Assembly (NCBI RefSeq): GCF_000975135.1
Contig: NZ_BBRF01000001.1
Coordinates: forward strand, 1,304,380 to 1,368,379
DNA: 64,000 nucleotides
From: Demequina aurantiaca
GTDB lineage: Bacteria > Actinomycetota > Actinomycetes > Actinomycetales > Demequinaceae
Direction: 5' to 3'
Below are positions 1-64,000 of the stretch, one piece after another (the first letter of the stretch is position 1; every line of letters starts with the position of its first letter). A program made the position numbers and the translations under genes. Below the pieces are notes generated by a model. That model worked only from the letters and a program-made list of their open reading frames with translations. It searched no databases and was not told the origin of the DNA.

Positions 1-173
1 ACGCGGCTACCGCGAACGGCTTCTACCAGGATGCACAGGAAATCCTCCTCCAGGACCTTCCCGCCATCCCGCTGTGGTACTCCAACGTCAACGGCGGCTA
101 CGCCGAGGGTGTGAACAACGTGCAGTTCGGATGGAACTCCGTCCCGCTGTACTACGAGATCACCAAGGGCTAG
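1..173 (+). CDS. Family-5 ABC transporter substrate-binding protein, C-terminal end (partial)
   Basis: Only the last 56 codons are in the window. They read in frame from base 3 to a TAG stop at 171-173. The tail contains DLPAIPLWYSN and ends LYYEITKG, which is typical of the extreme C-terminus of extracytoplasmic peptide/oligosaccharide-binding lipoproteins of family 5 (DppA/OppA type). In this family the protein captures the ligand outside the membrane and delivers it to the permease pair encoded just downstream. A strong hairpin follows the stop, so this gene may be transcribed more heavily than the permease genes. The ligand cannot be read from this fragment. Confidence 0.8.
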   Translation, partial: AATANGFYQDAQEILLQDLPAIPLWYSNVNGGYAEGVNNVQFGWNSVPLYYEITKG

Positions 174-180
174 TCACAAG

Positions 181-217
181 AACGGCCCGCCTCTCCATCG
201 TGGAGGGGCGGGCCGTT
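181..217 (+). terminator. Hairpin after the substrate-binding protein gene
   Basis: An 11-bp perfect inverted repeat (AACGGCCCGCC at 181-191, complement at 207-217), with further pairing inside, starts 8 bases after the stop codon. There is no long T run. It could be an actinobacterial terminator or an attenuator that lowers expression of the permease genes relative to the binding protein. Confidence 0.75.
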
Positions 218-374
218 CTGACGCCCGATCCAAACTTCTGGTGTAAGCGCTCTGCGCCTTGCACCAAGTCACGACTTAGCTGCCCTGCCGCGACCTAGCG
301 GTGTGACGCGCGGTAATGTCGGTTTAGACTTTTCTCACTGTTCTCACCATTCAACGAAGAAACGAGGCGCGCAC

Positions 375-1301
375 TTGCTGACGTACATCCTTCGTCGCGT
401 GCTTCAAGCGATCCCTGTATTTTTTGGCACGACTTTCCTGATCTACTTCATGGTCTTCGCCATGCCCGGCGACCCCATTGCCGGTCTGTTCGGCGACAAG
501 ACGCCGAACCCGGCAGTGGCCGATGCTCTGCGTGCGCAGTTCAACCTGGACCAGCCGTTCATCATGCAGTACCTCCTGTACATGAAGGACTTCTTCACGG
601 GCAACCTGGGCGTGACATTCTCTGGCCAGCAGGTCAGCGATGTGTTGGCACGAGCGTTCCCCGTTACCCTCAAGCTCGTCCTCATGGCCGTGGTGCTCGA
701 GTTCATTTTGTCCGTCGTGATCGGTCTGATCTCCGGTCTTCGCAAGGGCAAGTTCTTCGACAACATCAGCCTGGTCGTCGCGTTGGTCCTCAGCTCGGTC
801 CCCGTGTTCGTCGCCATGTTCGTGGCGCAGTACTTCGTCGGCATCAAGTGGGGATTGGCGCCGGTAACGGTCGGTGCGGATACCACCTGGGGAGCGATGT
901 TCCTCCCGGCCGCTGTGATCGCCCTCACCGTGTATGTCACCGGAATGAGGTTGATGCGCGGTTCGGTCATTGAGTCGCGACAAGCTGACTACGTTCGCAC
1001 CGCCTACGCCAAGGGACTGACGCACAAGCGCATCGTCCCGGTGCATATTGCTCGCAATTCACTGATCCCCGTGATTACCAACACGGCCGCTAGCTTTGGT
1101 GCGCTGATCGCCGGTACCACCGTGACCGAGGGAATCTTCAATATCCCGGGTATCGGCCAGGTGCTGTATCAGGCCATCACGCAGAGTGAAGTGCCCACCG
1201 TGGTCACGTTCGTCACGATCCTGACTGTGATCTATGTGATCGTCAACATCCTCGTCGATCTCCTGTACGCCGTCCTCGACCCAAGGATTCGCTATGTCTA
1301 A
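375..1301 (+). CDS. DppB/OppB-type ABC transporter permease
   Basis: This is the first transmembrane subunit of a peptide/nickel/oligosaccharide ABC importer, about 308 residues when started at TTG 375. That start gives the family N-terminus MLTYILRRVLQAIPVFF and has a GAGG sequence 7 bases upstream; an in-frame start at 303 would add 24 residues with no family resemblance. About six membrane segments are visible. The BPD_transp_1 coupling region lies near residues 225-265 (DYVRTAYAKGLTHKRIVPVHIARNS contains the EAA-like loop). The 3' end overlaps the next permease by 8 bases, which indicates translational coupling. Substrate is unknown. Confidence 0.93.
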   Translation: MLTYILRRVLQAIPVFFGTTFLIYFMVFAMPGDPIAGLFGDKTPNPAVADALRAQFNLDQPFIMQYLLYMKDFFTGNLGVTFSGQQVSDVLARAFPVTLKLVLMAVVLEFILSVVIGLISGLRKGKFFDNISLVVALVLSSVPVFVAMFVAQYFVGIKWGLAPVTVGADTTWGAMFLPAAVIALTVYVTGMRLMRGSVIESRQADYVRTAYAKGLTHKRIVPVHIARNSLIPVITNTAASFGALIAGTTVTEGIFNIPGIGQVLYQAITQSEVPTVVTFVTILTVIYVIVNILVDLLYAVLDPRIRYV

Positions 1302-2235
1302 TCGTCCATCTGAGCATTATGTCGCGCCCATTGAGGACGCGAATGTCGAGGTCGACGCGCTCAAGCTCAAGGAGCGCAAGAGCAATCTGTGGCTCGATGC
1401 GTGGCGTGACCTCCGTCGGCGCCCGCTGTTCTACGCGGCAGTTGCGATGGTGCTGCTCGTCACGCTGATGGCCTTGTGGCCCACGCTGTTTACCGACGTG
1501 CCGCCGAACTCCGAGTGCTCCTTGTCGAACAGCAACGGCGGCGCAGTCGCCGGCCACCCGATGGGGTTCACCCGTCAGGGATGTGACATCTATGCCCGTG
1601 TGGTGTGGGGCGCGCGCACCTCGCTCGCCGTTGGTGTGCTCGTCGTCGCCATTACCGCTGCGATCGGTATTCCGATGGGCGCGATCGCCGGCTTCTTTGG
1701 GGGCAAGATCGACTCGTTCCTCTCACGCATCGGCGACATCTTCTTCTCCATTCCTTACTTCCTCGCGGCGGTCGTCGTCATGTCGGTCCTGTCGGACCTG
1801 CGTAGCGTCTGGACCATCGCGCTCGCGATTGGTGGTTTCGCTTGGGCGTCTCTCGCTCGCATCCTGAGGGCCGAGATTCTTCAGGTGAAGAACAGTGACT
1901 ACATCATGGCTTCAGAGGCCGTGGGCCGAGGGCGGATGTCGACGCTGATGCGTCACGCGCTACCCAACTCGCTGACGCCGGTGATTGTGACGCTGACGAT
2001 TGCACTGGGCGCGGCCATCGTCGCGGAGGCCACGCTGAGCTTCCTCGGCGTCGGTTTGGGAGATACCGTCATGTCCTGGGGTAACGACATCTCCAAGGCG
2101 CAGACGTCGATTCGCACCGCGCCGATGTCACTGGTGTGGCCGTCGCTGGCGCTGACACTGACCGTGCTCGCGTTCATCGTGCTCGGTGAGCTGATCAGAG
2201 ACGCGCTTGACCCGAAGGCGAGGGCACGCCGATGA
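1294..2235 (+). CDS. DppC/OppC-type ABC transporter permease
   Basis: This is the second transmembrane subunit of the importer, 313 residues. It has the family N-terminal region (WRDLRRRPLFYAAVAMVLL), the large loop with the HPMGFTRQGCDIYARVVWGARTS motif that marks DppC proteins, and the cytoplasmic coupling loop around SDYIMASEAVGRGR. It overlaps dppB by 8 bases and shares ATGA with the downstream ATPase gene, so the three cistrons form one tightly coupled operon. It should pair with DppB to form the membrane channel. Confidence 0.94.
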   Translation: MSNRPSEHYVAPIEDANVEVDALKLKERKSNLWLDAWRDLRRRPLFYAAVAMVLLVTLMALWPTLFTDVPPNSECSLSNSNGGAVAGHPMGFTRQGCDIYARVVWGARTSLAVGVLVVAITAAIGIPMGAIAGFFGGKIDSFLSRIGDIFFSIPYFLAAVVVMSVLSDLRSVWTIALAIGGFAWASLARILRAEILQVKNSDYIMASEAVGRGRMSTLMRHALPNSLTPVIVTLTIALGAAIVAEATLSFLGVGLGDTVMSWGNDISKAQTSIRTAPMSLVWPSLALTLTVLAFIVLGELIRDALDPKARARR

Positions 2236-4013
2236 GTGACTCACCCGTGACTGCCATAGACATGAATCAAGAGACGGATGTCCTAGTGCACGACAGCCAC
2301 AACGTCGACCCCAACAAGCCGTTGGTAGAGATTCGCGATCTCGCCATCGGGTTCACCACCCAGGGTGGTGTTGTCGAGGCGCTCAAGGGCGTGTCCTTTG
2401 ACATCTTCCCGGGCGAGACCGTCGCCATCGTGGGTGAGTCGGGTTCCGGCAAGTCCACGACTGCCCATGGCATCATCAACCTGCTTCCGGAGAACGGCAA
2501 GATCACCGGTGGCAGCGTGAAGTTCGAGGGCAAGGACCTCGCGACCGCCAAGAAGGCTGATCTTTACAAGGTCCGCGGCCGCGACATCGGCTTTGTTCCC
2601 CAGGACCCGATGTCGAACCTGAACCCGGTGTGGTCGGTTGGCTTCCAGGTTCGTGAGGCGGTCAAGGCCAATGGTCTGGCAACCAATAAGAAGGACGTGA
2701 ACGCCCGGGCCATTGAGGTGCTCAAGGAGGCTGGGCTCGCAGATGCTGAGCGCCGTATGGCGCAGTATCCGCACCAGTTCTCGGGCGGTATGCGTCAGCG
2801 CGTGTTGATCGGCATCGGCCTAGCAGCCAACCCCAAGCTGCTCATCGCCGACGAGCCCACCTCAGCCCTCGACGTCACCGTGCAGCGTGTCATCCTCGAC
2901 CACCTCGAGGCCCTCACGCGCGAGCGCAACACGGCGTTGTTGCTTATTACGCACGACTTGGGGCTGGCTGCCGAGCGTGCCACCAAGCTCATCGTGATGT
3001 ACCAGGGCAAGATCGTGGAGGCTGGGCCCAGCCTTAAGATCCTGCAGAGCCCTCAGCACCCGTATACCAAGCGCCTCATCGCGTCGGCTCCGTCGCTTGC
3101 GTCGCAGCGCATTTCCGGCACCCACGTTGATCACGTGGGCGGGAAAGAGGCGGGTATCGATGTCGCGGACCTCGCGGCTAAACACGAGCGCGCCAAGGCG
3201 GACCAGGCAGCCACGCCGGTCGTCGAGGTCAAGGATCTCACCAAGATCTACTCGATCCGCAAGGGCAACTTCAAGTCCGAGCCGCTGCGTGCGGTAGACA
3301 ATATTTCGTTCAGGATTCCCAAGGGCAGAACGCTCGCCCTGGTGGGGGAGTCGGGTTCGGGTAAGACCACGGCCGCCAAGATGGTGCTGGGACTCGAGAA
3401 GCCAACGAGCGGCGACATCTTCCTCGATGGCACCAACCTGGCGGGCGCCTCGCGCAGCGAACTCTTCAAGGTGCGTCGCAAGATGCAGCCGGTGTTCCAG
3501 GACCCGTATGGATCGCTCGACCCGCAGCGCTCCATCGGTGCGATCATCAGCGAGCCGCTCAAGGTGCACAAGGTGGGCGACAGCGCCTCGCGTGAGGCCC
3601 GCATCAAGGAGCTTCTCGAGCAGGTGTCGCTGCCCACGGCGGTCGCCAAGCGGTACCCCAACGAGCTTTCTGGTGGTCAGCGTCAGCGTGTGGCAATTGC
3701 TCGCGCCCTGGCACTCAAGCCGGAGATCGTGGTTCTTGATGAGGCCGTCTCAGCGCTTGACGTTCTGGTCCAGGCGCAGATTCTGCAGCTCCTCGCGGAC
3801 TTGCAGTCTGAGCTCGATCTGACCTACCTGTTCATTACGCACGACCTTGCGGTGGTGCGTGTGGTGGCCGACGAGATCGCGGTCATGGAGCAGGGCAAGA
3901 TCGTTGAGTCCGGCACCGCTGACGACATCTTCAGCAACGCCCAGACCGAGTACACCCAGAAGTTGCTGGAGGCCATTCCTGGCGCCGGCATCGAGTGGGG
4001 CGACGTCGAGTAG
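2232..4013 (+). CDS. Fused DppD-DppF dual ATPase of the ABC importer
   Basis: This 593-residue protein carries both nucleotide-binding domains of the importer. NBD1 (about 30-300) has Walker A GESGSGKST, signature SGGMRQRV and Walker B LLIADEPTSALD. NBD2 (about 325-590) has GESGSGKTT, LSGGQRQRVAIARAL and VVLDEAVSALD. Both domains are followed by the oligopeptide-type C-terminal extension (PQHPYTKRLIASAPSL after NBD1). The fusion replaces separate DppD and DppF subunits and is common in actinobacteria. It powers import from the cytoplasmic face. The gene overlaps dppC by 4 bases and ends 6 bases before a convergent gene. Confidence 0.95.
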   Translation: MSDSPVTAIDMNQETDVLVHDSHNVDPNKPLVEIRDLAIGFTTQGGVVEALKGVSFDIFPGETVAIVGESGSGKSTTAHGIINLLPENGKITGGSVKFEGKDLATAKKADLYKVRGRDIGFVPQDPMSNLNPVWSVGFQVREAVKANGLATNKKDVNARAIEVLKEAGLADAERRMAQYPHQFSGGMRQRVLIGIGLAANPKLLIADEPTSALDVTVQRVILDHLEALTRERNTALLLITHDLGLAAERATKLIVMYQGKIVEAGPSLKILQSPQHPYTKRLIASAPSLASQRISGTHVDHVGGKEAGIDVADLAAKHERAKADQAATPVVEVKDLTKIYSIRKGNFKSEPLRAVDNISFRIPKGRTLALVGESGSGKTTAAKMVLGLEKPTSGDIFLDGTNLAGASRSELFKVRRKMQPVFQDPYGSLDPQRSIGAIISEPLKVHKVGDSASREARIKELLEQVSLPTAVAKRYPNELSGGQRQRVAIARALALKPEIVVLDEAVSALDVLVQAQILQLLADLQSELDLTYLFITHDLAVVRVVADEIAVMEQGKIVESGTADDIFSNAQTEYTQKLLEAIPGAGIEWGDVE

Positions 4014-4019
4014 ACCGCT

Positions 4020-4712
4020 CTAGAAGCTGAGGACAAACAGTCCGAAGCCCGCGACCAGCACAGCAATCGACAGCCAGTTGGGTCGGCGAGAAATCGCCTT
4101 CTCACTGGCTGTCGCCGTTTCCGGCGACAGGGTATTTTCCGCGCCCGATGCTGTGGTGGCTGGGGAAGTCACGGCGGCCGATGCATCGGCTGGCTGCGCG
4201 GTGAGGGTCGCCGAGGGCGCTTCGCCGCCCTTCCTCCACGCCTGGAACGCGTCGTCGACCATGTGTGCGGCGCTTCCGGAGGCGCTCTCGGGGGAGCTGC
4301 TGGGGCCGTTCGTGTAGATCAGAGTGGGGGCCTCGGGGTGTCCTCCTGTTTCGCCGGGGGTGATTCGTCGCGACTTCATGGCGCCGGGAGCAGGTGCGGC
4401 GAAAGCGCTGGTCTTGGACGCATCATCCGTCACCAGTTCGAGCGCCCATCGGGTGCGGATGGACTCTAGCCGCGCGAACGGCACGGTGGAGATCGTCACC
4501 ACGTTGACCACTACGACGTGGTCGGAGAAAACATCGACGCGAGGGCGGAAGTACGCGGCGAAGGCGAGTCCCGCCAGGGCAGCGAGGAAGCCGAGCGCGG
4601 GCCGAGCCTCGTACCAGCCGCCGCCAATGAGAACCATGATGCCGATGACGGCGCAGAGACCCATGACGATGGTGGAGTAGATGAGCGAGGAGCGGGCTCG
4701 GAACTGTTTCAT
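4020..4712 (-). CDS. PH-domain-like integral membrane protein of unknown function
   Basis: The 230-residue protein has two hydrophobic segments near the N-terminus (about 10-55). A short beta-rich stretch follows (VDVFSDHVVVVNVVTISTVPFARLESIRTRW is spread over 57-90) that resembles the bacterial PH fold found in small actinobacterial membrane proteins. Then comes a long, low-complexity Ala/Ser/Thr/Glu-rich cytoplasmic region and one last hydrophobic segment at the C-terminus (NWLSIAVLVAGFGLFVLSF). It is convergent with the ABC ATPase gene and divergent from ychF with 48 bases between them. I recognise the general type, not a function. Confidence 0.75.
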   Translation of the reverse strand: MKQFRARSSLIYSTIVMGLCAVIGIMVLIGGGWYEARPALGFLAALAGLAFAAYFRPRVDVFSDHVVVVNVVTISTVPFARLESIRTRWALELVTDDASKTSAFAAPAPGAMKSRRITPGETGGHPEAPTLIYTNGPSSSPESASGSAAHMVDDAFQAWRKGGEAPSATLTAQPADASAAVTSPATTASGAENTLSPETATASEKAISRRPNWLSIAVLVAGFGLFVLSF

Positions 4713-4760
4713 GCAGACATCGTGTCACGAGTCTCCACATGGCAACTAGACTTGACTCCC

Positions 4761-5846
4761 GTGGCCTTAACTATCGGAATCGTCGGACTGCCCAACGTTG
4801 GCAAGTCCACCATGTTCAATGCGCTGACCCGTGCGGGGGTGCTCGCCGCGAACTACCCGTTCGCGACCATCGAGCCCAACGTGGGAGTGGTGTCACTGCC
4901 CGACTCGCGCCTCGGGGTGCTGGCCGGAATCTTCGGCTCGGAGAAGATCCTCCCCGCGACGGTGTCCTTCGTGGACATTGCCGGCATCGTCAAGGGCGCC
5001 TCCGAGGGAGAGGGCCTGGGAAATGCGTTCCTCGCGAACATCCGCGAGGCCGACGCGATCTGTCAGGTGACCCGAGCGTTCGAGGATCCCGATGTGGTGC
5101 ACGTCGACGGCAAGGTGGACGCTGCCTCGGACATCGAGACCATCAACACCGAGCTAATTCTCGCCGACCTGCAGACTATCGAGAAGGCTATCCCGCGCCT
5201 CGAGAAGGAAGTCAAGATCAAGCGCGCGGAGCCCGCCTTCCTCGCCGCGGTGCTCACCGCCAAGGAGATCCTGGAATCCGGCAAGGCGCTCAGCGCGGGC
5301 GCTAAGGAAGCGAAGCTTGACCTCGCGGACGTTAAGGAACTGTCGTTACTGACGGCCAAGCCGTTTATCTACGTATTCAATACGGACGATGCTGGGCTCG
5401 CCGATGAGGCTTTGAGGGCCAAGCTCGCCGCCCAGGTCGCGCCCGCCGAGGCGATCTTCCTCGACGCACAGTTCGAGTCCGAGCTTGTGGACCTCACCGA
5501 GGACGAGGCCGCCGAGATGCTCGCGGACTCCGGCCAGGAGGAAGCAGGGCTTGACCAGCTTGCGCGCGTGGGCTTCGACACCCTCGGACTGCAGACCTAC
5601 CTGACCGCCGGCCCCAAGGAGTCGCGCGCGTGGACCATCCGCAAGGGTTGGACCGCGCCGCAGGCCGCCGGCGTCATCCACACGGACTTCGAGAAGGGCT
5701 TCATCAAGGCTGAGGTGGTCTCGTTCGACGACCTGGTCGAGTTCGGAACTATGGCCGATGCGAAGGCCGCTGGCAAGGTGCGCATTGAGGGCAAGGATTA
5801 TGTGATGCACGACGGCGACGTGGTCGAGTTTAGGTTTAATGTGTAG
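4761..5846 (+). CDS. ychF: Redox-regulated ATPase YchF (Obg-family)
   Basis: This is an Obg-like P-loop ATPase that binds ribosomes and ATP and is linked to stress responses. Starting at GTG 4761 gives MALTIGIVGLPNVGKST, the exact family N-terminus, and 361 residues, the usual length. The central coiled-coil region is at about 130-200 and the TGS domain is C-terminal, ending VVEFRFNV. There is no Shine-Dalgarno sequence; a TAGACT hexamer at 4747-4752 suggests a nearly leaderless mRNA. The last codons (TTT AGG TTT AAT GTG) are unlike the GC-rich codon use of the rest of the gene. Together with similar copies downstream, this suggests that the 3' end was supplied by an integrating element (see findings). 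Confidence 0.97.
   Translation: MALTIGIVGLPNVGKSTMFNALTRAGVLAANYPFATIEPNVGVVSLPDSRLGVLAGIFGSEKILPATVSFVDIAGIVKGASEGEGLGNAFLANIREADAICQVTRAFEDPDVVHVDGKVDAASDIETINTELILADLQTIEKAIPRLEKEVKIKRAEPAFLAAVLTAKEILESGKALSAGAKEAKLDLADVKELSLLTAKPFIYVFNTDDAGLADEALRAKLAAQVAPAEAIFLDAQFESELVDLTEDEAAEMLADSGQEEAGLDQLARVGFDTLGLQTYLTAGPKESRAWTIRKGWTAPQAAGVIHTDFEKGFIKAEVVSFDDLVEFGTMADAKAAGKVRIEGKDYVMHDGDVVEFRFNV
5820..5846 (+). repeat. ychF tail, left attachment-site copy (R0)
   Basis: These are the last nine codons of ychF including TAG, encoding VVEFRFNV. The codons AGG and AAT are unusual in this gene. Other copies of the same peptide-coding tail are at 6954-7000, 9229-9261, 10934-10980 and 12893-12939. Confidence 0.65.
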
Positions 5847-5869
5847 CGCAACCTGACCGCGACGCTCGG

Positions 5870-6760
5870 CTACTGCCCTGGACGGTTGAGAATGTCGGCA
5901 TCCCACGTCAGGTCTGCTCCCTCATTGAGGGGGAGCGCTTCAATGGCGGGGTCCTGGACTAAGTCCAATACGAGTTCGTGGCTGCCGGCGACCAATGTGG
6001 AGTCGAAGTCGATTTCGGTCACCATGGCCCAACTTCTGTCCGCGGGCCAAAGGATGCTCGGAGATTGCGGGAATTGCGCGGAATGGTGCCAGGGCACCTG
6101 ATTCACCCAACTCTGCTGGCGGTAGAACTGCGGTGCACACTTATATAGGTAGTAGGCGCGCCCTGGCAGTTCCAGCTTTTCGCCATTGACCACTTCCGCC
6201 GGCAGGAGGCCAGAACCAGGTCCGACTTCCCCTGTGGAGAGCGGGGAAGTGTCTTTGAGGACACGCCCGTCGTCTGAAAATGTGAGCATGGCATAGCCGG
6301 CCGAACTTGTGAGGCCACCCCACCCTTCCCAGATGGCGGAGACACCGTCGTCTGGGGTGGATGTGTGTTCGCAGAGCCAGGCGGCCACTGCAGCCAGGGT
6401 GTCCGGTGCGAGGTTCCCGGTTTCGGGTTCCGAGTAGCGCCAGCCCTCGCTGTCCATTATTTCCTGCTCGCTCATTTCCTGCCCGATGAGCCGATGGAAC
6501 TGGGCCAACGGGTGCATCTTGGTACCAAAGGTTCTCGCGATGTCTGACCACCGAACCTGTTGCTCTTCGAGGGCGACGACTCCCATTCGGGGATGACCGT
6601 GCCACGTGCCGGTGCCCTGCGGGCGGTCCCGCGTTACCGGATGGAAGATTCTGGCGTAGGCGGGAAAGCCTCGCGGTACGACGGAGTGCATGTCATGCCA
6701 CACCGTGTCCAGCAACGGCTTGAGCCACTCACCGGCGGTGGCATCGGGCATCGTGTCCAT
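5870..6760 (-). CDS. Protein of unknown function (first island cassette)
   Basis: A 296-residue soluble, aromatic-rich protein with no signal peptide or membrane segment; I do not recognise the family. Visible traits are several Trp-rich motifs (GEWLKPLLDTVWHDMHSVVP near the start, SAIWEGWGGL in the middle, SILWPADRSWAMVTEIDFDS near the end), a pattern seen in uncharacterised actinobacterial proteins. The ATG at 6760 is supported by a TAGGCT hexamer exactly 6 nt upstream, the leaderless arrangement used by many genes in this window. It lies alone between the ychF stop and the first internal ychF-tail repeat, so it may be the cargo of one cassette or an older resident gene. Confidence 0.6.
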   Translation of the reverse strand: MDTMPDATAGEWLKPLLDTVWHDMHSVVPRGFPAYARIFHPVTRDRPQGTGTWHGHPRMGVVALEEQQVRWSDIARTFGTKMHPLAQFHRLIGQEMSEQEIMDSEGWRYSEPETGNLAPDTLAAVAAWLCEHTSTPDDGVSAIWEGWGGLTSSAGYAMLTFSDDGRVLKDTSPLSTGEVGPGSGLLPAEVVNGEKLELPGRAYYLYKCAPQFYRQQSWVNQVPWHHSAQFPQSPSILWPADRSWAMVTEIDFDSTLVAGSHELVLDLVQDPAIEALPLNEGADLTWDADILNRPGQ

Positions 6761-6772
6761 GGCGACAGCCTA
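6761..6772 (-). promoter_or_regulatory. Leaderless -10 element for the 6760 gene
   Basis: On the minus strand TAGGCT (6772-6767) is followed by 6 nt and then ATG, which fits a transcript starting at or next to the start codon. Confidence 0.5.
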
Positions 6773-6953
6773 GCCACCGGAGCAGGGATCCAACCTGTGC
6801 GACCCAAACCGTGCACCTGCCGCATAGCGTCGGGTTGTGTGTGCCACAGCCGTGACAGGGGGCCGCGCTGGGTGCGTGTTCCCGAGGGGAATCTGGCCTG
6901 CCGAGGTCGGCCACGCCAAAGCCTCCGTGGAGGGGTCTGTGCGAGAGATTCAG

Positions 6954-7000
6954 GGGTTATTCCGCTACGGAACGCGGTGGAGTTCCGCTTTTCGCTTTAA
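6954..7000 (+). repeat. ychF-tail repeat R1
   Basis: In the frame CGG AAC GCG GTG GAG the copy encodes RNAVEFRFSL-stop, matching the C-terminus of YchF. From GGTTATTC through GAGTTCCGCTTT it matches R4 at all but a few positions, including bases upstream of the ychF-like part that are absent from ychF itself. Those shared upstream bases look like the conserved end of a family of elements. Confidence 0.65.
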
Positions 7001-7286
7001 CCCCTGGGGGCATGGCGGAGACTTCTCCGCTTGTCATTTCGGTCAGCGACGCGCTCGTCCGTCATCTCTTGCTCCATCGCAGCGTGAGTAGGTACTCCCG
7101 CGCCATTGCAGAGGCAGTCTGGATCTCGCGATCAGCGATCGCATCAAGGTTGCTGAGCGTTCTGGCAGGCATCACCTCCGAACTTGCGTCGCAGAAGCAG
7201 TAGATCCATCGTGACTTTGCGACTGCGCGTGTAGTGAAATGCCAGTGATACTGCTCGCAGTGTGTTTGATATGGCACGATGTTCAT
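7001..7286. other. Non-coding stretch between R1 and the DGQHR gene
   Basis: About 290 bases with only short, unconvincing reading frames on both strands (for example 7012-7203 plus and 7062-7286 minus). It should contain the promoter of the DGQHR-HEPN pair; no clear -35/-10 pair stands out. Confidence 0.5.
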
Positions 7287-8609
7287 ATGGCCCGTGTGGT
7301 GGGGGGAGACGGACCCGATCTAGCAAAGGACAAGATGGTCGACGTAGCGGAAAAACTCGACACGAGACTGGTGGGGCCTCTCGATCCCAACGTGCAAACG
7401 ATAATCGAGGATTTCGTTGAGGTCTGTCACCCCGTCGAGTCTCTTCCGATCCTCGTGTTGCGTGACAACGCGACTGCGGCGGTCTTTGTGGAAGTTCACC
7501 TGCTCGCCGACGCACTCGTGCGGGTAGCGACTCTCGACGTACCCCTGGATCCGGATGACTCCGGCGACTACCGCGCGAACCGCGAGGTAGTCGAGGACCA
7601 CGTGGCATTCGCCAAGATGAAGGAAGATGCCACGAACGCTCGTGCGTTCAGCAACCTGGTGTGCGAGTTTACGACCGCTTTCGATGAAGATCATCCGTTG
7701 AAGGTAATCGGCGGTCAGCACCGATTCACTGCCATCCAGGAAGCGCTCGAGAACGGCGTCAACGAGCACCATGGAGTGAAGCTTTACTTCGCCCTGGACA
7801 ACGAGCAGAGACTCGACGTCCAGTTGATCTCGAATACCAATATCGCCGTCTCGACAGACTTGTTCGACCGCATGACCGAAACACTCGCAGGGCCGGAACT
7901 GCGTGAATGGTGCCAGAAGGTCGGGCTGCTCGAGAAGGACGAAGACTTCGCCGACCGCCGGGCCCGAGGCAATCCGATCACGGTGCGCGCCGCTCGGACT
8001 TTTATCGTCAACTACTATCGCGGCACTGAAGTGGAGCCGAAGAAGTTCGATAAAACGGCTACGACTCCAGCGCTGCTCAAGTCCGGCGTGAACGTCGAAG
8101 AATGGGAGACGCTTAAAGCGCAGAACCCCACGTTGTGGGAAGACAAGAACTTGCAAACAGCAGGTCGGGAGTTCGCACTTCTGGTGGATGCTCAGCGCAA
8201 GCGTTTCACAACGGCCGCAGGAAAACTGAAACCAGGGTCCGCGGATTCGGCAGAGAAGGCGATGAACTATGCCGTGCTGAGCGCGTGGGCGTACGTCGCG
8301 GGTGTCCTGAGTAAGAACAAGACACGTCAGAGGCGGCATTTTGCACTGAGAACAGTGCAGAACAAGGACCCACTGAACGCCGCCGCTCTCGGGAAGGGGC
8401 GACACAAAGCTGATCAGGAAAACTATCGCGGCCTCGGGTATCGCACAGACGCGAAGGAGCGCAACCGCCTCGTGGAGCTCTTCTACCTACAGGCAGAGGA
8501 CGGCTCCCAGATCACAACCGCCAAGATCGATCTGGCGATCAAGAAAGCCGTTGCTAAGGAAGCGCTGCTCGAAGTATCCAAGGCATCTGCGAAGGCAAAG
8601 TCCGAATGA
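7287..8609 (+). CDS. DGQHR/ParB-like domain protein
   Basis: A 440-residue cytoplasmic protein whose residues 142-148 read GGQHRFT, preceded by a beta-strand (LKVI). This matches the signature of the DGQHR/DndB-like and ParB/sulfiredoxin-type folds, which occur in DNA-modification, partition and phage-defence proteins. The C-terminal half is helical, charged and Lys-rich. ATG 7287 was chosen because the upstream in-frame start adds 16 residues with no obvious homology; neither has a good ribosome site. The stop overlaps the start of the HEPN gene (ATGA), so the two products are made together and probably act together. The precise activity (nuclease, NTPase or regulator) cannot be read from the sequence. 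Confidence 0.7.
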   Translation: MARVVGGDGPDLAKDKMVDVAEKLDTRLVGPLDPNVQTIIEDFVEVCHPVESLPILVLRDNATAAVFVEVHLLADALVRVATLDVPLDPDDSGDYRANREVVEDHVAFAKMKEDATNARAFSNLVCEFTTAFDEDHPLKVIGGQHRFTAIQEALENGVNEHHGVKLYFALDNEQRLDVQLISNTNIAVSTDLFDRMTETLAGPELREWCQKVGLLEKDEDFADRRARGNPITVRAARTFIVNYYRGTEVEPKKFDKTATTPALLKSGVNVEEWETLKAQNPTLWEDKNLQTAGREFALLVDAQRKRFTTAAGKLKPGSADSAEKAMNYAVLSAWAYVAGVLSKNKTRQRRHFALRTVQNKDPLNAAALGKGRHKADQENYRGLGYRTDAKERNRLVELFYLQAEDGSQITTAKIDLAIKKAVAKEALLEVSKASAKAKSE

Positions 8610-9142
8610 GTATGGAAGCTGACGGCTTCTCAATCCGTCTGCTAGACGAGGCCAAGCGTTTTCTCGAGAAAGCGGAAGTGGCGTCCGGCGATGAGCAGGA
8701 CGCATGCCTTCACGCGGCATTGATTGTCGGGTTCAGTGCGCTTGAATCACACCTGAACGGCATCGCCGAAGAATTGTCATCCCGTACCAATACAGACCTC
8801 CTCCACAAAGCGATCCTTCTTGAAAAAGACATCAAGATTGAAAACGGAGTGTGGAACCTTGGTAAGGACAAGTTCTATCGGCTCGAAGACCGGATAGCGT
8901 TCCTGGCTGCGGAATACTCCGGCAAGGCGCCTTCGGCCTTTACCTGGTGGTCCTCCCTGCGCGACGGGATGAAGGTGCGCAACTCTCTCGTCCATCCCCG
9001 TGACGCCATCGTGCTGAAGTTGTCGGACGTGCAGAGGTTCTTAGGCGCGATTGTTGAAGCCCTCAACGACATTTACCTCGGCGTCTTCAAGAAGGGGCAC
9101 CCGTCGTTCAACCGCGGACTCCAGTCGACAATGTCCTTCTGA
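8606..9142 (+). CDS. HEPN-like protein with R-x4-H motif
   Basis: A 178-residue, mostly helical protein. Residues 125-130 read RNSLVH, which matches the R-x4-6-H motif of HEPN ribonucleases, with a polar residue directly after Arg as is usual; HPRD follows. The N-terminal half (ACLHAALIVGFSALESHLNGIAEEL) looks like the first helices of the HEPN bundle. HEPN proteins are toxins or RNase effectors in toxin-antitoxin and abortive-infection systems. The gene overlaps the DGQHR gene by 4 bases; an alternative ATG is at 8612. It is either the effector of a two-gene system or a non-catalytic HEPN partner. Confidence 0.7.
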   Translation: MSMEADGFSIRLLDEAKRFLEKAEVASGDEQDACLHAALIVGFSALESHLNGIAEELSSRTNTDLLHKAILLEKDIKIENGVWNLGKDKFYRLEDRIAFLAAEYSGKAPSAFTWWSSLRDGMKVRNSLVHPRDAIVLKLSDVQRFLGAIVEALNDIYLGVFKKGHPSFNRGLQSTMSF

Positions 9143-9228
9143 CAGGTGTCGCCGTTTAATTGTTTGAGGCCCGGGATAGTGCCATGCAGGCCGACTCGCT
9201 TGTCAACTCGCGATAGCTTGGCAAGTGC

Positions 9229-9261
9229 CGGAACGCGGTGGAGTTCCGCTTCGCGCTCTAA
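9229..9261 (+). repeat. ychF-tail repeat R2
   Basis: CGG AAC GCG GTG GAG TTC CGC TTC GCG CTC TAA encodes RNAVEFRFAL-stop. The copy lacks the GGTTATTC upstream box seen in R1 and R4 but shares a downstream CTAAcATCTgGTGACGG block with R3. It sits in a 290-base gene-free stretch (9143-9432) that otherwise shows no gene. Confidence 0.6.
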
Positions 9262-9432
9262 CATCTGGTGACGGGTTCCTCGCGAGATCTGTCCGAATCG
9301 AGTTTCGGTTGCAACGTGCTGGCTGAAGTTAGCTACTGAGTGCCTGGTGAGTAGCCAGTAGGTTGGTTCTACAGCGCTTCACCGTGCCAGCAGTATGCAG
9401 CGTGGTTGGGATCCTTGATTTGGGGGAGATTC

Positions 9433-10887
9433 TTGGACGGGGGGAACTTGAGCAGTGGCGACGAAGTCGATGGCTTTCTCGAGCGGGAGTTCGTCGCCGC
9501 TCCAAAGGTGCTGACGTCGAGCCTCTATCACTACACCTCTTCGGACGCTGCCATTCTGGGAATTCTTGCCAATCGAAGCATCCGGATGTCTCCTTTCCAG
9601 GGGACGAACGATCTTTGGGAGTCTCGGCCCCTTTGGCCGAACCTTGAGGGCGAGTCTAGCCGCGGCGAGTCCACTCACGAGGATGTCGTCAGTATCTGGG
9701 AGGACATCGATCGCTACATTCGGGGATACTCGAAGGTGGCGTGCTTCACCCAAGACTGGGAACTGCCAGCTTCAGCAATGCGGCCAGATGCGCTTCGCGG
9801 TTGGGCCCACTTGTCATTATGGGCGCATTACGGAGCCAGGCACACCGGTGTGTGTCTTCGGTTCGACCGAGACCGGCTTGTAGCCGCTTTTGAGGCCGGG
9901 CGGGAGAACGCCATCCATCAATTCCACGGGTCGGTCCGGTATCGCAGTGCGGAATTTGGAGACGGACCCCATGGCATCAGCCTTGAGCAAGCTGAGGAGT
10001 TCGGTATCGATGCTGTTGCGCTTCGATACGCACACGTTCATCGCGACCGAGTATTCTTCCGCAAGCATGCGGATTGGGCCAGTGAGGCCGAATTCAGATT
10101 GGTCCGAACAGACCTTTCCACCGAACCGCACTATTTCGACATCACTGATGCCCTCACCGGCGTCGTGTTGGGAGATGCATTCCCGAACGACCGGATGCCG
10201 GCGTTGCTCGCGATGCTGGCCAACTTCGACGATGTGGAGCTGCTGCAGGCTAGGTTCCACAACCGCGCTTTCCATCTGTTCCCTAGAGAAGCGCTTGCTG
10301 AGCCCGAGCCACCACCCACGCCAATGCCGACGACCGCTTCAACGATTCCGCCGCGGCGCCCCGGGGATCTCGCCCATCGACTGGACTCGCTTGAAGAGGC
10401 GGAACGGACCGCGGGCACCGACCGACAGGCAGCGATTCAGGTTGCTGCACCCGTGCTCCAGACATGGCATGAAGGCCTCTGGGAGCGGCCTGAGCTGTGT
10501 GCGGACTGGTCGCGCATTCTCGTTAACTTTTATCCCCATGCAACTGCGATCCCAGAGGAAGAGCGGTGCAAGCGTCCGGGAGTTCCGGGCGAAGTCATCG
10601 CCTACGAGGCTGGGCTCATGATGGTCGGTGAACATCAACCGCAATACAGCTTCACTTGGGTCATGGCGATCGCTCTCCAGATCATGCCAAGCGGCGCAGG
10701 GCGACTGCATGCGTGCATCACGACGGAGGAATGGAGAATAGCAGGCAACGACCGGCGGGAGCTCTACCGAAACGTACGCGACGCGAGTCCGGACGAGCTC
10801 GTGGAAGCGTCGCGCGAAGTGCTGGCGGGTCTGATTGAAGCGCTACCAGATGCTCGATCAAAGTTTGATGAACTCCGTGGAGCGTGA
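9433..10887 (+). CDS. DUF2971-domain protein with C-terminal extension
   Basis: About 484 residues from TTG 9433, which has GGGGGAG four bases upstream; TTG 9406 and TTG 9448 are alternatives. The N-terminal part (about 20-300) has the DUF2971 pattern: LYHYTSSDA, an RMSPFQGTNDLWE region, WAHYGARHTGVCLRFD, and a late FRKHADWASEAEFRLVR. DUF2971 proteins are frequent in defence islands and have been linked to ADP-ribosyltransferase-like folds, but their chemistry is not settled. After a Pro-rich linker (about 303-320) a second part of about 160 residues is unfamiliar to me. The gene is alone between repeats R2 and R3, with no antitoxin-like partner. Confidence 0.65.
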   Translation: MDGGNLSSGDEVDGFLEREFVAAPKVLTSSLYHYTSSDAAILGILANRSIRMSPFQGTNDLWESRPLWPNLEGESSRGESTHEDVVSIWEDIDRYIRGYSKVACFTQDWELPASAMRPDALRGWAHLSLWAHYGARHTGVCLRFDRDRLVAAFEAGRENAIHQFHGSVRYRSAEFGDGPHGISLEQAEEFGIDAVALRYAHVHRDRVFFRKHADWASEAEFRLVRTDLSTEPHYFDITDALTGVVLGDAFPNDRMPALLAMLANFDDVELLQARFHNRAFHLFPREALAEPEPPPTPMPTTASTIPPRRPGDLAHRLDSLEEAERTAGTDRQAAIQVAAPVLQTWHEGLWERPELCADWSRILVNFYPHATAIPEEERCKRPGVPGEVIAYEAGLMMVGEHQPQYSFTWVMAIALQIMPSGAGRLHACITTEEWRIAGNDRRELYRNVRDASPDELVEASREVLAGLIEALPDARSKFDELRGA

Positions 10888-10933
10888 GTATGAGGAGAGC
10901 TACCCAAGGACCTGACGGCGGTTGTATGCCTTG

Positions 10934-10980
10934 AGGCTATTTGGTCACGGAACGTGGTGGCCTTAGGTTTCGCGCCCTAA
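10934..10980 (+). repeat. ychF-tail repeat R3 (most diverged)
   Basis: CGG AAC GTG GTG at 10948-10959 is followed by a diverged GCC TTA GGT TTC GCG CCC TAA, encoding RNVVALGFAP-stop. The bases upstream (GGCTATTTGGTCACGGAAC) match the R1/R4 element end with substitutions. The copy is decayed but aligned at every codon. Confidence 0.5.
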
Positions 10981-11086
10981 TGTCTTGTGACGGTGACGCC
11001 ACTACTGCTCACCAGCCTGGGCTCTTTCACTCGGCGCGCGGGTATGTGGCCTATGCAAGAAGGACCGCGGCTTGCGCTCTGCAGGA

Positions 11087-12007
11087 TCACGAAGACTCGA
11101 TGACCCGCCAGCGGAACGTGACGTACGGCGCGATGTAGAGGACGTCCGTGCTCTCTCGCTGCACGTCCAGTATCTCTACGACAGCGAGCCGACCGTGTTC
11201 ATTCATTAGTACTACGCGCTCGCCGATGCGCGGGGTCACAGTGCGACCGGGTACGAGGTGCTCCTCCAGCGCCCCGTCGTCGGTCGTCGCGCTACGGACC
11301 AGTCCGACGGCCTTCACCGTGTCCCTGTAGACGTACACCGAGTCATTGCCGCAACCGCTCACGTGAAGTGCAAACTCGGAGACTCCAAAGCCCCATCGGA
11401 ATGTCTTCTGAGGTGCGTCGTCGTAGGAAAATTGGATCTCGCCCGTTAGTTCTGGGCTACGCCATTGGGAGGGCTCTGTTCGTGCGGCTTGGTGGTCTAG
11501 CCGAGTGGCTCGCTCGCGTAAAGTCGCGATCGACGTGGCGCTGTCTCGGTTGGCAGGGAGCCCGGCGACCCAGCGCCATAGGTCCTCGATCTGTTCGGAG
11601 CCGGGGAACTGTTGCAGACTCGCTGGAGCGTAGTTGAAGACGAACCCCCTAGGCAACCTGCTGCCGATCCAATCGGGTAGTAGGCAATTCGGGTTGTCGA
11701 CGAAGAGTGCGGTTAGCCAGGAGGGTTCGTGGGTCTCGAAGGCCTCGGCAATCCAGCGATTCTCCTTGCCGACCCCAGATTCGGGCAGCGTGTTTGCACG
11801 CTCGACGTAGTTCTCGTCCATGATGAGAAGGACTCGCCTGGAATCGGTAACCCGCCTCATGAACCCGTTGAGGTCTTCGCCATAGTCGACATCAGCGTCC
11901 AGAAGCACGTTGAAGCCAAGCGCCTTGAGTTGGGCGGCTAGCAGGTGCACCCACTCCCGGTGCTTCACCGACGTCCACGCGTACGAGACGAACAGGTCTG
12001 CGCTCAC
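11087..12007 (-). CDS. SEFIR/TIR-domain protein
   Basis: About 306 residues from GTG 12007, giving the start SADLFVSYAWTSVKHREWV, the first strand and helix of SEFIR/TIR domains; the longer upstream frame is only antisense-like sequence overlapping the neighbour. The domain covers about residues 1-165 and includes LGFNVLLDADVDYGEDL, RRVLLIMDENYVERAN and GVGKENRWIAEAFE, where the Glu could be the catalytic residue of NAD-cleaving TIR enzymes. The remaining C-terminal half is beta-rich and unknown. Bacterial TIR proteins often act as NAD-depleting effectors or signal generators in phage defence. It follows a membrane-protein gene after 17 bases, which suggests a two-gene operon. Confidence 0.72.
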   Translation of the reverse strand: MSADLFVSYAWTSVKHREWVHLLAAQLKALGFNVLLDADVDYGEDLNGFMRRVTDSRRVLLIMDENYVERANTLPESGVGKENRWIAEAFETHEPSWLTALFVDNPNCLLPDWIGSRLPRGFVFNYAPASLQQFPGSEQIEDLWRWVAGLPANRDSATSIATLRERATRLDHQAARTEPSQWRSPELTGEIQFSYDDAPQKTFRWGFGVSEFALHVSGCGNDSVYVYRDTVKAVGLVRSATTDDGALEEHLVPGRTVTPRIGERVVLMNEHGRLAVVEILDVQRESTDVLYIAPYVTFRWRVIESS

Positions 12008-12024
12008 TGGTTCGCCCCCACGCT

Positions 12025-12756
12025 CTATTGCGAGTCCTTTGTGACTGCGCTGGGGTCTCGTGGCAGATCTGCCACGAGACCGTTCGGCCCGTACCAACGC
12101 CGTTCCCCTGAGGTGAAGCTCACTTCGCCGACAAGCCTGTCGCCGTGGACCCAACCGGTGAGGTCCGGCTCGTTGTTCCCAACCTCCGGTTTGAACCCCC
12201 ATGGGCGAGATTCTTCGCGGCGGACATCTGGCGGGGGGAATGCTGAAGGCGTTCGGTGGCCCCCGCCTACGGCGCACAGGGACCGCCGCACATATTCGAT
12301 GTAGTTCAGCAGGTCGCTGGCGTCGCGGCGCCGCAACTCGTCGGGGCGATCCGGTTGTTTTGACTGGTTGTAGCGGACCAACCAGATAAGCCCGTCCCAT
12401 CGCTCGCGGACCTCCGCGGGAAGCGCGTGAGCTTCGCTAGACCCTGCTTGCAGCAGCACCGAAGCACGTCGGTTGCGTTCGTGGTGAACGTCCGCTGTGG
12501 CTCGGACTCTCACGAAGGAGGCTGAGCGGTCTTCGTCATCTTGCTTCACGGTCGTGAAATCCGCGAGCGCCGCGATCAGCCGGTCCGCTGCGAAGGAACG
12601 GCGCCGATCTTCTTCGACGCGCTGTGCTTCTTGCCGCTCTTTCGCGGCGAGGTCCGTCTCATGCTTCAGCACCTTGGCCGTTTGGCGTGAGCCTACCCAG
12701 GCAGAGAGGACACCACCAACCAGCGCGCCTAAGAGTGCTGCCAGTAGTTCGGTCAT
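12025..12756 (-). CDS. Membrane-anchored coiled-coil protein next to the TIR gene
   Basis: A 243-residue protein with one N-terminal transmembrane helix (ELLAALLGALVGGVLSAWVG), then a charged coiled coil (about 25-75, rich in Glu, Lys and Arg) and a soluble domain I do not recognise. ATG 12756 is preferred because TACATT lies 7 nt upstream (leaderless pattern); a TTG start 9 bases further out is less likely. It is co-directional with the SEFIR/TIR gene and 17 bases upstream of it, so it may be the sensor, anchor or regulator of that protein. Function is inferred only from position. Confidence 0.65.
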   Translation of the reverse strand: MTELLAALLGALVGGVLSAWVGSRQTAKVLKHETDLAAKERQEAQRVEEDRRRSFAADRLIAALADFTTVKQDDEDRSASFVRVRATADVHHERNRRASVLLQAGSSEAHALPAEVRERWDGLIWLVRYNQSKQPDRPDELRRRDASDLLNYIEYVRRSLCAVGGGHRTPSAFPPPDVRREESRPWGFKPEVGNNEPDLTGWVHGDRLVGEVSFTSGERRWYGPNGLVADLPRDPSAVTKDSQ

Positions 12757-12892
12757 GTTGAACAATGTAGCTTCTGGGACCGACAGTGCCCGCGCGCTGG
12801 CACACTACCTCATGACACCCAGGAGGACGCGGTCGCTCGAGACACTTCGGCAAGATGCTGCCGTGCGGGCACCGGTGAACGATGCAGCACAG

Positions 12893-12939
12893 AGGTTATT
12901 CGGCTACGGAACGTGGTGGAGTTCCGCTTTAACGTCTAG
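12893..12939 (+). repeat. ychF-tail repeat R4 (right end of the island)
   Basis: The last codons GTG GTG GAG TTC CGC TTT AAC GTC TAG encode VVEFRFNV-stop, identical in peptide to the true YchF C-terminus but with GC-rich host-like codons. It is the outermost copy, and upstream it shares the GGTTATTCSGCTACGGAAC block with R1. It is probably the original ychF end displaced by about 7 kb. Confidence 0.65.
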
Positions 12940-13100
12940 CGGTAGTAGCCCTCTTCGCTATGCAGTGAGCGCGATCAGATCGTTCGGCAGCAACATCGCC
13001 GAATGACTGTGGCAGCGTGAGCGGGTGCCCCACATCGATACCGGAGGTCCTCACCTATTCCGTCACGCCAGGCTGCTCACCAACTCAGTAAGACGAACAC
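12940..13100. other. Intergenic stretch right of the island
   Basis: No reading frame or structured element is convincing here. With R4 and the bases back to 12757 it forms a gene-free gap of about 340 bases between the membrane-protein gene and the glutamine amidotransferase gene. Confidence 0.5.
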
Positions 13101-14057
13101 CTAGCCCGCTGAGACATTCAGTGTGTTGATGGTTTTGGTGACGCGCTCACCGTCTTTCTCGAGGAAGACGATCTCGCCGAACTCGAGATGCGACCAGTCG
13201 TCACCCTCGGTCAAGGGCTCGGAGGCGAATATGACACCAGTCGCGTCATCCTCGCCGCACTCCTCAAAGTTATAGGTCGTTGCGTCGTGTTCGAAGTTGC
13301 GCCCCATCAGCAGGTACATCGGTTCGAGGAGCATCGAAAGGGCGAAGTCGTCGCTGTCAGGGGCTGACTTTCGCAGCTCCTTCCAGTCGCCGACGGGGTT
13401 GGTCTCACCGTGGTGACCGAGGCCGACGTTGACACCGATGATGCGGCCGGCCGACACGAGGGCCATCTTCAGCTTGGTCAGAGCGCCGAGGTCGAGTTCT
13501 TTCATCGCCTGGGCGATCAGCTTGATGAGCTTTTCGATCGCTCGTTGGACGTCCTCGTTGCTGTCACCTTCGAGCAGCGAGAGAAGCAGCACGTAGATGA
13601 ACTCGGTGTCCGTGTTTCCGCGCAATTGTTTTAGATACCGATCCTCGCAGTGCTGCAGCAACTCGCGCTGCAGGAGCTGCCAGTTGGGAAGGTATCCATT
13701 CTGGGCGACAATCCACGGCGTCTTCGCGAAGGAGAACGGGTGGCAGTTCTCGTCGACCATCACGACCTTCGAGTTGTACGCCGCGGCCCGCACGTGCGCC
13801 AGCATCGTGCTGGCCTGGAGGCTGGGGATCATCCGGCTGGCATTGTCGTCGTAAAAGGCCGCCATGGGTCGGCGGTAGATGAAGGGGTCTTCGGGCTTCA
13901 GCAAGTGCTCGCCCCAGATTCCGAATCCCCACCCGGCCAACTGGAGCTCGGGGTGCTGTTCGGGGTCGAGTGCCTGATTGATCAGGCTGTTCTGTGGCTT
14001 GAGTAGGAGGTTCTCCAGGGGTGTCTCAGGACCGAGGTAGGCGAGCACGCGGCACAT
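13101..14057 (-). CDS. Class II glutamine amidotransferase (YafJ/EgtC-like)
   Basis: A 318-residue protein that begins MCRVLAYLG, so that Cys2 becomes the N-terminal nucleophile after Met removal, as in Ntn-type glutamine amidotransferases. The family motifs are present: STMLAHVRAAAYN, ENCHPFSF, and a WIVAQNGYLPNW stretch equivalent to the GDNG region. The domain spans nearly the whole protein, with no fused synthetase. A good ribosome site (AAGGAGACGT) precedes the ATG. It does not sit in an ergothioneine operon, so a specific pathway is not supported; a stand-alone hydrolase releasing ammonia from glutamine or a gamma-glutamyl compound is most likely. Confidence 0.85.
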   Translation of the reverse strand: MCRVLAYLGPETPLENLLLKPQNSLINQALDPEQHPELQLAGWGFGIWGEHLLKPEDPFIYRRPMAAFYDDNASRMIPSLQASTMLAHVRAAAYNSKVVMVDENCHPFSFAKTPWIVAQNGYLPNWQLLQRELLQHCEDRYLKQLRGNTDTEFIYVLLLSLLEGDSNEDVQRAIEKLIKLIAQAMKELDLGALTKLKMALVSAGRIIGVNVGLGHHGETNPVGDWKELRKSAPDSDDFALSMLLEPMYLLMGRNFEHDATTYNFEECGEDDATGVIFASEPLTEGDDWSHLEFGEIVFLEKDGERVTKTINTLNVSAG

Positions 14058-14145
14058 ACGTCTCCTTCATTTGGCTCCTGCCATCCTATGCTCGTTGCAG
14101 GGTGCCGGTGATGGACGCGGTGGCGAATACGCGCCGGCGCGCGGG

Positions 14146-14157
14146 TAGTCTCGTGAG
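14146..14157 (+). promoter_or_regulatory. Leaderless -10 element for selO
   Basis: TAGTCT at 14146-14151 is followed by exactly 6 nt and ATG 14158; no ribosome site is present. Confidence 0.55.
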
Positions 14158-15621
14158 ATGAGTGCTTCAGCACAATCCACAGTGGCTTTCCACGATCGCT
14201 TCGCCCAGGCGCTCCCGGAAATGTGCACCCCATGGGAGGCGCAAAGGATTCACAGTCCTCAGTTGCTGGTGTTCAACGAGCCCCTGGCGGCAGAGATGGG
14301 CCTCGACCCCGCCGCCCTGCAAAGTTCTGACGGGTCGCGCCTCCTGACCGGCAACCTTGTCCCCGAGGGCGCCACTCCAGTCGCGCAGGTATATGCAGGG
14401 CATCAGTTTGGCCACTACTCTCCTCGGCTCGGTGACGGACGCGCGTTGCTGTTGGGTGAAATCGTCAATGCCAGCGGGAACCTCCGGGACGTCCACCTGA
14501 AGGGGTCCGGGCGTACACCTTTCGCCCGTGGTGGCGACGGCCAAGCGGCAGTGGGGCCGATGCTGCGCGAGTACATTCTCAGCGAGGCTATGCACGCCTT
14601 GGGTATTCCCACCACGCGGTCGCTCGCGGTGACGAGCACCGGTATGTCCGTTTATCGTGACACCGAGCTTCCGGGGGCTGTGCTGACACGGGTGGCTAGC
14701 AGTCATCTCCGCGTAGGGACCTTCCAATACGCGCGAGCCACGGGCGACGTCGAGCTTCTGCGCAGACTCGCAGATCATGCAATCGACCGTCACTACCCGG
14801 CTGCAGCGAAGGACGAGAATCCTTACCGTGCCTTGCTTACGGACGTCATTTCTGCTCAAGCGTCGCTGGTTGCTCAGTGGATGCTGACTGGCTTCGTTCA
14901 CGGAGTGATGAACACCGACAACATGACCATCTCGGGAGAGACCATCGACTACGGGCCCTGTGCGTTCATGGACGCCTTTAACCCCTCCACGGTCTACAGC
15001 TCAATCGACCAGGCGGGGCGCTACGCCTACGCCAACCAGCCCGCTGCAGCCGAGTGGAATCTCGCCCGTCTTGCGGAGTCACTGCTGCCGCTCCTTCACG
15101 AGGATGAACAGCGAGCGGTAGAGATTGCTACCGCGGCGATCGGAGGCTTCGAGGCAGATTACCTGGCCGCCTGGTCGAGGGGTGCGAGCGAGAAGATCGG
15201 TCTGCGCCACGAGGCGGACGGCGATGCCGCATCAGTGCTGGTGCAGGAGTTTTTTGCTCTTCTCGAGGAACATCAGGCAGACCTCACGTTGGCCTTCCAC
15301 CGCCTCGGCGCCGCCGCTTCCGGTTCAGCCGAGCAGGCGAGATTCCTTTTCGATGGTGCCGCAGGTTTCGATGATTGGATGGAGCGCTGGCTGCAGCTTG
15401 GCCCCGACCGCGACTTGATGAGCCATGTCAACCCCATTTATATCCCTCGTAACCACCTCGTCGAAGAGGCGCTTGCGTCGGCCACCGAGGGGGATCTGGC
15501 CCCGTTGCGTCAGCTTTTGAATACCGTGACCCGCCCCTACGAGGAGCGCCCGGGGCTAGAACGCTATGCCGCGCCGGCTCCCGCCGACTTTGGCGCGTAT
15601 AGAACTTTCTGCGGAACCTAG
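14158..15621 (+). CDS. selO: Protein adenylyltransferase SelO (YdiU family)
   Basis: The 487-residue pseudokinase-fold enzyme transfers AMP from ATP to protein hydroxyl groups and protects against oxidative stress in organisms studied. It shows the family blocks [59 protein letters not shown], and [11 protein letters not shown] with the metal-binding Asn/Asp pair, then [10 protein letters not shown]. The C-terminus ends TFCGT, keeping the conserved penultimate-region Cys where other homologues have Sec. Start at ATG 14158 is fixed by the -10 hexamer 6 nt upstream. Confidence 0.95.
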
Positions 15622-15679
15622 TTCTCATCCTTACGGGTATCTTCCGAGGAGCAGGGTCACCATGAGGCCGCTGGCAAAT

Positions 15680-15717
15680 TAGTCAGCACTCACTGTATAG
15701 TCAGTGCATGCTGACTA
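15680..15717 (+). promoter_or_regulatory. Operator-promoter of the CmtR-like repressor
   Basis: TAGTCAGCA (15680-15688) and its complement TGCTGACTA (15709-15717) form a perfect inverted repeat around a second one, CACTG-TATAGT-CAGTG (15691-15706). The centre TATAGT (15696-15701) is a good -10 box and lies exactly 6 nt before ATG 15708. The operator therefore covers the -10, the probable transcription start and the first codons, as expected for an autorepressor. Confidence 0.7.
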
Positions 15718-16067
15718 TTACCTCTCGCCTTGACGTGATGAATCGGCTCGGCCGAGCGATGGCCGACCCGACTCGTTCCCGCATCCTGATGACCTTGCTT
15801 CGGGGGCCGAGTTACCCCGCGGTGTTGTCTCGGGAGTTGGGGTTGACGCGCTCCAATGTCTCGAATCACCTGGCGTGCCTCCGCGACTGCGGGATTGTGG
15901 TGGCGGAGCCCGAGGGAAGGCAAACGCGCTACGAGATCGCCGACCCCCACCTAGCAAGGGCGCTCACGGCGCTGGTGGACGCGACCCTCGCCGTCGACGA
16001 GAGCGCACCGTGCATCGACGCGGCGTGCTCCGTTCCCGGCTGCTGTGATGAGGGAGCTGAGCAGTGA
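15708..16067 (+). CDS. ArsR-family metal-sensing repressor, CmtR-like
   Basis: A 119-residue winged-helix repressor. The recognition helix region reads LTRSNVSNHLACLRDCG; the CLRDC pair matches the two Cys that bind Cd(II)/Pb(II) in mycobacterial CmtR. The C-terminus has another Cys cluster (CIDAACSVPGCC), which could supply the third ligand. Without metal, such repressors hold the operator; metal releases them. The downstream cation transporter overlaps by GTGA and is the obvious target. The mRNA is probably leaderless, with the start codon inside the operator. Confidence 0.88.
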   Translation: MLTITSRLDVMNRLGRAMADPTRSRILMTLLRGPSYPAVLSRELGLTRSNVSNHLACLRDCGIVVAEPEGRQTRYEIADPHLARALTALVDATLAVDESAPCIDAACSVPGCCDEGAEQ

Positions 16068-16750
16068 CCGCTGCAGTACTCTCGCCAGAGCGCACCGCGG
16101 TGCTACGGGGGCGGATCAAGATCGTCGTGGCGATCACCATCATCTGGAACGTCATTGAAGCGACCGTCGCCTTGATCGCTGGCAGTGTTGCGTCCTCGGC
16201 AGCACTCATCGGCTTTGGGCTCGACTCCATCGTCGAGGTGTTCTCCGCCGCCGCGGTGGCCTGGCAGTTCGCCATCCCGGACCACGAGAAGCGGGAGAAG
16301 ACCGCACTGCGAGCCATCGCCGTGTCGTTCTTCGCCCTCGCCGCGTACGTGTCGGTCGACGCGGTGTTGTCGCTGACGGGGCTGCGAGAGCCGGAGCACT
16401 CCCCGGTTGGAATCGCGATCGCGGCGCTGAGCCTTGTCGTGATGCCGTTCCTGAGTTGGTTCGAGCGACGCACCGGTCGGGAGCTCGGTTCTGCATCGGT
16501 CGTCGCCGACTCGAAGCAGACGCTCATCTGTACGTACCTAAGTGCGACGTTGCTGGTTGGCCTGCTGCTGAACAGTCTGCTCGGATGGGCGTGGGCCGAC
16601 TCCGTGGCTGCTTTGGTGATCGCGGCCTTGGCCGTCCGCGAGGGCATTGAGGCGTGGAAGGGCGACGCCTGTTGCGTCACGCCGGTCGCTGCACTCACCG
16701 GGGAGCGTGAGGCTGACGCTTGCGAGGACGGCTGCTGTACCCCTCGATGA
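16064..16750 (+). CDS. Cation transporter of the cation diffusion facilitator type
   Basis: A 228-residue protein with about six membrane segments (first at 20-42 and 45-65). The GSVASSAALIGFGLDSIVEV region corresponds to the CDF second-helix motif, keeping the Asp but with Gly/Leu in place of the usual His four residues earlier. It ends in a Cys-rich tail (DACCVTP, CEDGCC) able to bind thiophilic metals. It overlaps the CmtR-like repressor by 4 bases. Export of Cd, Pb or Zn is inferred from the regulator. The cytoplasmic domain is much shorter than in classical CDF proteins. Confidence 0.82.
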   Translation: MTAAVLSPERTAVLRGRIKIVVAITIIWNVIEATVALIAGSVASSAALIGFGLDSIVEVFSAAAVAWQFAIPDHEKREKTALRAIAVSFFALAAYVSVDAVLSLTGLREPEHSPVGIAIAALSLVVMPFLSWFERRTGRELGSASVVADSKQTLICTYLSATLLVGLLLNSLLGWAWADSVAALVIAALAVREGIEAWKGDACCVTPVAALTGEREADACEDGCCTPR

Positions 16751-16815
16751 GATCGAGGCTGATGCGGCCCGGTGCGAGGGCTCGTTGGCTTGGGCGCGTC
16801 GCCAGTCCTGAAGCG

Positions 16816-16827
16816 TACGATCGTGTG
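16816..16827 (+). promoter_or_regulatory. Leaderless -10 element for msrA
   Basis: TACGAT (16816-16821) lies 6 nt before GTG 16828, which decides this start over longer in-frame options. Confidence 0.5.
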
Positions 16828-17319
16828 GTGAATGGAGATAGCCGGGACCAAGAGCTATTCCTCGCGGGCGGCTGTCTCTGGGGTGTGCAGGCATTCGTCG
16901 CCACGCTACCTGGGGTGACGTTCACAGAGGCCGGCCGGGTCAATGGCACCAGTCGGCGCCTCGACGGTGACTACGACGGCTATGCCGAATGCGTGAGAAC
17001 ACGGTTCGATCCACGTGTCGTGACCGTCGAGCAACTCTTGACGTACCTTTTTGAGATCATCGACCCGTATAGCGTGAACCGGCAGGGCCCAGACGTCGGA
17101 GAGAAGTATCGGACCGGGGTGTATTCCGAGCACCCGGCACACCTCGAGGCCGCGCGAGCCTTTATCGCCGCCAGAGACGACGCCCATCGGGTCGCCATCG
17201 AGGTGCTGCCGCGTGCCAACTATGTGCCAAGCGCGGACGAGCATCAGCATCGCCTCGATCGGTTCCCTGAGGATTCCTGTCACGTCCCGGTGGAACTGCT
17301 GACCAAGTATCGCGCGTAA
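16828..17319 (+). CDS. msrA: Peptide-methionine (S)-S-oxide reductase, MsrA-like
   Basis: A 163-residue protein with the MsrA active-site motif near the N-terminus in the variant form GGCLWG (GCFWG is usual), where Cys is the nucleophile that reduces methionine-S-sulfoxide. DPYSVNRQGPDVGEKYRTGVY corresponds to the substrate-binding block DPTSxNRQGxDxGxxYRS. Substitutions such as Ser-Val for Ser-Gly and a changed C-terminal EDYHQ block (ADEHQHRL) mark it as a divergent member. The C-terminus has one more Cys (EDSCHVP) that could act as resolving residue. Confidence 0.85.
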   Translation: MNGDSRDQELFLAGGCLWGVQAFVATLPGVTFTEAGRVNGTSRRLDGDYDGYAECVRTRFDPRVVTVEQLLTYLFEIIDPYSVNRQGPDVGEKYRTGVYSEHPAHLEAARAFIAARDDAHRVAIEVLPRANYVPSADEHQHRLDRFPEDSCHVPVELLTKYRA

Positions 17320-17352
17320 GTAACCGACGCGGGCTGAAGTGTCCGGCGCACG

Positions 17353-18279
17353 CTAGTCCGCAGGAGCGAGTGGCCATTCGAGCGCGCATTCGCTCTGGTA
17401 GGCCAGAGGCGAATGGTCGATCGGGTCCGTGAATTCCAGGCGCCGGGCGACGAGTTGCAACGGGCTCGAGAAGTCGGCCGGGTCGACATCCTGGATGCTT
17501 GGATAGAGCGAGTCTCCGACGATGGGCAATCCGATGTCGGACATCTGCAGGCGTAGTTGATGAGTCTTGCCCGTGACGGGCGACAACCGGTAGCGCGCGT
17601 ACTGGCCGCGAGTCTCCATGAGTTCAACCAAAGTCTCCGCGTTGGGCTCCCCAGGAACGAGCTCGGCCTGCAGACTGTCGCGCCGCTTCTCGATGCGCCC
17701 TACAAGACGCCGCGGAAACTCGAGAGTCGGGTCGAACGGCGCCACGGCATCGTACGTCTTGACGGCGGTACGTGACTGAAACACCCCGGCGTAGGCGCCG
17801 CGAAACTCGCGGCGTGCGCTGAATACCAGCACTCCAGCGGTGAGTCGGTCCAGTCGATGTGCCGGAGCCAGTTCGGGCAGGTCCAGCGCCAGTCGCATCT
17901 TGACTAGGGCGGTCTCCTGTACGTGAGCCCCGCGCGGGGTCGTGGCCATGAAGTGAGGCTTATCGACCACCACAAAGCGCTCATTGGCTTCGAGGACCGT
18001 GATGGGGAACGGCACGGGAATCTCGGGTGCGAGCGGGCGGTGAAACCACACAAAACTGTGCGGCCGGAAGTCCTCGTCTCCGCTCAACGATCGTCCCGAC
18101 TGATCGACGAACTCGCCGGCCTCCAGCATGGTCCCGACCATTGCCTTGGCGGGGAGGCGATCCATGAGGAACTCACGCATCGTCGTCCAGGGCTGCACCT
18201 CGCCAGCGGCAATGCCCGGCGTTCGTAGCCATGCCGCATCGAGTCCATCACGCTGCGGCAGCGGGGAGCGTGGCGGCAT
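17353..18279 (-). CDS. RluA-family pseudouridine synthase
   Basis: A 308-residue RNA pseudouridine synthase. The catalytic motif HRLDRLTAGVLVFS contains the essential Asp; FVVVDKPHFMATTPRG and TGKTHQLRLQMSDIGLPIVGDSLYP are the other conserved blocks. It lacks a clear N-terminal S4 domain, instead carrying about 90 residues of its own. The ATG at 18279 overlaps the stop of the upstream lipoprotein gene (TAATG), so translation is coupled; the longer in-frame extension is antisense-like and was dropped. The RNA target is not determinable here. Confidence 0.9.
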   Translation of the reverse strand: MPPRSPLPQRDGLDAAWLRTPGIAAGEVQPWTTMREFLMDRLPAKAMVGTMLEAGEFVDQSGRSLSGDEDFRPHSFVWFHRPLAPEIPVPFPITVLEANERFVVVDKPHFMATTPRGAHVQETALVKMRLALDLPELAPAHRLDRLTAGVLVFSARREFRGAYAGVFQSRTAVKTYDAVAPFDPTLEFPRRLVGRIEKRRDSLQAELVPGEPNAETLVELMETRGQYARYRLSPVTGKTHQLRLQMSDIGLPIVGDSLYPSIQDVDPADFSSPLQLVARRLEFTDPIDHSPLAYQSECALEWPLAPAD

Positions 18280-18746
18280 TAGCGCGGAACTTGAATGGTG
18301 ACGGTTCCGCCGCCGTAGCCGTTGGCCTGGTCTCGCCCCTCGACGGTGACCTCGGCGACGTCGTCGGGGATCGCGAACGCGGCGCTGGTGCGGGTGAACG
18401 GCTGCTCGCTCGCGTGATCGTGGCCCAACTGGTGCTCGGACAGCACCTCGCCGTCTGGGGAGAGCACGCGCCAACCATCGGCGTAGCGGCTGGGTGTGTC
18501 GTACGGCGAGGAGATCGTCACCGCGATCGTGAATTCGTCGCGGCTGGCGCTGAGTTCCGCTTCGAGCACATCCGGGAACTGTTGTTCCAAGGCGTCGCCC
18601 GACCGGCCGGGGGGCGTCGCGGAGCTGCTGACGCTAGGCGCCGATGACGAGTCGCCACCCTCGCTCCCATCGGACGATGGGGAACAGGCCGCGAGGAGCG
18701 CGCCGCACAGCGCGATCACGGCAATAGGCAACCCGGTGCGTCTCAT
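18279..18746 (-). CDS. Lipoprotein of unknown function
   Basis: A 155-residue secreted protein with a signal peptide ending in the lipobox LLAAC (Cys21), a Ser/Gly-rich tether, and a globular domain of about 95 residues ending VTVEGRDQANGYGGGTVTIQVPR. The pattern suggests an immunoglobulin-like beta sandwich. It lies between the NAD-binding protein gene (14 bases upstream) and the pseudouridine synthase gene (1-base overlap), a three-gene operon whose members have no evident shared function. Confidence 0.75.
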   Translation of the reverse strand: MRRTGLPIAVIALCGALLAACSPSSDGSEGGDSSSAPSVSSSATPPGRSGDALEQQFPDVLEAELSASRDEFTIAVTISSPYDTPSRYADGWRVLSPDGEVLSEHQLGHDHASEQPFTRTSAAFAIPDDVAEVTVEGRDQANGYGGGTVTIQVPR

Positions 18747-18760
18747 GCGTTCCGACGCTA

Positions 18761-19372
18761 TCAGCCGCTGACGCCTAGGGCGCCACCGATGGTGGAGTGG
18801 TCGGTGACGCTTTCCAGGATGCAGGCGGCGAGATCACCGCGGGAGATTGAACCCGAGAGCTTCCCCTCTTCTCCTACCCTCAGCGCGGTCCAGGAACCGG
18901 TCGGTTGCCTGTTGTTGAGGCTCGTGGGTCGGACGATGGTCCAATCCAAACCCGATGCCCTCACGGCGGCCTCCTGCTCGGTGTGGTCGGCTAGCGCCTT
19001 GCCCAACAGCAATGTGATGAAGGGGCGCATCAAGGCGGGTAGCTGGGTGATGGACTCGCCTGCGCCCAGTGACGACAGAATGACGAGCCTGCGGACGCCC
19101 GACTCCTTCATGGCGGCAATGACGCTTTCGGTGATGGCGGTGCGCGGCTGGGAGACGCCCTTGGTGCCGCCCACGGTGACCACCACAGCATCGGCTCGGG
19201 CCACAGCGTCCGCGACGATGGCTGGGTTGGTCGCGTCGCCGGCGATGGCCCGGATGCCATCCGGTCCGGTGCCGGAGCGCGAGAGAGAAGTGACCTCGAA
19301 GTCGGCCGCGTGGGCAAGGGATGCGACCTGGGCGCCGGTGCCTTGTGAGCCGCCGATGATAGTGATCTTCAC
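18761..19372 (-). CDS. NAD(P)-binding Rossmann-fold (NmrA/SDR-like) protein
   Basis: A 203-residue protein beginning KITIIGGSQGTGAQV, a dinucleotide-binding glycine motif on the first strand. ADAVVVTVGGTKG, RRLVILSSLGAG and LDWTIVRPTSL follow at the positions expected for atypical short-chain dehydrogenases used as NAD(P)H-dependent reductases or sensors. The active-site Tyr-Lys pair is not obvious. Start at GTG 19372 has a strong GAGGAAGAGGGA ribosome site; a longer frame upstream overlaps the divergent carrier gene and is rejected. Confidence 0.83.
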   Translation of the reverse strand: MKITIIGGSQGTGAQVASLAHAADFEVTSLSRSGTGPDGIRAIAGDATNPAIVADAVARADAVVVTVGGTKGVSQPRTAITESVIAAMKESGVRRLVILSSLGAGESITQLPALMRPFITLLLGKALADHTEQEAAVRASGLDWTIVRPTSLNNRQPTGSWTALRVGEEGKLSGSISRGDLAACILESVTDHSTIGGALGVSG

Positions 19373-19504
19373 GATTCCCTCTTCCTCGAATTGGGTGGCC
19401 TTCTGGGGCAAGTCTAGGTCGCCGCTGGCGGCGCCTCGGAGTCGGGGGAGCGCCTCCGCGAACTTTCCGCGCCCCCGGTGCGGGTGCCTTCGCTCCAAAC
19501 TCCC

Positions 19505-19516
19505 TACTATGGAGCA
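19505..19516 (+). promoter_or_regulatory. Leaderless -10 element for the TDT carrier
   Basis: TACTAT (19505-19510) is followed by 6 nt and ATG 19517. The GGAG between them is too close to act as a ribosome site. Confidence 0.5.
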
Positions 19517-20671
19517 ATGGCCGAGGCAGCAGTAGTCACACAGCATCGTCTGGCCCCCGTGAAGCAGGCGGTAGCGCAGCTTTCGCCCGGGTACTTTGCG
19601 CTGGTCATGGGTACGGGCATTATTTCCGTCGGCCTCAAGGACCTCGGCTTCGATTCGTTCTCCGGCGTGCTGCTCACGATCGCCTTAGTGGCCTACGCGG
19701 TGCTGTGGGTGCTGTTCCTCTGGCGGGCCATCGCGTTCAGGCGCGAGTTCTTCGCGGACGTACGCAACCCCGAGAAGGTGTTCGCGTTCTTCACCATCGT
19801 CGCAGCCACCGACGTACTGGCAGTTCGCTTGTTCTTGGAGGAGCGGCCGCACGTCGCGATGCCACTGGTGTTCGTGGGTGCCGGTCTCTGGTTCGTCTTT
19901 GGCTATGTGCTGCCCTGGCAAGTGCTGATGGCGCGCGACGGCAAGTCGGTGCTGACGCACACCAACGGCACGTGGTTCATCTGGGCGGTCGCCAGTCAGT
20001 CCCTCGCCATCGGTCTCGCACAGTCGCAGCCGTTCCTCAACGGATCGACATATTGGGTGGGGCTACTCGCGGTGTTGTCCTGGTCCGTGGGGGTCGCGTT
20101 GTATCTGGCCGTCGCACTGTTTGTGATGTTGCGCATCATTCACTATGGGCTTACCCCCGAGGAGTTCGAGCCCCCGTATTGGGTGTCTATGGGTGCGCTC
20201 GCGATCGCAGTCGTGGCCGGCGTGAACGTGGTGGGGATGGATTCAACGCCGATGGTGGACGTCGCGAGCGCGATCATCGGCGGGACCGTGGTGATCTTCT
20301 GGTGCATCGCCGCTTGGCTGATCCCCATGCTGCTGGGAGCGGGCGTGTGGCGCCACTGGATCCACAAGGTGCCGCTGCGCTACGTGCCGACGATGTGGTC
20401 GATGGTCTTCCCGATGGGCATGTTCGCCGTCGCATCAATCAGTTTGGGCCAGCTCGACGCACTGCCCATTGTCGAGAACATCGGCAAGGTGAGTTTGGTG
20501 GTCGCTGTCACGGTCTGGACCATGGCGATGATTGGCATGCTGAGACGGATCTCGTGGACGGCGAGAGCCGCCTTTAGCCGCGCGGGCGCAGCCGACCGTG
20601 AGGAAGCTCGGGCGCCGGCACCGGAGGGGGCTGTCCCTCGGGAAAAGTTCCGAAGCGGGGGCTCGGACTAA
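19517..20671 (+). CDS. TDT-family (tellurite-resistance/dicarboxylate) transporter
   Basis: A 384-residue integral membrane protein with about ten transmembrane helices. The first begins LSPGYFALVMGTGIISVGL, which is the family signature of the SLAC1/TehA/Mae1 group. Members move anions such as malate, sulfite, nitrate or chloride, and tellurite resistance is often a side effect. The C-terminal 40 residues are soluble and Pro/Arg-rich, and their coding end overlaps the convergent pirin pseudogene by 98 bases. Substrate cannot be assigned. Confidence 0.87.
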   Translation: MAEAAVVTQHRLAPVKQAVAQLSPGYFALVMGTGIISVGLKDLGFDSFSGVLLTIALVAYAVLWVLFLWRAIAFRREFFADVRNPEKVFAFFTIVAATDVLAVRLFLEERPHVAMPLVFVGAGLWFVFGYVLPWQVLMARDGKSVLTHTNGTWFIWAVASQSLAIGLAQSQPFLNGSTYWVGLLAVLSWSVGVALYLAVALFVMLRIIHYGLTPEEFEPPYWVSMGALAIAVVAGVNVVGMDSTPMVDVASAIIGGTVVIFWCIAAWLIPMLLGAGVWRHWIHKVPLRYVPTMWSMVFPMGMFAVASISLGQLDALPIVENIGKVSLVVAVTVWTMAMIGMLRRISWTARAAFSRAGAADREEARAPAPEGAVPREKFRSGGSD

Positions 20672-21363
20672 AGGACGATGCCGTGGCTGGCTCGGCGCTG
20701 ATCTCCGCCTGCCAGGCCGTTCGGTAGGCGACGATTTCATCGTGGGTGCGGGCGACGAAGTTCCACCACATGACGATATGCTCGCCCAGTGGTTCGCCTC
20801 CCAGAATGAGTGCACGCACGGGCGAGTCGCCCGCCTCTAGCCGCAAAGAACGGCGTCCCGTCGGCTGGTAGAGGAGGTGGTCCTGGGGTACCGGTTCGCC
20901 GTTAACCCTCAGGTCGCCCGAGTCAAGCAGGATTCCGTGTTCAAAGGACGGATCGACGTCCAGTTCCAGAGTCGCTCCGGCGGCGAGGGTCGCCTCGGCT
21001 CCCAGGAGCGGCGGGGTATACGTCGTCACTGGCGAGGTCGAACCCGCCAGCGAGCCAAGGAAAACCCGTAGTCGCGTGCCCTCGCCAACCACGGCATCGG
21101 GCGCGTAGTGGTGAAAAGTGGGCGCCATGTGCCTGGTCGTCTCCGGCAGGGCGAACCACAGTTGAACCCCATGCAGGGCCGTAGTGATCCGCAAAGCACC
21201 ACGAGCCGATCAGGCTTCTCCGGCGCTGCGGTAGCGTGCGCCGGACGTTCATGGCGCGTAGCCCACCTAGGGGGACCCGCCGGGGCTCAAGCATCTCGGC
21301 ACTGCCGTGTGATTCTTCGGAGGTGCCCACGACCTCGCGCGGAGTTGCGTCCAAGTTGCTCAT
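20574..21363 (-). pseudogene. Pirin family protein, broken by an internal deletion and frameshift
   Basis: The N-terminal frame (from ATG 21363) reads PRRVPLGGLRAMNVRRTLPQ and ends in SWCFADHYGP, as pirins do. Directly after that, near 21175-21190, the sequence jumps in another frame to LHGVQLWFALPETTRHMAP, the pirin segment that normally lies some 60-70 residues later. The missing piece contains the HPHTG-type region with the metal-binding His residues, so no functional iron-binding pirin can be made even if the frames were joined. The C-terminal cupin part runs to 20574. TAAACT 7 nt before the ATG is the old leaderless promoter. Confidence 0.85.
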
Positions 21364-21373
21364 GGGGTCCAGT

Positions 21374-22600
21374 TTATGAGCCTGTCGCCAGCGAGGGCTC
21401 GTCTGAGTCGTCGCCCGTGATGTGTCCCCGTTCTTGGTCCTTCTTGAGGGGAGGATGGCGGACGAGTATCACCACAAGGGCCACCAACACGATCGAGGTA
21501 ATCGCGATGGGTATAGGAATGATCGGATCGGCAAGCACCAGCGCCGCGCCCGCTGGGATGGCGATATTGACGGTGCGATCCGCGTGTTCGCGCACCGTCA
21601 CCCACCAGACCGTGAGCATGAACACCGCGACGGGAATTGCGATGGTGAGTGATGCTGCCATCTCGCCGATGTGTGCCTCGTCGGTCAGCGCATCAATCTC
21701 GACCTCAACCCCCACGGAGACGGCGGCCGCAGCGGCCAGGATGATGTAGTGCCCATACCCGTAGCGCACCGAACGAGAGAAGGACCCGATCTCGCGGTGG
21801 TGCGGGGGCCAGAAGTAGATCCACCAGAGGGAGGCAGTGACCACGAGGGTCAGCACTGATAGTGAGATCAGAGAAGCCAAGTCGCCGTCTCCCTGAAGTG
21901 CCTCAATGATGGCGTTGGCGGAGGCGAGCAGGCTCTCGCCCAGCACGATGATGGTGAAGAGGCCAAAGCGTTCGGTGATGTGATGCGGATGCCAGGGTGT
22001 ACTCGTCTCGCGCTCGGCAAGAATGGGAACTGCGAGCTCCGCCGCGATCAGGAGCAGCAGGACTACCGTCGACAGCGGCGACTCGGGGATCAGAAGCCAT
22101 CCGAGCCAGAGCACCTGAGTGGTCGCAATGCCGAACGCGTAGATCTGAGTGGTGCGGCGCAGTTCGCCGGCGTTGCGGGAGGCGCGCAGCCACTGGGCGA
22201 CCATGCCGATGCGCATCAGCACGTAGCCAGCGACCAGCAGGCGGTAGTCGTGATCGTTGAAGGCCCGACCGATTCCCGCAGCGTAGACGAGTACGCCACC
22301 CATCTGGACGAACGTGAGCACCCGGTAGAACCAGTCATCCGTGCCGAAGGACGTGGCGAACCACGTGAAGTTCATCCAGCCCCACCAGATGCCAAAGAAG
22401 ACAAAGAGGTACGAGTAGAGGCCCGATGCCGGGTGGCCTTCGGAGAGTGCGTGGTGGAGGTTGGAGGCGGCGATGCTCACCGCGATGACAAACACCAGGT
22501 CGAAGAAGAGTTCAAGCGGTGTCGCGGCCCGGTGTTCCTCGTCCGCGCTGCGCGGCACCATGCGGGTGAGTCGGAACCGTGCGGCGGTGGGGTCGGCCAT
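21374..22600 (-). CDS. ltrA: Low temperature requirement protein A (LtrA) family membrane protein
   Basis: A 408-residue polytopic protein with about ten to twelve hydrophobic helices. The family blocks TPLELFFDLVFVIAVS, LFVFFGIWWGWMNFTWFA, HPHHITERFGLFTIIVLGES and SLWWIYFWPP are all present. LtrA was named for a role in growth at low temperature in Listeria; its molecular function is not known. ATG 22600 is chosen because TACGAT lies exactly 6 nt upstream (leaderless), rather than the GTG two codons earlier. It ends 10 bases before the pirin pseudogene start. Confidence 0.9.
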   Translation of the reverse strand: MADPTAARFRLTRMVPRSADEEHRAATPLELFFDLVFVIAVSIAASNLHHALSEGHPASGLYSYLFVFFGIWWGWMNFTWFATSFGTDDWFYRVLTFVQMGGVLVYAAGIGRAFNDHDYRLLVAGYVLMRIGMVAQWLRASRNAGELRRTTQIYAFGIATTQVLWLGWLLIPESPLSTVVLLLLIAAELAVPILAERETSTPWHPHHITERFGLFTIIVLGESLLASANAIIEALQGDGDLASLISLSVLTLVVTASLWWIYFWPPHHREIGSFSRSVRYGYGHYIILAAAAAVSVGVEVEIDALTDEAHIGEMAASLTIAIPVAVFMLTVWWVTVREHADRTVNIAIPAGAALVLADPIIPIPIAITSIVLVALVVILVRHPPLKKDQERGHITGDDSDEPSLATGS

Positions 22601-22612
22601 AACCACATCGTA
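22601..22612 (-). promoter_or_regulatory. Leaderless -10 element for ltrA
   Basis: On the minus strand TACGAT (22612-22607) is followed by 6 nt and ATG 22600. Confidence 0.55.
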
Positions 22613-22636
22613 CGGACACGCCGCATGTCGTGGCGG

Positions 22637-23446
22637 TCAATTTGTGGTCGAGCGTCGCGTCCCGATCAGCAAGAGGCCACTGGTCACGAGGGCGAGGGCG
22701 ATGACGGCGAGTCCGCCAGAGAAGGCGCCCGTCCCGGCGAGTTCGGGCGCGCTAGCGTCACCGGAGACTGTTGACCCATCCGTACCGTCTGAGCCACCGG
22801 ATTGACTGGTGGAGTTGCTCTCGCCCGAATCAGCGACCCCAGTCGTGGATGCGGACGGTGCGGGTGATGGAGTGGCACTAGGGCTAGCGCTCGGCGAAGG
22901 AGTGACCGAAGGCGTTGGTGTGGTCCTGGGCGTGGGTGCGACGATGTCAAGCGTCGCACCGATACAGGAAGTCTCTCCCGTCGCAATGTTTGCGCAAGCA
23001 TTGACGAACCAAGAGACGCCTGTGGTGGAGGCAGAACCGACGGCCACCGGTAGCGCGATGGTCTGCTGGTCGCCGGTAGACGCCCCCGTCCAATTGCAAC
23101 TGTAAACGAGGCTCGAGGCATCGAGACCGCAACTACTGAGTCCCGCGGAGGGGGTGGGCGCGGTGAACGTTCCGGTTCCGCCCGTACCGTTGAGGCTCAC
23201 GGTGACCTCAAAGTCACCTGGCGTGTCAGCGGTGAAGATTGCGGAGGCAGTCGCGCTTGTTCCCGGTTGGGCGGCGCCTGGCGCCACCGATATTGCGGGA
23301 GTCGCCGAGGCGGGTGCGGGGACCACCGTAGGGACACCCTGTGTGAAGCCCGATGTGACGGTCTCACCCCAAACAGGTGTGGCTACCAGCGGGGCGAGCG
23401 TCAAGCCACCTATGGCAGCGATGACGATTTTGGTTGTGATATTCAT
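22637..23446 (-). CDS. Secreted cell-wall protein with LAGTG sorting signal (paralogue A)
   Basis: A 269-residue protein with an N-terminal signal peptide (MNITTKIVIAAIGGLTLAPL), one beta-sandwich-like domain (about 45-165, with FTADTPGDFEVTVSLNGTGG and paired Cys), a Pro/Ser/Thr-rich wall-spanning linker, and a C-terminal LAGTG motif followed by a hydrophobic helix and TRRSTTN. LAXTG is the motif used by class E sortases of high-GC Gram-positives; no sortase gene is in the window. It is a shorter paralogue of the protein encoded just upstream at 23635-24765. Confidence 0.82.
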   Translation of the reverse strand: MNITTKIVIAAIGGLTLAPLVATPVWGETVTSGFTQGVPTVVPAPASATPAISVAPGAAQPGTSATASAIFTADTPGDFEVTVSLNGTGGTGTFTAPTPSAGLSSCGLDASSLVYSCNWTGASTGDQQTIALPVAVGSASTTGVSWFVNACANIATGETSCIGATLDIVAPTPRTTPTPSVTPSPSASPSATPSPAPSASTTGVADSGESNSTSQSGGSDGTDGSTVSGDASAPELAGTGAFSGGLAVIALALVTSGLLLIGTRRSTTN

Positions 23447-23570
23447 GGCGGGACCCACTTCATCGGAGGTTCGCCAGGACGGCCGTACTGGCGTCACGCC
23501 TATCCAGTTTAGGACCTTTTGGTCAATTAACGCAGAGTGGGGGCATTTGAGGCCTCGATATGGGGTGCCA

Positions 23571-23623
23571 ACGCACCAAGGCTCCCCGCCTCCGTTGTAG
23601 GAGGGCGAGGAGCCTTGGTGCGT
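23571..23623 (-). terminator. Long hairpin between the two LAGTG protein genes
   Basis: A 15-bp perfect inverted repeat (23571-23585 with 23609-23623), extended by an inner GC-rich stem, begins 12 bases past the stop of the 23635 gene in its direction of transcription. There is no T run. It most likely ends that transcript. Confidence 0.75.
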
Positions 23624-23634
23624 GGAGTGACTGC

Positions 23635-24765
23635 TTAGCGAGTAGTGCGGCGGGTCCGCAGCAGAACGAATCCGGCGGCAACTAGTGCGGCCGCGACGGC
23701 TGCCAGAATTCCCGAAAAGGCACCGGTGCCTGCTAGCTCCTCGCCGCCGGAATTGCCCGTGCCGCTGTCCGTACCCGGAGTGGTGGGCGTGACCGTGGGA
23801 GTGGCCGTCGGCGTGACCGTGGGAGTGGCCGTGGGTGTCACGGTTGGAGTCACTGTCGGAGACGGCGTGGGCGTGGGCGTGGGCGTTGGCACCACAGGCG
23901 CAACGATGTTGAGCGTGGTGGGGGCGCATGTAGCGGGCGCGGGGCGTGGTGTGGACGTAGCGCAGGCCTCGACCGTAAACGACGAGCCAGCTGACGCTGT
24001 GTCCGCGACATTGGTCGGCACCGTGAGGGTCACCATGTCGCCTATGGCTGTAGGTGCCCAGTCGCAAATATATGCACGTGGTCCATCAAAGGTGCAGTTC
24101 GTCAGCCCGGCGGGAACCGAGGCCGGCTCAGCAACTGTGCCCTGACCGCCTGTGCCTCGAAGGTAGACGCCTACCGAGAACGTGCCGAGTGTCGATGCGG
24201 TGAAGGAGCCAGTGGCATTGACGCTGGTGCCAGGCTGAGTGCTAGACGGATCAACAGCGATGGTCGGCACCGCCGCACCCAGCACCCTGATCTTAGCTTC
24301 GGCTACTGAAAGTGGGTCCTGATCCAAGACCGTGCCAGTGATGGTGTATTCGCCGGGAGGCGTGGTTACTGGAATACTGAGCGTTGCTTTGAATGACAGC
24401 GTGTCGTTCTCGGCGGGGTCACGCCAAAGGCACGTCGCCTCGGGCTCCAGGGTCGAACCCACAGGCAGACATGCAGTTTGCACGGGATTTGTCACCACAT
24501 CCGCGAAACCTGCGCCGGCTGACACCGCGATAAGCCCTGGTGCTGCCAACTGCACTTCCTGATTCGCACCTTGATTCCCGGGAGCCGCTGCTGTAGCCAA
24601 CATCGTGACGTCCACCGTTCCACCAGCGACAACGTTGGGGGAACTCACCGAAACGGAGTCGGCGGTGTGGGCCGAGGCCGGCACGGCTGCCAGGGGAAGG
24701 AGCAGCAGCGAGCCTGCGAGTGTGAGCAGAAGGGCGCGTTGTTTTCTCAAGAGTATTCTTTTCAT
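23635..24765 (-). CDS. Secreted cell-wall protein with LAGTG sorting signal (paralogue B)
   Basis: A 376-residue protein with a signal peptide (RALLLTLAGSLLLLPLAAVPASA). Two beta-sandwich-like domains follow, the second (FTASTLGTFSVGVYLRGTGG, about 185-275) clearly paralogous to that of the 22637 gene. Next is a linker built of repeated (T/S)PTVTPTAT units, then LAGTG with a hydrophobic helix and RTRRTTR. Sortase E anchoring to peptidoglycan is inferred from the motif. The two genes probably arose by tandem duplication, with loss or gain of one domain. Ligand or partner is unknown. Confidence 0.82.
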   Translation of the reverse strand: MKRILLRKQRALLLTLAGSLLLLPLAAVPASAHTADSVSVSSPNVVAGGTVDVTMLATAAAPGNQGANQEVQLAAPGLIAVSAGAGFADVVTNPVQTACLPVGSTLEPEATCLWRDPAENDTLSFKATLSIPVTTPPGEYTITGTVLDQDPLSVAEAKIRVLGAAVPTIAVDPSSTQPGTSVNATGSFTASTLGTFSVGVYLRGTGGQGTVAEPASVPAGLTNCTFDGPRAYICDWAPTAIGDMVTLTVPTNVADTASAGSSFTVEACATSTPRPAPATCAPTTLNIVAPVVPTPTPTPTPSPTVTPTVTPTATPTVTPTATPTVTPTTPGTDSGTGNSGGEELAGTGAFSGILAAVAAALVAAGFVLLRTRRTTR

Positions 24766-24905
24766 TGAGTGCGCGCCGCTCGTATCGCGGTCCGTCACAC
24801 GACACGAAATCCTAATATGAACTTCACTCAGAGACCAAAATGGTGCGGGAAGGCTCTTACTCGCAGGGGCAACCATCACCAGGAGCTGGGAAGCATGGAA
24901 TGCTC

Positions 24906-25358
24906 CTAGCCGGCTGCCTTCTTCACCAGGGCCCTGATGGTTTTCTCCTCGGCGGCGCCAACGGCGGTTAACGCGTAGCTCGTCACCCACATTGATCCCT
25001 CATCCAGGTCCGCGGCCTCCTCAAAGCCCAGCGTGCAGTAGCGCGACTTGAACTTGGCGGCATCCTTGAAGAAGCACACGATCTTGCCGTCGGCGTTCGC
25101 GTAGGCGGGCATGCCGTACCAGGTCTTGGGGTTTAATTCCGGCGCCGTTGCGGTGACGATCTCGTGCACCTTCGTGGCCAGTTTGCGGTCCGCCGGCTCC
25201 ATCGACTCGATCTTGTCGATCACCGCCTGTAAGTCGGCTTCGCGCGCCTTTGCGCCCTTGGCCGCCTTCGCCTCTCGACGGGCTTCCGCCGCGCGATCCT
25301 TCATCGCCGCCTTTTCGTCGTCGGTGAAGCCGCCCTTGTTCGTATCCTTTGTCGCCAT
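24906..25358 (-). CDS. DUF1801 (YdhG-like) protein
   Basis: About 150 residues. The N-terminal third is a charged Lys/Glu/Ala-rich helix (DDEKAAMKDRAAEARREAK). The C-terminal part contains KTWYGMPAYANADGKIVCFFKDAAKFKSRY, the characteristic DUF1801/YdhG block, whose fold resembles frataxin-like iron chaperones. A charged N-terminal extension like this one is common in actinobacterial homologues. Start at ATG 25358 is likely, though an in-frame TTG lies 4 codons upstream. Function is unproven. Confidence 0.8.
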   Translation of the reverse strand: MATKDTNKGGFTDDEKAAMKDRAAEARREAKAAKGAKAREADLQAVIDKIESMEPADRKLATKVHEIVTATAPELNPKTWYGMPAYANADGKIVCFFKDAAKFKSRYCTLGFEEAADLDEGSMWVTSYALTAVGAAEEKTIRALVKKAAG

Positions 25359-25510
25359 GAGTCCAGTCAATCACTGAGGCAAGCAGTTCTGCACTACTTT
25401 CGTGTGGTTGATTGTGGGACTCTATGCCCGTCGCCAGACCCATGCGGACGGCAGCTGGTGCTGCCCCGCCGTCCGCGGGTGAGTCTCACCCCGGTGGGCT
25501 TTGGCTTGGT

Positions 25511-27370
<1,860 letters not shown>

Positions 27371-27447
27371 GGTGTCTCCTTTGATTCCAACTAAAGTTGC
27401 TCTTGTTCACGACGTTACGGTGACTTTCGCGGCAAGTCGTGGCACGA

Positions 27448-27477
27448 TTGGGCGAAAGAATTGCAATTCTTTAGATT
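27448..27477 (+). promoter_or_regulatory. Promoter with operator palindrome filling the spacer (RamB/ScfR-like gene)
   Basis: An 18-bp perfect palindrome AAAGAATTGCAATTCTTT occupies 27455-27472. It lies between TTGGGC (27448-27453, possible -35) and TAGATT (27472-27477, -10), and the first codon is at 27489. A protein bound here would block RNA polymerase directly, and the site lies within reach of the divergent pckG promoter. The core resembles the TTTGCAAA centre of known RamB sites. Confidence 0.65.
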
Positions 27478-27488
27478 GCGAGAAGTTC

Positions 27489-28931
27489 ATGCCCGATATT
27501 GCAATGGTTGGCCTGCGAATTCGACACTTCCGTACCGAGGCCGGGCTCACCCTCGACCAAGTGGGCGAGCGAGTCGACGTGGCCGCCAGCCAGTTGTCGC
27601 TTATGGAAAACGGCAAGCGTGAGCCGCGGCTGTCCGTGCTCACCGCGCTCGCGGACGTGTTCAATGTTTCGGTCGCGGACCTGATCGAGGAGACCCCACC
27701 CTCGGAGCGCGCCGCGCTCGAACTCGACCTGCACCGGGCGCAGGCAAACTCCGCCTACCAAGAGCTGGGGCTACCGACCATCAAGGCCACCCGCGGCATG
27801 AACGACCAGACCCTGCGGGCCATCGTGGGCATGCACCGCGAGCTGGACCGACGCGCGCGGCTGGCGATTGCGACACCCGAGGAGGCTCGGCGTGCGAACA
27901 CCAAGATGCGCTGGTGGCTGCGCGAGCAGAACAACTATTTGCCCGAGATTGAGGTGCTGGCGGACGAGGCGACCGCGGCCGTGGGGCACACCACGGGCGC
28001 ACTGACGCACCGGACGGTCGCCGAGATGGCGGACCGGGTGGGGCTATCCATCATTCACGTGGATGACTTGCCGCACTCGGCGCGCTCCGTGCTGGACTTG
28101 GAGAACGGCCGTATCTACATCCCGCCGGCGTCCATTCCCGGTGGGCACGGGCTGCGCTCACTCGCGCTGCAGGCCGTTGCCCACGTGGTGCTCGAGCACA
28201 AGGCTCCCACCAGCTACCGAGACTTTCTCCTCCAGCGGCTGGAGGCGAGCTACTACGCGGCGGCGTGCCTGATGCCGCGCCGCGCGTCGGTGGACTTCCT
28301 GCAGACCGCCAAGGACAACCGGTCCATCGCGATCGAGGACTTTCGCGATGCGTTTGGCGTGACCCATGAGGCGGCGGCCCTGCGCTTCACCAACCTCGCG
28401 ACTGTGCACCTGGGTATCCCGTTGCACTTCCTGCGGGTCAGCGGCGACGGCGCCGTGGTGCGCGCATACGAGAACGACGGCCTACCTCTGCCCCTGGATG
28501 CCACCGGATCCACTGAAGGTGAGATTGTGTGCCGGTACTGGGGGGCGCGTCAGGCACTAGGGCGCACCACCCGCACCACCGAGCACTACCAGTACACAGA
28601 TACCCCGCACGGAACCTTCTTCGAGTCCACGCAGACCGGCATCGGCTCTAACGAGGAGTTCGCGATTACGCTCGGGGTTCCCTACCGCGAGTCCAAATGG
28701 TTCCGCGGGCGCGAGTCACCGCACCGTGCCACGTCGCGGTGCCCGGACCTCACCTGCTGCCGGCGTCCCGACGACGGTCTCGCGCAGCGGTGGACGGGTC
28801 AGGCGTGGGCGAGTGCCCGCGTGCACGCACACATCTTCTCGCCGCTGCCGCACGGTACCTACCCGGGGGTCGACGACCGGGAGCTCTACGAATTTCTTGA
28901 GGCCCATGCGGGGGATGACGGGCACGTCTAG
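27489..28931 (+). CDS. XRE-family regulator, RamB/ScfR-like
   Basis: A 480-residue regulator. Residues 8-65 form an XRE helix-turn-helix (LRIRHFRTEAGLTLDQVGERV, then ASQLSLMENGKREP). A central ImmA/IrrE-like region follows (about 215-265), where the usual HExxH zinc motif is replaced by HVVLEHK. The C-terminal DUF2083-type domain (about 330-475) has Cys-rich CPDLTCCRRP. This layout is that of RamB of Corynebacterium and the short-chain fatty acyl-CoA-responsive ScfRs. It lies divergent from pckG and next to the 18-bp palindrome, so control of pckG and itself is a strong guess. The upstream in-frame extension is intergenic and was not included. Confidence 0.88.
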   Translation: MPDIAMVGLRIRHFRTEAGLTLDQVGERVDVAASQLSLMENGKREPRLSVLTALADVFNVSVADLIEETPPSERAALELDLHRAQANSAYQELGLPTIKATRGMNDQTLRAIVGMHRELDRRARLAIATPEEARRANTKMRWWLREQNNYLPEIEVLADEATAAVGHTTGALTHRTVAEMADRVGLSIIHVDDLPHSARSVLDLENGRIYIPPASIPGGHGLRSLALQAVAHVVLEHKAPTSYRDFLLQRLEASYYAAACLMPRRASVDFLQTAKDNRSIAIEDFRDAFGVTHEAAALRFTNLATVHLGIPLHFLRVSGDGAVVRAYENDGLPLPLDATGSTEGEIVCRYWGARQALGRTTRTTEHYQYTDTPHGTFFESTQTGIGSNEEFAITLGVPYRESKWFRGRESPHRATSRCPDLTCCRRPDDGLAQRWTGQAWASARVHAHIFSPLPHGTYPGVDDRELYEFLEAHAGDDGHV

Positions 28932-29047
28932 CGCGCCCCTTGTGCCGGCCGATGCCGCCGCTTGCTTCCAATTGGTACATCAGTACGGGATTCGGCTCCA
29001 GCTCCGCACTCATGTACCGCCAGCGCACACGGGGGATGGGTCAGTGG

Positions 29048-29581
29048 CTACTCGTCGGCCTGACGGGCGCGGTAGGCGCTGACCGCGGCTCGATTGGTGC
29101 ACGTGGTGGAGCAGTACTTGCGTGAGCGATTGCGCGAGAGGTCGAGCACGATTCCGTCGCAGTCATCCATCTCGCAGCGGCCAAAGCGGCTCATCTCATC
29201 CGCGCGAATGACGTCGATCATCGCCATCGCGGTCTCCACGAGGATGCGCTCCGCGAGTGGGCGATCGTCGTCGGTGGCATGGATGTGCCAGTCGACGTCG
29301 CCGTGGCGCACCAGCTGCGGCAGGGCGCCTTGGTCGGCGAGGATCTCGTTCACCAGCGGCACGGCGCCGTCGCGCGACGCGGTGAACAGCGAACGCAAGG
29401 TCGAGCGGATCGCACGCACCTCGTCGAGGTCGCGTGCGGTGGGTCGCGCACCCGTGTACGTGAAGCCGTCAAAAAACTCGACGAGCTCGTCCATGGTGCT
29501 GAGGGTGTCGGGCTCGAGTTCTGAGTTCGACAGCAGGACGCCGGACTCCAACGCCTCGAGCGTGTCATTGGCAAACGTCAT
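29048..29581 (-). CDS. CGNR zinc-finger (ABATE domain) regulator
   Basis: A 177-residue protein with an N-terminal ABATE domain (about 10-125) and a C-terminal CGNR zinc finger: CEMDDCDGIVLDLSRNRSRKYCS is followed by TTCTNRAAVSAYRAR, giving the C-x4-C-x15-C-x3-C ligand set. Such proteins are predicted DNA-binding stress-response regulators, often next to the exporter they control. Here an EamA transporter lies divergent, 78 bases away. TAATGT lies 6 nt before ATG 29581, so the mRNA appears leaderless. Confidence 0.88.
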   Translation of the reverse strand: MTFANDTLEALESGVLLSNSELEPDTLSTMDELVEFFDGFTYTGARPTARDLDEVRAIRSTLRSLFTASRDGAVPLVNEILADQGALPQLVRHGDVDWHIHATDDDRPLAERILVETAMAMIDVIRADEMSRFGRCEMDDCDGIVLDLSRNRSRKYCSTTCTNRAAVSAYRARQADE

Positions 29582-29646
29582 GTTGACACATTACCACTTG
29601 GCCGATTATCGTAATGAGCCATAGGGACTTTGACTAATGACTCATC
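29582..29646. promoter_or_regulatory. Divergent promoter region of the CGNR and EamA genes
   Basis: Minus strand: TAATGT (29593-29588), 6 nt, then ATG 29581. Plus strand: TTGACA (29583-29588) with TATCGT (29607-29612) 18 bases on, a plausible EamA promoter. An imperfect inverted repeat AATGAGCCAT (29613-29622) and ATGACTCATC (29637-29646) lies downstream and could be the CGNR operator. Confidence 0.5.
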
Positions 29647-29659
29647 TAGGGAGGCGACA

Positions 29660-30730
29660 ATGAAAAGCGCGACGAAATCAAGCATGACGAAGGCACCGCG
29701 GATCATTGTGCCCGCTAGTGGACGAGCGGCATCCTTGCCGACCGTAGACGCCTCCGAAGGCGCGGTTGCTGGCGCTCCCTCGCGCCTGGGGTCGGGCCTG
29801 CTCTTCGCACTCGCCGCCGCCGCGTCGTTTGGCTTGTCCGGCAGCCTCGCGCGTGGCCTGATGGACCTGGGGTGGAGCGCGGGAGCGGCGACTCTGGTGC
29901 GTGTGGCTATTGCCACCGCGGTGCTCATCGTGCCCGGTATCCTCGCCCTTCGCGGCCGTTGGGGTCTGTTGAGGCGCAGCATCGGCACCGTGGTGGCTTA
30001 CGGCGTCTTCGCCGTGGCCGGCGCTCAGCTGTGCTACTTCCTGGCCATCGGATACCTCGACGTGAGCGTCGCGCTGCTGATCGAGTACACGGCGCCCGTC
30101 GCCGTGGTGTTGTGGCTGTGGGTGCGCCAGGGGGCACGCCCCTCCGCGCTGACGGTGATGGGGGCGGGCGTCGCGGCATTCGGCCTGGTGCTGCTGCTTG
30201 ATGTCCTAGGCGGCGGTCGCATCTCCCTGGTCGGCGTGGCCTGGGCGCTGGCCGCCATGGTCGGCGCAGCGGTCTACTTTGTGATCTCCGGAGACGAGGG
30301 CAACGGCCTTCCCCCGATGACGCTCGCCGCTGGCGGGTTGCTGGTGGCCCTCGTGGTGCTCGGAGCAGCCGCGATGGTCGGCGTTCTGCCGATCACGGTC
30401 GGCTTTGGCGACGTGCAGTTCGTGTCGTTCGCGGCGCCCTGGTGGGCGGTGCTGCTCGTGCTGGGAGTGATTACCGGCGCGGTGTCCTACGTGACCGGCA
30501 TCGCGGCGACCCGGCGTCTGGGCTCGCGACTTGGGTCGTTCGTGGCACTCTCCGAGGTCATCGCCGCCGCCATCTTTGCCTGGCTGCTCCTGGGTCAGGC
30601 GCCCATGCCCATTCAGATGGGCGGCGCCGCCTTGGTGCTCGCTGGGGTGGTGCTGGTGAAGGTGGGAGAGAAGCCGCGAGGCAAGCGCAAGCGCGCCGTG
30701 ACCGACCCGGTGGTCGCCGTACCGGTATGA
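29660..30730 (+). CDS. EamA/RhaT-family (DMT) transporter
   Basis: A 356-residue protein with ten predicted membrane helices in two EamA repeats (about 55-185 and 200-335), the drug/metabolite exporter fold. The second repeat ends LGSRLGSFVALSEVIAAAIFAWLLLGQ, typical of the family. About 50 polar residues precede the first helix. ATG 29660 has AGGGAGG five bases upstream and is preferred to an in-frame ATG at 29630. The substrate is unknown; control by the divergent CGNR regulator is inferred from position. Confidence 0.88.
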   Translation: MKSATKSSMTKAPRIIVPASGRAASLPTVDASEGAVAGAPSRLGSGLLFALAAAASFGLSGSLARGLMDLGWSAGAATLVRVAIATAVLIVPGILALRGRWGLLRRSIGTVVAYGVFAVAGAQLCYFLAIGYLDVSVALLIEYTAPVAVVLWLWVRQGARPSALTVMGAGVAAFGLVLLLDVLGGGRISLVGVAWALAAMVGAAVYFVISGDEGNGLPPMTLAAGGLLVALVVLGAAAMVGVLPITVGFGDVQFVSFAAPWWAVLLVLGVITGAVSYVTGIAATRRLGSRLGSFVALSEVIAAAIFAWLLLGQAPMPIQMGGAALVLAGVVLVKVGEKPRGKRKRAVTDPVVAVPV

Positions 30731-30821
30731 CGCGTGGGCCTCACCCGCCTGCGAATCTAGCCCCGGCATCGGCCGGAAGGTCGGTGCGAACCGGCCGGAC
30801 GGGCTCGGCCGCGGCGTTGCC

Positions 30822-30833
30822 TACACTGTCAGC
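30822..30833 (+). promoter_or_regulatory. Leaderless -10 element for the beta-helix lipoprotein
   Basis: TACACT (30822-30827) is followed by 6 nt and ATG 30834. Confidence 0.55.
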
Positions 30834-32105
30834 ATGATTCGCTCGATTGCCGCCGCTGTCTGCGCGCTCCTCGCGTCCGTTGGCTTGTCCGCCTGCTCCT
30901 CGGCGCGCGACCCTGGCACCTACGCGGTCCCGGGCGACTACGCCACTGTCCAGGACGCAGTCGACGACGCGGTGCCCGGTGACTTGATCCTGATCTCGCC
31001 TGGCACATATGCCGAGGAGATCACCGTAGACGTCGACGACGTAACTGTGCGAGGGCTCGACCGCAACGAGGTGATCTTTGACGGTGGCGACGACCTGCGC
31101 TCGGCGTTCATCGTGACCGGTGACGGTGTGAGCATCGAGAACATGACGGTCCACTCGTACCGGCACAACGGGGTTATCTTCACCGGCACCGGCGAGCTGG
31201 GCCACTTCGAGGACGACTACCGCGACCCCCCAGAGACGGAGGACGACGGTACGGTTCCGCACTTGGAACGCTTCCACGTGTCCTACGTCACGAGCTACAA
31301 CAACGGGCTGTACGGCGTGTATGCGTTCCAGAGTCGCAACGGCGTGATTGACAACGTGTATGCGAGCGGCCACCCCGACTCCGGGCTCTATGTGGGCCAG
31401 TGCGACCCGTGCAACACCGTGATCGACGCCGTCACCATGGAAGACAACGCGATCGGGTACTACGGCACCAACGCCTCGGGCAAGGTCTATGTGGTCAACT
31501 CGACATTCCGTGGCAACCGCCTGGGTCTTACGCCCAACTCGCAGACGCAGGAGCTACTCAGCCCGCAGCGCGAGACCTTTGTCGTAGGCAACGTCATCGA
31601 GGACAATGACAACGCGAACACCCCGCCCATCACTCGGGGCTTCTTTGGCGGCGGCATCGCAATTGGCGGCGGCGTCGCTAACTACGTCGCCCGCAACCTT
31701 GTGACCGGGCACGACGTGTTCGGCATTGGTGTGGTCGGGTTCAACCCATTTGACCCCGAGGGCAACGTCGTCGAAGGCAACGTGCTCCGCGATAACGGGA
31801 CGGACCTGATTTATGGCCCATCGTCTGCGGTTTCGACCAGCGCAGGCAACTGCTTCCAGGGCAACGACTTCACGACGTCACTGCCTGAGGACATCGAGAC
31901 CCTGATGCCGTGCGACGAGCAGGACCACCCTCTCGATGAGGTGGACCTGCGCTACCCGCGTGATCCAGCCGGAGTCGACTACCGGACCATGGACGCGCCA
32001 CCCGCGCAGACCACCATGCCGGGAGACCTGACCGTGGCGCCTGCTCCGCTGCCGACGGAGCCCACGTTCCCCGACCTTGACGCGATCACGGTGCCGTCCG
32101 CGTGA
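30834..32105 (+). CDS. Right-handed parallel beta-helix lipoprotein
   Basis: A 423-residue exported protein. The signal peptide ends in a lipobox (GLSAC, Cys at about 21). YATVQDAVDDAVPGDLILISPGTYAEEITV is the typical start of NosD/pectate-lyase-like beta-helix domains. Repeated rungs follow (VTSYNNGLYGVYAFQSRNGVIDNVYASGHPDSGLYV, then VEGNVLRDNGTDLIYG). The C-terminus is Pro-rich. No catalytic residues can be assigned; polysaccharide binding or cleavage at the cell surface is the family-based guess. Its stop overlaps the GTG of the next lipoprotein gene, so the two are coupled. Confidence 0.85.
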   Translation: MIRSIAAAVCALLASVGLSACSSARDPGTYAVPGDYATVQDAVDDAVPGDLILISPGTYAEEITVDVDDVTVRGLDRNEVIFDGGDDLRSAFIVTGDGVSIENMTVHSYRHNGVIFTGTGELGHFEDDYRDPPETEDDGTVPHLERFHVSYVTSYNNGLYGVYAFQSRNGVIDNVYASGHPDSGLYVGQCDPCNTVIDAVTMEDNAIGYYGTNASGKVYVVNSTFRGNRLGLTPNSQTQELLSPQRETFVVGNVIEDNDNANTPPITRGFFGGGIAIGGGVANYVARNLVTGHDVFGIGVVGFNPFDPEGNVVEGNVLRDNGTDLIYGPSSAVSTSAGNCFQGNDFTTSLPEDIETLMPCDEQDHPLDEVDLRYPRDPAGVDYRTMDAPPAQTTMPGDLTVAPAPLPTEPTFPDLDAITVPSA

Positions 32106-32830
32106 AGTCAATGATCCGCATCGGCGCGCTTGCCGTCGTGGCCGCGCTCACGCTCGTGGCATGTTCCTCCGCAGAGGAGGGCCCGCGTCCCGTGACGAAT
32201 GACGAGGCGGACCGCATCGCGGACACGTTCTTTGAAAATTTCGATGCCGGTGGCGCCGGCTTTGTGGTGCGCGCGGTGATGCCCGACGGTCAGAGCATCA
32301 CCCTGGACGGCGACGTCGACTTTGTGGGCGGTGCGGGTCGCGCGCTCGTGCAGGCGGACGGCGACCTTGCGGCGGCTGACGAGGTTGCCTGGCTGGGCGA
32401 TTCGGTGCTGGTGCACTACCCGGGCCTGCCCGATGCTGCGGCGACCTTTAGCCGCGACGCGCAGCCGTGGGTGGGACGCCCGGCAGACCCCGCTACCTAC
32501 GACCTGGACTCGCTCGTCGCAGTCGTCATGGCGCTCGCGGCCCCTCAGCGGGAAAACTCGTTGCTGATTCAACAAAATGGCGTGCAATGGTTGCGCACCG
32601 ACGACTCCAGCGGTGTGGAGGCGGACGTGTTCCAGTATGGAGACGCGACCAGGGTCTGGCTCGAGGCCGACGGCATCATGATGATGCGGTTTGAAGGCAA
32701 CAACTCTGACGGTGATCGGCCGGTGGTGGTCGAGTTGGCTGACCAAGGTCCGCGGGACATCGACCTGCCAGCGACGCCAGAAGTGACCTCCATCCAGGAC
32801 ATATCGGACATCCTTGTAACGATTGAGTAA
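32102..32830 (+). CDS. Lipoprotein of unknown function
   Basis: A 242-residue exported protein beginning at GTG 32102 (GTGA overlap with the beta-helix gene), with signal peptide and lipobox LTLVAC (Cys21). The mature part alternates beta strands and short loops (MPDGQSITLDGDVDFVGGAGRALVQ is spread over 55-85), weakly recalling LppX/LprG-type lipid-carrier lipoproteins, but I cannot assign it. Coupling with the beta-helix lipoprotein suggests a surface pair. Confidence 0.72.
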   Translation: MKSMIRIGALAVVAALTLVACSSAEEGPRPVTNDEADRIADTFFENFDAGGAGFVVRAVMPDGQSITLDGDVDFVGGAGRALVQADGDLAAADEVAWLGDSVLVHYPGLPDAAATFSRDAQPWVGRPADPATYDLDSLVAVVMALAAPQRENSLLIQQNGVQWLRTDDSSGVEADVFQYGDATRVWLEADGIMMMRFEGNNSDGDRPVVVELADQGPRDIDLPATPEVTSIQDISDILVTIE

Positions 32831-32831
32831 A

Positions 32832-32880
32832 CGGAGTGGCCTACGTCACACTTTTGCTAGGGATGAGGCCTGCTACTCCG
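32832..32880 (+). terminator. Possible stem-loop before the giant surface-protein gene
   Basis: CGGAGT-GGCCT (32832-32842) can pair with AGGCC-TGCT-ACTCCG (32866-32880), with a bulge. It lies just after the lipoprotein stop and could be a terminator or a 5'-leader structure of the 32921 gene. Confidence 0.4.
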
Positions 32881-32920
32881 ATACATTTCACTCGGTTCTT
32901 ACGAATGCTGAGGGAGTGTT

Positions 32921-35900
32921 GTGAACTTTTCTGGTCTGTTGTTGCGCGCCAAGTCGGTCCGCCTCGTTGTTGCCGGCGCCATGGCGTTGGTGCTCGCTAG
33001 CTTTGGGCTGACGCTGGTCGCGGCCCCCGCATCGGCGGCTGCGTCCCAATTGACGGGCACAGTCTTCAACGACTACGACCATGACGGAGTCAAAGACGCC
33101 GCAGACGTGGGCGTCGCGGGCGTAAAGATCTACGCGTACAACGACGCGGGGACTGAGCTAGCCGCGACCACCGGTGCCGATGGCACGTACACGATCGCCA
33201 CCGGCAGCGCCGCCGGCTTCCTGCGAGTGGAAATGGCCGTCCCGTCCGGCTACGAGTCCTCGCGCATCGGCGCCGACAACAGGACCTCAGTCCAGATTGT
33301 GCCCCTCGCGGCCGACAGTTCGGCCTCGGGAGTCGACTTTGCAGTAGAGCAGCCCGGTGACTATTGCCAGGACAACCCCACGCTGTGCACCACCGTTTTT
33401 CCGTGGGCAGTGTCGGACGCAAACAAGAACTACCTGAGCAACACGGGGCTGCTGAGCTTCAGCTACAGCCAGGCTGAGATCTACGCGAATGGCAGCAACG
33501 CGAACACGAAGCTCACGACTGGCGACAAGACGGGTGCGCTGTACGGCGTCGCGTCAGATCCCGTCACCAAGGACATCTTCACGTCGTCTTATCTCCGTCG
33601 CAAGGCACCGTTCCTGACGGACAGCGGTGTTGCCACCATCTATCGTCAGAGCGGTTCGACCTTCTCTACGCTCGTTGACCTCAATGCGCTGTTCTCGAAC
33701 AGTCCCGGCGGTGCAAACCCGCACCCCAAGTCGCCGGCGACGGGTGCGAACGCCGTCGATTGGTTCAAGGACTCGAACCTCTCAGATGCGTCCAAAGACA
33801 CCGCGCAGTTGATCGGTAAGCGAGGGCTAGGCGACCTCGAGGCCTCGAATGATGGGCGCCTGCTCTACGTGGTAGGCCTGAATGACCGCAAGGTCTACCA
33901 GGTGCCCACCACCAAGAGCTCCGCATTGGTCGCCAGTGATATCACGTCGTTCTCGGTCCCCACGAGTGTTAACAGTTGCAAGCCAGCCGACGTGCGTCCT
34001 TTTGGGCTGGGTATGAGCCCGGGTGGGGTACTTCACGTGGGTGCCGTGTGTTCCGGCGAGTCCGAGACCTTCAACGACGCTGCGAACGACACGCTCCGGT
34101 ACTACGTCTGGACCCTCGACCCGGCCGGCTCGGGGACGTGGACTTTGGTGCTCGACGCCGACGTGGACAACGAACAGCAGATTCGTCGCAATGACGAGTT
34201 CCCTACTGACAAAATCGATCGGTGGAATGCCTGGCACTTTGAGCACGCGTGGGCCGATCAGAACCGGGGCACAGCGACCGACAACTCGCGCCTCGGTCGT
34301 GAAATCCAGCCGCAGCCCATGCTGACGGACATCGAGTTCGATGGCGCCAACCTCATCCTCGGTATCCGAGACCGCTACGGTGACCAGATCCCCGGAAACG
34401 ACAAGATTGAGGCCTCGAACCCGTACCCGCGCGGGCTCGGTGACACGCTCCGCGCGTGCTCGGTCGGTGGGGGTTCATACGCCATTGAGGGCGCCACCGG
34501 CTGCACCCACACTGGTACCGAATACTTCAACGGCGACGACGCATCCGACAGTTGGGACGAGGGCGCGATGGGAGCGCTGGTTAATCTGCCGCTCAAGGCG
34601 GGCCTGTTGTCCACGTCCTACGACCCGCGAGGCTACACGAGCAACGCGGCGCAGGCTCAGGTCAACAACCGCTACGACGAGAACGGCATCATCAACCTCA
34701 AGAAGAGCGACAACGGTGGTCAACTCGGCTCCTATGCCGTCTATAACAACACCGGAAAGACCAATCCGGCGAGCGCCAACCCCAACCTGGCTACCAACCC
34801 ACAGACGTATTGGGGCAAGGCCAACGGGCTTGGCGACCTCGAGGCGCTCTGCGACTCCGCACCGCTCGAGATTGGCAACCTGGTCTGGAAGGACTCCGAC
34901 CGCGACGGCATTCAGGACCCCAGCGAGCGTGGCATTGAGGGTGTCACCGTCCAGCTACTCAATGCTTCAGCCACCCCGGTCGGCACCGCGGTCACCGACG
35001 CCGATGGCTACTATCTCTTCACCACAGACGCAACGCAGGCCAATGCGTTGGACGACGACAGCATCGGCGGCGGGCTTGCCTACCGCCAGGCCTTCACCGT
35101 GCGCATTGGAAGCGCCGCCGACTACGCCACCGGCCCGCTCTCGGATTTGATGCTGACCAAGGCTGAGCAGACTCTGGGTGCGGATCGTTCCGACGACGCC
35201 TATGCCGGTCAGTCGTACGCGATCGACTCCAACCCAGCAACGCCCGAGTCCGGTGCGCTTGCCACGGACTGGTTTCCGGACATCGCGATCTCTGCGGAGG
35301 ACACCAACCCGGGCCAAAACGACCACACGCTCGACGCTGGGTTCGCGGACAAGGTCGATTACCTTCCCGTCGACCTGGCGCTGACCAAGACCTTCGAATC
35401 AATGACGGGCTCGTACGTGGACGGCGACGCCGCCGTGACCTTCACCATCACCGTGACAAACCAGAGCGACCAGGCGGTCGAGCCCGTTCGGGTGGTGGAC
35501 TACATCGACGCGAGTTCGTTCAAGGATCTCGCCGCGGATCAAACCGTGGCGCTTGACTTCGATGGCGCCACCACCGACGTGGACGCAGACTGGGTGGTGT
35601 CCGGAAACGGCTCCGAGTCGGTTCCGTCCCTCACGATTCCGTCGCTCGCCGGCGACGAGTCGGTGACGTTCTCCATCACGCTGCAAGCCGCCGCGAACCC
35701 CGAGGCATCGGACAGTCCGCTGCTGAATACCGCTGAGATCAGCTACTTCGACACTGATGGTGACGCGGACAACGGCGACTCCGCCGATGGCGGCGTGGTG
35801 CCCGGTATTGTCTACGACATCGATTCAATCGCCGATGCTGTGGCCGACAACGACGGCGACATCACCGACGACGACACGGACGGCGAGCGCTTCACCAACG

Positions 35901-38900
35901 ATGGTGAGACGTCGACCGCGAACACCGAGGGCGACCTCGACGAGGACGACCACGATGTGGCCGAGGTGCCGCTGTTCGACCTCGCGCTCGAGAAGAACCT
36001 GGGTTCCGACCAGGCAAGCTCACTCAATGGGCCGATGCCGGAGCAGGTTGCCTTTAACGTCACCGTGACCAACGAGGGCCTAGACACTGCCTTCGCCATT
36101 GCGGTCCAGGATCGTCCGGGCACCGACATGGAGATTGTCACGGATCCCTCCGCGGACAACCCCACGTCGCAGACAGTGGTCGGCGAGCCCACCGACGTGG
36201 AGCACACCGTCACGTACAGCGGTGACGACGAGTGGACTATCGATCACCTCGCGGCTGGAGAGTCCGTGACCTTCGAAGTTCTCGTCGACGTCACCAGCGA
36301 CACGCGCGCCAAGTACATCAACACGGCAGAGATCGTGGACTTCGACAACGACGCCAACCTCGAGAACGACCTGCCTTCCTTCGTCCTCGATGTCGACTCG
36401 ACGCCCAAGAACGACGTTGGCGACGAGGACGACCAGGACACCGCAGAAGTGACAGTGAACCCGATGCGAATCGGCTCGCGCCTGTTCCTCGACGACGATG
36501 GCGACTTCACCGCCGCATCGGGCGTCGGATCGGGTGCCGTGGTCCAGCTCATCGACACCAAGGGCACTGAGGAGGAAGAAGACGACGTCGTTGTCGCGAC
36601 GACGCTGACCGACGACGACGGCTACTACTTCTTTGACGACGTGAGCGCGGGCGAGTACCGCGTGGGAGTGCCGACGGATCAGACCCTGGCACAAGGAGAC
36701 GACGAAGTCCTCGACGGCTTCATCTCCGTCCCGGGTGTTTCTACGAACCCGTCGACCACCAACACCGAGATTGGCGACGCCGAGGATGACGGTGCGCCGG
36801 CTACGGGTTGGTTGGCAATCTCTGCTGCGTTCTCGATGGCGCAGGGTAGCAACCCTGAATCGTCCGAGGCAGACCTCGCTGCGGCGGGTGGCGACTATTC
36901 GGATGCCCAGTCGAATCTGAACATCGATTTCATCTTCACGGAGGTACCGACATACCGCGTCGGCAACCTGGTGTGGGAGGACGCGAACAACAACGGCGTC
37001 AAGGACGATGACGAGGTCGGCATCGAAGGCGTGACGGTCGAGCTCCGCAACGTGGGAGACGACACCGAAACGGACGATGCTGTGGACACCACCACGACCG
37101 ACGAGGACGGCAACTACGCCTTCAGCGACGTGCCCCAGGGTGACTACTACGTACGCATCGCGACCGCGGTCAACGCGAGTCAGCTCGGCAGTTACGCGCC
37201 GTCCACCCCGGTCGCGGGCGTCAAGAACCCCGATGCTGCGCCGCTGGAGGACGACGACATCACTGTCGGCATCGCCCCCAGCCCGGCCATCGCGGACACC
37301 ACCGTGGTGAGTGGCGCGTTCACTCTGGGTGACGAGGCGGATCCCTTTGAGGCGGATGAGCCTACCGACGAGGGCGCCGAGGGTTGGGCGAACGACTCCG
37401 TCGGCGATCACGCTAACAACCGCTCGGATCTCACGATCGACCTTGGCTTTGTTCCAGGGCTGCGTCTGGGCAACAACGTCTGGCTCGACGAAGGCGCTGG
37501 TGACCACCAGAACAACGGCATCTTCGATGAAGACGAGTCCGGACTGACGGGTGTCACCGTGAACCTGTACGTGGACGACCTGACCGGCGAGCCCGTGCGA
37601 ACCACGACGACCCGCGCAGGGGGCTTGTATGAATTCGTGGGCCTCAGTGCAGGCGTCACCTACTTCGCGGCGATCGACTCGATTGATGCCGCCCAGGGGG
37701 AGTCTGATCTCCAGGCGTCCTCCGTGGTCTCCTCGAGTGCGATCCAAGCCGACGACGACAACGACGGTGCCCCGGCATCGGGCAAGCTTTCCGTCTCCGG
37801 ACCCATCGTGCTGACGGTCGGCAATGCACCCATCGCCGAGGACGACGCCTCCGCTGACGAAGACGGAACCGCCGAGGCCGCGGCGAACGCCTCGCCGCGC
37901 GTCCCCGTTCCGGACGTCAACTCGTACCTGAACGTGGACTTCGGCCTCATCAACGTTCCTACCTACCGCATCGGAAACCTGGTGTGGAACGACATCGACA
38001 ACGATGGCGTGGCAGAACAGGGCGAGCCCGGCTTCCACGGAGCGCTCGTGCAGCTCCTGGATTCCACGGGCAACGTCATTGGCGAGACGGTGACGGACTA
38101 CGACGGCACGTACGAGTTCACCAACCTGGTGGCCGGCAGTTACGCGGTGAACATCCCGGTGGACCAGTTGGATACCGCGGTGGCAGGGGAACAGCATCCC
38201 GACACCGGGCTTTTCGAGGGCTTCCGAGTCTCCGATAACGCGAACGTCACGCCAGGTGACGGCGTCGACAACGACTCCAACTTTGTGGCGGGCTACAACC
38301 CGAACGATGCTACGCAGTTGATCGGGTGGCGTACTGCGCAGTTCTCAGTGGGCACTCCGATCGACGGCGCGCCGACCAACGAGGTATCGCGCTCGGGCGA
38401 GGACGACCACGACAGCGAGGACGCAGGCCAGGAGGCGGGAGACGCGAGTCCTCGCATCGACGACGACCGCTCCGACTTCACCGTCGACGCGGGGTTCTAC
38501 CGCCTGTCCGTGGGCAACCAGGTTTGGCTCGACAGCGGCGAGTCCGGAATCTACGAGGACGGCATCGATGCGCCCGCGGTGGGCGTCACGGTACTGCTGA
38601 TCGACGCCGAGTCCGGGGACGTGGTCGACACGACTGTGACCGACGAACAAGGTCTCTACCTGTTCGCCGGCCTCCTCGATGGCGGCAGCTACAAGGTCAC
38701 CATTCCGGCGAGCAATTTCGCCGTAGGAGCGGTGCTGGACGGCTACTACTCGGTGTCCGGATCATGGGTATCGCTGGACGACGGTTATGACCGCGGCATC
38801 AATGGCGCAGACTTCGCCGACGTGTCGAGCGCACCCTTCACGGCCATCGCAAACGGCATGCCCACCGGGGAGGACTCGCTCCAGGCGGAGGGCAACGGCG

Positions 38901-40120
38901 ACGAGTTCTCAGACGCGAGCACCAACCTGCTGGTGGACTTCGCCTTCTACAACCTCGAGGTTGGAGGCCTCCTCGGTCTGGACGCGGACAACAGCGGTGT
39001 GTTGGATCAGGACGAGCCCATCCGCTTTGCCGGCGTGGGCGTGCAACTCATCTACGGTCACAGTAATTACGGCAGCGACGTCAACGACAACGCCGGTACA
39101 CCGGTGCTCGGACGTGACGGCCAGCCGCTGGTGTCAGTCACCGACGAGAACGGCAACTATTCATTCCACGGCCTGCCCGAGGGTGACTACTTTGTGCAAA
39201 TTCCCGAGGCGTACTTCAAGGTGGGCGCCGCCATGCAGTACGTCGCATCGTCGACGTACCCAGAGAACGACGCCTCAGCGCCGGACGTGAACGGCAACCC
39301 CATCGAGTTGGACGACAACGGCTACCCCGTGTCCGGCGACGCCCGTTCTCAGGGGCCGGTGCGAACCAAGTCATTCGCGCTGTCTCAAAACCGCGAGCCC
39401 GTTGGGGACCCCGAGTCCGCGTATGGTGTGCTGCAGCCCAACTCGAACCTGACGGTTGACCTGCTGTTCTACTCGATTCCCCCGGGAGAGCGTGAGCTCC
39501 TCCCCGGCGACATCGTGGCCCAGTGTGTGGGCGACATTCCGTGGCTCAACTACTCGTTGCAGCTTCCGGAGGGATTCACCACCCAGGATGCGACGCCGTT
39601 GACCATCACGTTCAAGCACCCGACAGACCCGTCGCAGGACTACGTGATTCAGAACCAGCCGCTCGCAGGAGAGATCCTGTGGCCTGGTGCATCGGCAACC
39701 GCGCCGCTGCAGTGGCCCGGTTGGGAGCAGTTGGCCGACGGTTCGTATGTGGAGACCGATGGCAACTACGCCTGGACCCGTGATGGTGTCGAGGTGCTGT
39801 TCCAGGTCAACCCGGAGTACACGGTGACTTTGCAGTACCCGCCGGCCACGCCGGAGTGTGCGACGAGTCCCGAGGACGTGCCGCCCACGGAGGTGCCCCC
39901 GGCGCCTGCCCCGGATCCGGATCCCTCGTCTACGCCGAGCCCCGTGCCCACGCCGGCGGCGTCCACGACGCCAGCGCCTGCTCCGACTCCATTGCTGACC
40001 ACGGTCACCGAGTTGTCGGGAACCGGCGCGGACTCCGGCCTGCAGCTTGCCGCCGCCATTGGACTCGCTGGGCTTGGAGCGCTGATGCTGTTGATGATTG
40101 CACGGCGCAGGCGCTACTAG
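32921..40120 (+). CDS. Giant SdrD B-like/DUF11 surface protein with LSGTG anchor
   Basis: A 2399-residue exported protein starting at GTG 32921 with GGGAG upstream. The layout is: signal peptide (1-38); one SdrD B-like domain (about 40-110); a region of about 530 residues rich in Tyr, Asp and Asn resembling a propeller-type head; an SdrD B repeat at about 650; two DUF11 domains (DLALTKTFES near 818, DLALEKNLGS near 1020); and at least six more SdrD B repeats (near 1183, 1346, 1515, 1682, 1863, 2012), each starting (I/V)GNxVWxDxxxxG with DxDxDG calcium loops. A Pro/Thr stalk and LSGTG-helix-RRRRY end it. It is a probable calcium-stiffened adhesin or stalk. The mature protein is very acidic. 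Confidence 0.9.
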   Translation: MNFSGLLLRAKSVRLVVAGAMALVLASFGLTLVAAPASAAASQLTGTVFNDYDHDGVKDAADVGVAGVKIYAYNDAGTELAATTGADGTYTIATGSAAGFLRVEMAVPSGYESSRIGADNRTSVQIVPLAADSSASGVDFAVEQPGDYCQDNPTLCTTVFPWAVSDANKNYLSNTGLLSFSYSQAEIYANGSNANTKLTTGDKTGALYGVASDPVTKDIFTSSYLRRKAPFLTDSGVATIYRQSGSTFSTLVDLNALFSNSPGGANPHPKSPATGANAVDWFKDSNLSDASKDTAQLIGKRGLGDLEASNDGRLLYVVGLNDRKVYQVPTTKSSALVASDITSFSVPTSVNSCKPADVRPFGLGMSPGGVLHVGAVCSGESETFNDAANDTLRYYVWTLDPAGSGTWTLVLDADVDNEQQIRRNDEFPTDKIDRWNAWHFEHAWADQNRGTATDNSRLGREIQPQPMLTDIEFDGANLILGIRDRYGDQIPGNDKIEASNPYPRGLGDTLRACSVGGGSYAIEGATGCTHTGTEYFNGDDASDSWDEGAMGALVNLPLKAGLLSTSYDPRGYTSNAAQAQVNNRYDENGIINLKKSDNGGQLGSYAVYNNTGKTNPASANPNLATNPQTYWGKANGLGDLEALCDSAPLEIGNLVWKDSDRDGIQDPSERGIEGVTVQLLNASATPVGTAVTDADGYYLFTTDATQANALDDDSIGGGLAYRQAFTVRIGSAADYATGPLSDLMLTKAEQTLGADRSDDAYAGQSYAIDSNPATPESGALATDWFPDIAISAEDTNPGQNDHTLDAGFADKVDYLPVDLALTKTFESMTGSYVDGDAAVTFTITVTNQSDQAVEPVRVVDYIDASSFKDLAADQTVALDFDGATTDVDADWVVSGNGSESVPSLTIPSLAGDESVTFSITLQAAANPEASDSPLLNTAEISYFDTDGDADNGDSADGGVVPGIVYDIDSIADAVADNDGDITDDDTDGERFTNDGETSTANTEGDLDEDDHDVAEVPLFDLALEKNLGSDQASSLNGPMPEQVAFNVTVTNEGLDTAFAIAVQDRPGTDMEIVTDPSADNPTSQTVVGEPTDVEHTVTYSGDDEWTIDHLAAGESVTFEVLVDVTSDTRAKYINTAEIVDFDNDANLENDLPSFVLDVDSTPKNDVGDEDDQDTAEVTVNPMRIGSRLFLDDDGDFTAASGVGSGAVVQLIDTKGTEEEEDDVVVATTLTDDDGYYFFDDVSAGEYRVGVPTDQTLAQGDDEVLDGFISVPGVSTNPSTTNTEIGDAEDDGAPATGWLAISAAFSMAQGSNPESSEADLAAAGGDYSDAQSNLNIDFIFTEVPTYRVGNLVWEDANNNGVKDDDEVGIEGVTVELRNVGDDTETDDAVDTTTTDEDGNYAFSDVPQGDYYVRIATAVNASQLGSYAPSTPVAGVKNPDAAPLEDDDITVGIAPSPAIADTTVVSGAFTLGDEADPFEADEPTDEGAEGWANDSVGDHANNRSDLTIDLGFVPGLRLGNNVWLDEGAGDHQNNGIFDEDESGLTGVTVNLYVDDLTGEPVRTTTTRAGGLYEFVGLSAGVTYFAAIDSIDAAQGESDLQASSVVSSSAIQADDDNDGAPASGKLSVSGPIVLTVGNAPIAEDDASADEDGTAEAAANASPRVPVPDVNSYLNVDFGLINVPTYRIGNLVWNDIDNDGVAEQGEPGFHGALVQLLDSTGNVIGETVTDYDGTYEFTNLVAGSYAVNIPVDQLDTAVAGEQHPDTGLFEGFRVSDNANVTPGDGVDNDSNFVAGYNPNDATQLIGWRTAQFSVGTPIDGAPTNEVSRSGEDDHDSEDAGQEAGDASPRIDDDRSDFTVDAGFYRLSVGNQVWLDSGESGIYEDGIDAPAVGVTVLLIDAESGDVVDTTVTDEQGLYLFAGLLDGGSYKVTIPASNFAVGAVLDGYYSVSGSWVSLDDGYDRGINGADFADVSSAPFTAIANGMPTGEDSLQAEGNGDEFSDASTNLLVDFAFYNLEVGGLLGLDADNSGVLDQDEPIRFAGVGVQLIYGHSNYGSDVNDNAGTPVLGRDGQPLVSVTDENGNYSFHGLPEGDYFVQIPEAYFKVGAAMQYVASSTYPENDASAPDVNGNPIELDDNGYPVSGDARSQGPVRTKSFALSQNREPVGDPESAYGVLQPNSNLTVDLLFYSIPPGERELLPGDIVAQCVGDIPWLNYSLQLPEGFTTQDATPLTITFKHPTDPSQDYVIQNQPLAGEILWPGASATAPLQWPGWEQLADGSYVETDGNYAWTRDGVEVLFQVNPEYTVTLQYPPATPECATSPEDVPPTEVPPAPAPDPDPSSTPSPVPTPAASTTPAPAPTPLLTTVTELSGTGADSGLQLAAAIGLAGLGALMLLMIARRRRY

Positions 40121-40132
40121 AACAACGTGACG

Positions 40133-40170
40133 CACGTGGGGCCCTGACCTATCGGTTGGGGCCCCATGTG
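40133..40170 (+). terminator. Terminator after the giant surface-protein gene
   Basis: CACGTGGGGCCC (40133-40144) pairs with GGGCCCCATGTG (40159-40170), 12 bp with one G-T pair, starting 13 bases after the stop and followed by TTTGTT. Confidence 0.8.
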
Positions 40171-40281
40171 TTTGTTCCGTCGTGCCGTTGTGCAACCGTG
40201 ACATCTCGCGGAGTCCGGGTGTCGCCGACGTTGTTACCCTGTGAACATCGTTGCAATGATGCGCGGATAGCGAGGTGGCAC

Positions 40282-43218
40282 GTGGAGTCGAGTACCCGGC
40301 TGAGCACGCTCGCATCGCGCACTCCAGACGGCGTGAGCGGTCAGGCGGTAGACATTCTTCCCGATGCCCGCCAAGTCGAGGTGGATCGTGCGCTCGGCGC
40401 GGTGGACGCCGGACATGGCAGCATCGTCTGGACCGGCGAGTACGGCATGGGCCGCTCCACGCTTCTCGATGCGATTGGTGAGCGCATTCGCCGCGGAGGC
40501 GTGGCGGCCGACGTCATGGTTGCGAGGCTGACCGTGGAAAGCCGCACGACGGGCCGTGGTGGTCCGCAGGGCGCAATCGGCGACCTTGTCGCGTTCCAGG
40601 TTGAAGGTGCCCCTGGAGAACCCCATGACGGCATCGCGCGAACGCTGACACGGGTTCTATCAGGGGCCGAGCCGGACAGAGATGGGAGAGATTCGACGAC
40701 GCTGCAGTCGCTGGTGGGCGACCGTACGCTCGTGCTCGTGGTCGACGACCTCGAGGACAGTGCGCCCGCGGTCCTAAACCGTCTCCTGCTGATGGCGCGC
40801 AGCGAATCGCACCGGAGAGTCCTGTTGGCAACGTCGGTGTGCTCGCCGTTTGGCCAGCGTCCCCCACACGACGTCGACGTGCGACAGCTGCCGCCGCTGA
40901 CCACCGAGGCCGCACTCCTGGTCCTGGCGAGTGCGGGGTGCCTACCGGTGGCACCCCACGTCGCGAGGCGGTTGGTGGACAAGTTGAATGGGAACCCGGC
41001 CTGCCTGATTCAAACGGCTCGAGTCCTATCCGGCGAGCAGCTGGCCGGGACGTCACTATTGCCCGACCCGCTGCCCGTGGTTCCGGCGGTCCGCGGTGCC
41101 CTCGCGCCCCAGCTCGAGGGCCTGACCGCCCGCGACAGGGGAGTGCTCCTCGCAGCCGCCGTGACGGTGGTGGACCGCCTCGACATCCTTACGGCTGCGA
41201 CGGGAGTGTCTATCGTCGCGCTTACCCAGGGAAAGTTGGCCGATCAACTGGATCCCATCGCCGGTCGTTTTGCCTTCGCGGACCCTCGCCTGCGCGCACT
41301 CATCCACGGGGACGCGAGCCTTGCCGAACGGACCACGGCGCACGTCGCACTGGCCTCCACGCACCGTGCGGCGGGGGACCAGGAGATCGCAGCCTGGCAT
41401 ACGGCCCTCGCCACGCTGGTGGGAGATTCAGCCGTCGTCCCCAAGTTATTGAGCCTCGCTCACCGTCATCTCGACCGGGGCGACACGGAGTGGGCCCACG
41501 CCGTCGCCCGTGAGGCTGTGGGCCATGCCACTGGCGACGAGCGGTTGCGGGCTTGTGAACTCTCCGGACTCGCCGCGGTGCTGAGTGGGCACATTCACGA
41601 CGCCGCTCACTGGCTCCCGCACGCGGCTCGCAGCGGCGACCTGACGTCGAGAGCGCGGACGCTCTTGGGCCTGACCATGACTCTGACCCTCACCGAGGGT
41701 CGGGTGCCCGACGATCTGCTCGAGCGCACGCGAGCGGAAGCTGCGCGACTCGAGGGCACGAGTGAGGCGGACCAACGAACGGTGACCGAGGTGGCGCGCG
41801 GTCTCACGGTGGCCGCGTGCCTGCACTTTGAGCGCGGAAACATCGACACGGCTCGCGACCGCTTGGCCGAGGCGGCCGCCCTCGTTGGAGTGGAGGAGCG
41901 CTGCGCCCACGAGGGGACATCGCTCGCGCGGGCATGGCTCGCGATGTATGGGGACGAGTTCGCCGCTGAGGTCGACCTCCCGGAGCACACCAGGCTCGTG
42001 GATGACGAAGCCCTGGGAGCGGTGGCGCGAGCCGTCACTCTGATGCATCGAGACGAGAGTTCCGCGGCGGCACGCGTGCTCGCGAGCGCGGTCGCGGAGC
42101 TCGCGCCGCTGCGCCACGGTGGTCGCTGGTTCGACGGGGCCGACCGCGCTGTCTCGCCCCTGGTCGAGGCTCATCTCCGGGTGGTTCAGGCGCTCGTGGA
42201 GATGCGCGCGGGAGATGTCGCACGGGCCGCGATGACTCTTCGCGATGCGGCAGCGAAGTTGCCGGTCGGGATGGTCTTTGCGGGACTAGGCGTGACGCTG
42301 AGCCGCCGGCTTGATACGGTACGCGACGGACGCATCGGCGTGACGTCCACGGCGTTAGCCGCCACCTCGCCGTGTGCAGCAGGTGCGCCTATGCGGCTGG
42401 GAATGCTTGTGGACCGGGCGCTCGCCGCATCGTTCCGAGAGGAACACGTCCAGGCGGCCACCCTGCTCGAACTAGCAGCGGAGCGCGAGACACGTGAGCG
42501 AGGCGTGGTGATGGCGGTGCCAGGACTTGACGCCGTCGAGACGTGGTCCATGGCGGGTCGCCCGGATGAGGCTCGGCGCGCGCTTGATCGTCTTCAGGTA
42601 AGCCTCACTGCGCTTTCACCCGCCGTGCGCGACGCCTCACTTGCCAGAGCTCTGCTCGCGCTCGCCACCAAGACGGACGTGGCCCAATTAGCGTCCAGGG
42701 CGACGCTTGCCGGCCGGCGACTCGAGTCGGCGTACGAGCGTGGCAAGGTGGAACTCAGCATCGGCCGGGCAATGGCCCGCCTCGAGATTCGCGAGTCCGC
42801 GTTGGCCCACTTGATGGCGGCTCAGGACCTATTCGAGGAGTCGGGAGCCCAGGCGTGGGTCGCGTTGGTGGGACTCGAAGGGGAGCGTGCGGGGCGTGGC
42901 GCGTCGGACCGCGCCTCGATACCTCAAGCAGGATCTGCGCGAGCAGACGCGACCCGCACGTCTTCCAGTGAGCGGGTTACCGCGCCGGTGGAGGTCGAGC
43001 CGTCCCATCATGACGATTGGGCGGCGGAACTCACCGAACGCGAGCTTGAGGTGGCGTTGCTGGTGGCGCAAGGGTTGGCCAACCGCGAGGTGGCCGCACG
43101 GCTGTTCTGCTCTGTTCGCACCGTGGAGGTGCACCTGGGGCGTGTGTATCGCAAGCTCGATTTGCGATCGCGATTTGAGCTCGTGGTGTTGGCGCACACC
43201 CCCGACTCGAGCATGTAG
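40282..43218 (+). CDS. Large ATPase-LuxR family transcriptional regulator
   Basis: A 978-residue LAL-type regulator. The N-terminus holds an AAA/NACHT-like ATPase; its P-loop (from Gly52) reads GEYGMGRST, with Arg where Walker A proteins have Lys, and LVLVVDDLE is the Walker B. The middle is a long helical, TPR-like region. The C-terminal LuxR helix-turn-helix is intact (LTERELEVALLVAQGLANREVA, then VRTVEVHLGRVYRKL). The start at GTG 40282 has GAGG six bases upstream; the longer in-frame extension runs back into the preceding gene. It sits directly upstream of two chitinase genes, so control of chitin or surface functions is plausible. Confidence 0.88.
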   Translation: MESSTRLSTLASRTPDGVSGQAVDILPDARQVEVDRALGAVDAGHGSIVWTGEYGMGRSTLLDAIGERIRRGGVAADVMVARLTVESRTTGRGGPQGAIGDLVAFQVEGAPGEPHDGIARTLTRVLSGAEPDRDGRDSTTLQSLVGDRTLVLVVDDLEDSAPAVLNRLLLMARSESHRRVLLATSVCSPFGQRPPHDVDVRQLPPLTTEAALLVLASAGCLPVAPHVARRLVDKLNGNPACLIQTARVLSGEQLAGTSLLPDPLPVVPAVRGALAPQLEGLTARDRGVLLAAAVTVVDRLDILTAATGVSIVALTQGKLADQLDPIAGRFAFADPRLRALIHGDASLAERTTAHVALASTHRAAGDQEIAAWHTALATLVGDSAVVPKLLSLAHRHLDRGDTEWAHAVAREAVGHATGDERLRACELSGLAAVLSGHIHDAAHWLPHAARSGDLTSRARTLLGLTMTLTLTEGRVPDDLLERTRAEAARLEGTSEADQRTVTEVARGLTVAACLHFERGNIDTARDRLAEAAALVGVEERCAHEGTSLARAWLAMYGDEFAAEVDLPEHTRLVDDEALGAVARAVTLMHRDESSAAARVLASAVAELAPLRHGGRWFDGADRAVSPLVEAHLRVVQALVEMRAGDVARAAMTLRDAAAKLPVGMVFAGLGVTLSRRLDTVRDGRIGVTSTALAATSPCAAGAPMRLGMLVDRALAASFREEHVQAATLLELAAERETRERGVVMAVPGLDAVETWSMAGRPDEARRALDRLQVSLTALSPAVRDASLARALLALATKTDVAQLASRATLAGRRLESAYERGKVELSIGRAMARLEIRESALAHLMAAQDLFEESGAQAWVALVGLEGERAGRGASDRASIPQAGSARADATRTSSSERVTAPVEVEPSHHDDWAAELTERELEVALLVAQGLANREVAARLFCSVRTVEVHLGRVYRKLDLRSRFELVVLAHTPDSSM

Positions 43219-43235
43219 CCACACTCGCATCGTTT

Positions 43236-43255
43236 CGTACGTATATCTACGTACG
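43236..43255. promoter_or_regulatory. Inverted repeat upstream of the first chitinase
   Basis: CGTACGTA (43236-43243) and TACGTACG (43248-43255) form a perfect 8-bp inverted repeat with a 4-base centre, 138 bases before the chitinase start and 18 bases after the luxR stop. It is AT-richer than its surroundings and suits a dimeric regulator better than a terminator. Confidence 0.5.
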
Positions 43256-43393
43256 TGCAGTATGTGAGGAAACCTAACAATGTGGTGAATGCGCATAGCG
43301 CAGTCGCCCGGACTCTCCCTATTTTGGTTCTACGGCTGAGGGCCCGAACCATCCGCACAATGATGTCGCGGTAAGGAAGAGAAGGTAGCCACC

Positions 43394-46084
43394 ATGCACC
43401 CGCCCACCCATCAACCGTCAGCAGTTCGCCGCCCCACTAGGGGGATCGCGGCGACCGTGCTGGCTAGCCTGTTAGGGGCAACTCTGACTGCGGTGGCCGT
43501 CACGGCCAGCGCCACGGGCGCGAGCGCCGCCACTGCAAAATGTGAACCCGCGTGGTCCGCCGGCGCCACCTACGTCGGCGGAGATCTCGCCTCCTACGAC
43601 GGAGAGAACTACCGCGCTGCGTGGTGGACGCTTGGCGACACCCCGGGTGCAGCACAGTGGGGCCCGTGGAAGTCGCAGGGGGAGTGCGGCGGCATCGTGC
43701 CGGACCCCGACCCTTCCGTGACTCCCGACCCGGAGCCCTCAGTGACACCGGATCCTGAACCCTCGGTGACTCCCGATCCAGAGCCCTCTGTCACCCCAGA
43801 CCCGGAGCCGTCGGTGACGCCCGATCCCGAGCCCTCGGTCACTCCCGACCCAGAGCCCAATCCCAACGCCAACCCGGACGAGCAGTGTCGCCCCGACGGC
43901 ATGGCGCAGACTCCCGGCGTCGACACCCCGTACTGCGACGTGTACGGCACTGACGGACGCGAGATTCTGCCCAACAGTTTGGACCGCCGCGTCATCGGCT
44001 ACTTCACCAACTGGAGGACCGGCAAGAACGGCGCCCCGCAGTACCTGGCCAGTGACATTCCGTGGAACAAGCTCTCCCACATCAACTACGCCTTTGCGCA
44101 CGTGGGCCCCGACAACAAGGTGTCGGTCAACGCTGACGTCGCCGGCAACTCGTCGACGGACATGACGTGGCCAGGCACGCCTGGTGCGGAGATGGACCCG
44201 TCGCTGCCGTACACCGGGCACTTCAATCTGCTCAATAAGTACAAGGCGGCCAACCCCGGCGTGAAGGTACTTCCCGCCGTGGGCGGTTGGGCCGAGACCG
44301 GCGGCTACTTTGACGGCAATGGCGACCGTGTCGCATCGGGCGGCTTCTACACCATGACGGAGTCGCAGGCCAAGATCGACACCTTTGCGGACTCCGCCGT
44401 GGACTTCATCCGCGAGTACGGGTTCGACGGCGTAGACATTGACTACGAATACCCCACGTCCAACAACCAGGCTGGTAACCCCGATGACTTCGCCTTCTCC
44501 GACGCTAAGCGTGGAGAACTGTTCGAGGGCTACGTGGCGCTCATGAAGACGCTGCGTGAGAAGCTCGACGAGGCTGGCGCCGAGGACGGCGAGTACTACA
44601 TGCTCACCACCGCGACGCCCTCCTCCGGGTGGTTGCTGCGCGGTATGGAGGTCTTCCAGATCACCCAATACGCTGACTACGTCAACATGATGACCTACGA
44701 CCTGCACGGTGCCTGGAACAAGTTCGTGGGCGGCAACGCGGCGCTCTACGACGACGGCAAGGACGCCGAACTCGCTGCGGGCGGTGTCTACACCGGGTAC
44801 AAGGGCATCGGTTACCTCAACGCCGACTGGGCCTCGCACTACTTCCGCGGTGCCATGCAGGGCGGCCGCATCAATCTGGGCGTGCCGTTCTACACTCGCG
44901 GCTTCCAGGGAGTGACCGGCGGCACCTACGGCATGGGAGGCACGGCGGCAGCACCCGCGGGCTTCACCTGCCCCGCAGGCACCAACGGCAAGTGCGGCTG
45001 GGGTGCCGAGGGGATCGACAACCTCTGGTACGACACGGACCCGCAGGGCAACGCGGTTCCCGCCGGCGTCAATCCCATCTGGCACGCGCTCAACCTCGAA
45101 AACGACATCGTGGGGGATTACGCCGCGGCGTACAACGTGCCCACCACCATCGAGGGCAACTACGAGCACCACTTTGACCCGGTCACCAAGAACGAGTGGT
45201 GGTGGAACCCGCAGACCAAGGTGTTCCTGTCCGGCGACTCGACCGACGCGATCACGGCCAAGGCCGACTACGTCAACGACACCGGCCTGGGCGGCCTGAT
45301 GATCTGGGAGCTCGCGGGAGACTACGGCTTCAACGAGGCCAAGGGCCAGTACGAGATGGGCGAGACCCTGGTGGATCTCATGCACGACAAGTTCACCAGC
45401 ACCACGCCTTACGGCGCGAGCAAGGCGAACGCCGACCGGCCGATGCCGTCGCAGGCTCTTGACGTCAGCATCGACTACACGGAGTTCGCCTTGGGAGACA
45501 ACAACTACCCGATCTCTCCCAAGGTCGTCTTCCGCAACAATGGCTCGTCGGATATCCCGGCAGGCTCGACGATCTCTTTCCAGTACGGCACCACCGACAC
45601 TGGCGAGATGAGCGACTGGAGCGGCTACGGCACCAAGGTGACCAAGAAGGGCCACACCGGAAACAACGTGGGCGGACTCGACGGCGACTTCCACACCGTG
45701 GCCTTCACCGTTCCTACCGGCGGCATCCCCGCTGGCGGGTCGATCACCAACCAGCTCAAGTGGGCGCTGCCTGTTGCGCAGTTCTCCAACGTGATCGTCA
45801 CGGTTGATGGCACCGACTACGCCACCACCTACGACCACCCGCGTGGCGTGACCGTGGTCAACGCCTCGACCGGCGGTGGCGGCGACGACGGAGACGGCGA
45901 TGGTGGTGACGGCGGTGACCCCGGCGCATGCACCTCCGCGGCCTGGGACAGCGGCGCTGTCTACAACGGCGGCGCCAAGGTGAGCCACGGTGGTCACGAG
46001 TGGACTGCGCGCTTCTGGACGCAGAACAACGAGCCGAGCATCGCGGACCCCTGGGGGCCGTGGGCAGACGCCGGTAGCTGCTGA
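43394..46084 (+). CDS. GH18 chitinase with two CBM5/12 modules
   Basis: An 896-residue secreted endochitinase-type enzyme. A signal peptide (about 1-48) is followed by a CBM5/12 chitin-binding domain (50-98, with AWWTLGDTPGAAQWGPW), a linker of repeated PDPEPSVT units, and the GH18 barrel (about 200-665). The active-site motif is DGVDIDYE at 345-352, with Glu352 as proton donor. Next is a chitinase C-terminal beta domain (about 687-820), a Gly/Asp linker and a second, diverged CBM5/12 (844-896). It hydrolyses beta-1,4 bonds of chitin outside the cell. It is followed by a terminator and a second chitinase gene. Confidence 0.95.
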   Translation: MHPPTHQPSAVRRPTRGIAATVLASLLGATLTAVAVTASATGASAATAKCEPAWSAGATYVGGDLASYDGENYRAAWWTLGDTPGAAQWGPWKSQGECGGIVPDPDPSVTPDPEPSVTPDPEPSVTPDPEPSVTPDPEPSVTPDPEPSVTPDPEPNPNANPDEQCRPDGMAQTPGVDTPYCDVYGTDGREILPNSLDRRVIGYFTNWRTGKNGAPQYLASDIPWNKLSHINYAFAHVGPDNKVSVNADVAGNSSTDMTWPGTPGAEMDPSLPYTGHFNLLNKYKAANPGVKVLPAVGGWAETGGYFDGNGDRVASGGFYTMTESQAKIDTFADSAVDFIREYGFDGVDIDYEYPTSNNQAGNPDDFAFSDAKRGELFEGYVALMKTLREKLDEAGAEDGEYYMLTTATPSSGWLLRGMEVFQITQYADYVNMMTYDLHGAWNKFVGGNAALYDDGKDAELAAGGVYTGYKGIGYLNADWASHYFRGAMQGGRINLGVPFYTRGFQGVTGGTYGMGGTAAAPAGFTCPAGTNGKCGWGAEGIDNLWYDTDPQGNAVPAGVNPIWHALNLENDIVGDYAAAYNVPTTIEGNYEHHFDPVTKNEWWWNPQTKVFLSGDSTDAITAKADYVNDTGLGGLMIWELAGDYGFNEAKGQYEMGETLVDLMHDKFTSTTPYGASKANADRPMPSQALDVSIDYTEFALGDNNYPISPKVVFRNNGSSDIPAGSTISFQYGTTDTGEMSDWSGYGTKVTKKGHTGNNVGGLDGDFHTVAFTVPTGGIPAGGSITNQLKWALPVAQFSNVIVTVDGTDYATTYDHPRGVTVVNASTGGGGDDGDGDGGDGGDPGACTSAAWDSGAVYNGGAKVSHGGHEWTARFWTQNNEPSIADPWGPWADAGSC

Positions 46085-46088
46085 TTGG

Positions 46089-46123
46089 GGTGGCGGGCCA
46101 TCGATGCCCGGTGTCCCGCCACC
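46089..46123 (+). terminator. Terminator between the chitinase genes
   Basis: GGTGGCGGG (46089-46097) pairs perfectly with CCCGCCACC (46115-46123), four bases after the chitinase stop, so the two chitinases are probably separate transcripts. Confidence 0.75.
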
Positions 46124-46277
46124 TGCTTCATCCTCCGGACAAACCACGTCCGGGACGCGCTCGTGGCCGCACCTGCCCCGAGCGCCCCTAGCACCATCAA
46201 GTACGTAGTACCCCACCCGCAGAACCCCACAACCTATGCACGATCAGGTACTCAACACTCAGAGAAGAGGAAGAGAC

Positions 46278-48239
46278 ATGACCTCAACCAAGAGGACAAG
46301 TCGGCTCGGCCCATGGGGCCGCGTTGGTTCCGTCGTCGCGTCGCTCGCGATCATTGGCACCGCAGCCACCGCAGCATCGGCCGCGACACCAGCCCCCGCG
46401 GCGGCTCCTACGGCGGCGCAACAAACCGTGGACTCCACGAACATCAATGGATTCCGCAACGTCGCCTATTTCACCCAATGGGGTGTGTACGGCCGCGACT
46501 ACAAGCTCAAGCAGTTGCAGGATTCGGGCACCATCAAGGACATCACCCACATCAACTACTCGTTCGGCAATATCCACCACCAGACGGGTAAGTGCTTCAT
46601 CGCCAACAAGGCGCAGGGAACCGGCCCCAACGGTTCCGATGGTGCCGGCGACGCCTGGGCCGACTTCGGCATGGGATACACCACCGCCAATTCGGTTAAC
46701 GGCACTGCCGACAAGTGGGACCAACCCCTCGCCGGTTCTTTCAATCAGCTCAAGCAGATTAAGGAGCTCAACCCCAACGTCAAGGCCATCATTTCGCTCG
46801 GTGGGTGGACCTGGTCAAAGAACTTCTCCACGGTCGCCTCCACCGACGCGAAGCGCAAGGCGTTCGTCTCCTCCTGCATCGACCTCTACATCAAGGGCAA
46901 CCTGCCCACGATTGATGGCAAGGGTGGCCCCGGTGCCGCGGCTGGCGTATTTGACGGCATCGACCTGGACTGGGAATGGCCGGGATCTCCCAACGGGCTG
47001 GAAGGGAACGTCGTAGACGCCGTCAACGACAAGGAGAACTTCCGCCTCCTTATCCAGGAGTTCCGTGACCAGTTGGACGCCTATGGCGACCCGCTGGGCA
47101 AGCACTATGTGCTGTCGGCCTTCTTGCCGGCCAACCCCGCGGACATCGCGTCGGGTGGCTGGAACGACCCCCGTATCTTCGAGGATCTCGACTACGGAAA
47201 CGTGCAGGGCTATGACCTTCACGGCGCCTGGGACCCGACGCTGACGGGGCACCAGGGCAACCTGTACGACGACCCGGCCGACACGCGACCCGCCTCCAAG
47301 AAGTTCTCGGTCGACAAGGCCGTCAAGGAGTACATCAACGCAGGCATCGCGCCCGAGCAGCTGGGGCTGGGCATGGCCATGTACGGCCGTGGCTGGAAGG
47401 GCGCAACCAGCGCCGACGCATGGACCGCCGCCAATGGCGCCGGCCCCGGCACCTGGGAGGCTGGCAACGAGGACTACGACAAGCTCAAGAACCTCGGAAC
47501 CAGCTACTACGACGCCAGCATTGGTGCCTCGTGGCGTTACAACGGCGACCAGTGGTGGAGCCTGGATGACCCCAAGTCGGTCGCGATCAAGGCCGACTAC
47601 ATCCGCGAAAAGGGCCTCGGTGGCGCCATGTGGTGGGAGCTCTCGGGCGACCGCAACGGTGTGCTCACGACCGCGCTGATGAACAAGCTGGGCACCGGAG
47701 CATCGGGACCCATCGATGGCGGTCCCATTGTCACGCCGACGCCCACGCCCGATCCGACGGTAACGCCGGATCCCGACCCGACGGTAACGCCGGACCCTGA
47801 TCCCACGGTCACGCCGGATCCCGACCCGACCGACCCGCCGAACGCGTGCACCATCACGCCCTGGGCCGCGGCCACTGCGTACACCGGTGGTGCAACGGTT
47901 GTCTACAACGACATCGTGTACGAGGCAAAGTGGTGGACGCAGGGTGACCAGCCTGGTGCGGCTCAGTGGGGGCCATGGAAGGTCGTGGACACCTGTGGTG
48001 ACCCGCTTCCGGACCCTGACCCCACGGTGACGCCGGATCCCGACCCGACGGTCACTCCGGACCCGGATCCCACGGAACCGCCCAGCGAGTGCGCGGCCGC
48101 TTGGTCCGCATCGGCGGTCTACGTAGGCGGAGCCACCGCAACGTACGGCGGCCACGCCTACGAGGCAAAGTGGTGGACGCAGGGTGACCAGCCCGGCGCC
48201 GCTCAGTGGGGTCCGTGGAAGGACCTTGGCGCTTGCTAA
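46278..48239 (+). CDS. GH18 chitinase with two C-terminal CBM5/12 modules
   Basis: A 653-residue secreted chitinase. A signal peptide (about 1-40) precedes the GH18 barrel (about 60-455), whose catalytic motif is DGIDLDWE at 226-233 with Glu233 as proton donor, and SLGGWTWSKNF as the other GH18 signature. Linkers of PDPDPTVT units separate two CBM5/12 domains (about 521-569 and 603-653), nearly identical around EAKWWTQGDQPGAAQWGPWK. Domain order is opposite to the first chitinase, and the DWE motif places it in a different GH18 subgroup, so the two enzymes probably complement each other. The ATG at 46278 follows GAAGAGGAAGAG. Confidence 0.95.
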   Translation: MTSTKRTSRLGPWGRVGSVVASLAIIGTAATAASAATPAPAAAPTAAQQTVDSTNINGFRNVAYFTQWGVYGRDYKLKQLQDSGTIKDITHINYSFGNIHHQTGKCFIANKAQGTGPNGSDGAGDAWADFGMGYTTANSVNGTADKWDQPLAGSFNQLKQIKELNPNVKAIISLGGWTWSKNFSTVASTDAKRKAFVSSCIDLYIKGNLPTIDGKGGPGAAAGVFDGIDLDWEWPGSPNGLEGNVVDAVNDKENFRLLIQEFRDQLDAYGDPLGKHYVLSAFLPANPADIASGGWNDPRIFEDLDYGNVQGYDLHGAWDPTLTGHQGNLYDDPADTRPASKKFSVDKAVKEYINAGIAPEQLGLGMAMYGRGWKGATSADAWTAANGAGPGTWEAGNEDYDKLKNLGTSYYDASIGASWRYNGDQWWSLDDPKSVAIKADYIREKGLGGAMWWELSGDRNGVLTTALMNKLGTGASGPIDGGPIVTPTPTPDPTVTPDPDPTVTPDPDPTVTPDPDPTDPPNACTITPWAAATAYTGGATVVYNDIVYEAKWWTQGDQPGAAQWGPWKVVDTCGDPLPDPDPTVTPDPDPTVTPDPDPTEPPSECAAAWSASAVYVGGATATYGGHAYEAKWWTQGDQPGAAQWGPWKDLGAC

Positions 48240-48256
48240 CATGCAACACAGCACGG

Positions 48257-48865
48257 ATGCTCCCCGTCGCACTCGCCGTGGGCTTGCTCACGGTCGGGTG
48301 CGCGGGGGGCGTCTCCGCGCCCGGCGCGCCGCACGCCGATGCTGCGGACAGTAGCGCCGCATCGTCCAGCGGGGCCGCGGGGGAGGCAGGCTCGGACTCG
48401 ATCGCGGACGCGCCGCTCATGCCCGTCGGACCGCTAGCGATTCCGGCGGCCGACTTCTGGGCGCCTGGCGAGGACACTGGCTCGATTGCCGTGGTCACCG
48501 CCGGCGGTTGTGAGGACGGGACCAATTGCCCGGCCTTCGCCGTGGTGAGCGGGGCGGGCGCTCACGCGACCGATCAGGCGATCCTCGACGACGGCATCGG
48601 CTGTCCTGGGGGAGAGGGAATGATGCCGGTGAGCGCGACCCCCGCATCGGCGCAAGCCACTCCGGTAGCCGGAAGCACGGGCACGGTGCAGGTCTTTGAT
48701 GTGACGTGTGCTGACGCTGACGGCGCGGGGGCAATCGCAATTCAGCAGCGCCAGTGGAGCGTGGGCGGCGCGGAGGGGCTCGTGACGATCGTGGATCGCT
48801 GGTCGTTCGCGGAGCTGGGAGACAGGGTGGCAGGTGCGCAGTGGCTCGATGAGGCGGGCGAATAG
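48257..48865 (+). CDS. Small secreted lipoprotein of unknown function
   Basis: About 202 residues with a hydrophobic signal and lipobox-like LLTVGC (Cys15), a Ser/Ala/Gly-rich tether and a compact domain with four or more Cys (GCEDGTNCPAF, DGIGCPGGEG, DVTCADADG) that may form disulfides. It begins 17 bases after the second chitinase and may share its transcript. The start is uncertain because no ribosome site is clear; the longer in-frame option begins inside the chitinase gene. Confidence 0.6.
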   Translation: MLPVALAVGLLTVGCAGGVSAPGAPHADAADSSAASSSGAAGEAGSDSIADAPLMPVGPLAIPAADFWAPGEDTGSIAVVTAGGCEDGTNCPAFAVVSGAGAHATDQAILDDGIGCPGGEGMMPVSATPASAQATPVAGSTGTVQVFDVTCADADGAGAIAIQQRQWSVGGAEGLVTIVDRWSFAELGDRVAGAQWLDEAGE

Positions 48866-48953
48866 GGGGTGCTCCCCAAAAGCGCGTACAACCGCTAGAC
48901 TGGAGTGCTGGCCCATGAGGGACCGGACCCCCAATCTTTGAATCGAGTTTTCT

Positions 48954-50852
48954 ATGCCCTTGCGCTCAGACCTGCGCAACGTCGCCATCGTGGCCCACGT
49001 TGACCACGGTAAGACCACCCTCGTTGACGCCATGCTCGTACAGGGCGGCGCCTACGGTGACCACGCACACGTCGAGGACCGTGCGATGGACTCCGGCGAC
49101 CTTGAGCGCGAAAAGGGCATCACGATCCTCGCCAAGAACACGGCGATCCGTTACACCGGTGCGCACTCGATCGAGGGTGGCGTCACCATCAACGTGATCG
49201 ACACCCCAGGTCACGCGGACTTCGGTGGCGAGGTTGAGCGTGGACTGTCCATGGTTGACGGCGTTGTGCTCCTGGTCGACGCATCCGAGGGCCCACTTCC
49301 GCAGACGCGCTTTGTGCTCCGTAAGGCGCTCGCGGCCAAGCTTCCCGTCATCATCGTCGTCAACAAGGTTGACCGCCCCGACTCGCGCATCAGCGCCGTG
49401 GTCGAAGAGAGCCACGACCTGCTGCTCGGCCTTGCGGGAGACCTTGAGGACGAGGTCCCCGACCTCGACGTCGACGCGCTGCTTGAGGTGCCCGTAGTCT
49501 TCGCGTCCGCCAAGGCGGGTCGCGCCAGCATCGAGCAGCCCGGCGACGGAGAACTGCCCACCGAGGAAAACCTCGAGCCGCTGTTCAAGGTCATCATGGA
49601 CACCATCCCCGCGCCGTCTTACGACGATGATGCGCCTCTTCAGGCTCACGTCACCAACCTCGACGCCTCGCCGTTCCTCGGTCGCCTCGCGCTGCTGCGT
49701 GTCTTCAACGGCACCATCACCAAGGGCCAGACGGTCGCTTGGGCTCGCGCCGATGGCACCATGAAGAACGTCAAAATCACCGAGTTGCTGGAGACCAAGG
49801 GCCTGACCCGTGTCCCCGCAGAGTCGGCTGGCCCCGGCGACATCGTCGCCGTCGCGGGTATCGAGGGGATCACCATTGGTGAGACGTTGACCGATGTCGA
49901 CGACCCCCGCCCGCTGCCGCTCATCACAGTGGATGACCCTGCGATCTCCATGACCATCGGTATCAACACGTCACCGCTCGCCGGACGCGTCAAGGGGGCC
50001 AAGGTCACGGCCCGCCAGGTCAAGGACCGCCTAGACAAGGAGCTCATCGGTAACGTGTCGCTCCGCGTACTGCCCACCGAGCGTCCCGACGCTTGGGAAG
50101 TTCAGGGCCGTGGCGAGCTTGCGCTGGCCATCCTGGTCGAGCAGATGCGTCGCGAGGGCTTTGAGCTCACGGTCGGCAAGCCGCAGGTCGTCACCAAGGA
50201 GATCGATGGCAAGAAGCACGAGCCGATGGAGCACCTCACCATCGACGTGCCCGAGGAGCACCTCGGCGCCGTCACGCAGCTGCTCGCCTCTCGCAAGGGT
50301 CGCATGGAGAACATGTCGAACCACGGCACCGGCTGGGTCCGCATGGAATTCGTCGTGCCCGCCCGCGGCCTGATCGGCTTCCGCACCATCTTCCTGACGG
50401 ACACGCGTGGCACCGGCATCGCGTCCTCCATCGCACACGGCTACGAGCCCTGGGCCGGCTTCATCGAGTTCCGTGTCAACGGCTCGCTGGTCGCTGACCG
50501 TGCGGGTGTCGTGACGCCGTTCGCCATGATCAACCTGCAGGAGCGCGGCTCCTTCTTCGTCGACCCCACCTCGGAGGTCTACGAGGGCATGATCGTGGGC
50601 GAGAACTCGCGCAACGAGGACATGGACGTCAACATCACCAAGGAGAAGAAGCTCACCAACATGCGTGCAGCCTCATCCGACTCGTTCGAGAACCTGACGC
50701 CCCCGCGTCACCTGACGCTCGAGGAGTGCCTGGAGTTCGCCCGCGAGGACGAGTGTGTCGAGGTCACGCCGGAGAAGACCCGGATTCGCAAGGTCATCCT
50801 GGGTGCAAACGAGCGTGCACGCACCGCGTCGAAGGCAAAGCGCGACAACTAG
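48954..50852 (+). CDS. typA: Translational GTPase TypA/BipA
   Basis: A 632-residue ribosome-binding GTPase related to EF-G that supports ribosome assembly and growth under stress. G1 is [10 protein letters not shown]2 lies in [10 protein letters not shown]3 is DTPGHADF and G4 is NKVDRP. Domains II and V and the TypA-specific C-terminus ([28 protein letters not shown]) are present. Normal length. It is followed by a strong terminator. Confidence 0.97.
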
Positions 50853-50870
50853 TCCGCACACACCGTCACT

Positions 50871-50917
50871 CAACGCGGCGGCGACTGTCACAAACGTGAC
50901 CGGTCGCCGCCGCGTTG
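50871..50917 (+). terminator. Terminator after typA
   Basis: A 15-bp perfect stem (50871-50885 with 50903-50917) encloses a second short stem GTCAC/GTGAC. It lies 18 bases past the typA stop. Confidence 0.85.
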
Positions 50918-50954
50918 TCGTTGCGGCTTGTCGTTCCCGCCTATCCTGGGAAGC

Positions 50955-51308
50955 ATGATTCGCTCCGCCCTCGGCTACCTGGTGCTCGCGATCGTTGGGT
51001 TGATTGCCGCATTGGTTGGGGCGAGTGCCTACCGAGCGATTGCACCCTTCGGCCTCGTCCTGTGCATCCTGCTGATGCTCGTCGCCACCGTCTTCGCGCG
51101 TACGTGGAAGGAATGGTCGGGCATCGCGGTCTTCGCTGGTGCGTGGGCCGTGCTGACGTATGTCCTATCCCTCGAAGGGCCGGGGGGCTCGTTGCTGATC
51201 GCTACCGATGGCTACGGATACGGCTGGCTGTTTGGCGGATCGCTCGCCATCGTCGTGGTCTGCCTGATCCCGCGTCGGGTGCTTTTTGGGAGGAACGATG
51301 TCGCGTAA
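50955..51308 (+). CDS. Small four-helix membrane protein (DUF6113-like)
   Basis: A 117-residue protein made almost entirely of four hydrophobic helices (LVLAIVGLIAALVGASAY, FGLVLCILLMLVATVFA, GIAVFAGAWAVLTYVLSL, WLFGGSLAIVVVCLIP). It resembles small membrane proteins of the DUF6113 type found in actinobacteria; function is unknown. A TATCCT hexamer 7 nt before ATG 50955 suggests a leaderless start. It overlaps the VanW-domain gene by 11 bases. Confidence 0.75.
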   Translation: MIRSALGYLVLAIVGLIAALVGASAYRAIAPFGLVLCILLMLVATVFARTWKEWSGIAVFAGAWAVLTYVLSLEGPGGSLLIATDGYGYGWLFGGSLAIVVVCLIPRRVLFGRNDVA

Positions 51309-53622
51309 GCGCGATGCCGAGCGGGCACTGCGGGACCAGCAGGCGGAAGCCAGGCGGCGCAGCAACGCGCACCGATCGCTGCGCAAACGTGCGGAAAAAC
51401 GCCAGGCAGCCGCCGATGCCGGGGTAGCCGGCGGTGCGGACGCCAGCAGCGTCGCCGACAATTCCGTGGACGAGGCCGCCGAGGCCCCCACCGACACCGT
51501 GGTGTTTGCGCGAGTCCCCGAGTTCCTGCGCACCTCGGAGGAGATCGAGGTCACGGACGGTGAGGCTGACAGCGAAACCGAAACCGAAACCGAGGCCGAT
51601 GCCGACGCCGTCGCAGTCGCGGAATCCGACCAAGATGTTGATGGTGAAGACGATTCCGATGACAATGCGGCCGCGGGTATTGCCGCCGCGGCGGTCGCTG
51701 CGGACCTCGCTATCGAGCATCCTTCCGAGGGAGAGCTAGGCGCAGGCGACGTCGACGCGGAAGATGACCCCAACGTGGCTGGCGATTCGGACGCTGGCGC
51801 CGAACCCGAAGTCATCGCACCGCCTGAGGATGCCCCGGCATCGGCGCAAGAGACTACGATGGTCATGGAGCCCGTCGGGCTCGATGCCGCCGACCGGTTC
51901 GCGGTGGAGGAGGAGACCGTCCTCGAGGCGACGGTCATCGACGAGCCCGTGGAGATCGAGCCCAAGAAGCGCCGCCGTTGGCCCTGGATCGTGCTGGTCA
52001 TCCTGCTGGTGCTCGCCGCCGCGTACTACGCGTTCGCCACGTACTTTGGCGACCGGGTACCTGCGAATACCCAGGCGCTCGGCGTGGAGATCGGCGAGAT
52101 GGACGTGGCGACCGCCACGAAGACTCTCGACGAGGCGGCAACTGTCATGGAGTCGGCGCCGATCACGCTGACCGCGGGTGGCGTCGATACGACGATCGTT
52201 CCCAGCGAATCCGGCCTGAGCATCGACACCGCTGCGATGGTCGAGGAAGCCACGGGCTTTACCCTCAATCCTGTCAAGATCGTCGCCCACTTCACCACAG
52301 GTTCGGAACTCGAGCCGGTCGTCGTGGTCGATGACGACGCGATGGACGTCGCGATGAAGAGCGCCTCCGTGCAACTCGACACCACGGCCAAGAACGCCAC
52401 GGTAGTCATCACTGGCACGACCGCGTCCGCGAACCCCGGTGAGCCCTCGGTGACGGTGGACCACGACGACACCGCGGCTCGGATCGAGAACGGGTGGCCG
52501 GCACAGACGGACTTCGACGCCGCGGCCGCGGTCGTGGACGCGGACATCTCGGACTATGAGGCAGACCGCATGGTCGAGACCCTCAACGACACCGTGCTCG
52601 CGTCCTCGGTCACGCTGACTGGACCCAATGGGGATGTGTCATTGACGCCAACGCAGTTCGCGCCGTTTGTGTCCGCCGAGCCATCAGGTTCTCGCCTGGA
52701 GGTTGTGGCAGACGGTCCGGCACTGTCGACGGCCATGCTCGACGCGGACCCGGACCTCGAGAACGACGCGACGGATGCAACACTCACCTTCAATAAGAGC
52801 CACAAGCTCGTCACCACGGAGAGCGAGAACGGGCGCGCGCTCGATCAGGACGCCATGGGGCCCGTGCTCGTGGACGCGACGCTAGCGATTGATCACACGG
52901 CGCCCATCGCCTACAGCGAAGTCCACCCCAAGGTGTCGTCGACGGACCTCGGAATTGACGACTACAAGGAGATCGTCTCCTCGTTCTCGACGCCGCTCAC
53001 TAACGAGCCGATCCGCACCAAGAACCTGGTGCGGGCCGCGGAGAAGGTCACCGGCGTGACCATCATGCCTGGCAAGGAATTCAACTTGGCTGACGTGTTG
53101 CTGCCCATCACCACGGAGGGCGGGTACTTCCCCGCCCACGTGATCGAGAATGGCATTGTGCAGACTGCCGTGGGTGGCGGCCTCTCGCAGATGGCGACCA
53201 CCACGTTTAACGCGGGCTACTTCGCGGGCTACGAGGACATCGATCACCGCCCGCACTCGCAGTGGTTCCCGCGCTACCCAGCTGGTCGCGAGTCGACGAT
53301 CTACACGGGCCAGATCAACATGGTGTTCAAGAACAACACGCCGTACGCCGCCGTCATGAGCAGCTACGTTAAGGACAACAGGGTGTACGTCGAGGTCTGG
53401 TCCACGCCCTACTTCGAGGTCAAGACCAAGGCGTCACCCAAGACCAACGTGGTGCAGCCCACCACCGTGGAGATTGACAGTGATGACTGTCAGCCCAGTA
53501 ATTCGGGCGAGGCTGGCTTCTCGATTACCAACACGCGTACCGTCTACCTCGATGGCGACTTGGTCGATACCAACGTCCTCAAGTGGACGTACAAGCCCAC
53601 CAACAAGATTGTGTGCACGTAG
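51298..53622 (+). CDS. VanW-domain protein with acidic cytoplasmic tail
   Basis: A 774-residue membrane protein. A basic start (SRKRDAERALRDQQAEARRR) is followed by about 190 residues of very acidic, Asp/Glu/Ala-rich sequence, one transmembrane helix (about 224-246, after KKRRRWPW), two putative peptidoglycan-binding-4 type domains, and a VanW domain (about 569-700, with MPGKEFNLADVLLP and VGGGLSQMATTTFNA). VanW proteins are envelope proteins of unknown biochemical role, near vancomycin genes in enterococci. ATG 51298 follows GGGAGGAACG and lies inside the end of the preceding gene. Confidence 0.85.
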   Translation: MSRKRDAERALRDQQAEARRRSNAHRSLRKRAEKRQAAADAGVAGGADASSVADNSVDEAAEAPTDTVVFARVPEFLRTSEEIEVTDGEADSETETETEADADAVAVAESDQDVDGEDDSDDNAAAGIAAAAVAADLAIEHPSEGELGAGDVDAEDDPNVAGDSDAGAEPEVIAPPEDAPASAQETTMVMEPVGLDAADRFAVEEETVLEATVIDEPVEIEPKKRRRWPWIVLVILLVLAAAYYAFATYFGDRVPANTQALGVEIGEMDVATATKTLDEAATVMESAPITLTAGGVDTTIVPSESGLSIDTAAMVEEATGFTLNPVKIVAHFTTGSELEPVVVVDDDAMDVAMKSASVQLDTTAKNATVVITGTTASANPGEPSVTVDHDDTAARIENGWPAQTDFDAAAAVVDADISDYEADRMVETLNDTVLASSVTLTGPNGDVSLTPTQFAPFVSAEPSGSRLEVVADGPALSTAMLDADPDLENDATDATLTFNKSHKLVTTESENGRALDQDAMGPVLVDATLAIDHTAPIAYSEVHPKVSSTDLGIDDYKEIVSSFSTPLTNEPIRTKNLVRAAEKVTGVTIMPGKEFNLADVLLPITTEGGYFPAHVIENGIVQTAVGGGLSQMATTTFNAGYFAGYEDIDHRPHSQWFPRYPAGRESTIYTGQINMVFKNNTPYAAVMSSYVKDNRVYVEVWSTPYFEVKTKASPKTNVVQPTTVEIDSDDCQPSNSGEAGFSITNTRTVYLDGDLVDTNVLKWTYKPTNKIVCT

Positions 53623-53712
53623 GCGCCACTGAGCACCGCGTCCCCGCACCAAACGGCGGCGCATCGCTTGTATGATGGCGGTGTTCGTACCATCCAAGTA
53701 GGAGGAACCAAA

Positions 53713-54033
53713 GTGACATACGTCATTGCTCTGCCCTGTGTCGACGTCAAGGACAAGGCATGCATCGACGAGTGTCCCGTGGACTGCATCTACGAGGGCG
53801 AACGTAGCCTCTACATTCACCCCGACGAATGCGTCGACTGTGGTGCCTGCGAGCCGGTCTGCCCCGTCGAGGCTATCTACTACGAGGATGACACCCCCGA
53901 CAAGTGGGCCGAGTACTACACGGCAAACGTCGAGTTCTTCTCCGAGATTGGCTCGCCTGGCGGCGCCGCGAAGATGGGTCTGATCGAGCACGATCACGAC
54001 ATCATCAAGGCGCTCCCGCCGCAGAACGGCTAA
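53713..54033 (+). CDS. fdxA: 7Fe-type ferredoxin FdxA
   Basis: A 106-residue electron carrier. The first cluster ligands are in CVDVKDKACIDECPVDC and the second set in CVDCGACEPVCPVEA, the pattern of actinobacterial ferredoxins with one 3Fe-4S and one 4Fe-4S cluster. GTG 53713 has an ideal TAGGAGGAACC ribosome site; the longer in-frame extension is promoter sequence. dapC follows after 11 bases, a conserved actinobacterial neighbourhood. Confidence 0.96.
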   Translation: MTYVIALPCVDVKDKACIDECPVDCIYEGERSLYIHPDECVDCGACEPVCPVEAIYYEDDTPDKWAEYYTANVEFFSEIGSPGGAAKMGLIEHDHDIIKALPPQNG

Positions 54034-54044
54034 CCGCCACTCAC

Positions 54045-55166
54045 ATGGGTCTTCATCCCGGCGCGCTCCCAGACTTCCCTTGGGACTCGCTGACCCCGTA
54101 CATCGCGCGCGCCTCGGCTCACCCCGACGGCATCGTGAACCTGTCCGTGGGCACTCCTGTCGATCCCACGCCTCGGGTGGTGCGCGAGGCACTGGCCGCA
54201 GCGGCCGATGCTCCGGGTTACCCCACGACTCATGGCACCCTGGCACTGCGCGAGGCTGTTGTGGACTGGTTCGCTCGCAGGCGTGGTGTGTCGGGGATCG
54301 ATCCCGCCGCCGTGCTGCCCACCGTGGGTTCCAAGGAGTTTGTGGCCCTGCTGCCGGCACTCTTGGGCCTTGGCGCAGGCGACATCGTGGTTCACCCCGC
54401 GGCCGCGTATCCCACCTATGACGTGGGCGCGCGGCTCGCTGGCGCGACGCCCATGCCGGCCGATGCCGTGTCCGACTGGGCGGGCAACCCTGCCGTCAAG
54501 CTCGTCTGGGTGAACTCTCCGTCCAACCCCACCGGTGCGGTGGCGAGCCGCGAGTACCTGGCCGATGTCGTGGGTGCCGCCCGCAGCATCGGCGCCGTGG
54601 TGGCGTCCGACGAGTGCTACGCGGAACTGCCGTGGAACGAACCGTTCGTGAGCGACGGGGTGGCGTCGATCCTCGACCCCGCCGTGTGCGGTGACTCGCA
54701 CGAGAGCCTGCTCGCCGTCTACTCGCTCTCCAAGCAATCCAACCTTGCCGGGTACCGGGCGGCGTTTACTGCGGGTGACCCGCAGATCATCGCCGGGCTG
54801 CTTGAGACCCGTAAGCACGCGGGGATGATCGTGCCCGCGCCCGTGCAGGCGGCCACAGTTGCGGCGCTATGTGACGATACTCACGTCGCGGCCCAACGTG
54901 AGGTGTATCGGGCGCGTCGCGAGGTTCTCAGCGCCGCGATTCGCGAGGCCGGTTTCCGGATTGACGCCTCCGATGCGGGGCTCTACCTGTGGGCCACCAG
55001 GAGCGAAAACTGCTGGCAGACCCTGGATTTCCTCGCCCACCACGGCATCGTGGCGGCACCGGGAGAGTTCTATGGTTCTGCAGCTGCCAATCACGTGCGT
55101 ATCGCACTGACGGCTACTGATGAGCGCATCAGCGCCGCGGCCCGACGGCTCGTCAAAGCCAGGTAA
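54045..55166 (+). CDS. dapC: Succinyldiaminopimelate transaminase DapC
   Basis: A 373-residue class I/II aminotransferase that transfers an amino group from glutamate to N-succinyl-2-amino-6-ketopimelate in lysine and peptidoglycan-precursor synthesis. The PLP lysine is in YSLSKQSNLAGYR, and WVNSPSNPTGAV and SDECYAELPW are the cofactor-binding blocks. The assignment to DapC rests on these and on its place right after fdxA, as in many actinobacteria. The other succinylase-pathway genes dapD and dapE are 3-4 kb downstream. Confidence 0.92.
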   Translation: MGLHPGALPDFPWDSLTPYIARASAHPDGIVNLSVGTPVDPTPRVVREALAAAADAPGYPTTHGTLALREAVVDWFARRRGVSGIDPAAVLPTVGSKEFVALLPALLGLGAGDIVVHPAAAYPTYDVGARLAGATPMPADAVSDWAGNPAVKLVWVNSPSNPTGAVASREYLADVVGAARSIGAVVASDECYAELPWNEPFVSDGVASILDPAVCGDSHESLLAVYSLSKQSNLAGYRAAFTAGDPQIIAGLLETRKHAGMIVPAPVQAATVAALCDDTHVAAQREVYRARREVLSAAIREAGFRIDASDAGLYLWATRSENCWQTLDFLAHHGIVAAPGEFYGSAAANHVRIALTATDERISAAARRLVKAR

Positions 55167-55222
55167 ACTGAGGCCAAAGCAAACGGACGAAGGCGCCTTT
55201 GGCGTGCACCCGGAGGTTGTTC

Positions 55223-56515
55223 ATGGCACAGGTTGTAGACGCTCGGCTGATTGTCGACGGAAATTCACGCGAGCTCGGAATTGAGCGCGCGACGATCGGC
55301 AATGACGGGCTGGCAATCCCGACCCTGCTGAGTGACACCGGCTTGGTGACCATGGACCCCGGGTTCATGAACACCGCCGCGTGCGAAAGCGCGATCACGT
55401 ATATCGATGGCGACGCAGGAGTGCTCAAGTACCGCGGCTACCCGATCGAACAGATCGCTGGTGGCTCGAACTTCCTGGAGACCGCGTACCTGCTGATTCA
55501 TGGCGAGCTACCCACCGAGGACCAGCTCAATGCGTTGCAGAACCGCGTCGCACGGCACATGCACGTGCACGAGGGCATCAAGACGTTCCTCAACGCCTTC
55601 CCTCGCGACGCGCACCCCATGGCGGTGCTGTCCGGCTCGATTTCCGCGCTCTCTACGTTCTACCCCGAGTCGGTGGGGCGCGACGAGGAGCAGCTCGAGC
55701 TCGCGACGGTGCTGCTGCTCGCCAAGTCCGCAACGGTCGTGGCGTACCTGCAACGTCGCGCGACCGGCGAGGAGCTCATCGAGCCCCGCAAGGACGGCAA
55801 CTACGTCGACGAGTTCATGCGCTTGGCGTTCTCGCCCGCATCTGGTGAGCTCGACATTGATCCCACCATCCGTAAGGCACTGGATCTGCTGCTGATTCTG
55901 CACGCGGACCACGAGCAGAACTGCTCGACGTCCACAGTGCGCATCGTCGGCTCCTCGCAGGCCAACATCTACGCGGCCGTGTCCGCGGGCATCGGCGCGT
56001 TGTCCGGCCCGCTCCACGGTGGCGCCAACGAGGCCGCACTGAAGATGTTCGACAACATTAAGGCCTCCGGCGGCTCAGTCGAGCAGTTCGTCTCCGACGT
56101 CAAGAACAAGGTCGAGGGTGCCCGCCTCATGGGCTTCGGTCACCGCGTCTACAAGTCCTACGACCCGCGCGGAGCCGAGGTCAAGAAGGTTGCCGACAAG
56201 GTGCTCGCGGACCTGGGCGGCAACAACGAAACCTTCGATATGGCCAAGCGCCTCGAGGAGATCGCGCTCAGCGACGAGTACTTCATCGAGCGCAAGTTGT
56301 ACCCCAACGTGGACTTCTACACCGGCCTGCTGTACTCGGCCATGGGCTTCCCCACCCCGATGTTCACCCCGCTCTTCGCGCTGGGCCGCATGCCCGGCTG
56401 GATTGCCCACTACCGCGAGATGCTGAACGATCCTCGCACCAAGATTGGCCGCCCGCGCCAGATCTACACCGGCGAGACGGACCGCAACTACACCCCGCTC
56501 AGCGAGCGCGGCTAG
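55223..56515 (+). CDS. gltA: Citrate synthase
   Basis: The 430-residue type II citrate synthase condenses oxaloacetate and acetyl-CoA at the entry of the TCA cycle. Active-site blocks are HADHEQNCSTSTVR, LHGGANEAALKM and MGFGHRVYKSYDPR, which hold the catalytic His residues, and the catalytic Asp lies in the NVDFYTGLLY region. GGAGG lies upstream of ATG 55223; an in-frame ATG 8 codons earlier is less likely. Confidence 0.96.
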   Translation: MAQVVDARLIVDGNSRELGIERATIGNDGLAIPTLLSDTGLVTMDPGFMNTAACESAITYIDGDAGVLKYRGYPIEQIAGGSNFLETAYLLIHGELPTEDQLNALQNRVARHMHVHEGIKTFLNAFPRDAHPMAVLSGSISALSTFYPESVGRDEEQLELATVLLLAKSATVVAYLQRRATGEELIEPRKDGNYVDEFMRLAFSPASGELDIDPTIRKALDLLLILHADHEQNCSTSTVRIVGSSQANIYAAVSAGIGALSGPLHGGANEAALKMFDNIKASGGSVEQFVSDVKNKVEGARLMGFGHRVYKSYDPRGAEVKKVADKVLADLGGNNETFDMAKRLEEIALSDEYFIERKLYPNVDFYTGLLYSAMGFPTPMFTPLFALGRMPGWIAHYREMLNDPRTKIGRPRQIYTGETDRNYTPLSERG

Positions 56516-56530
56516 CCACCTAGCTCGACT

Positions 56531-56552
56531 CGCCCGGTCACACGGCCGGGCG
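56531..56552 (+). terminator. Hairpin after gltA
   Basis: CGCCCGG (56531-56537) pairs with CCGGGCG (56546-56552) around an 8-base loop, 16 bases after the gltA stop. No T run. Confidence 0.6.
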
Positions 56553-56717
56553 TGATCGCGCTCCGTTTCGCTCACCCGCCTGCTTAACATGCGCGGGTGG
56601 TGTGTCCCAGTTTGCGCGAGTCGTGCCCAGACGCGCGCACCTGCACCCACTGCGCCCGCTGTGCCCCCTGTGCCCGCCCACCTGCGCGCCTCACCGTGCC
56701 CGACAGTGCGCTCACTT

Positions 56718-56814
56718 GTCCCTTCCTGAAGGACGAATTGACATATTGTCCTTCAGGAAGGGACAGGCGACCCTTCACGCAGGTGTCTCAGCGGATCGTC
56801 CTTCACGAAGGGAC
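56718..56814. repeat. Three copies of a 17-bp near-palindrome
   Basis: Copy A GTCCCTTCCTGAAGGAC (56718-56734) is the exact reverse complement of copy B (56748-56764); copy C GTCCTTCACGAAGGGAC (56798-56814) differs from B by one base. Each copy is itself nearly palindromic (GTCC-TTC-GAA-GGAC core). A and B together can form a 17-bp stem. Confidence 0.75.
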
Positions 56815-56823
56815 GCCGCGTAG

Positions 56824-56912
56824 CGCACTGAGGCCCGCAAGGCGCCCCGAGAATCCGGGCAAGCCCGCAACGCCCGGCGTCACCGCGAGACGCACTGAGG
56901 CCCGCAAGGCGC
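56824..56912 (+). repeat. Direct repeat, two 22-bp copies
   Basis: Identical 22-base units at 56824-56845 and 56891-56912, beginning CGCACTGAGGCC and ending AAGGCGC, 67 bases apart, next to the near-palindromes. Confidence 0.75.
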
Positions 56913-56971
56913 ATTGAAAGGCACGGCGACCCTGCCATACGCCGCAGGTCGAGCGGTGCCGCGGGGTCAGG

Positions 56972-57907
56972 CTAGGTGGAGGCCGTGCGAATGGTGACGA
57001 TCGCGCCGTCAAAGTCGGCGGCGGGGGAGTCTTCGGCCGGCGCATCGTCTACGAGGCCCTCCTCGCGCAGCCAGCCCTTGCCGTCGTACGAGGACTCGAT
57101 GATGGATTGCACCGAGGAGACGGCCACCGCCCACTCGCGCATGGACTGAGCCGAGAGCAGCGGCGTCTGCGCACTTTCACCGTCACCCGGGCTGAGTCCC
57201 AGCACTGTGGTGTCTGAGTTCACGTCAAGCACCTCGACGGCGTACGCTCCGGGACCAAAGTCGAGGTCCACCCGCTCGATGAATGCCCGTGCGGTGGTCG
57301 GTTCAGCGTCACCGATGTCGCAGTTGACCCGCCCGCCGTTTCCGGTGAGCGCGGACGCCCAAAGGCGGGCCTCGGCCTCATGATCGGCGTAGGCATCGGG
57401 GAATCCCGAACGCTGAACGGCCTGGGCTGCGACGGTGACCGCCATGTCCTGCCAGCCAGATACCTTGATGAGGCCGTCGTAGAACTTGTTGGCGGAGTAG
57501 TAGGGGTCGAGAATCTCCTCGACCTCTCCCCATCCCTGTGAAGGACGCTGTTGGAACAGGCCCACGCTGTCGCGGTCGCCATAGTCGATGTTGCGCAGGC
57601 TCGACTCCTGGATGGCGGTGGCGATGCCGATGGTCGCGGCGCGCGCGGGTAGGCCGCGCTCCACGGAGACGGCGGCGATCAACGCCGCATTATCGGTCTG
57701 CTCGGCCGTCAGGCTTGCGGTCTCGTCGCCCACGGTGACGGAGCAGCGCGAGGAGAAGACACGGTCGCCGTAACGATGCCACAGGTCAGGACCGACAATG
57801 ACGGCGGTCACGGTGACGGCAGCGATGAGTGCGAGGACCACGAGCCCGCCGCCTCGGCGGCGGTGGCCCGCGCCGTCCCTACCGTGTCGCGCCAACTCCG
57901 CCTCCAA
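56972..57907 (-). CDS. Membrane protein with lysozyme/transglycosylase-like domain
   Basis: About 311 residues. A basic N-terminus and one transmembrane helix (about 21-42) are followed by an extracellular domain with IATAIQESSLRNIDYGDRDS and VGLFQQRPSQGWG, a pattern conserved in actinobacterial envelope proteins and reminiscent of soluble lytic transglycosylases (Glu as possible catalytic acid, the GLFQ block after it). No Pro/Thr stalk. The start is TTG 57907 by reading frame; a later start cannot be excluded. Cleavage of peptidoglycan is a family-level guess. Confidence 0.7.
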   Translation of the reverse strand: MEAELARHGRDGAGHRRRGGGLVVLALIAAVTVTAVIVGPDLWHRYGDRVFSSRCSVTVGDETASLTAEQTDNAALIAAVSVERGLPARAATIGIATAIQESSLRNIDYGDRDSVGLFQQRPSQGWGEVEEILDPYYSANKFYDGLIKVSGWQDMAVTVAAQAVQRSGFPDAYADHEAEARLWASALTGNGGRVNCDIGDAEPTTARAFIERVDLDFGPGAYAVEVLDVNSDTTVLGLSPGDGESAQTPLLSAQSMREWAVAVSSVQSIIESSYDGKGWLREEGLVDDAPAEDSPAADFDGAIVTIRTAST

Positions 57908-57975
57908 TACCGTCTCTAGTGAACGCTTGGACGGACTCTTTGGTGCCCGCTGCCTGCGATGGTTCTGGCCGGCGT

Positions 57976-58923
57976 CTAGTTCGCGTGAAGTGCGGCGTTG
58001 AGCTCGACGCCGTTGCCCTGGCGCACCACGGCTTCAATCACGCCGCTGGTGGAGTTGCGACGAAAGAGGATGCCGTCCTTGCCGGAAAGTTCCTTCGCCT
58101 TGACCCAGACGGGCTTGCCGTCGTCGTCGGAGACGCCAACCACAAGCACCTTGGAACCGGCGGTCACATAGAGCCCGGCCTCGACCACGCAGTCGTCGCC
58201 CAGGGAGATGCCCAGTCCGGAGTTGGCGCCCAGCAACGAGCGCTCACCCACCGTGATGGTCTCCTTGCCGCCGCCGGATAGCGTGCCCATGATGGATGCG
58301 CCGCCGCCCACGTCGGAGCCGTCGCCCACAACGACGCCAGCCGAGATGCGTCCTTCGACCATCGAGTGGCCGAGCGTGCCGGCGTTGAAGTTCACGAAGC
58401 CCTCGTGCATCACCGTGGTGCCCTCGGCAAGGTGGGCGCCCAGGCGGACGCGGTCGGCATCGGCGACGCGAATGCCCGACGGCACCACGTAGTCAACCAT
58501 GCGGGGGAACTTGTCCACCCCGAACACGGTGACGTGCTTGCCGGCGGCGCGCAATCGCACGCGTGCGGACTCGAAGCCATCGATGGCGCAGGGCCCCTCA
58601 GACGTCCACACCACGTTGGTGAGCGCACCGAACAGGCCGTCCAGATTAATGCCGTGCGGGCGGACGATGCGGTGGCTGAGCAGGTGGAGGCGCAGGTATG
58701 CGTCCTCGACGCTCGCAGGGGCGGCGTCGCAGTCAATCTCGGTGAAGACGACCGACACGGTCACGTCGCGTAGCTCGTCGACGCGCGCCGCGCCATTCAA
58801 CTCGGCGGGGGCACTGTGCCCCGCGGGCGGTTCGCCCAAGGTGGGCGAGGGGTACCAGGTGTCGAGCACCGTGCCGTTCGCGTCCGTGGTGGCAAGTCCG
58901 TATCCGTATGCAGTGCGAGTCAT
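57976..58923 (-). CDS. dapD: Tetrahydrodipicolinate N-succinyltransferase DapD
   Basis: A 315-residue enzyme transferring succinyl from succinyl-CoA to tetrahydrodipicolinate in diaminopimelate synthesis. The C-terminal half is a left-handed beta-helix of hexapeptide repeats ([17 protein letters not shown], then [21 protein letters not shown]), and the actinobacterial DapD N-terminal domain is present. ATG 58923 follows TATCCT by 7 nt (leaderless pattern). It is divergent from dapE with 36 bases between. The long upstream in-frame extension is antisense to dapE and was dropped. Confidence 0.95.
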
Positions 58924-58959
58924 GGGCACAAGGATACTGGGCATCGGTAGGGTGGCGGC
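58924..58959. promoter_or_regulatory. Divergent leaderless promoters of dapD and dapE
   Basis: Minus strand: TATCCT (58936-58931), 7 nt, then dapD ATG. Plus strand: TAGGGT (58948-58953), 6 nt, then dapE ATG. Both -10 boxes fit in a 36-base gap, so the two promoters must overlap in their upstream parts. Confidence 0.55.
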
Positions 58960-60054
58960 ATGACCTCCCTCGACCTGACCGCGCCCGTGGACGACCTCAC
59001 GCGGCAACTCATCGACATCCCGTCCGTGAGCGGCGGAGAGGCCGCCATCGCCGATGCTGCGGCCACCGCCCTTGCCGAGTGCGATCACCTGGAAATCACG
59101 CGAGACGGCGACGCGATCGTGGCCCGAACTACGCTGGGCCGCGACGAACGAGTCATCATCGCGGGTCACCTCGATACGGTGCCGATTAAGGGCAACGTGC
59201 CGTCGACCCCTACCGCGGACGGGTTGGGGATCATCGGCCGCGGGTCGGTCGACATGAAGGCCGGCGTGGCCGTCATGCTCTCCCTCGCCGTGGACCTGAT
59301 CGAGCCCACCCGCGACATCACCTGGGTCTTCTATGACCACGAGGAGGTGGAGGAGACCAAGAACGGCCTAGGACGCCTCTCGCGCCGTCACCCCGAGCTG
59401 ATCACCGGTGACTTTGCCGTGCTGTGCGAGCCCACGCAGGCGCAGATCGAAGGTGGCTGCAATGGCACTCTGCGCATGGACATTGTGCTGCCGGGCAAGG
59501 CGGCACACTCGGCGCGGTCGTGGAAGGGAGAGAACGCGATTCACGCCGCTGCTCCCGTGCTGGCTGCCCTCGCCGCCTACCAGCCTCGTACCGTGGAGGT
59601 GGACGGACTCCAATATCGCGAAGGACTCAATGCCGTGGCAGTGACGGGAGGCATCGCCGGCAACGTCATTCCCGACCAGTGCACGGTGACCGTCAACTAT
59701 CGCTTTGCTCCCTCCCAAACCACGGACGATGCCGTGCAGCACGTACGCGACGTTATCGCGGCATCGGGCGTGGGGGAGTTTGAAACCGTGGTGACCGATC
59801 GCGCCGACGCCTGCCGCCCGGGCCTGGACGCGCCCCTCGCGCAGGGATTCGTGGACGCCGTGGCCAGCACGGGGGCGCCCGAACCGCGCGCCAAGCTGGG
59901 ATGGACCGACGTCGCGCGCTTTGGAGCTCTGGGTATACCGGCCGTCAACTACGGTCCCGGCGACCCCGAACTCGCGCACGCGGACCTCGAGTGGTGTGCA
60001 ATTGATGAGATCAACCAGTGCCGTGCCGGTCTTGCGGCCTGGCTGACCACCTGA
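58960..60054 (+). CDS. dapE: Succinyl-diaminopimelate desuccinylase DapE
   Basis: The 364-residue M20-family zinc hydrolase removes succinate to give LL-diaminopimelate. Metal ligands are in [10 protein letters not shown] (His, with the catalytic Asp two residues on) and in [11 protein letters not shown] (Glu pair). The dimerisation domain has [24 protein letters not shown]. Normal length. Start fixed by TAGGGT 6 nt upstream. With dapC and dapD in the same window, the succinylase branch is well represented. Confidence 0.95.
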
Positions 60055-60129
60055 GCCACAGCATCGGGCGTAGTGACTGTCCACCCACAAGACAAGCCAA
60101 CGACATCAACGACCTAAGGGAGACGCACC

Positions 60130-60903
60130 ATGAATGACTACCGCAAGGGACCGGTGCTGCTTCGCGGCAAGCACGTTCCGCAGGATTCCTCGTCCTCGCG
60201 CTTGCTCGACGATCAGGGCGACGCAGACTGGCTCCACGGCGACCCGTGGCGCGTGCTGCGCATCCAGTCGGAATTCGTTGAGGGCTTCGGCGCGCTCGCG
60301 GAGGTCGGGCCCGCGATATCGGTTTTCGGTTCCGCGCGGACCAAGCCGGGCACGCGGGACTACGAGATTGGCGAGACCGTGGGCCGGCTGCTGGTGGAGG
60401 CCGGATTTTCCGTCATCACGGGCGGTGGCCCCGGCGTGATGGAGGCGGCCAACAAGGGTGCCTCCGAGGCGGGTGGGACCTCGGTAGGGCTTGGCATCGA
60501 GCTACCCCACGAGCAGGGCGTCAACGAGTACGTGAACCTGGGCGTGAACTTCCGCTACTTCTTTGCGCGCAAGACCATGTTCGTGAAATATGCGCAGGGA
60601 TTCATCGTTCTGCCAGGTGGCTTTGGCACCTTCGACGAACTGTTCGAGTCGCTCACGCTCGTGCAGACGCGCACGGTGACGCGCTTCCCGATCGTCCTGG
60701 TCGGCCACCATTACTGGGACGGGCTGGTGGACTGGCTGCGCAATACAGTCCTGCCCGAGGGCACCATCTCCGACACCGACTTCGACCTCTTCACCGTGAC
60801 CGACGACCCCGCCGAGGCCGTGGCCATTGTGCAGGATTACTCCGAGAAGCGTGCCCAGGAGCGGGCGGCCGCGGCCTCGGAACAAGAGGGCCAGGGGATG
60901 TAG
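60130..60903 (+). CDS. LOG-family (TIGR00730) Rossmann-fold protein
   Basis: A 257-residue protein with both lysine-decarboxylase-like/LOG motifs: GGGPGVMEAANKGA and PGGFGTFDELFES (PGGxGTxxE). The LOG family includes cytokinin-type phosphoribohydrolases that cleave nucleoside monophosphates. It has a longer N-terminus (about 60 residues) than the plant-type enzymes, as in actinobacterial members next to dapE and DUF3117 genes. AAGGGAGACGC precedes the ATG. Confidence 0.9.
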   Translation: MNDYRKGPVLLRGKHVPQDSSSSRLLDDQGDADWLHGDPWRVLRIQSEFVEGFGALAEVGPAISVFGSARTKPGTRDYEIGETVGRLLVEAGFSVITGGGPGVMEAANKGASEAGGTSVGLGIELPHEQGVNEYVNLGVNFRYFFARKTMFVKYAQGFIVLPGGFGTFDELFESLTLVQTRTVTRFPIVLVGHHYWDGLVDWLRNTVLPEGTISDTDFDLFTVTDDPAEAVAIVQDYSEKRAQERAAAASEQEGQGM

Positions 60904-61012
60904 CTGGAGTTCAGCGAAATGCGCTGATTTTGGAGTGCCCTCGCGTCCGCGTAGAATAGTCGCCAGACGCCGCGAATCCGCGGCGAGCGACTTCCCCAAG
61001 GAGACACACACG

Positions 61013-61180
61013 ATGGCTGCAATGAAGCCCCGCACTGGTGACGGCCCCATGGAGGTCGTGAAAGAGGGCCGCAGTTACGTCATGCGCGTCCCGCTTGAAG
61101 GCGGCGGACGTCTGGTCGTAGAGATCACGGCCGACGAGGTCAAGGAGCTCGGCGCCGCACTGAACGGTGCCATCGCCTAG
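61013..61180 (+). CDS. DUF3117 small conserved actinobacterial protein
   Basis: A 55-residue protein, AAMKPRTGDGPMEVVKEGRS followed by VVEITADEVKEL, matching the highly conserved DUF3117 family that is nearly restricted to actinobacteria. Function unknown. CAAGGAG upstream of ATG 61013 supports this start over a long in-frame extension that overlaps the LOG gene. Confidence 0.93.
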   Translation: MAAMKPRTGDGPMEVVKEGRSYVMRVPLEGGGRLVVEITADEVKELGAALNGAIA

Positions 61181-61203
61181 GTGCGCACAGACTTAACCGC
61201 ACG

Positions 61204-61237
61204 AGCCCGCGCCACCCGTCGAGGTGCGCGGGCTTTT
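61204..61237 (+). terminator. Rho-independent terminator after the DUF3117 gene
   Basis: AGCCCGCGC (61204-61212) pairs with GCGCGGGCT (61226-61234), extended by an outer CGCAC/GTGCG pairing, and is followed by TTTT. Confidence 0.88.
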
Positions 61238-61260
61238 GCGTGCGTAGGAGACCCGGCTTC

Positions 61261-61644
61261 CTACGCGGAAATCAGGTAGCTCGTCACGCGCTTCGCCTTT
61301 GCAGACTTGCCGGCCGACGCGAAGCGGAGCACGTGGCTAAAGAACGTGCGTTCGCCCGATGCGAGGGTCACGGTGCCGGACATACTCGCCTCCGGTCCGT
61401 GGGTGAGGACGGAGGCGAAGCGAAGCTCAGCTGCGCGAGGCGCAGATGCCGCCCACGCCCGGATTTCTTGCGCGCCGGTCAGGTCGCGGTCGCCCACCAG
61501 CGTCCACACGGCATCGTCCGCGAGGTAGGGGCCGAGTGCGGCCGCATCGGCGCGGGCGAGGCCAATGGCGATGTCCCGCAGCACTGCCTTGCGTGGCGCG
61601 TTGCCGCAGTCCGGAGAGTCAATAACGTCGAGTGGCGTAGACAT
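61261..61644 (-). CDS. NTF2-like (SnoaL-type) protein
   Basis: A 127-residue protein with the cone-like NTF2 pattern: an N-terminal helix (GLARADAAALGPYLADDAVWTL), then beta strands (LRFASVLTHGPEASMSGTV, then TFFSHVLRFASAGKSAKAKR). Such proteins are small enzymes or binding proteins; no catalytic set is visible. TAGTCT lies 6 nt before ATG 61644, deciding this start over the codon before it. Confidence 0.75.
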   Translation of the reverse strand: MSTPLDVIDSPDCGNAPRKAVLRDIAIGLARADAAALGPYLADDAVWTLVGDRDLTGAQEIRAWAASAPRAAELRFASVLTHGPEASMSGTVTLASGERTFFSHVLRFASAGKSAKAKRVTSYLISA

Positions 61645-61656
61645 CAACCGAGACTA
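61645..61656 (-). promoter_or_regulatory. Leaderless -10 element for the NTF2-like gene
   Basis: On the minus strand TAGTCT (61656-61651), 6 nt, then ATG 61644. Confidence 0.5.
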
Positions 61657-61671
61657 TCGCGGCCGGCGCCG

Positions 61672-62301
61672 CTAGTCCTTGATGGCGACCAGCAAGCCGT
61701 CACCGGTCGGCAGCAGCGTGGGAGTGAGGCTCTCGTTATTGCGGATCGCCTTGAGCGTCTCGCGAACCGCAGTGGTGTCCGCGTCGCGCTGCGCCGGGTC
61801 GGGCACGCGACCGTGCCATAGTGCGTTGTCGATCACCAGCATGCCGCCGCTGCGCAGCAGGCGCAGGGCCTGCACGAGGTACGCGGGGTATTCCGACTTG
61901 CGAGCATCGATCAACACCAGGTCGTAGCCGCCGTCGGTGAGACGGGGGAGGACCTCGAGGGCGCGTCCGGTGATCATTCGTGCGCGAGCGGGCGCGAAAC
62001 CGCCGGTGGCGAGCGTCTGCTTGGCGGCCTTGTGGTGCTCGGCCTCGACGTCGATCGTGGTGATGACTCCCTGGGGGTGCATGCCCCGCAGCAGGTATGT
62101 GGTCGACACCCCCGCGCCAGTGCCGATTTCGACGATCGACTTAGCGTTCATGGCCCGCGCGAGGATCTGCAATGTGCGTCCGGCGCCCGGCAATACCGGC
62201 ACGCATCCGAGTTCGTCAGCGGCGTCGCGCGCGCTCAATAGAACTCGGTCCTCGTGGATAAAATCCTCGGCATAAGCCCAGTTCGCGGCCTCGTGAGTCA
62301 T
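61672..62301 (-). CDS. SAM-dependent O-methyltransferase (family 3-like)
   Basis: A 209-residue methyltransferase. Motif I is [18 protein letters not shown], the acidic ribose-binding residue lies in [13 protein letters not shown], and [17 protein letters not shown] and [15 protein letters not shown] carry the metal-binding Asp residues of catechol/caffeoyl-CoA-type O-methyltransferases. Homologues in actinobacteria sit beside sigE, as here. AGGAGGTG precedes ATG 62301. The methyl acceptor is unknown. Confidence 0.9.
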
Positions 62302-62370
62302 GGCACACCTCCTAGGGACATGATATGGGTCACATTCCACCAATCCGCCTTCCGCCGCGGCACGAATCAT

Positions 62371-62398
62371 GGGAACATAGAGGTACATCCAACCGTTG
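62371..62398 (+). promoter_or_regulatory. ECF-sigma (SigE-type) promoter upstream of sigE
   Basis: GGGAAC (62371-62376) and CGTTG (62394-62398) are separated by 17 bases, matching the -35 (GGAAC) and -10 (CGTT) elements recognised by SigE/RpoE-type ECF sigma factors. The start codon is 24 bases further on, so sigE is likely autoregulated. Confidence 0.75.
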
Positions 62399-62421
62399 AG
62401 CAGATTGTGAGGGAGGAAACC

Positions 62422-63042
62422 ATGACTATTGCAGCCGTGCCAACAGACACCGCTAACAAAGACACCGTCGTTTCGTCCGTCACCGATGCCCCTGAGCTCG
62501 CCCCCGAGCTCACGTGGGAGCGCATCGTCGAGGAACACTCGGGTCGCGTTTACCGATTGGCGTACCACCTCACCGGCAACCAGCACGATGCTGAGGACCT
62601 CACGCAGGATGTGTTCATCCGCGTGTTTAACTCACTGTCGCAGTTCAAGCCGGGCACCTTTGAGGGTTGGCTCCACCGTATTACGACAAACCTCTTCCTC
62701 GACCGCATGCGACGCAAGAAGCGAATTCGCTTCGATTTCATGGCGGACGACGACGCGGCTGTGTCCACGTCGGACAGTTTCGACCGCCACGAGCGCTCGG
62801 GCCAGCCGGAAGACGCGTTTGAGATGTCTCACTTCGGTGACGACATTGTGGCCGCCCTCGCCGACCTGCCCCCCGAATACCGCGCGGCCATTGTGCTGAG
62901 CGACATCGAGGGACTGTCGTACGAGGAAATTGCAGCCACGCTCGGTATCAAGATGGGTACCGTACGTTCTCGACTGTCTCGCGCCCGCGCGAAGTTGCGT
63001 GAGTCTCTCGCGCACCGCGCTCCGGTGCGGGGTGGCGAGTGA
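62422..63042 (+). CDS. sigE: ECF RNA polymerase sigma factor SigE
   Basis: A 206-residue ECF sigma factor. Region 2 (about 35-105) has [33 protein letters not shown]. Region 4 (about 150-200) has [23 protein letters not shown] and the helix-turn-helix [15 protein letters not shown]. It directs transcription of envelope-stress genes. GTGAGGGAGGAAACC precedes ATG 62422. GTGA overlap with the anti-sigma gene shows translational coupling, and a matching ECF promoter lies upstream. Confidence 0.93.
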
Positions 63043-63890
63043 CGCAAAAGCACCTCGGAGAAAACCTTCACGACCTGCTCGATGGCAGGATGTCTACAGT
63101 CGACGCCGCAGAAGCGATGTCGCACCTCGATGAGTGCGATGAGTGCAACGCGCGATGGACTGAATTGCGTGATGCGCGCAAGGCCCTCAATACGTCCAGT
63201 GCGGGCATTGACATGCGCTTCGCCCAGCAGCTCCTGGACCGAGACCGGATGGCTCAGATCGCTCAGGGCGAGTCCAAGCATCGCGCCCGTGCCGCACGAG
63301 CCAGGCCGAGCCGGCACCGCTCCGTCACCATCGCATTTTCGATTCTGATCTTCGCCGCCGTAGGCGTGGGCGCCGCGTACTACGCCGGCGGTCCCGATCA
63401 GGTTCCTCTTGAATTTGCCGCAGCCTCAGCAGAGGGCACGGCACCAAATGTCGCGTATATGGGTCCACAGGACATGCGTTCTGCGGACAATATGCGGACG
63501 TGGGTCCATCCGGACTGGCAGGACAGTGGACTCGTCCCTATTGAAGCGAGGGTGGTGCGCGGCGACAGCGGCGCTCACATGCTCGTTGCCTCGCTGCTCG
63601 CAGGAGTCGACCCGGTGGTCGTGACGGAGCAGCATGGCGACCTGGTGCAGGAGCGCGTGGCTGATTTGCCGCGCGCCGACGTGCCGGGCATCGATGTCTA
63701 CATCGTTCGCCTCGACCCTGCCCAACTCGTGTGGCAGACAGGTGACGTAGTGGTTTCCGTGTCGTGCAGCTGCGCCATGGTGACCCTCGAAACGGTGGCA
63801 GGCACCTTCCCCACCAACACCGAGCCCGGATTCTTTGATCGTGTTCACGCCGGGCTCGGAGCATTTGCCGGCACCCTTACCGGCAACTAG
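63039..63890 (+). CDS. rseA: Anti-sigma factor of the ZAS type (RseA-like)
   Basis: A 283-residue membrane protein. The zinc-associated anti-sigma motif HLDECDEC (H-x3-C-x2-C) is at about residues 29-36, in the N-terminal domain that binds the sigma factor. One transmembrane helix follows at about 93-115 ([21 protein letters not shown]), and an extracytoplasmic domain with SCSCAM near the end. It should hold SigE inactive until released. It begins at GTG 63039, overlapping sigE by 4 bases. Confidence 0.9.
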
Positions 63891-63908
63891 TCCTGAAAGG
63901 CCGTCCCC

Positions 63909-64000
63909 ATGTCTGACTCACCCTTCGCTCCACCCACCCCCGTGGGAGGGGAATCGCAACGTCCCGAGGCGGGCGATGACGCGCAGCAAAGCAGCGCCGT
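63909..64000 (+). CDS. N-terminus of the third gene of the sigE operon, probably HtrA-like serine protease (partial)
   Basis: The open frame from ATG 63909 reads MSDSPFAPPTPVGGESQRPE and runs off the window. It is a Pro/Gly/Gln-rich, polar N-terminus like the cytoplasmic leader of membrane-bound HtrA/DegP proteases. The gene order sigE-rseA-htrA is conserved in actinobacteria, which is the main ground for the call. The 31 codons visible show no protease motif. Confidence 0.5.
   Translation, partial: MSDSPFAPPTPVGGESQRPEAGDDAQQSSA

What the first reader, a model, noticed from the sequence alone, without database searches (positions are those of the whole stretch)
5820..12939. A ychF-tail repeat array that divides an accessory island into cassettes
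Five sites share the coding end of ychF: the gene itself (5820-5846) and copies at 6954-7000, 9229-9261, 10934-10980 and 12893-12939. In one frame the copies encode RNAVEFRFSL, RNAVEFRFAL, RNVVALGFAP and RNVVEFRFNV, each followed by a stop; the true YchF end is VVEFRFNV. Every interval between sites is a compact one- or two-gene unit. The simplest reading is repeated site-specific integration at the ychF 3' end, with each event leaving one copy of the site. Known recombinases use 3' ends of tRNA genes, guaA and rpsI in this way; I do not recall ychF being described as such an array.
Basis: partly seen in the sequence, partly recalled or inferred. Interest (0 to 1): 0.85.

Follow-up and report, generated by a model that had tools for sequence, protein, structure and literature searches.

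The report
Serine-integrase cassette array at ychF
In many actinobacteria the end of the housekeeping gene ychF is a landing site where small one- or two-gene cassettes line up one after another, apparently placed there by a family of phage-like serine integrases, which gives these bacteria something that looks like an integron but is built on a different enzyme family.

Summary
The window is a Demequina; its four ychF-tail copies occur nowhere else in that genome, and a close relative has the empty site. Of 39 sister genomes, 31 have at least one further site (up to nine after ychF), and cassettes recur between genomes at different positions. The site also lies downstream of ychF in Brevibacterium, Arthrobacter, Kocuria, Brachybacterium, Corynebacterium and others. 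The likely enzyme is a large serine recombinase (LSR) family: its genes lie downstream of ychF, one intact gene and seven fragments begin 32 bp from a site with the array's left arm, and viral relatives carry the ychF core just upstream of the gene. Arm spacing (8 bp on the element side, 3 bp on the ychF side) equals the known 5-bp attP/attB shift. Most array sites are attR-type (P-O-B'). The window genome has no serine recombinase, so its cassettes were probably moved in trans; how they enter (perhaps carried along and left behind by LSR elements) is inferred. My searches found no description. Closest known: SCC/ECC cassette chromosomes and, in appearance, integrons.

The parts
4761..5846 (+). 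ychF (GTG start, 361 aa), host gene whose 3' end is the integration site; its end 5820-5846 (GTGGTCGAGTTTAGGTTTAATGTGTAG) is the left junction with the first cassette
   Evidence: Pfam PF06071 E 1.7e-39; the 3' end region has one match in the genome
5847..6950 (.). cassette 1: one gene, 5870-6760 on - strand, 296 aa, no family match
6951..7010 (+). site 1: P arm (CAGGGGTTATTCCGCTACGGAAC) - core - right arm with outer motif TAACCCCTGG 10 bp from the core
7011..9204 (.). cassette 2: two genes on + strand, 7287-8609 (440 aa; weak DGQHR-domain match, E 0.0015, below its cut-off) and 8606-9142 (178 aa, no match)
9205..9270 (+). site 2: CGGAACGCGGTGGAGTTCCG core at 9229-9248, worn left arm, right outer motif TAACATCTGG 10 bp from the core
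9271..10930 (.). cassette 3: one gene 9406-10887 (+), DUF2971 (PF11185), PADLOC candidate defence PDC-S31
10931..10990 (+). site 3: CGGAACGTGGTGGCCTTAGG at 10948-10967, the most worn copy
10991..12889 (.). cassette 4: two genes on - strand, 11087-12010 (TIR_2 / SEFIR domain, PADLOC bSEFIR) and 12025-12765 (246 aa, no convincing match)
12890..12941 (+). site 4: complete P arm (AGAGGTTATTCGGCTACGGAAC, outer motif 8 bp from core) - core 12907-12926 - B' arm (TAACGTCTAG 3 bp from core); right junction of the four-cassette stretch
12942..13039 (.). start of an older unit that directly follows ychF in G016; resembles the 5' end of the ~670-bp cassette family of sister genomes
   Evidence: alignment with L040 and L055

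Best explanation
The 3' end of ychF is the chromosomal attachment site (attB, B-O-B') of a family of large serine recombinases (LSRs) carried by phage-like and mobilisable-looking elements of actinobacteria. An intact element integrates with its attP (P-O-P') and leaves ychF with an altered tail (B-O-P', for example ...VVEFRTGLTSGSKK*) and an attR (P-O-B') at its far end. The array in the window is a row of short, integrase-less cassettes, each ending in a P arm and beginning with a B'-like (or shifted P'-like) arm, so that junctions are P-O-B' or P-O-P'. In the one comparison that shows it, new cassettes lie next to ychF; the ychF coding end and the attB are restored because the cassette's own 5' end mimics the ychF tail. 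SHOWN: repeats, empty site, shared cassettes, location downstream of ychF, hybrid arms, LSR genes downstream of ychF and next to the P arm, the 5-bp arm difference, absence of PF00239 proteins from the window genome. INFERRED: that the LSRs move the cassettes in trans, and how. The route I think most likely obeys known LSR rules: an LSR element next to ychF excises with a downstream array attR instead of its own, takes the cassettes between along, integrates in another cell's ychF, and later excises precisely, leaving the cassettes behind a restored ychF.
For: Cassettes: 79 intervals in the window and 39 Demequina loci; 36 of them fall into ten similarity families, each spanning at least two genomes, e.g. 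an ~809-bp family in five genomes at five array distances. Exchange point: in close pairs sharing only the upstream cassette, alleles agree at offset -16 in 41 of 43 and at offset 30 in 11 of 43; in pairs sharing only the downstream cassette 10 of 18 and 17 of 18. LSR search of 80 handles: 10 genomes have hits at E<=1e-70 (one is the query's own genome); in 9 the gene lies 1-20 kb downstream of ychF on its contig, in the tenth (G078) beside an array site. An LSR match begins 32 bp from the core at 8 of 215 sites, always at that distance. Domains PF00239+PF07508 in 3 of 3; YxRxS invariant in 7 of 7. Arm spacing: left 8 bp in 124 of 137 sites with a recognisable arm, right 3 bp in 155 of 186; shuffled flanks give 24 of 215 recognisable arms per side, at most 3 at one spacing. 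110 distinct ychF ends: 76 at 3, 20 at 8, 8 at 10, 1 at 9, 5 unclear. Loci with the 8-bp ychF tail have an LSR in 7 of 16, with the 3-bp tail in 1 of 52 (a fragment). Viral LSR relatives: 7 of the 10 closest have the core (>=17/20) within ~110 bp of the LSR start, against 7 of 20,000 random windows. The 5-bp attP/attB shift is published (PMC3783163, passages).
Against: No excision, circle or transfer was observed. The window genome has no PF00239 protein, nor have 19 of 44 genus genomes including the ten-site G024. A circle made from one cassette would carry P-O-B' (attR-type), and LSRs are reported not to recombine other site pairings than attP x attB without a helper factor (PMC3783163, start of abstract); hence the carry-along route, which is untested. 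Offsets 8, 15 and 17 in the core agree in only 27, 27 and 29 of 43 upstream-sharing and 11, 12 and 13 of 18 downstream-sharing pairs, a wider zone than a 2-bp exchange would give; offsets 2 and 4, left of it, are also loose (34 and 36 of 43). Gene conversion between sites of one genome is a possible reason. Nine of 16 loci with the 8-bp ychF tail and >=8 kb of sequence showed no LSR; some of the loci in that tally (L251, L252, L253) had been fetched because an LSR hit was known, so the 7 of 16 is not a random sample (5 of 14 without L251 and L253). The outer motif was chosen after looking at the sites, and the 3-bp arm is simply the conserved ychF coding end; only the 8-bp arm is independent.
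Confidence: 0.8

Rival explanations
1. Integron-type array: an IntI-like or other tyrosine recombinase moves the cassettes through folded attC-like sites; the genome is a cluster without integrase.
For: Direct orientation, small cassettes, toxin-antitoxin-like cassettes (read by eye), insertion at one fixed end, imperfect inverted repeats in the site.
Against: No tyrosine recombinase in 177 loci (window, ychF-downstream and site-bearing stretches) with a home-made profile that recovered 50 of 50 control loci (earlier 156 loci). The window genome has only two PF00589 matches, in open frames of XerC/XerD size (311 and 314 aa), as do array genomes G013, G030 and G043. The two arms of a junction come from two different cassettes. 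An LSR gene begins beside the P arm.
Confidence: 0.07
2. Host XerC/XerD act on ychF-linked dif-like sites.
For: XerC/XerD-sized proteins are the only PF00589 or PF00239 matches in G000 and G030.
Against: The core does not look like a dif site (recalled motif, not tested by a call); Xer gives no reason for ychF targeting, for the 8/3 arm spacing, or for LSR genes at the P arm.
Confidence: 0.03
3. The cassettes were once placed by LSRs, but today spread only by uptake of DNA and homologous recombination between ychF and shared cassettes.
For: No PF00239 protein in 19 of 44 genus genomes; core alleles tend to be shared within a genome (e.g. offset 15: 0.64 within, 0.47 between), as gene conversion would give; two or three window sites are worn.
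Against: Different cassettes share only about 45 bp; boundaries between shared and unshared DNA fall in the site again and again, and 172-bp cassette ends 98-99% identical occur in different genera (e.g. L128/L171, L124/L138, L148/L179).
Confidence: 0.1

Closest known systems
Staphylococcal and enterococcal cassette chromosomes (SCC, ECC; CcrAB/CcrC)
   Same: Large serine recombinase, direct att repeats, several attR copies in a row in half of the ECC studied, very variable cargo (ECC: PMC6222049, abstract, section list and section 10); insertion at the 3' end of a conserved gene and elements without recombinase (SCC, recalled).
   Different: Target is ychF, not rlmH (rlmH recalled); hosts are actinobacteria; Demequina units are mostly 0.45-3 kb and form rows of up to nine sites beyond ychF; the LSR scores 63 bits against the CcrB model with cut-off 900.
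Integrons / clusters of attC sites without integrase (CALIN)
   Same: Rows of small cassettes in one direction, toxin-antitoxin-like cassettes (by eye), cassettes shared between genomes, new units next to a fixed end in the one case seen.
   Different: No tyrosine recombinase found; exchange in a two-armed core inside a host gene end; window cassettes hold genes in both directions.
Actinophage and IME large serine integrases (phiC31, Bxb1, A118 types; recalled)
   Same: PF00239 + PF07508, YxRxS, site next to the integrase gene, near-palindromic attP in L271, 5-bp arm shift between attP and attB.
   Different: The best-ranked isolated-phage records are only 28-30% identical (12 of 312 rows seen); the chromosomal site accumulates integrase-less cassettes.

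Membership tests
Large serine recombinase elements at ychF | Resolvase N-terminal plus Recombinase domain and catalytic YxRxS | tested here: met
   Pfam hits in 3 of 3 LSRs; Y11 R13 S15 invariant in 7 of 7
Large serine recombinase elements at ychF | Integrase gene adjoins the attP arm | tested here: met
   8 adjoining cases of 215 sites, all at 32 bp, one full length; 7 of the 10 closest viral relatives. Other intact LSRs (L238, L251, L252) lie elsewhere in their elements
Large serine recombinase elements at ychF | 5-bp outward shift of the outer motif in attP arms relative to attB arms | tested here: met
   8 versus 3 bp; a second right-arm class at 10 bp is unexplained
Large serine recombinase elements at ychF | Recombination activity on these sites | not testable with these tools
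   sequence only
SCC / ECC cassette chromosome | ccrA/ccrB or ccrC of the SCC families | tested here: not met
   one LSR tested: CcrB 63.4 bits, CcrA 45.7, CcrC 31.7, cut-offs 900, 700, 900
SCC / ECC cassette chromosome | Insertion at rlmH (orfX) | tested here: not met
   89 of 90 same-contig sites are downstream of ychF
Integron | IntI integrase in or near the array | tested here: not met
Integron | attC site recombined at R' as a folded strand | tested here: inconclusive
   mapped exchange region lies in the core; folding and attC models were not run
Xer / dif-type modules | dif-like 11-6-11 core | not tested
   judged by eye from a recalled motif only

The most novel reading that the evidence does not exclude
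Actinobacteria have a serine-recombinase counterpart of the integron: ychF is a fixed platform, integrase-less one- or two-gene cassettes with attR-type ends are picked up and set down by visiting LSR phages or mobilisable elements, and the cassette end restores both the YchF protein and the landing site, so the array can keep growing at the ychF side.
Probability: 0.4. Interest if true: 0.9.

Novelty: new variant of a known kind. Interest (0 to 1): 0.78.

Why it matters
If right, a large group of bacteria has a gene-capture platform that standard integron software, built on tyrosine integrases and attC (recalled), would not be expected to report. It gives a fixed address (downstream of ychF) where accessory genes, among them toxin-antitoxin-like and candidate anti-phage genes, can be collected and compared, and supplies a set of LSRs with predicted attP and attB sites.

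Tried and rejected
Integron reading: my first working idea because of the attC-like inverted repeats; dropped when no tyrosine recombinase was found and exchange mapped to the core. Xer/dif: considered since only XerC/XerD-sized proteins were found in the window genome; not pursued. Vehicle search by site: the 24-mer gave 0 hits in viral contigs; 1 plasmid-collection record (a 2.66-Mb Nocardia farcinica replicon, 34 of 61 bases, not followed further) and 1 phage-collection record (MT836021), which contains ychF itself plus one site and so looks chromosomal. One match in 90 (G432, 1 mismatch, other strand, 55 kb from ychF) does not fit and was not examined. In one search I used 100 of the 117 rows listed; 17 rows from 12 genomes were left out because I had not looked up ychF there under that handle; 10 of the 100 lie on another contig than ychF. 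The first clustering of cassettes had 300-bp flanks in its database and could merge neighbours; I redid it on interiors only and use that. The core-search part failed through an indexing slip (2 matches only) and was redone; the ychF-end part was unaffected; at the looser cut (>=16 of 20) viral loci gave 33 matches against 24 in the reversed control, so only the >=17 matches (9, of which 7 beside the LSR, the others in L325 and L338) and their position carry weight. In one search at least two genomes are present under two handles (G053/G332, G048/G239). LSR relatives in the listed phage and plasmid records are distant (<=30%, 12 of 312 and 8 of 136 rows seen). Literature: searches (an open-licence library without preprints) listed no paper that I recognised as describing ychF as an LSR site or array; only titles and abstract starts of the listed papers were seen, and most hits were not listed. 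Two Streptococcus papers mention prophage attachment upstream of ychF (PMC10383233, PMC8637289, passages), a different host and gene side.
Full report
1. THE OBSERVATION. The window lies in a 2.57-Mb genome of the genus Demequina: sister genomes share contig lengths with records that name Demequina species (e.g. G016:C8 and Demequina oxidasica NBRC 106264, both 1,516,807 bp). Four copies of a ychF-tail-like sequence follow ychF at 6951, 9212, 10931 and 12890. A degenerate 24-mer finds these four places and no others in the genome, all on the + strand; the reversed pattern finds one. The part shared with ychF is its last eight codons and stop; to the left the copies share a second block, AGAGGTTATTCGGCTACGGAAC at its best, that ychF lacks.

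2. EMPTY SITE AND POLARITY. In G016, with 97% identical YchF, window 3901-5847 aligns to the stretch ending at the ychF stop, window 12911-13039 aligns to G016 -28 to +100 around the same stop (88%), and window 13023-14137 to +340 to +1454 (94%). The four units of the window are absent there: they were added between ychF and an older unit, or lost in G016 with exact restoration of the site. The sequence right of 12939 resembles the 5' end of the ~670-bp cassette family of other genomes, so it is probably an older, worn unit rather than plain host DNA. This is the only comparison I have that shows where new units enter.

3. RELATIVES. I fetched ychF and its downstream DNA from 40 Demequina genomes; 39 gave an intact ychF end (L075 did not). 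At a score of at least 25 of 31, site copies beyond ychF occur in 31 of the 39, besides the window, up to nine (G024); a few are weak (e.g. in G039 and G022). One match in G001 is on the other strand; the reversed sequences gave one match in 673 kb. Of 79 intervals (window included), 36 fall into ten families by similarity of their interiors, and all ten span at least two genomes. An ~809-bp family is found in five genomes at five array distances, and an ~1866-bp one in first or second position of eight genomes (junctions). None of the four window cassettes has a relative in these families. Cassette ORFs recur: I read them by eye as HigA-like antitoxin, HEPN/HepT-like, aldo-keto reductase with TetR, glyoxalase and acetyltransferase proteins (labels from recall, not run against a family library).

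4. OTHER GENERA. The exact 24-mer CGGCTACGGAAYGYGGTSGARTTY occurs in 75 stretches of a collection of 84,980 species genomes: Demequina, Brevibacterium, Arthrobacter, Kocuria, Nesterenkonia, Brachybacterium, Microbacterium, Corynebacterium, Acidipropionibacterium, Dietzia, Ornithinimicrobium and others, all actinobacteria by their names. With up to 2 mismatches, 63 of 396 sampled genomes of the order have it against 5 for the reversed pattern, in 14 of 109 genera. Of 100 of the 117 hits listed there, 90 lie on the ychF contig; 89 of the 90 are downstream on the same strand, at most 28.6 kb away.

5. WHERE THE EXCHANGE HAPPENS. From 240 distinct sites (54 ychF ends, 186 internal) I compared pairs that share only the upstream or only the downstream cassette. 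At >=90% flank identity (43 and 18 pairs; 3 mixed ychF/internal pairs set apart) alleles left of the core follow the upstream cassette (offset -16: 41 of 43 against 10 of 18) and those right of it the downstream one (offset 20: 23 of 43 against 17 of 18; offset 30: 11 of 43 against 17 of 18). Offsets 8, 15 and 17 follow neither well (27, 27, 29 of 43; 11, 12, 13 of 18). So exchange falls within about GGTSGAGTTCMGNTT, and the last codons of YchF come largely with the first cassette. The loose middle is not explained by a 2-bp exchange alone.

6. THE ENZYME. The window genome has two PF00589 matches (in open frames of 311 and 314 aa, XerC/XerD-sized) and no PF00239 match. A home-made tyrosine-recombinase profile that recovers 50 of 50 control loci finds nothing in 177 loci. 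Among 36 named genomes, 11 had a ychF ending ...FR(T/S/H)GLTSGSKK* or similar, and most of these were followed by kilobases without sites. In ten such loci I found large serine recombinases in five: L193, L208, L238, L244 (broken) and L246 (broken), with PF00239 and PF07508 in the three intact ones. In 80 handles, mostly chosen for arrays or unusual ychF tails, 10 genomes have a hit at E<=1e-70, one of them the query's own: in nine the gene is downstream of ychF on the same contig (1.1 to 19.4 kb), in the tenth (G078) on another contig beside an array site. Weaker hits in G056 and G076 are also near ychF; the other weak hits lie elsewhere. In the eight fetched loci with ychF and a long LSR match (L193, L208, L238, L244, L246, L251, L252, L253) no P-arm site lies between ychF and the LSR; L193 has a ychF-like copy at +834, and L237, with a 226-aa LSR fragment, has one site before it.

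7. THE LINK. At eight sites an LSR gene or fragment reads away from the site and its match begins exactly 32 bp from the core: L123, L134, L139, L148, L149, L165, L179 and L264. In L179 (same contig as L268) it is a full-length open frame; in L134 226 codons are matched; in the other six 55, which suggests that some cassettes are deletion derivatives of LSR elements. The arm between is the array's P arm (AAAGGTTATTCGGCTACGGAAC in L179). Put beside the right arm at LSR-occupied ychF ends (GTTCCG-8-TAACCTCTGG), the predicted attP is a near-palindrome. On viral contigs, 68 loci encode relatives; of the ten closest (E<=2e-67), seven have the core at >=17/20 within ~110 bp of the LSR start (random windows 7 of 20,000). 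L271 shows the whole predicted attP, AGAGGTTA-8-CGTGAC-GTGGTCGA-GTTCCG-8-TAACCTCTGG; L276, L277 and L279 show a P-O-B' site instead, as integrated copies would. Of the other three, L273 is cut off by the contig end, L278 has a shorter core match and L274 has it inverted (read by eye).

8. ARM GEOMETRY. Among 215 distinct core matches (>=18/20; a few are ychF ends), the left outer motif is recognisable in 137, 124 of them 8 bp from the core; the right one in 186, 155 of them at 3 bp, 15 at 10 and 10 at 8. With shuffled flanks 24 of 215 are recognisable on either side, at most 3 at one spacing. Among 110 distinct ychF ends the right spacing is 3 in 76, 8 in 20, 10 in 8, 9 in 1 and unclear in 5. 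Rutherford and colleagues propose, with binding tests, that the zinc-ribbon motif of the Listeria integrase attB lies 5 bp nearer the centre than in attP (PMC3783163, passages). 8 and 3 are that difference. The 10-bp class, present at two window sites, gives a short FRFAL/FRFSL-like tail and is not explained. With >=8 kb of downstream sequence, 7 of 16 loci with the 8-bp ychF tail have an LSR match of >=150 aa, 1 of 52 with the 3-bp tail, 0 of 7 with the 10-bp tail, 0 of 1 with 9, and 1 of 4 unclassified (L252); two loci had no readable tail. L251, L252 and L253 were fetched knowing of an LSR hit, so this is not a random sample.

9. HOW IT PROBABLY WORKS. Integration of an intact element gives B-O-P' at ychF and P-O-B' at its far end. 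Most array sites are P-O-B', and most ychF ends, also those followed by arrays (42 of 52 loci with the 3-bp tail), are B-O-B'. A single excised cassette would carry P-O-B' and should not react with attB under known rules. The route that needs no new chemistry is carry-along: an LSR element at ychF excises with a downstream P-O-B', taking the intervening cassettes, integrates elsewhere, and later excises with its own attR. That leaves cassettes, restores ychF and the landing site, and fits intact LSR elements being the ychF-proximal unit. This is inference.

10. NOVELTY. Ten full-text searches (listed under Tried and rejected) of an open-licence library without preprints found no description; subscription journals are mostly missing from it. 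The nearest relatives are SCC and ECC; multiple attR sites were found in 16 of 32 ECCs (PMC6222049, section 10). I rate it a new variant of a known kind: LSR integration at a gene end is known; rows of small integrase-less cassettes at ychF across actinobacterial genera are, as far as I could search, not.

Noticed in passing
L265 (G212) and L266 (G304): Long partial YchF copies (residues 190 or 213 to 361) lie 3.5-18 kb downstream of ychF, so some elements carry about 450-500 bp of ychF 3' end rather than the short tail.
   Followed up: partly
L036 (G016) +1679 to +3403: The selO gene, which has no recognised site next to it in the window (14158-15621), lies between two array sites in G016; a chromosomal gene may have become a cassette.
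   Followed up: no
L189 (MT836021.1, labelled Bacteriophage sp., human faeces): The record contains a full ychF and an array site and looks like actinobacterial chromosome rather than phage.
   Followed up: partly
L193, L208, L238, L244, L246, ychF end: LSR elements replace the YchF C-terminus VVEFRFNV by VVEFR(T/S/H)GxTSGSKK-like tails; whether this changes YchF function is unknown.
   Followed up: no
L041:+1203, L055:+2016, L059:+2561, L066:+642 (offsets from ychF): A cassette family shares a long, nearly identical start (CTTGACTCTTCTCTTAACGAGAAGATATCGTCACGTTTTGTGAAGA and near variants), perhaps its own promoter and operator, unlike promoterless integron cassettes (by eye).
   Followed up: no
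G432:C1:757592: A 1-mismatch copy of the site 55 kb from ychF on the other strand, the only same-contig exception among 90.
   Followed up: no
L208:+4902, L244:+10600, L246:+7509 (offsets from ychF): Three LSR elements share a relaxase-like protein (my reading, no family search), hinting at mobilisable elements.
   Followed up: no
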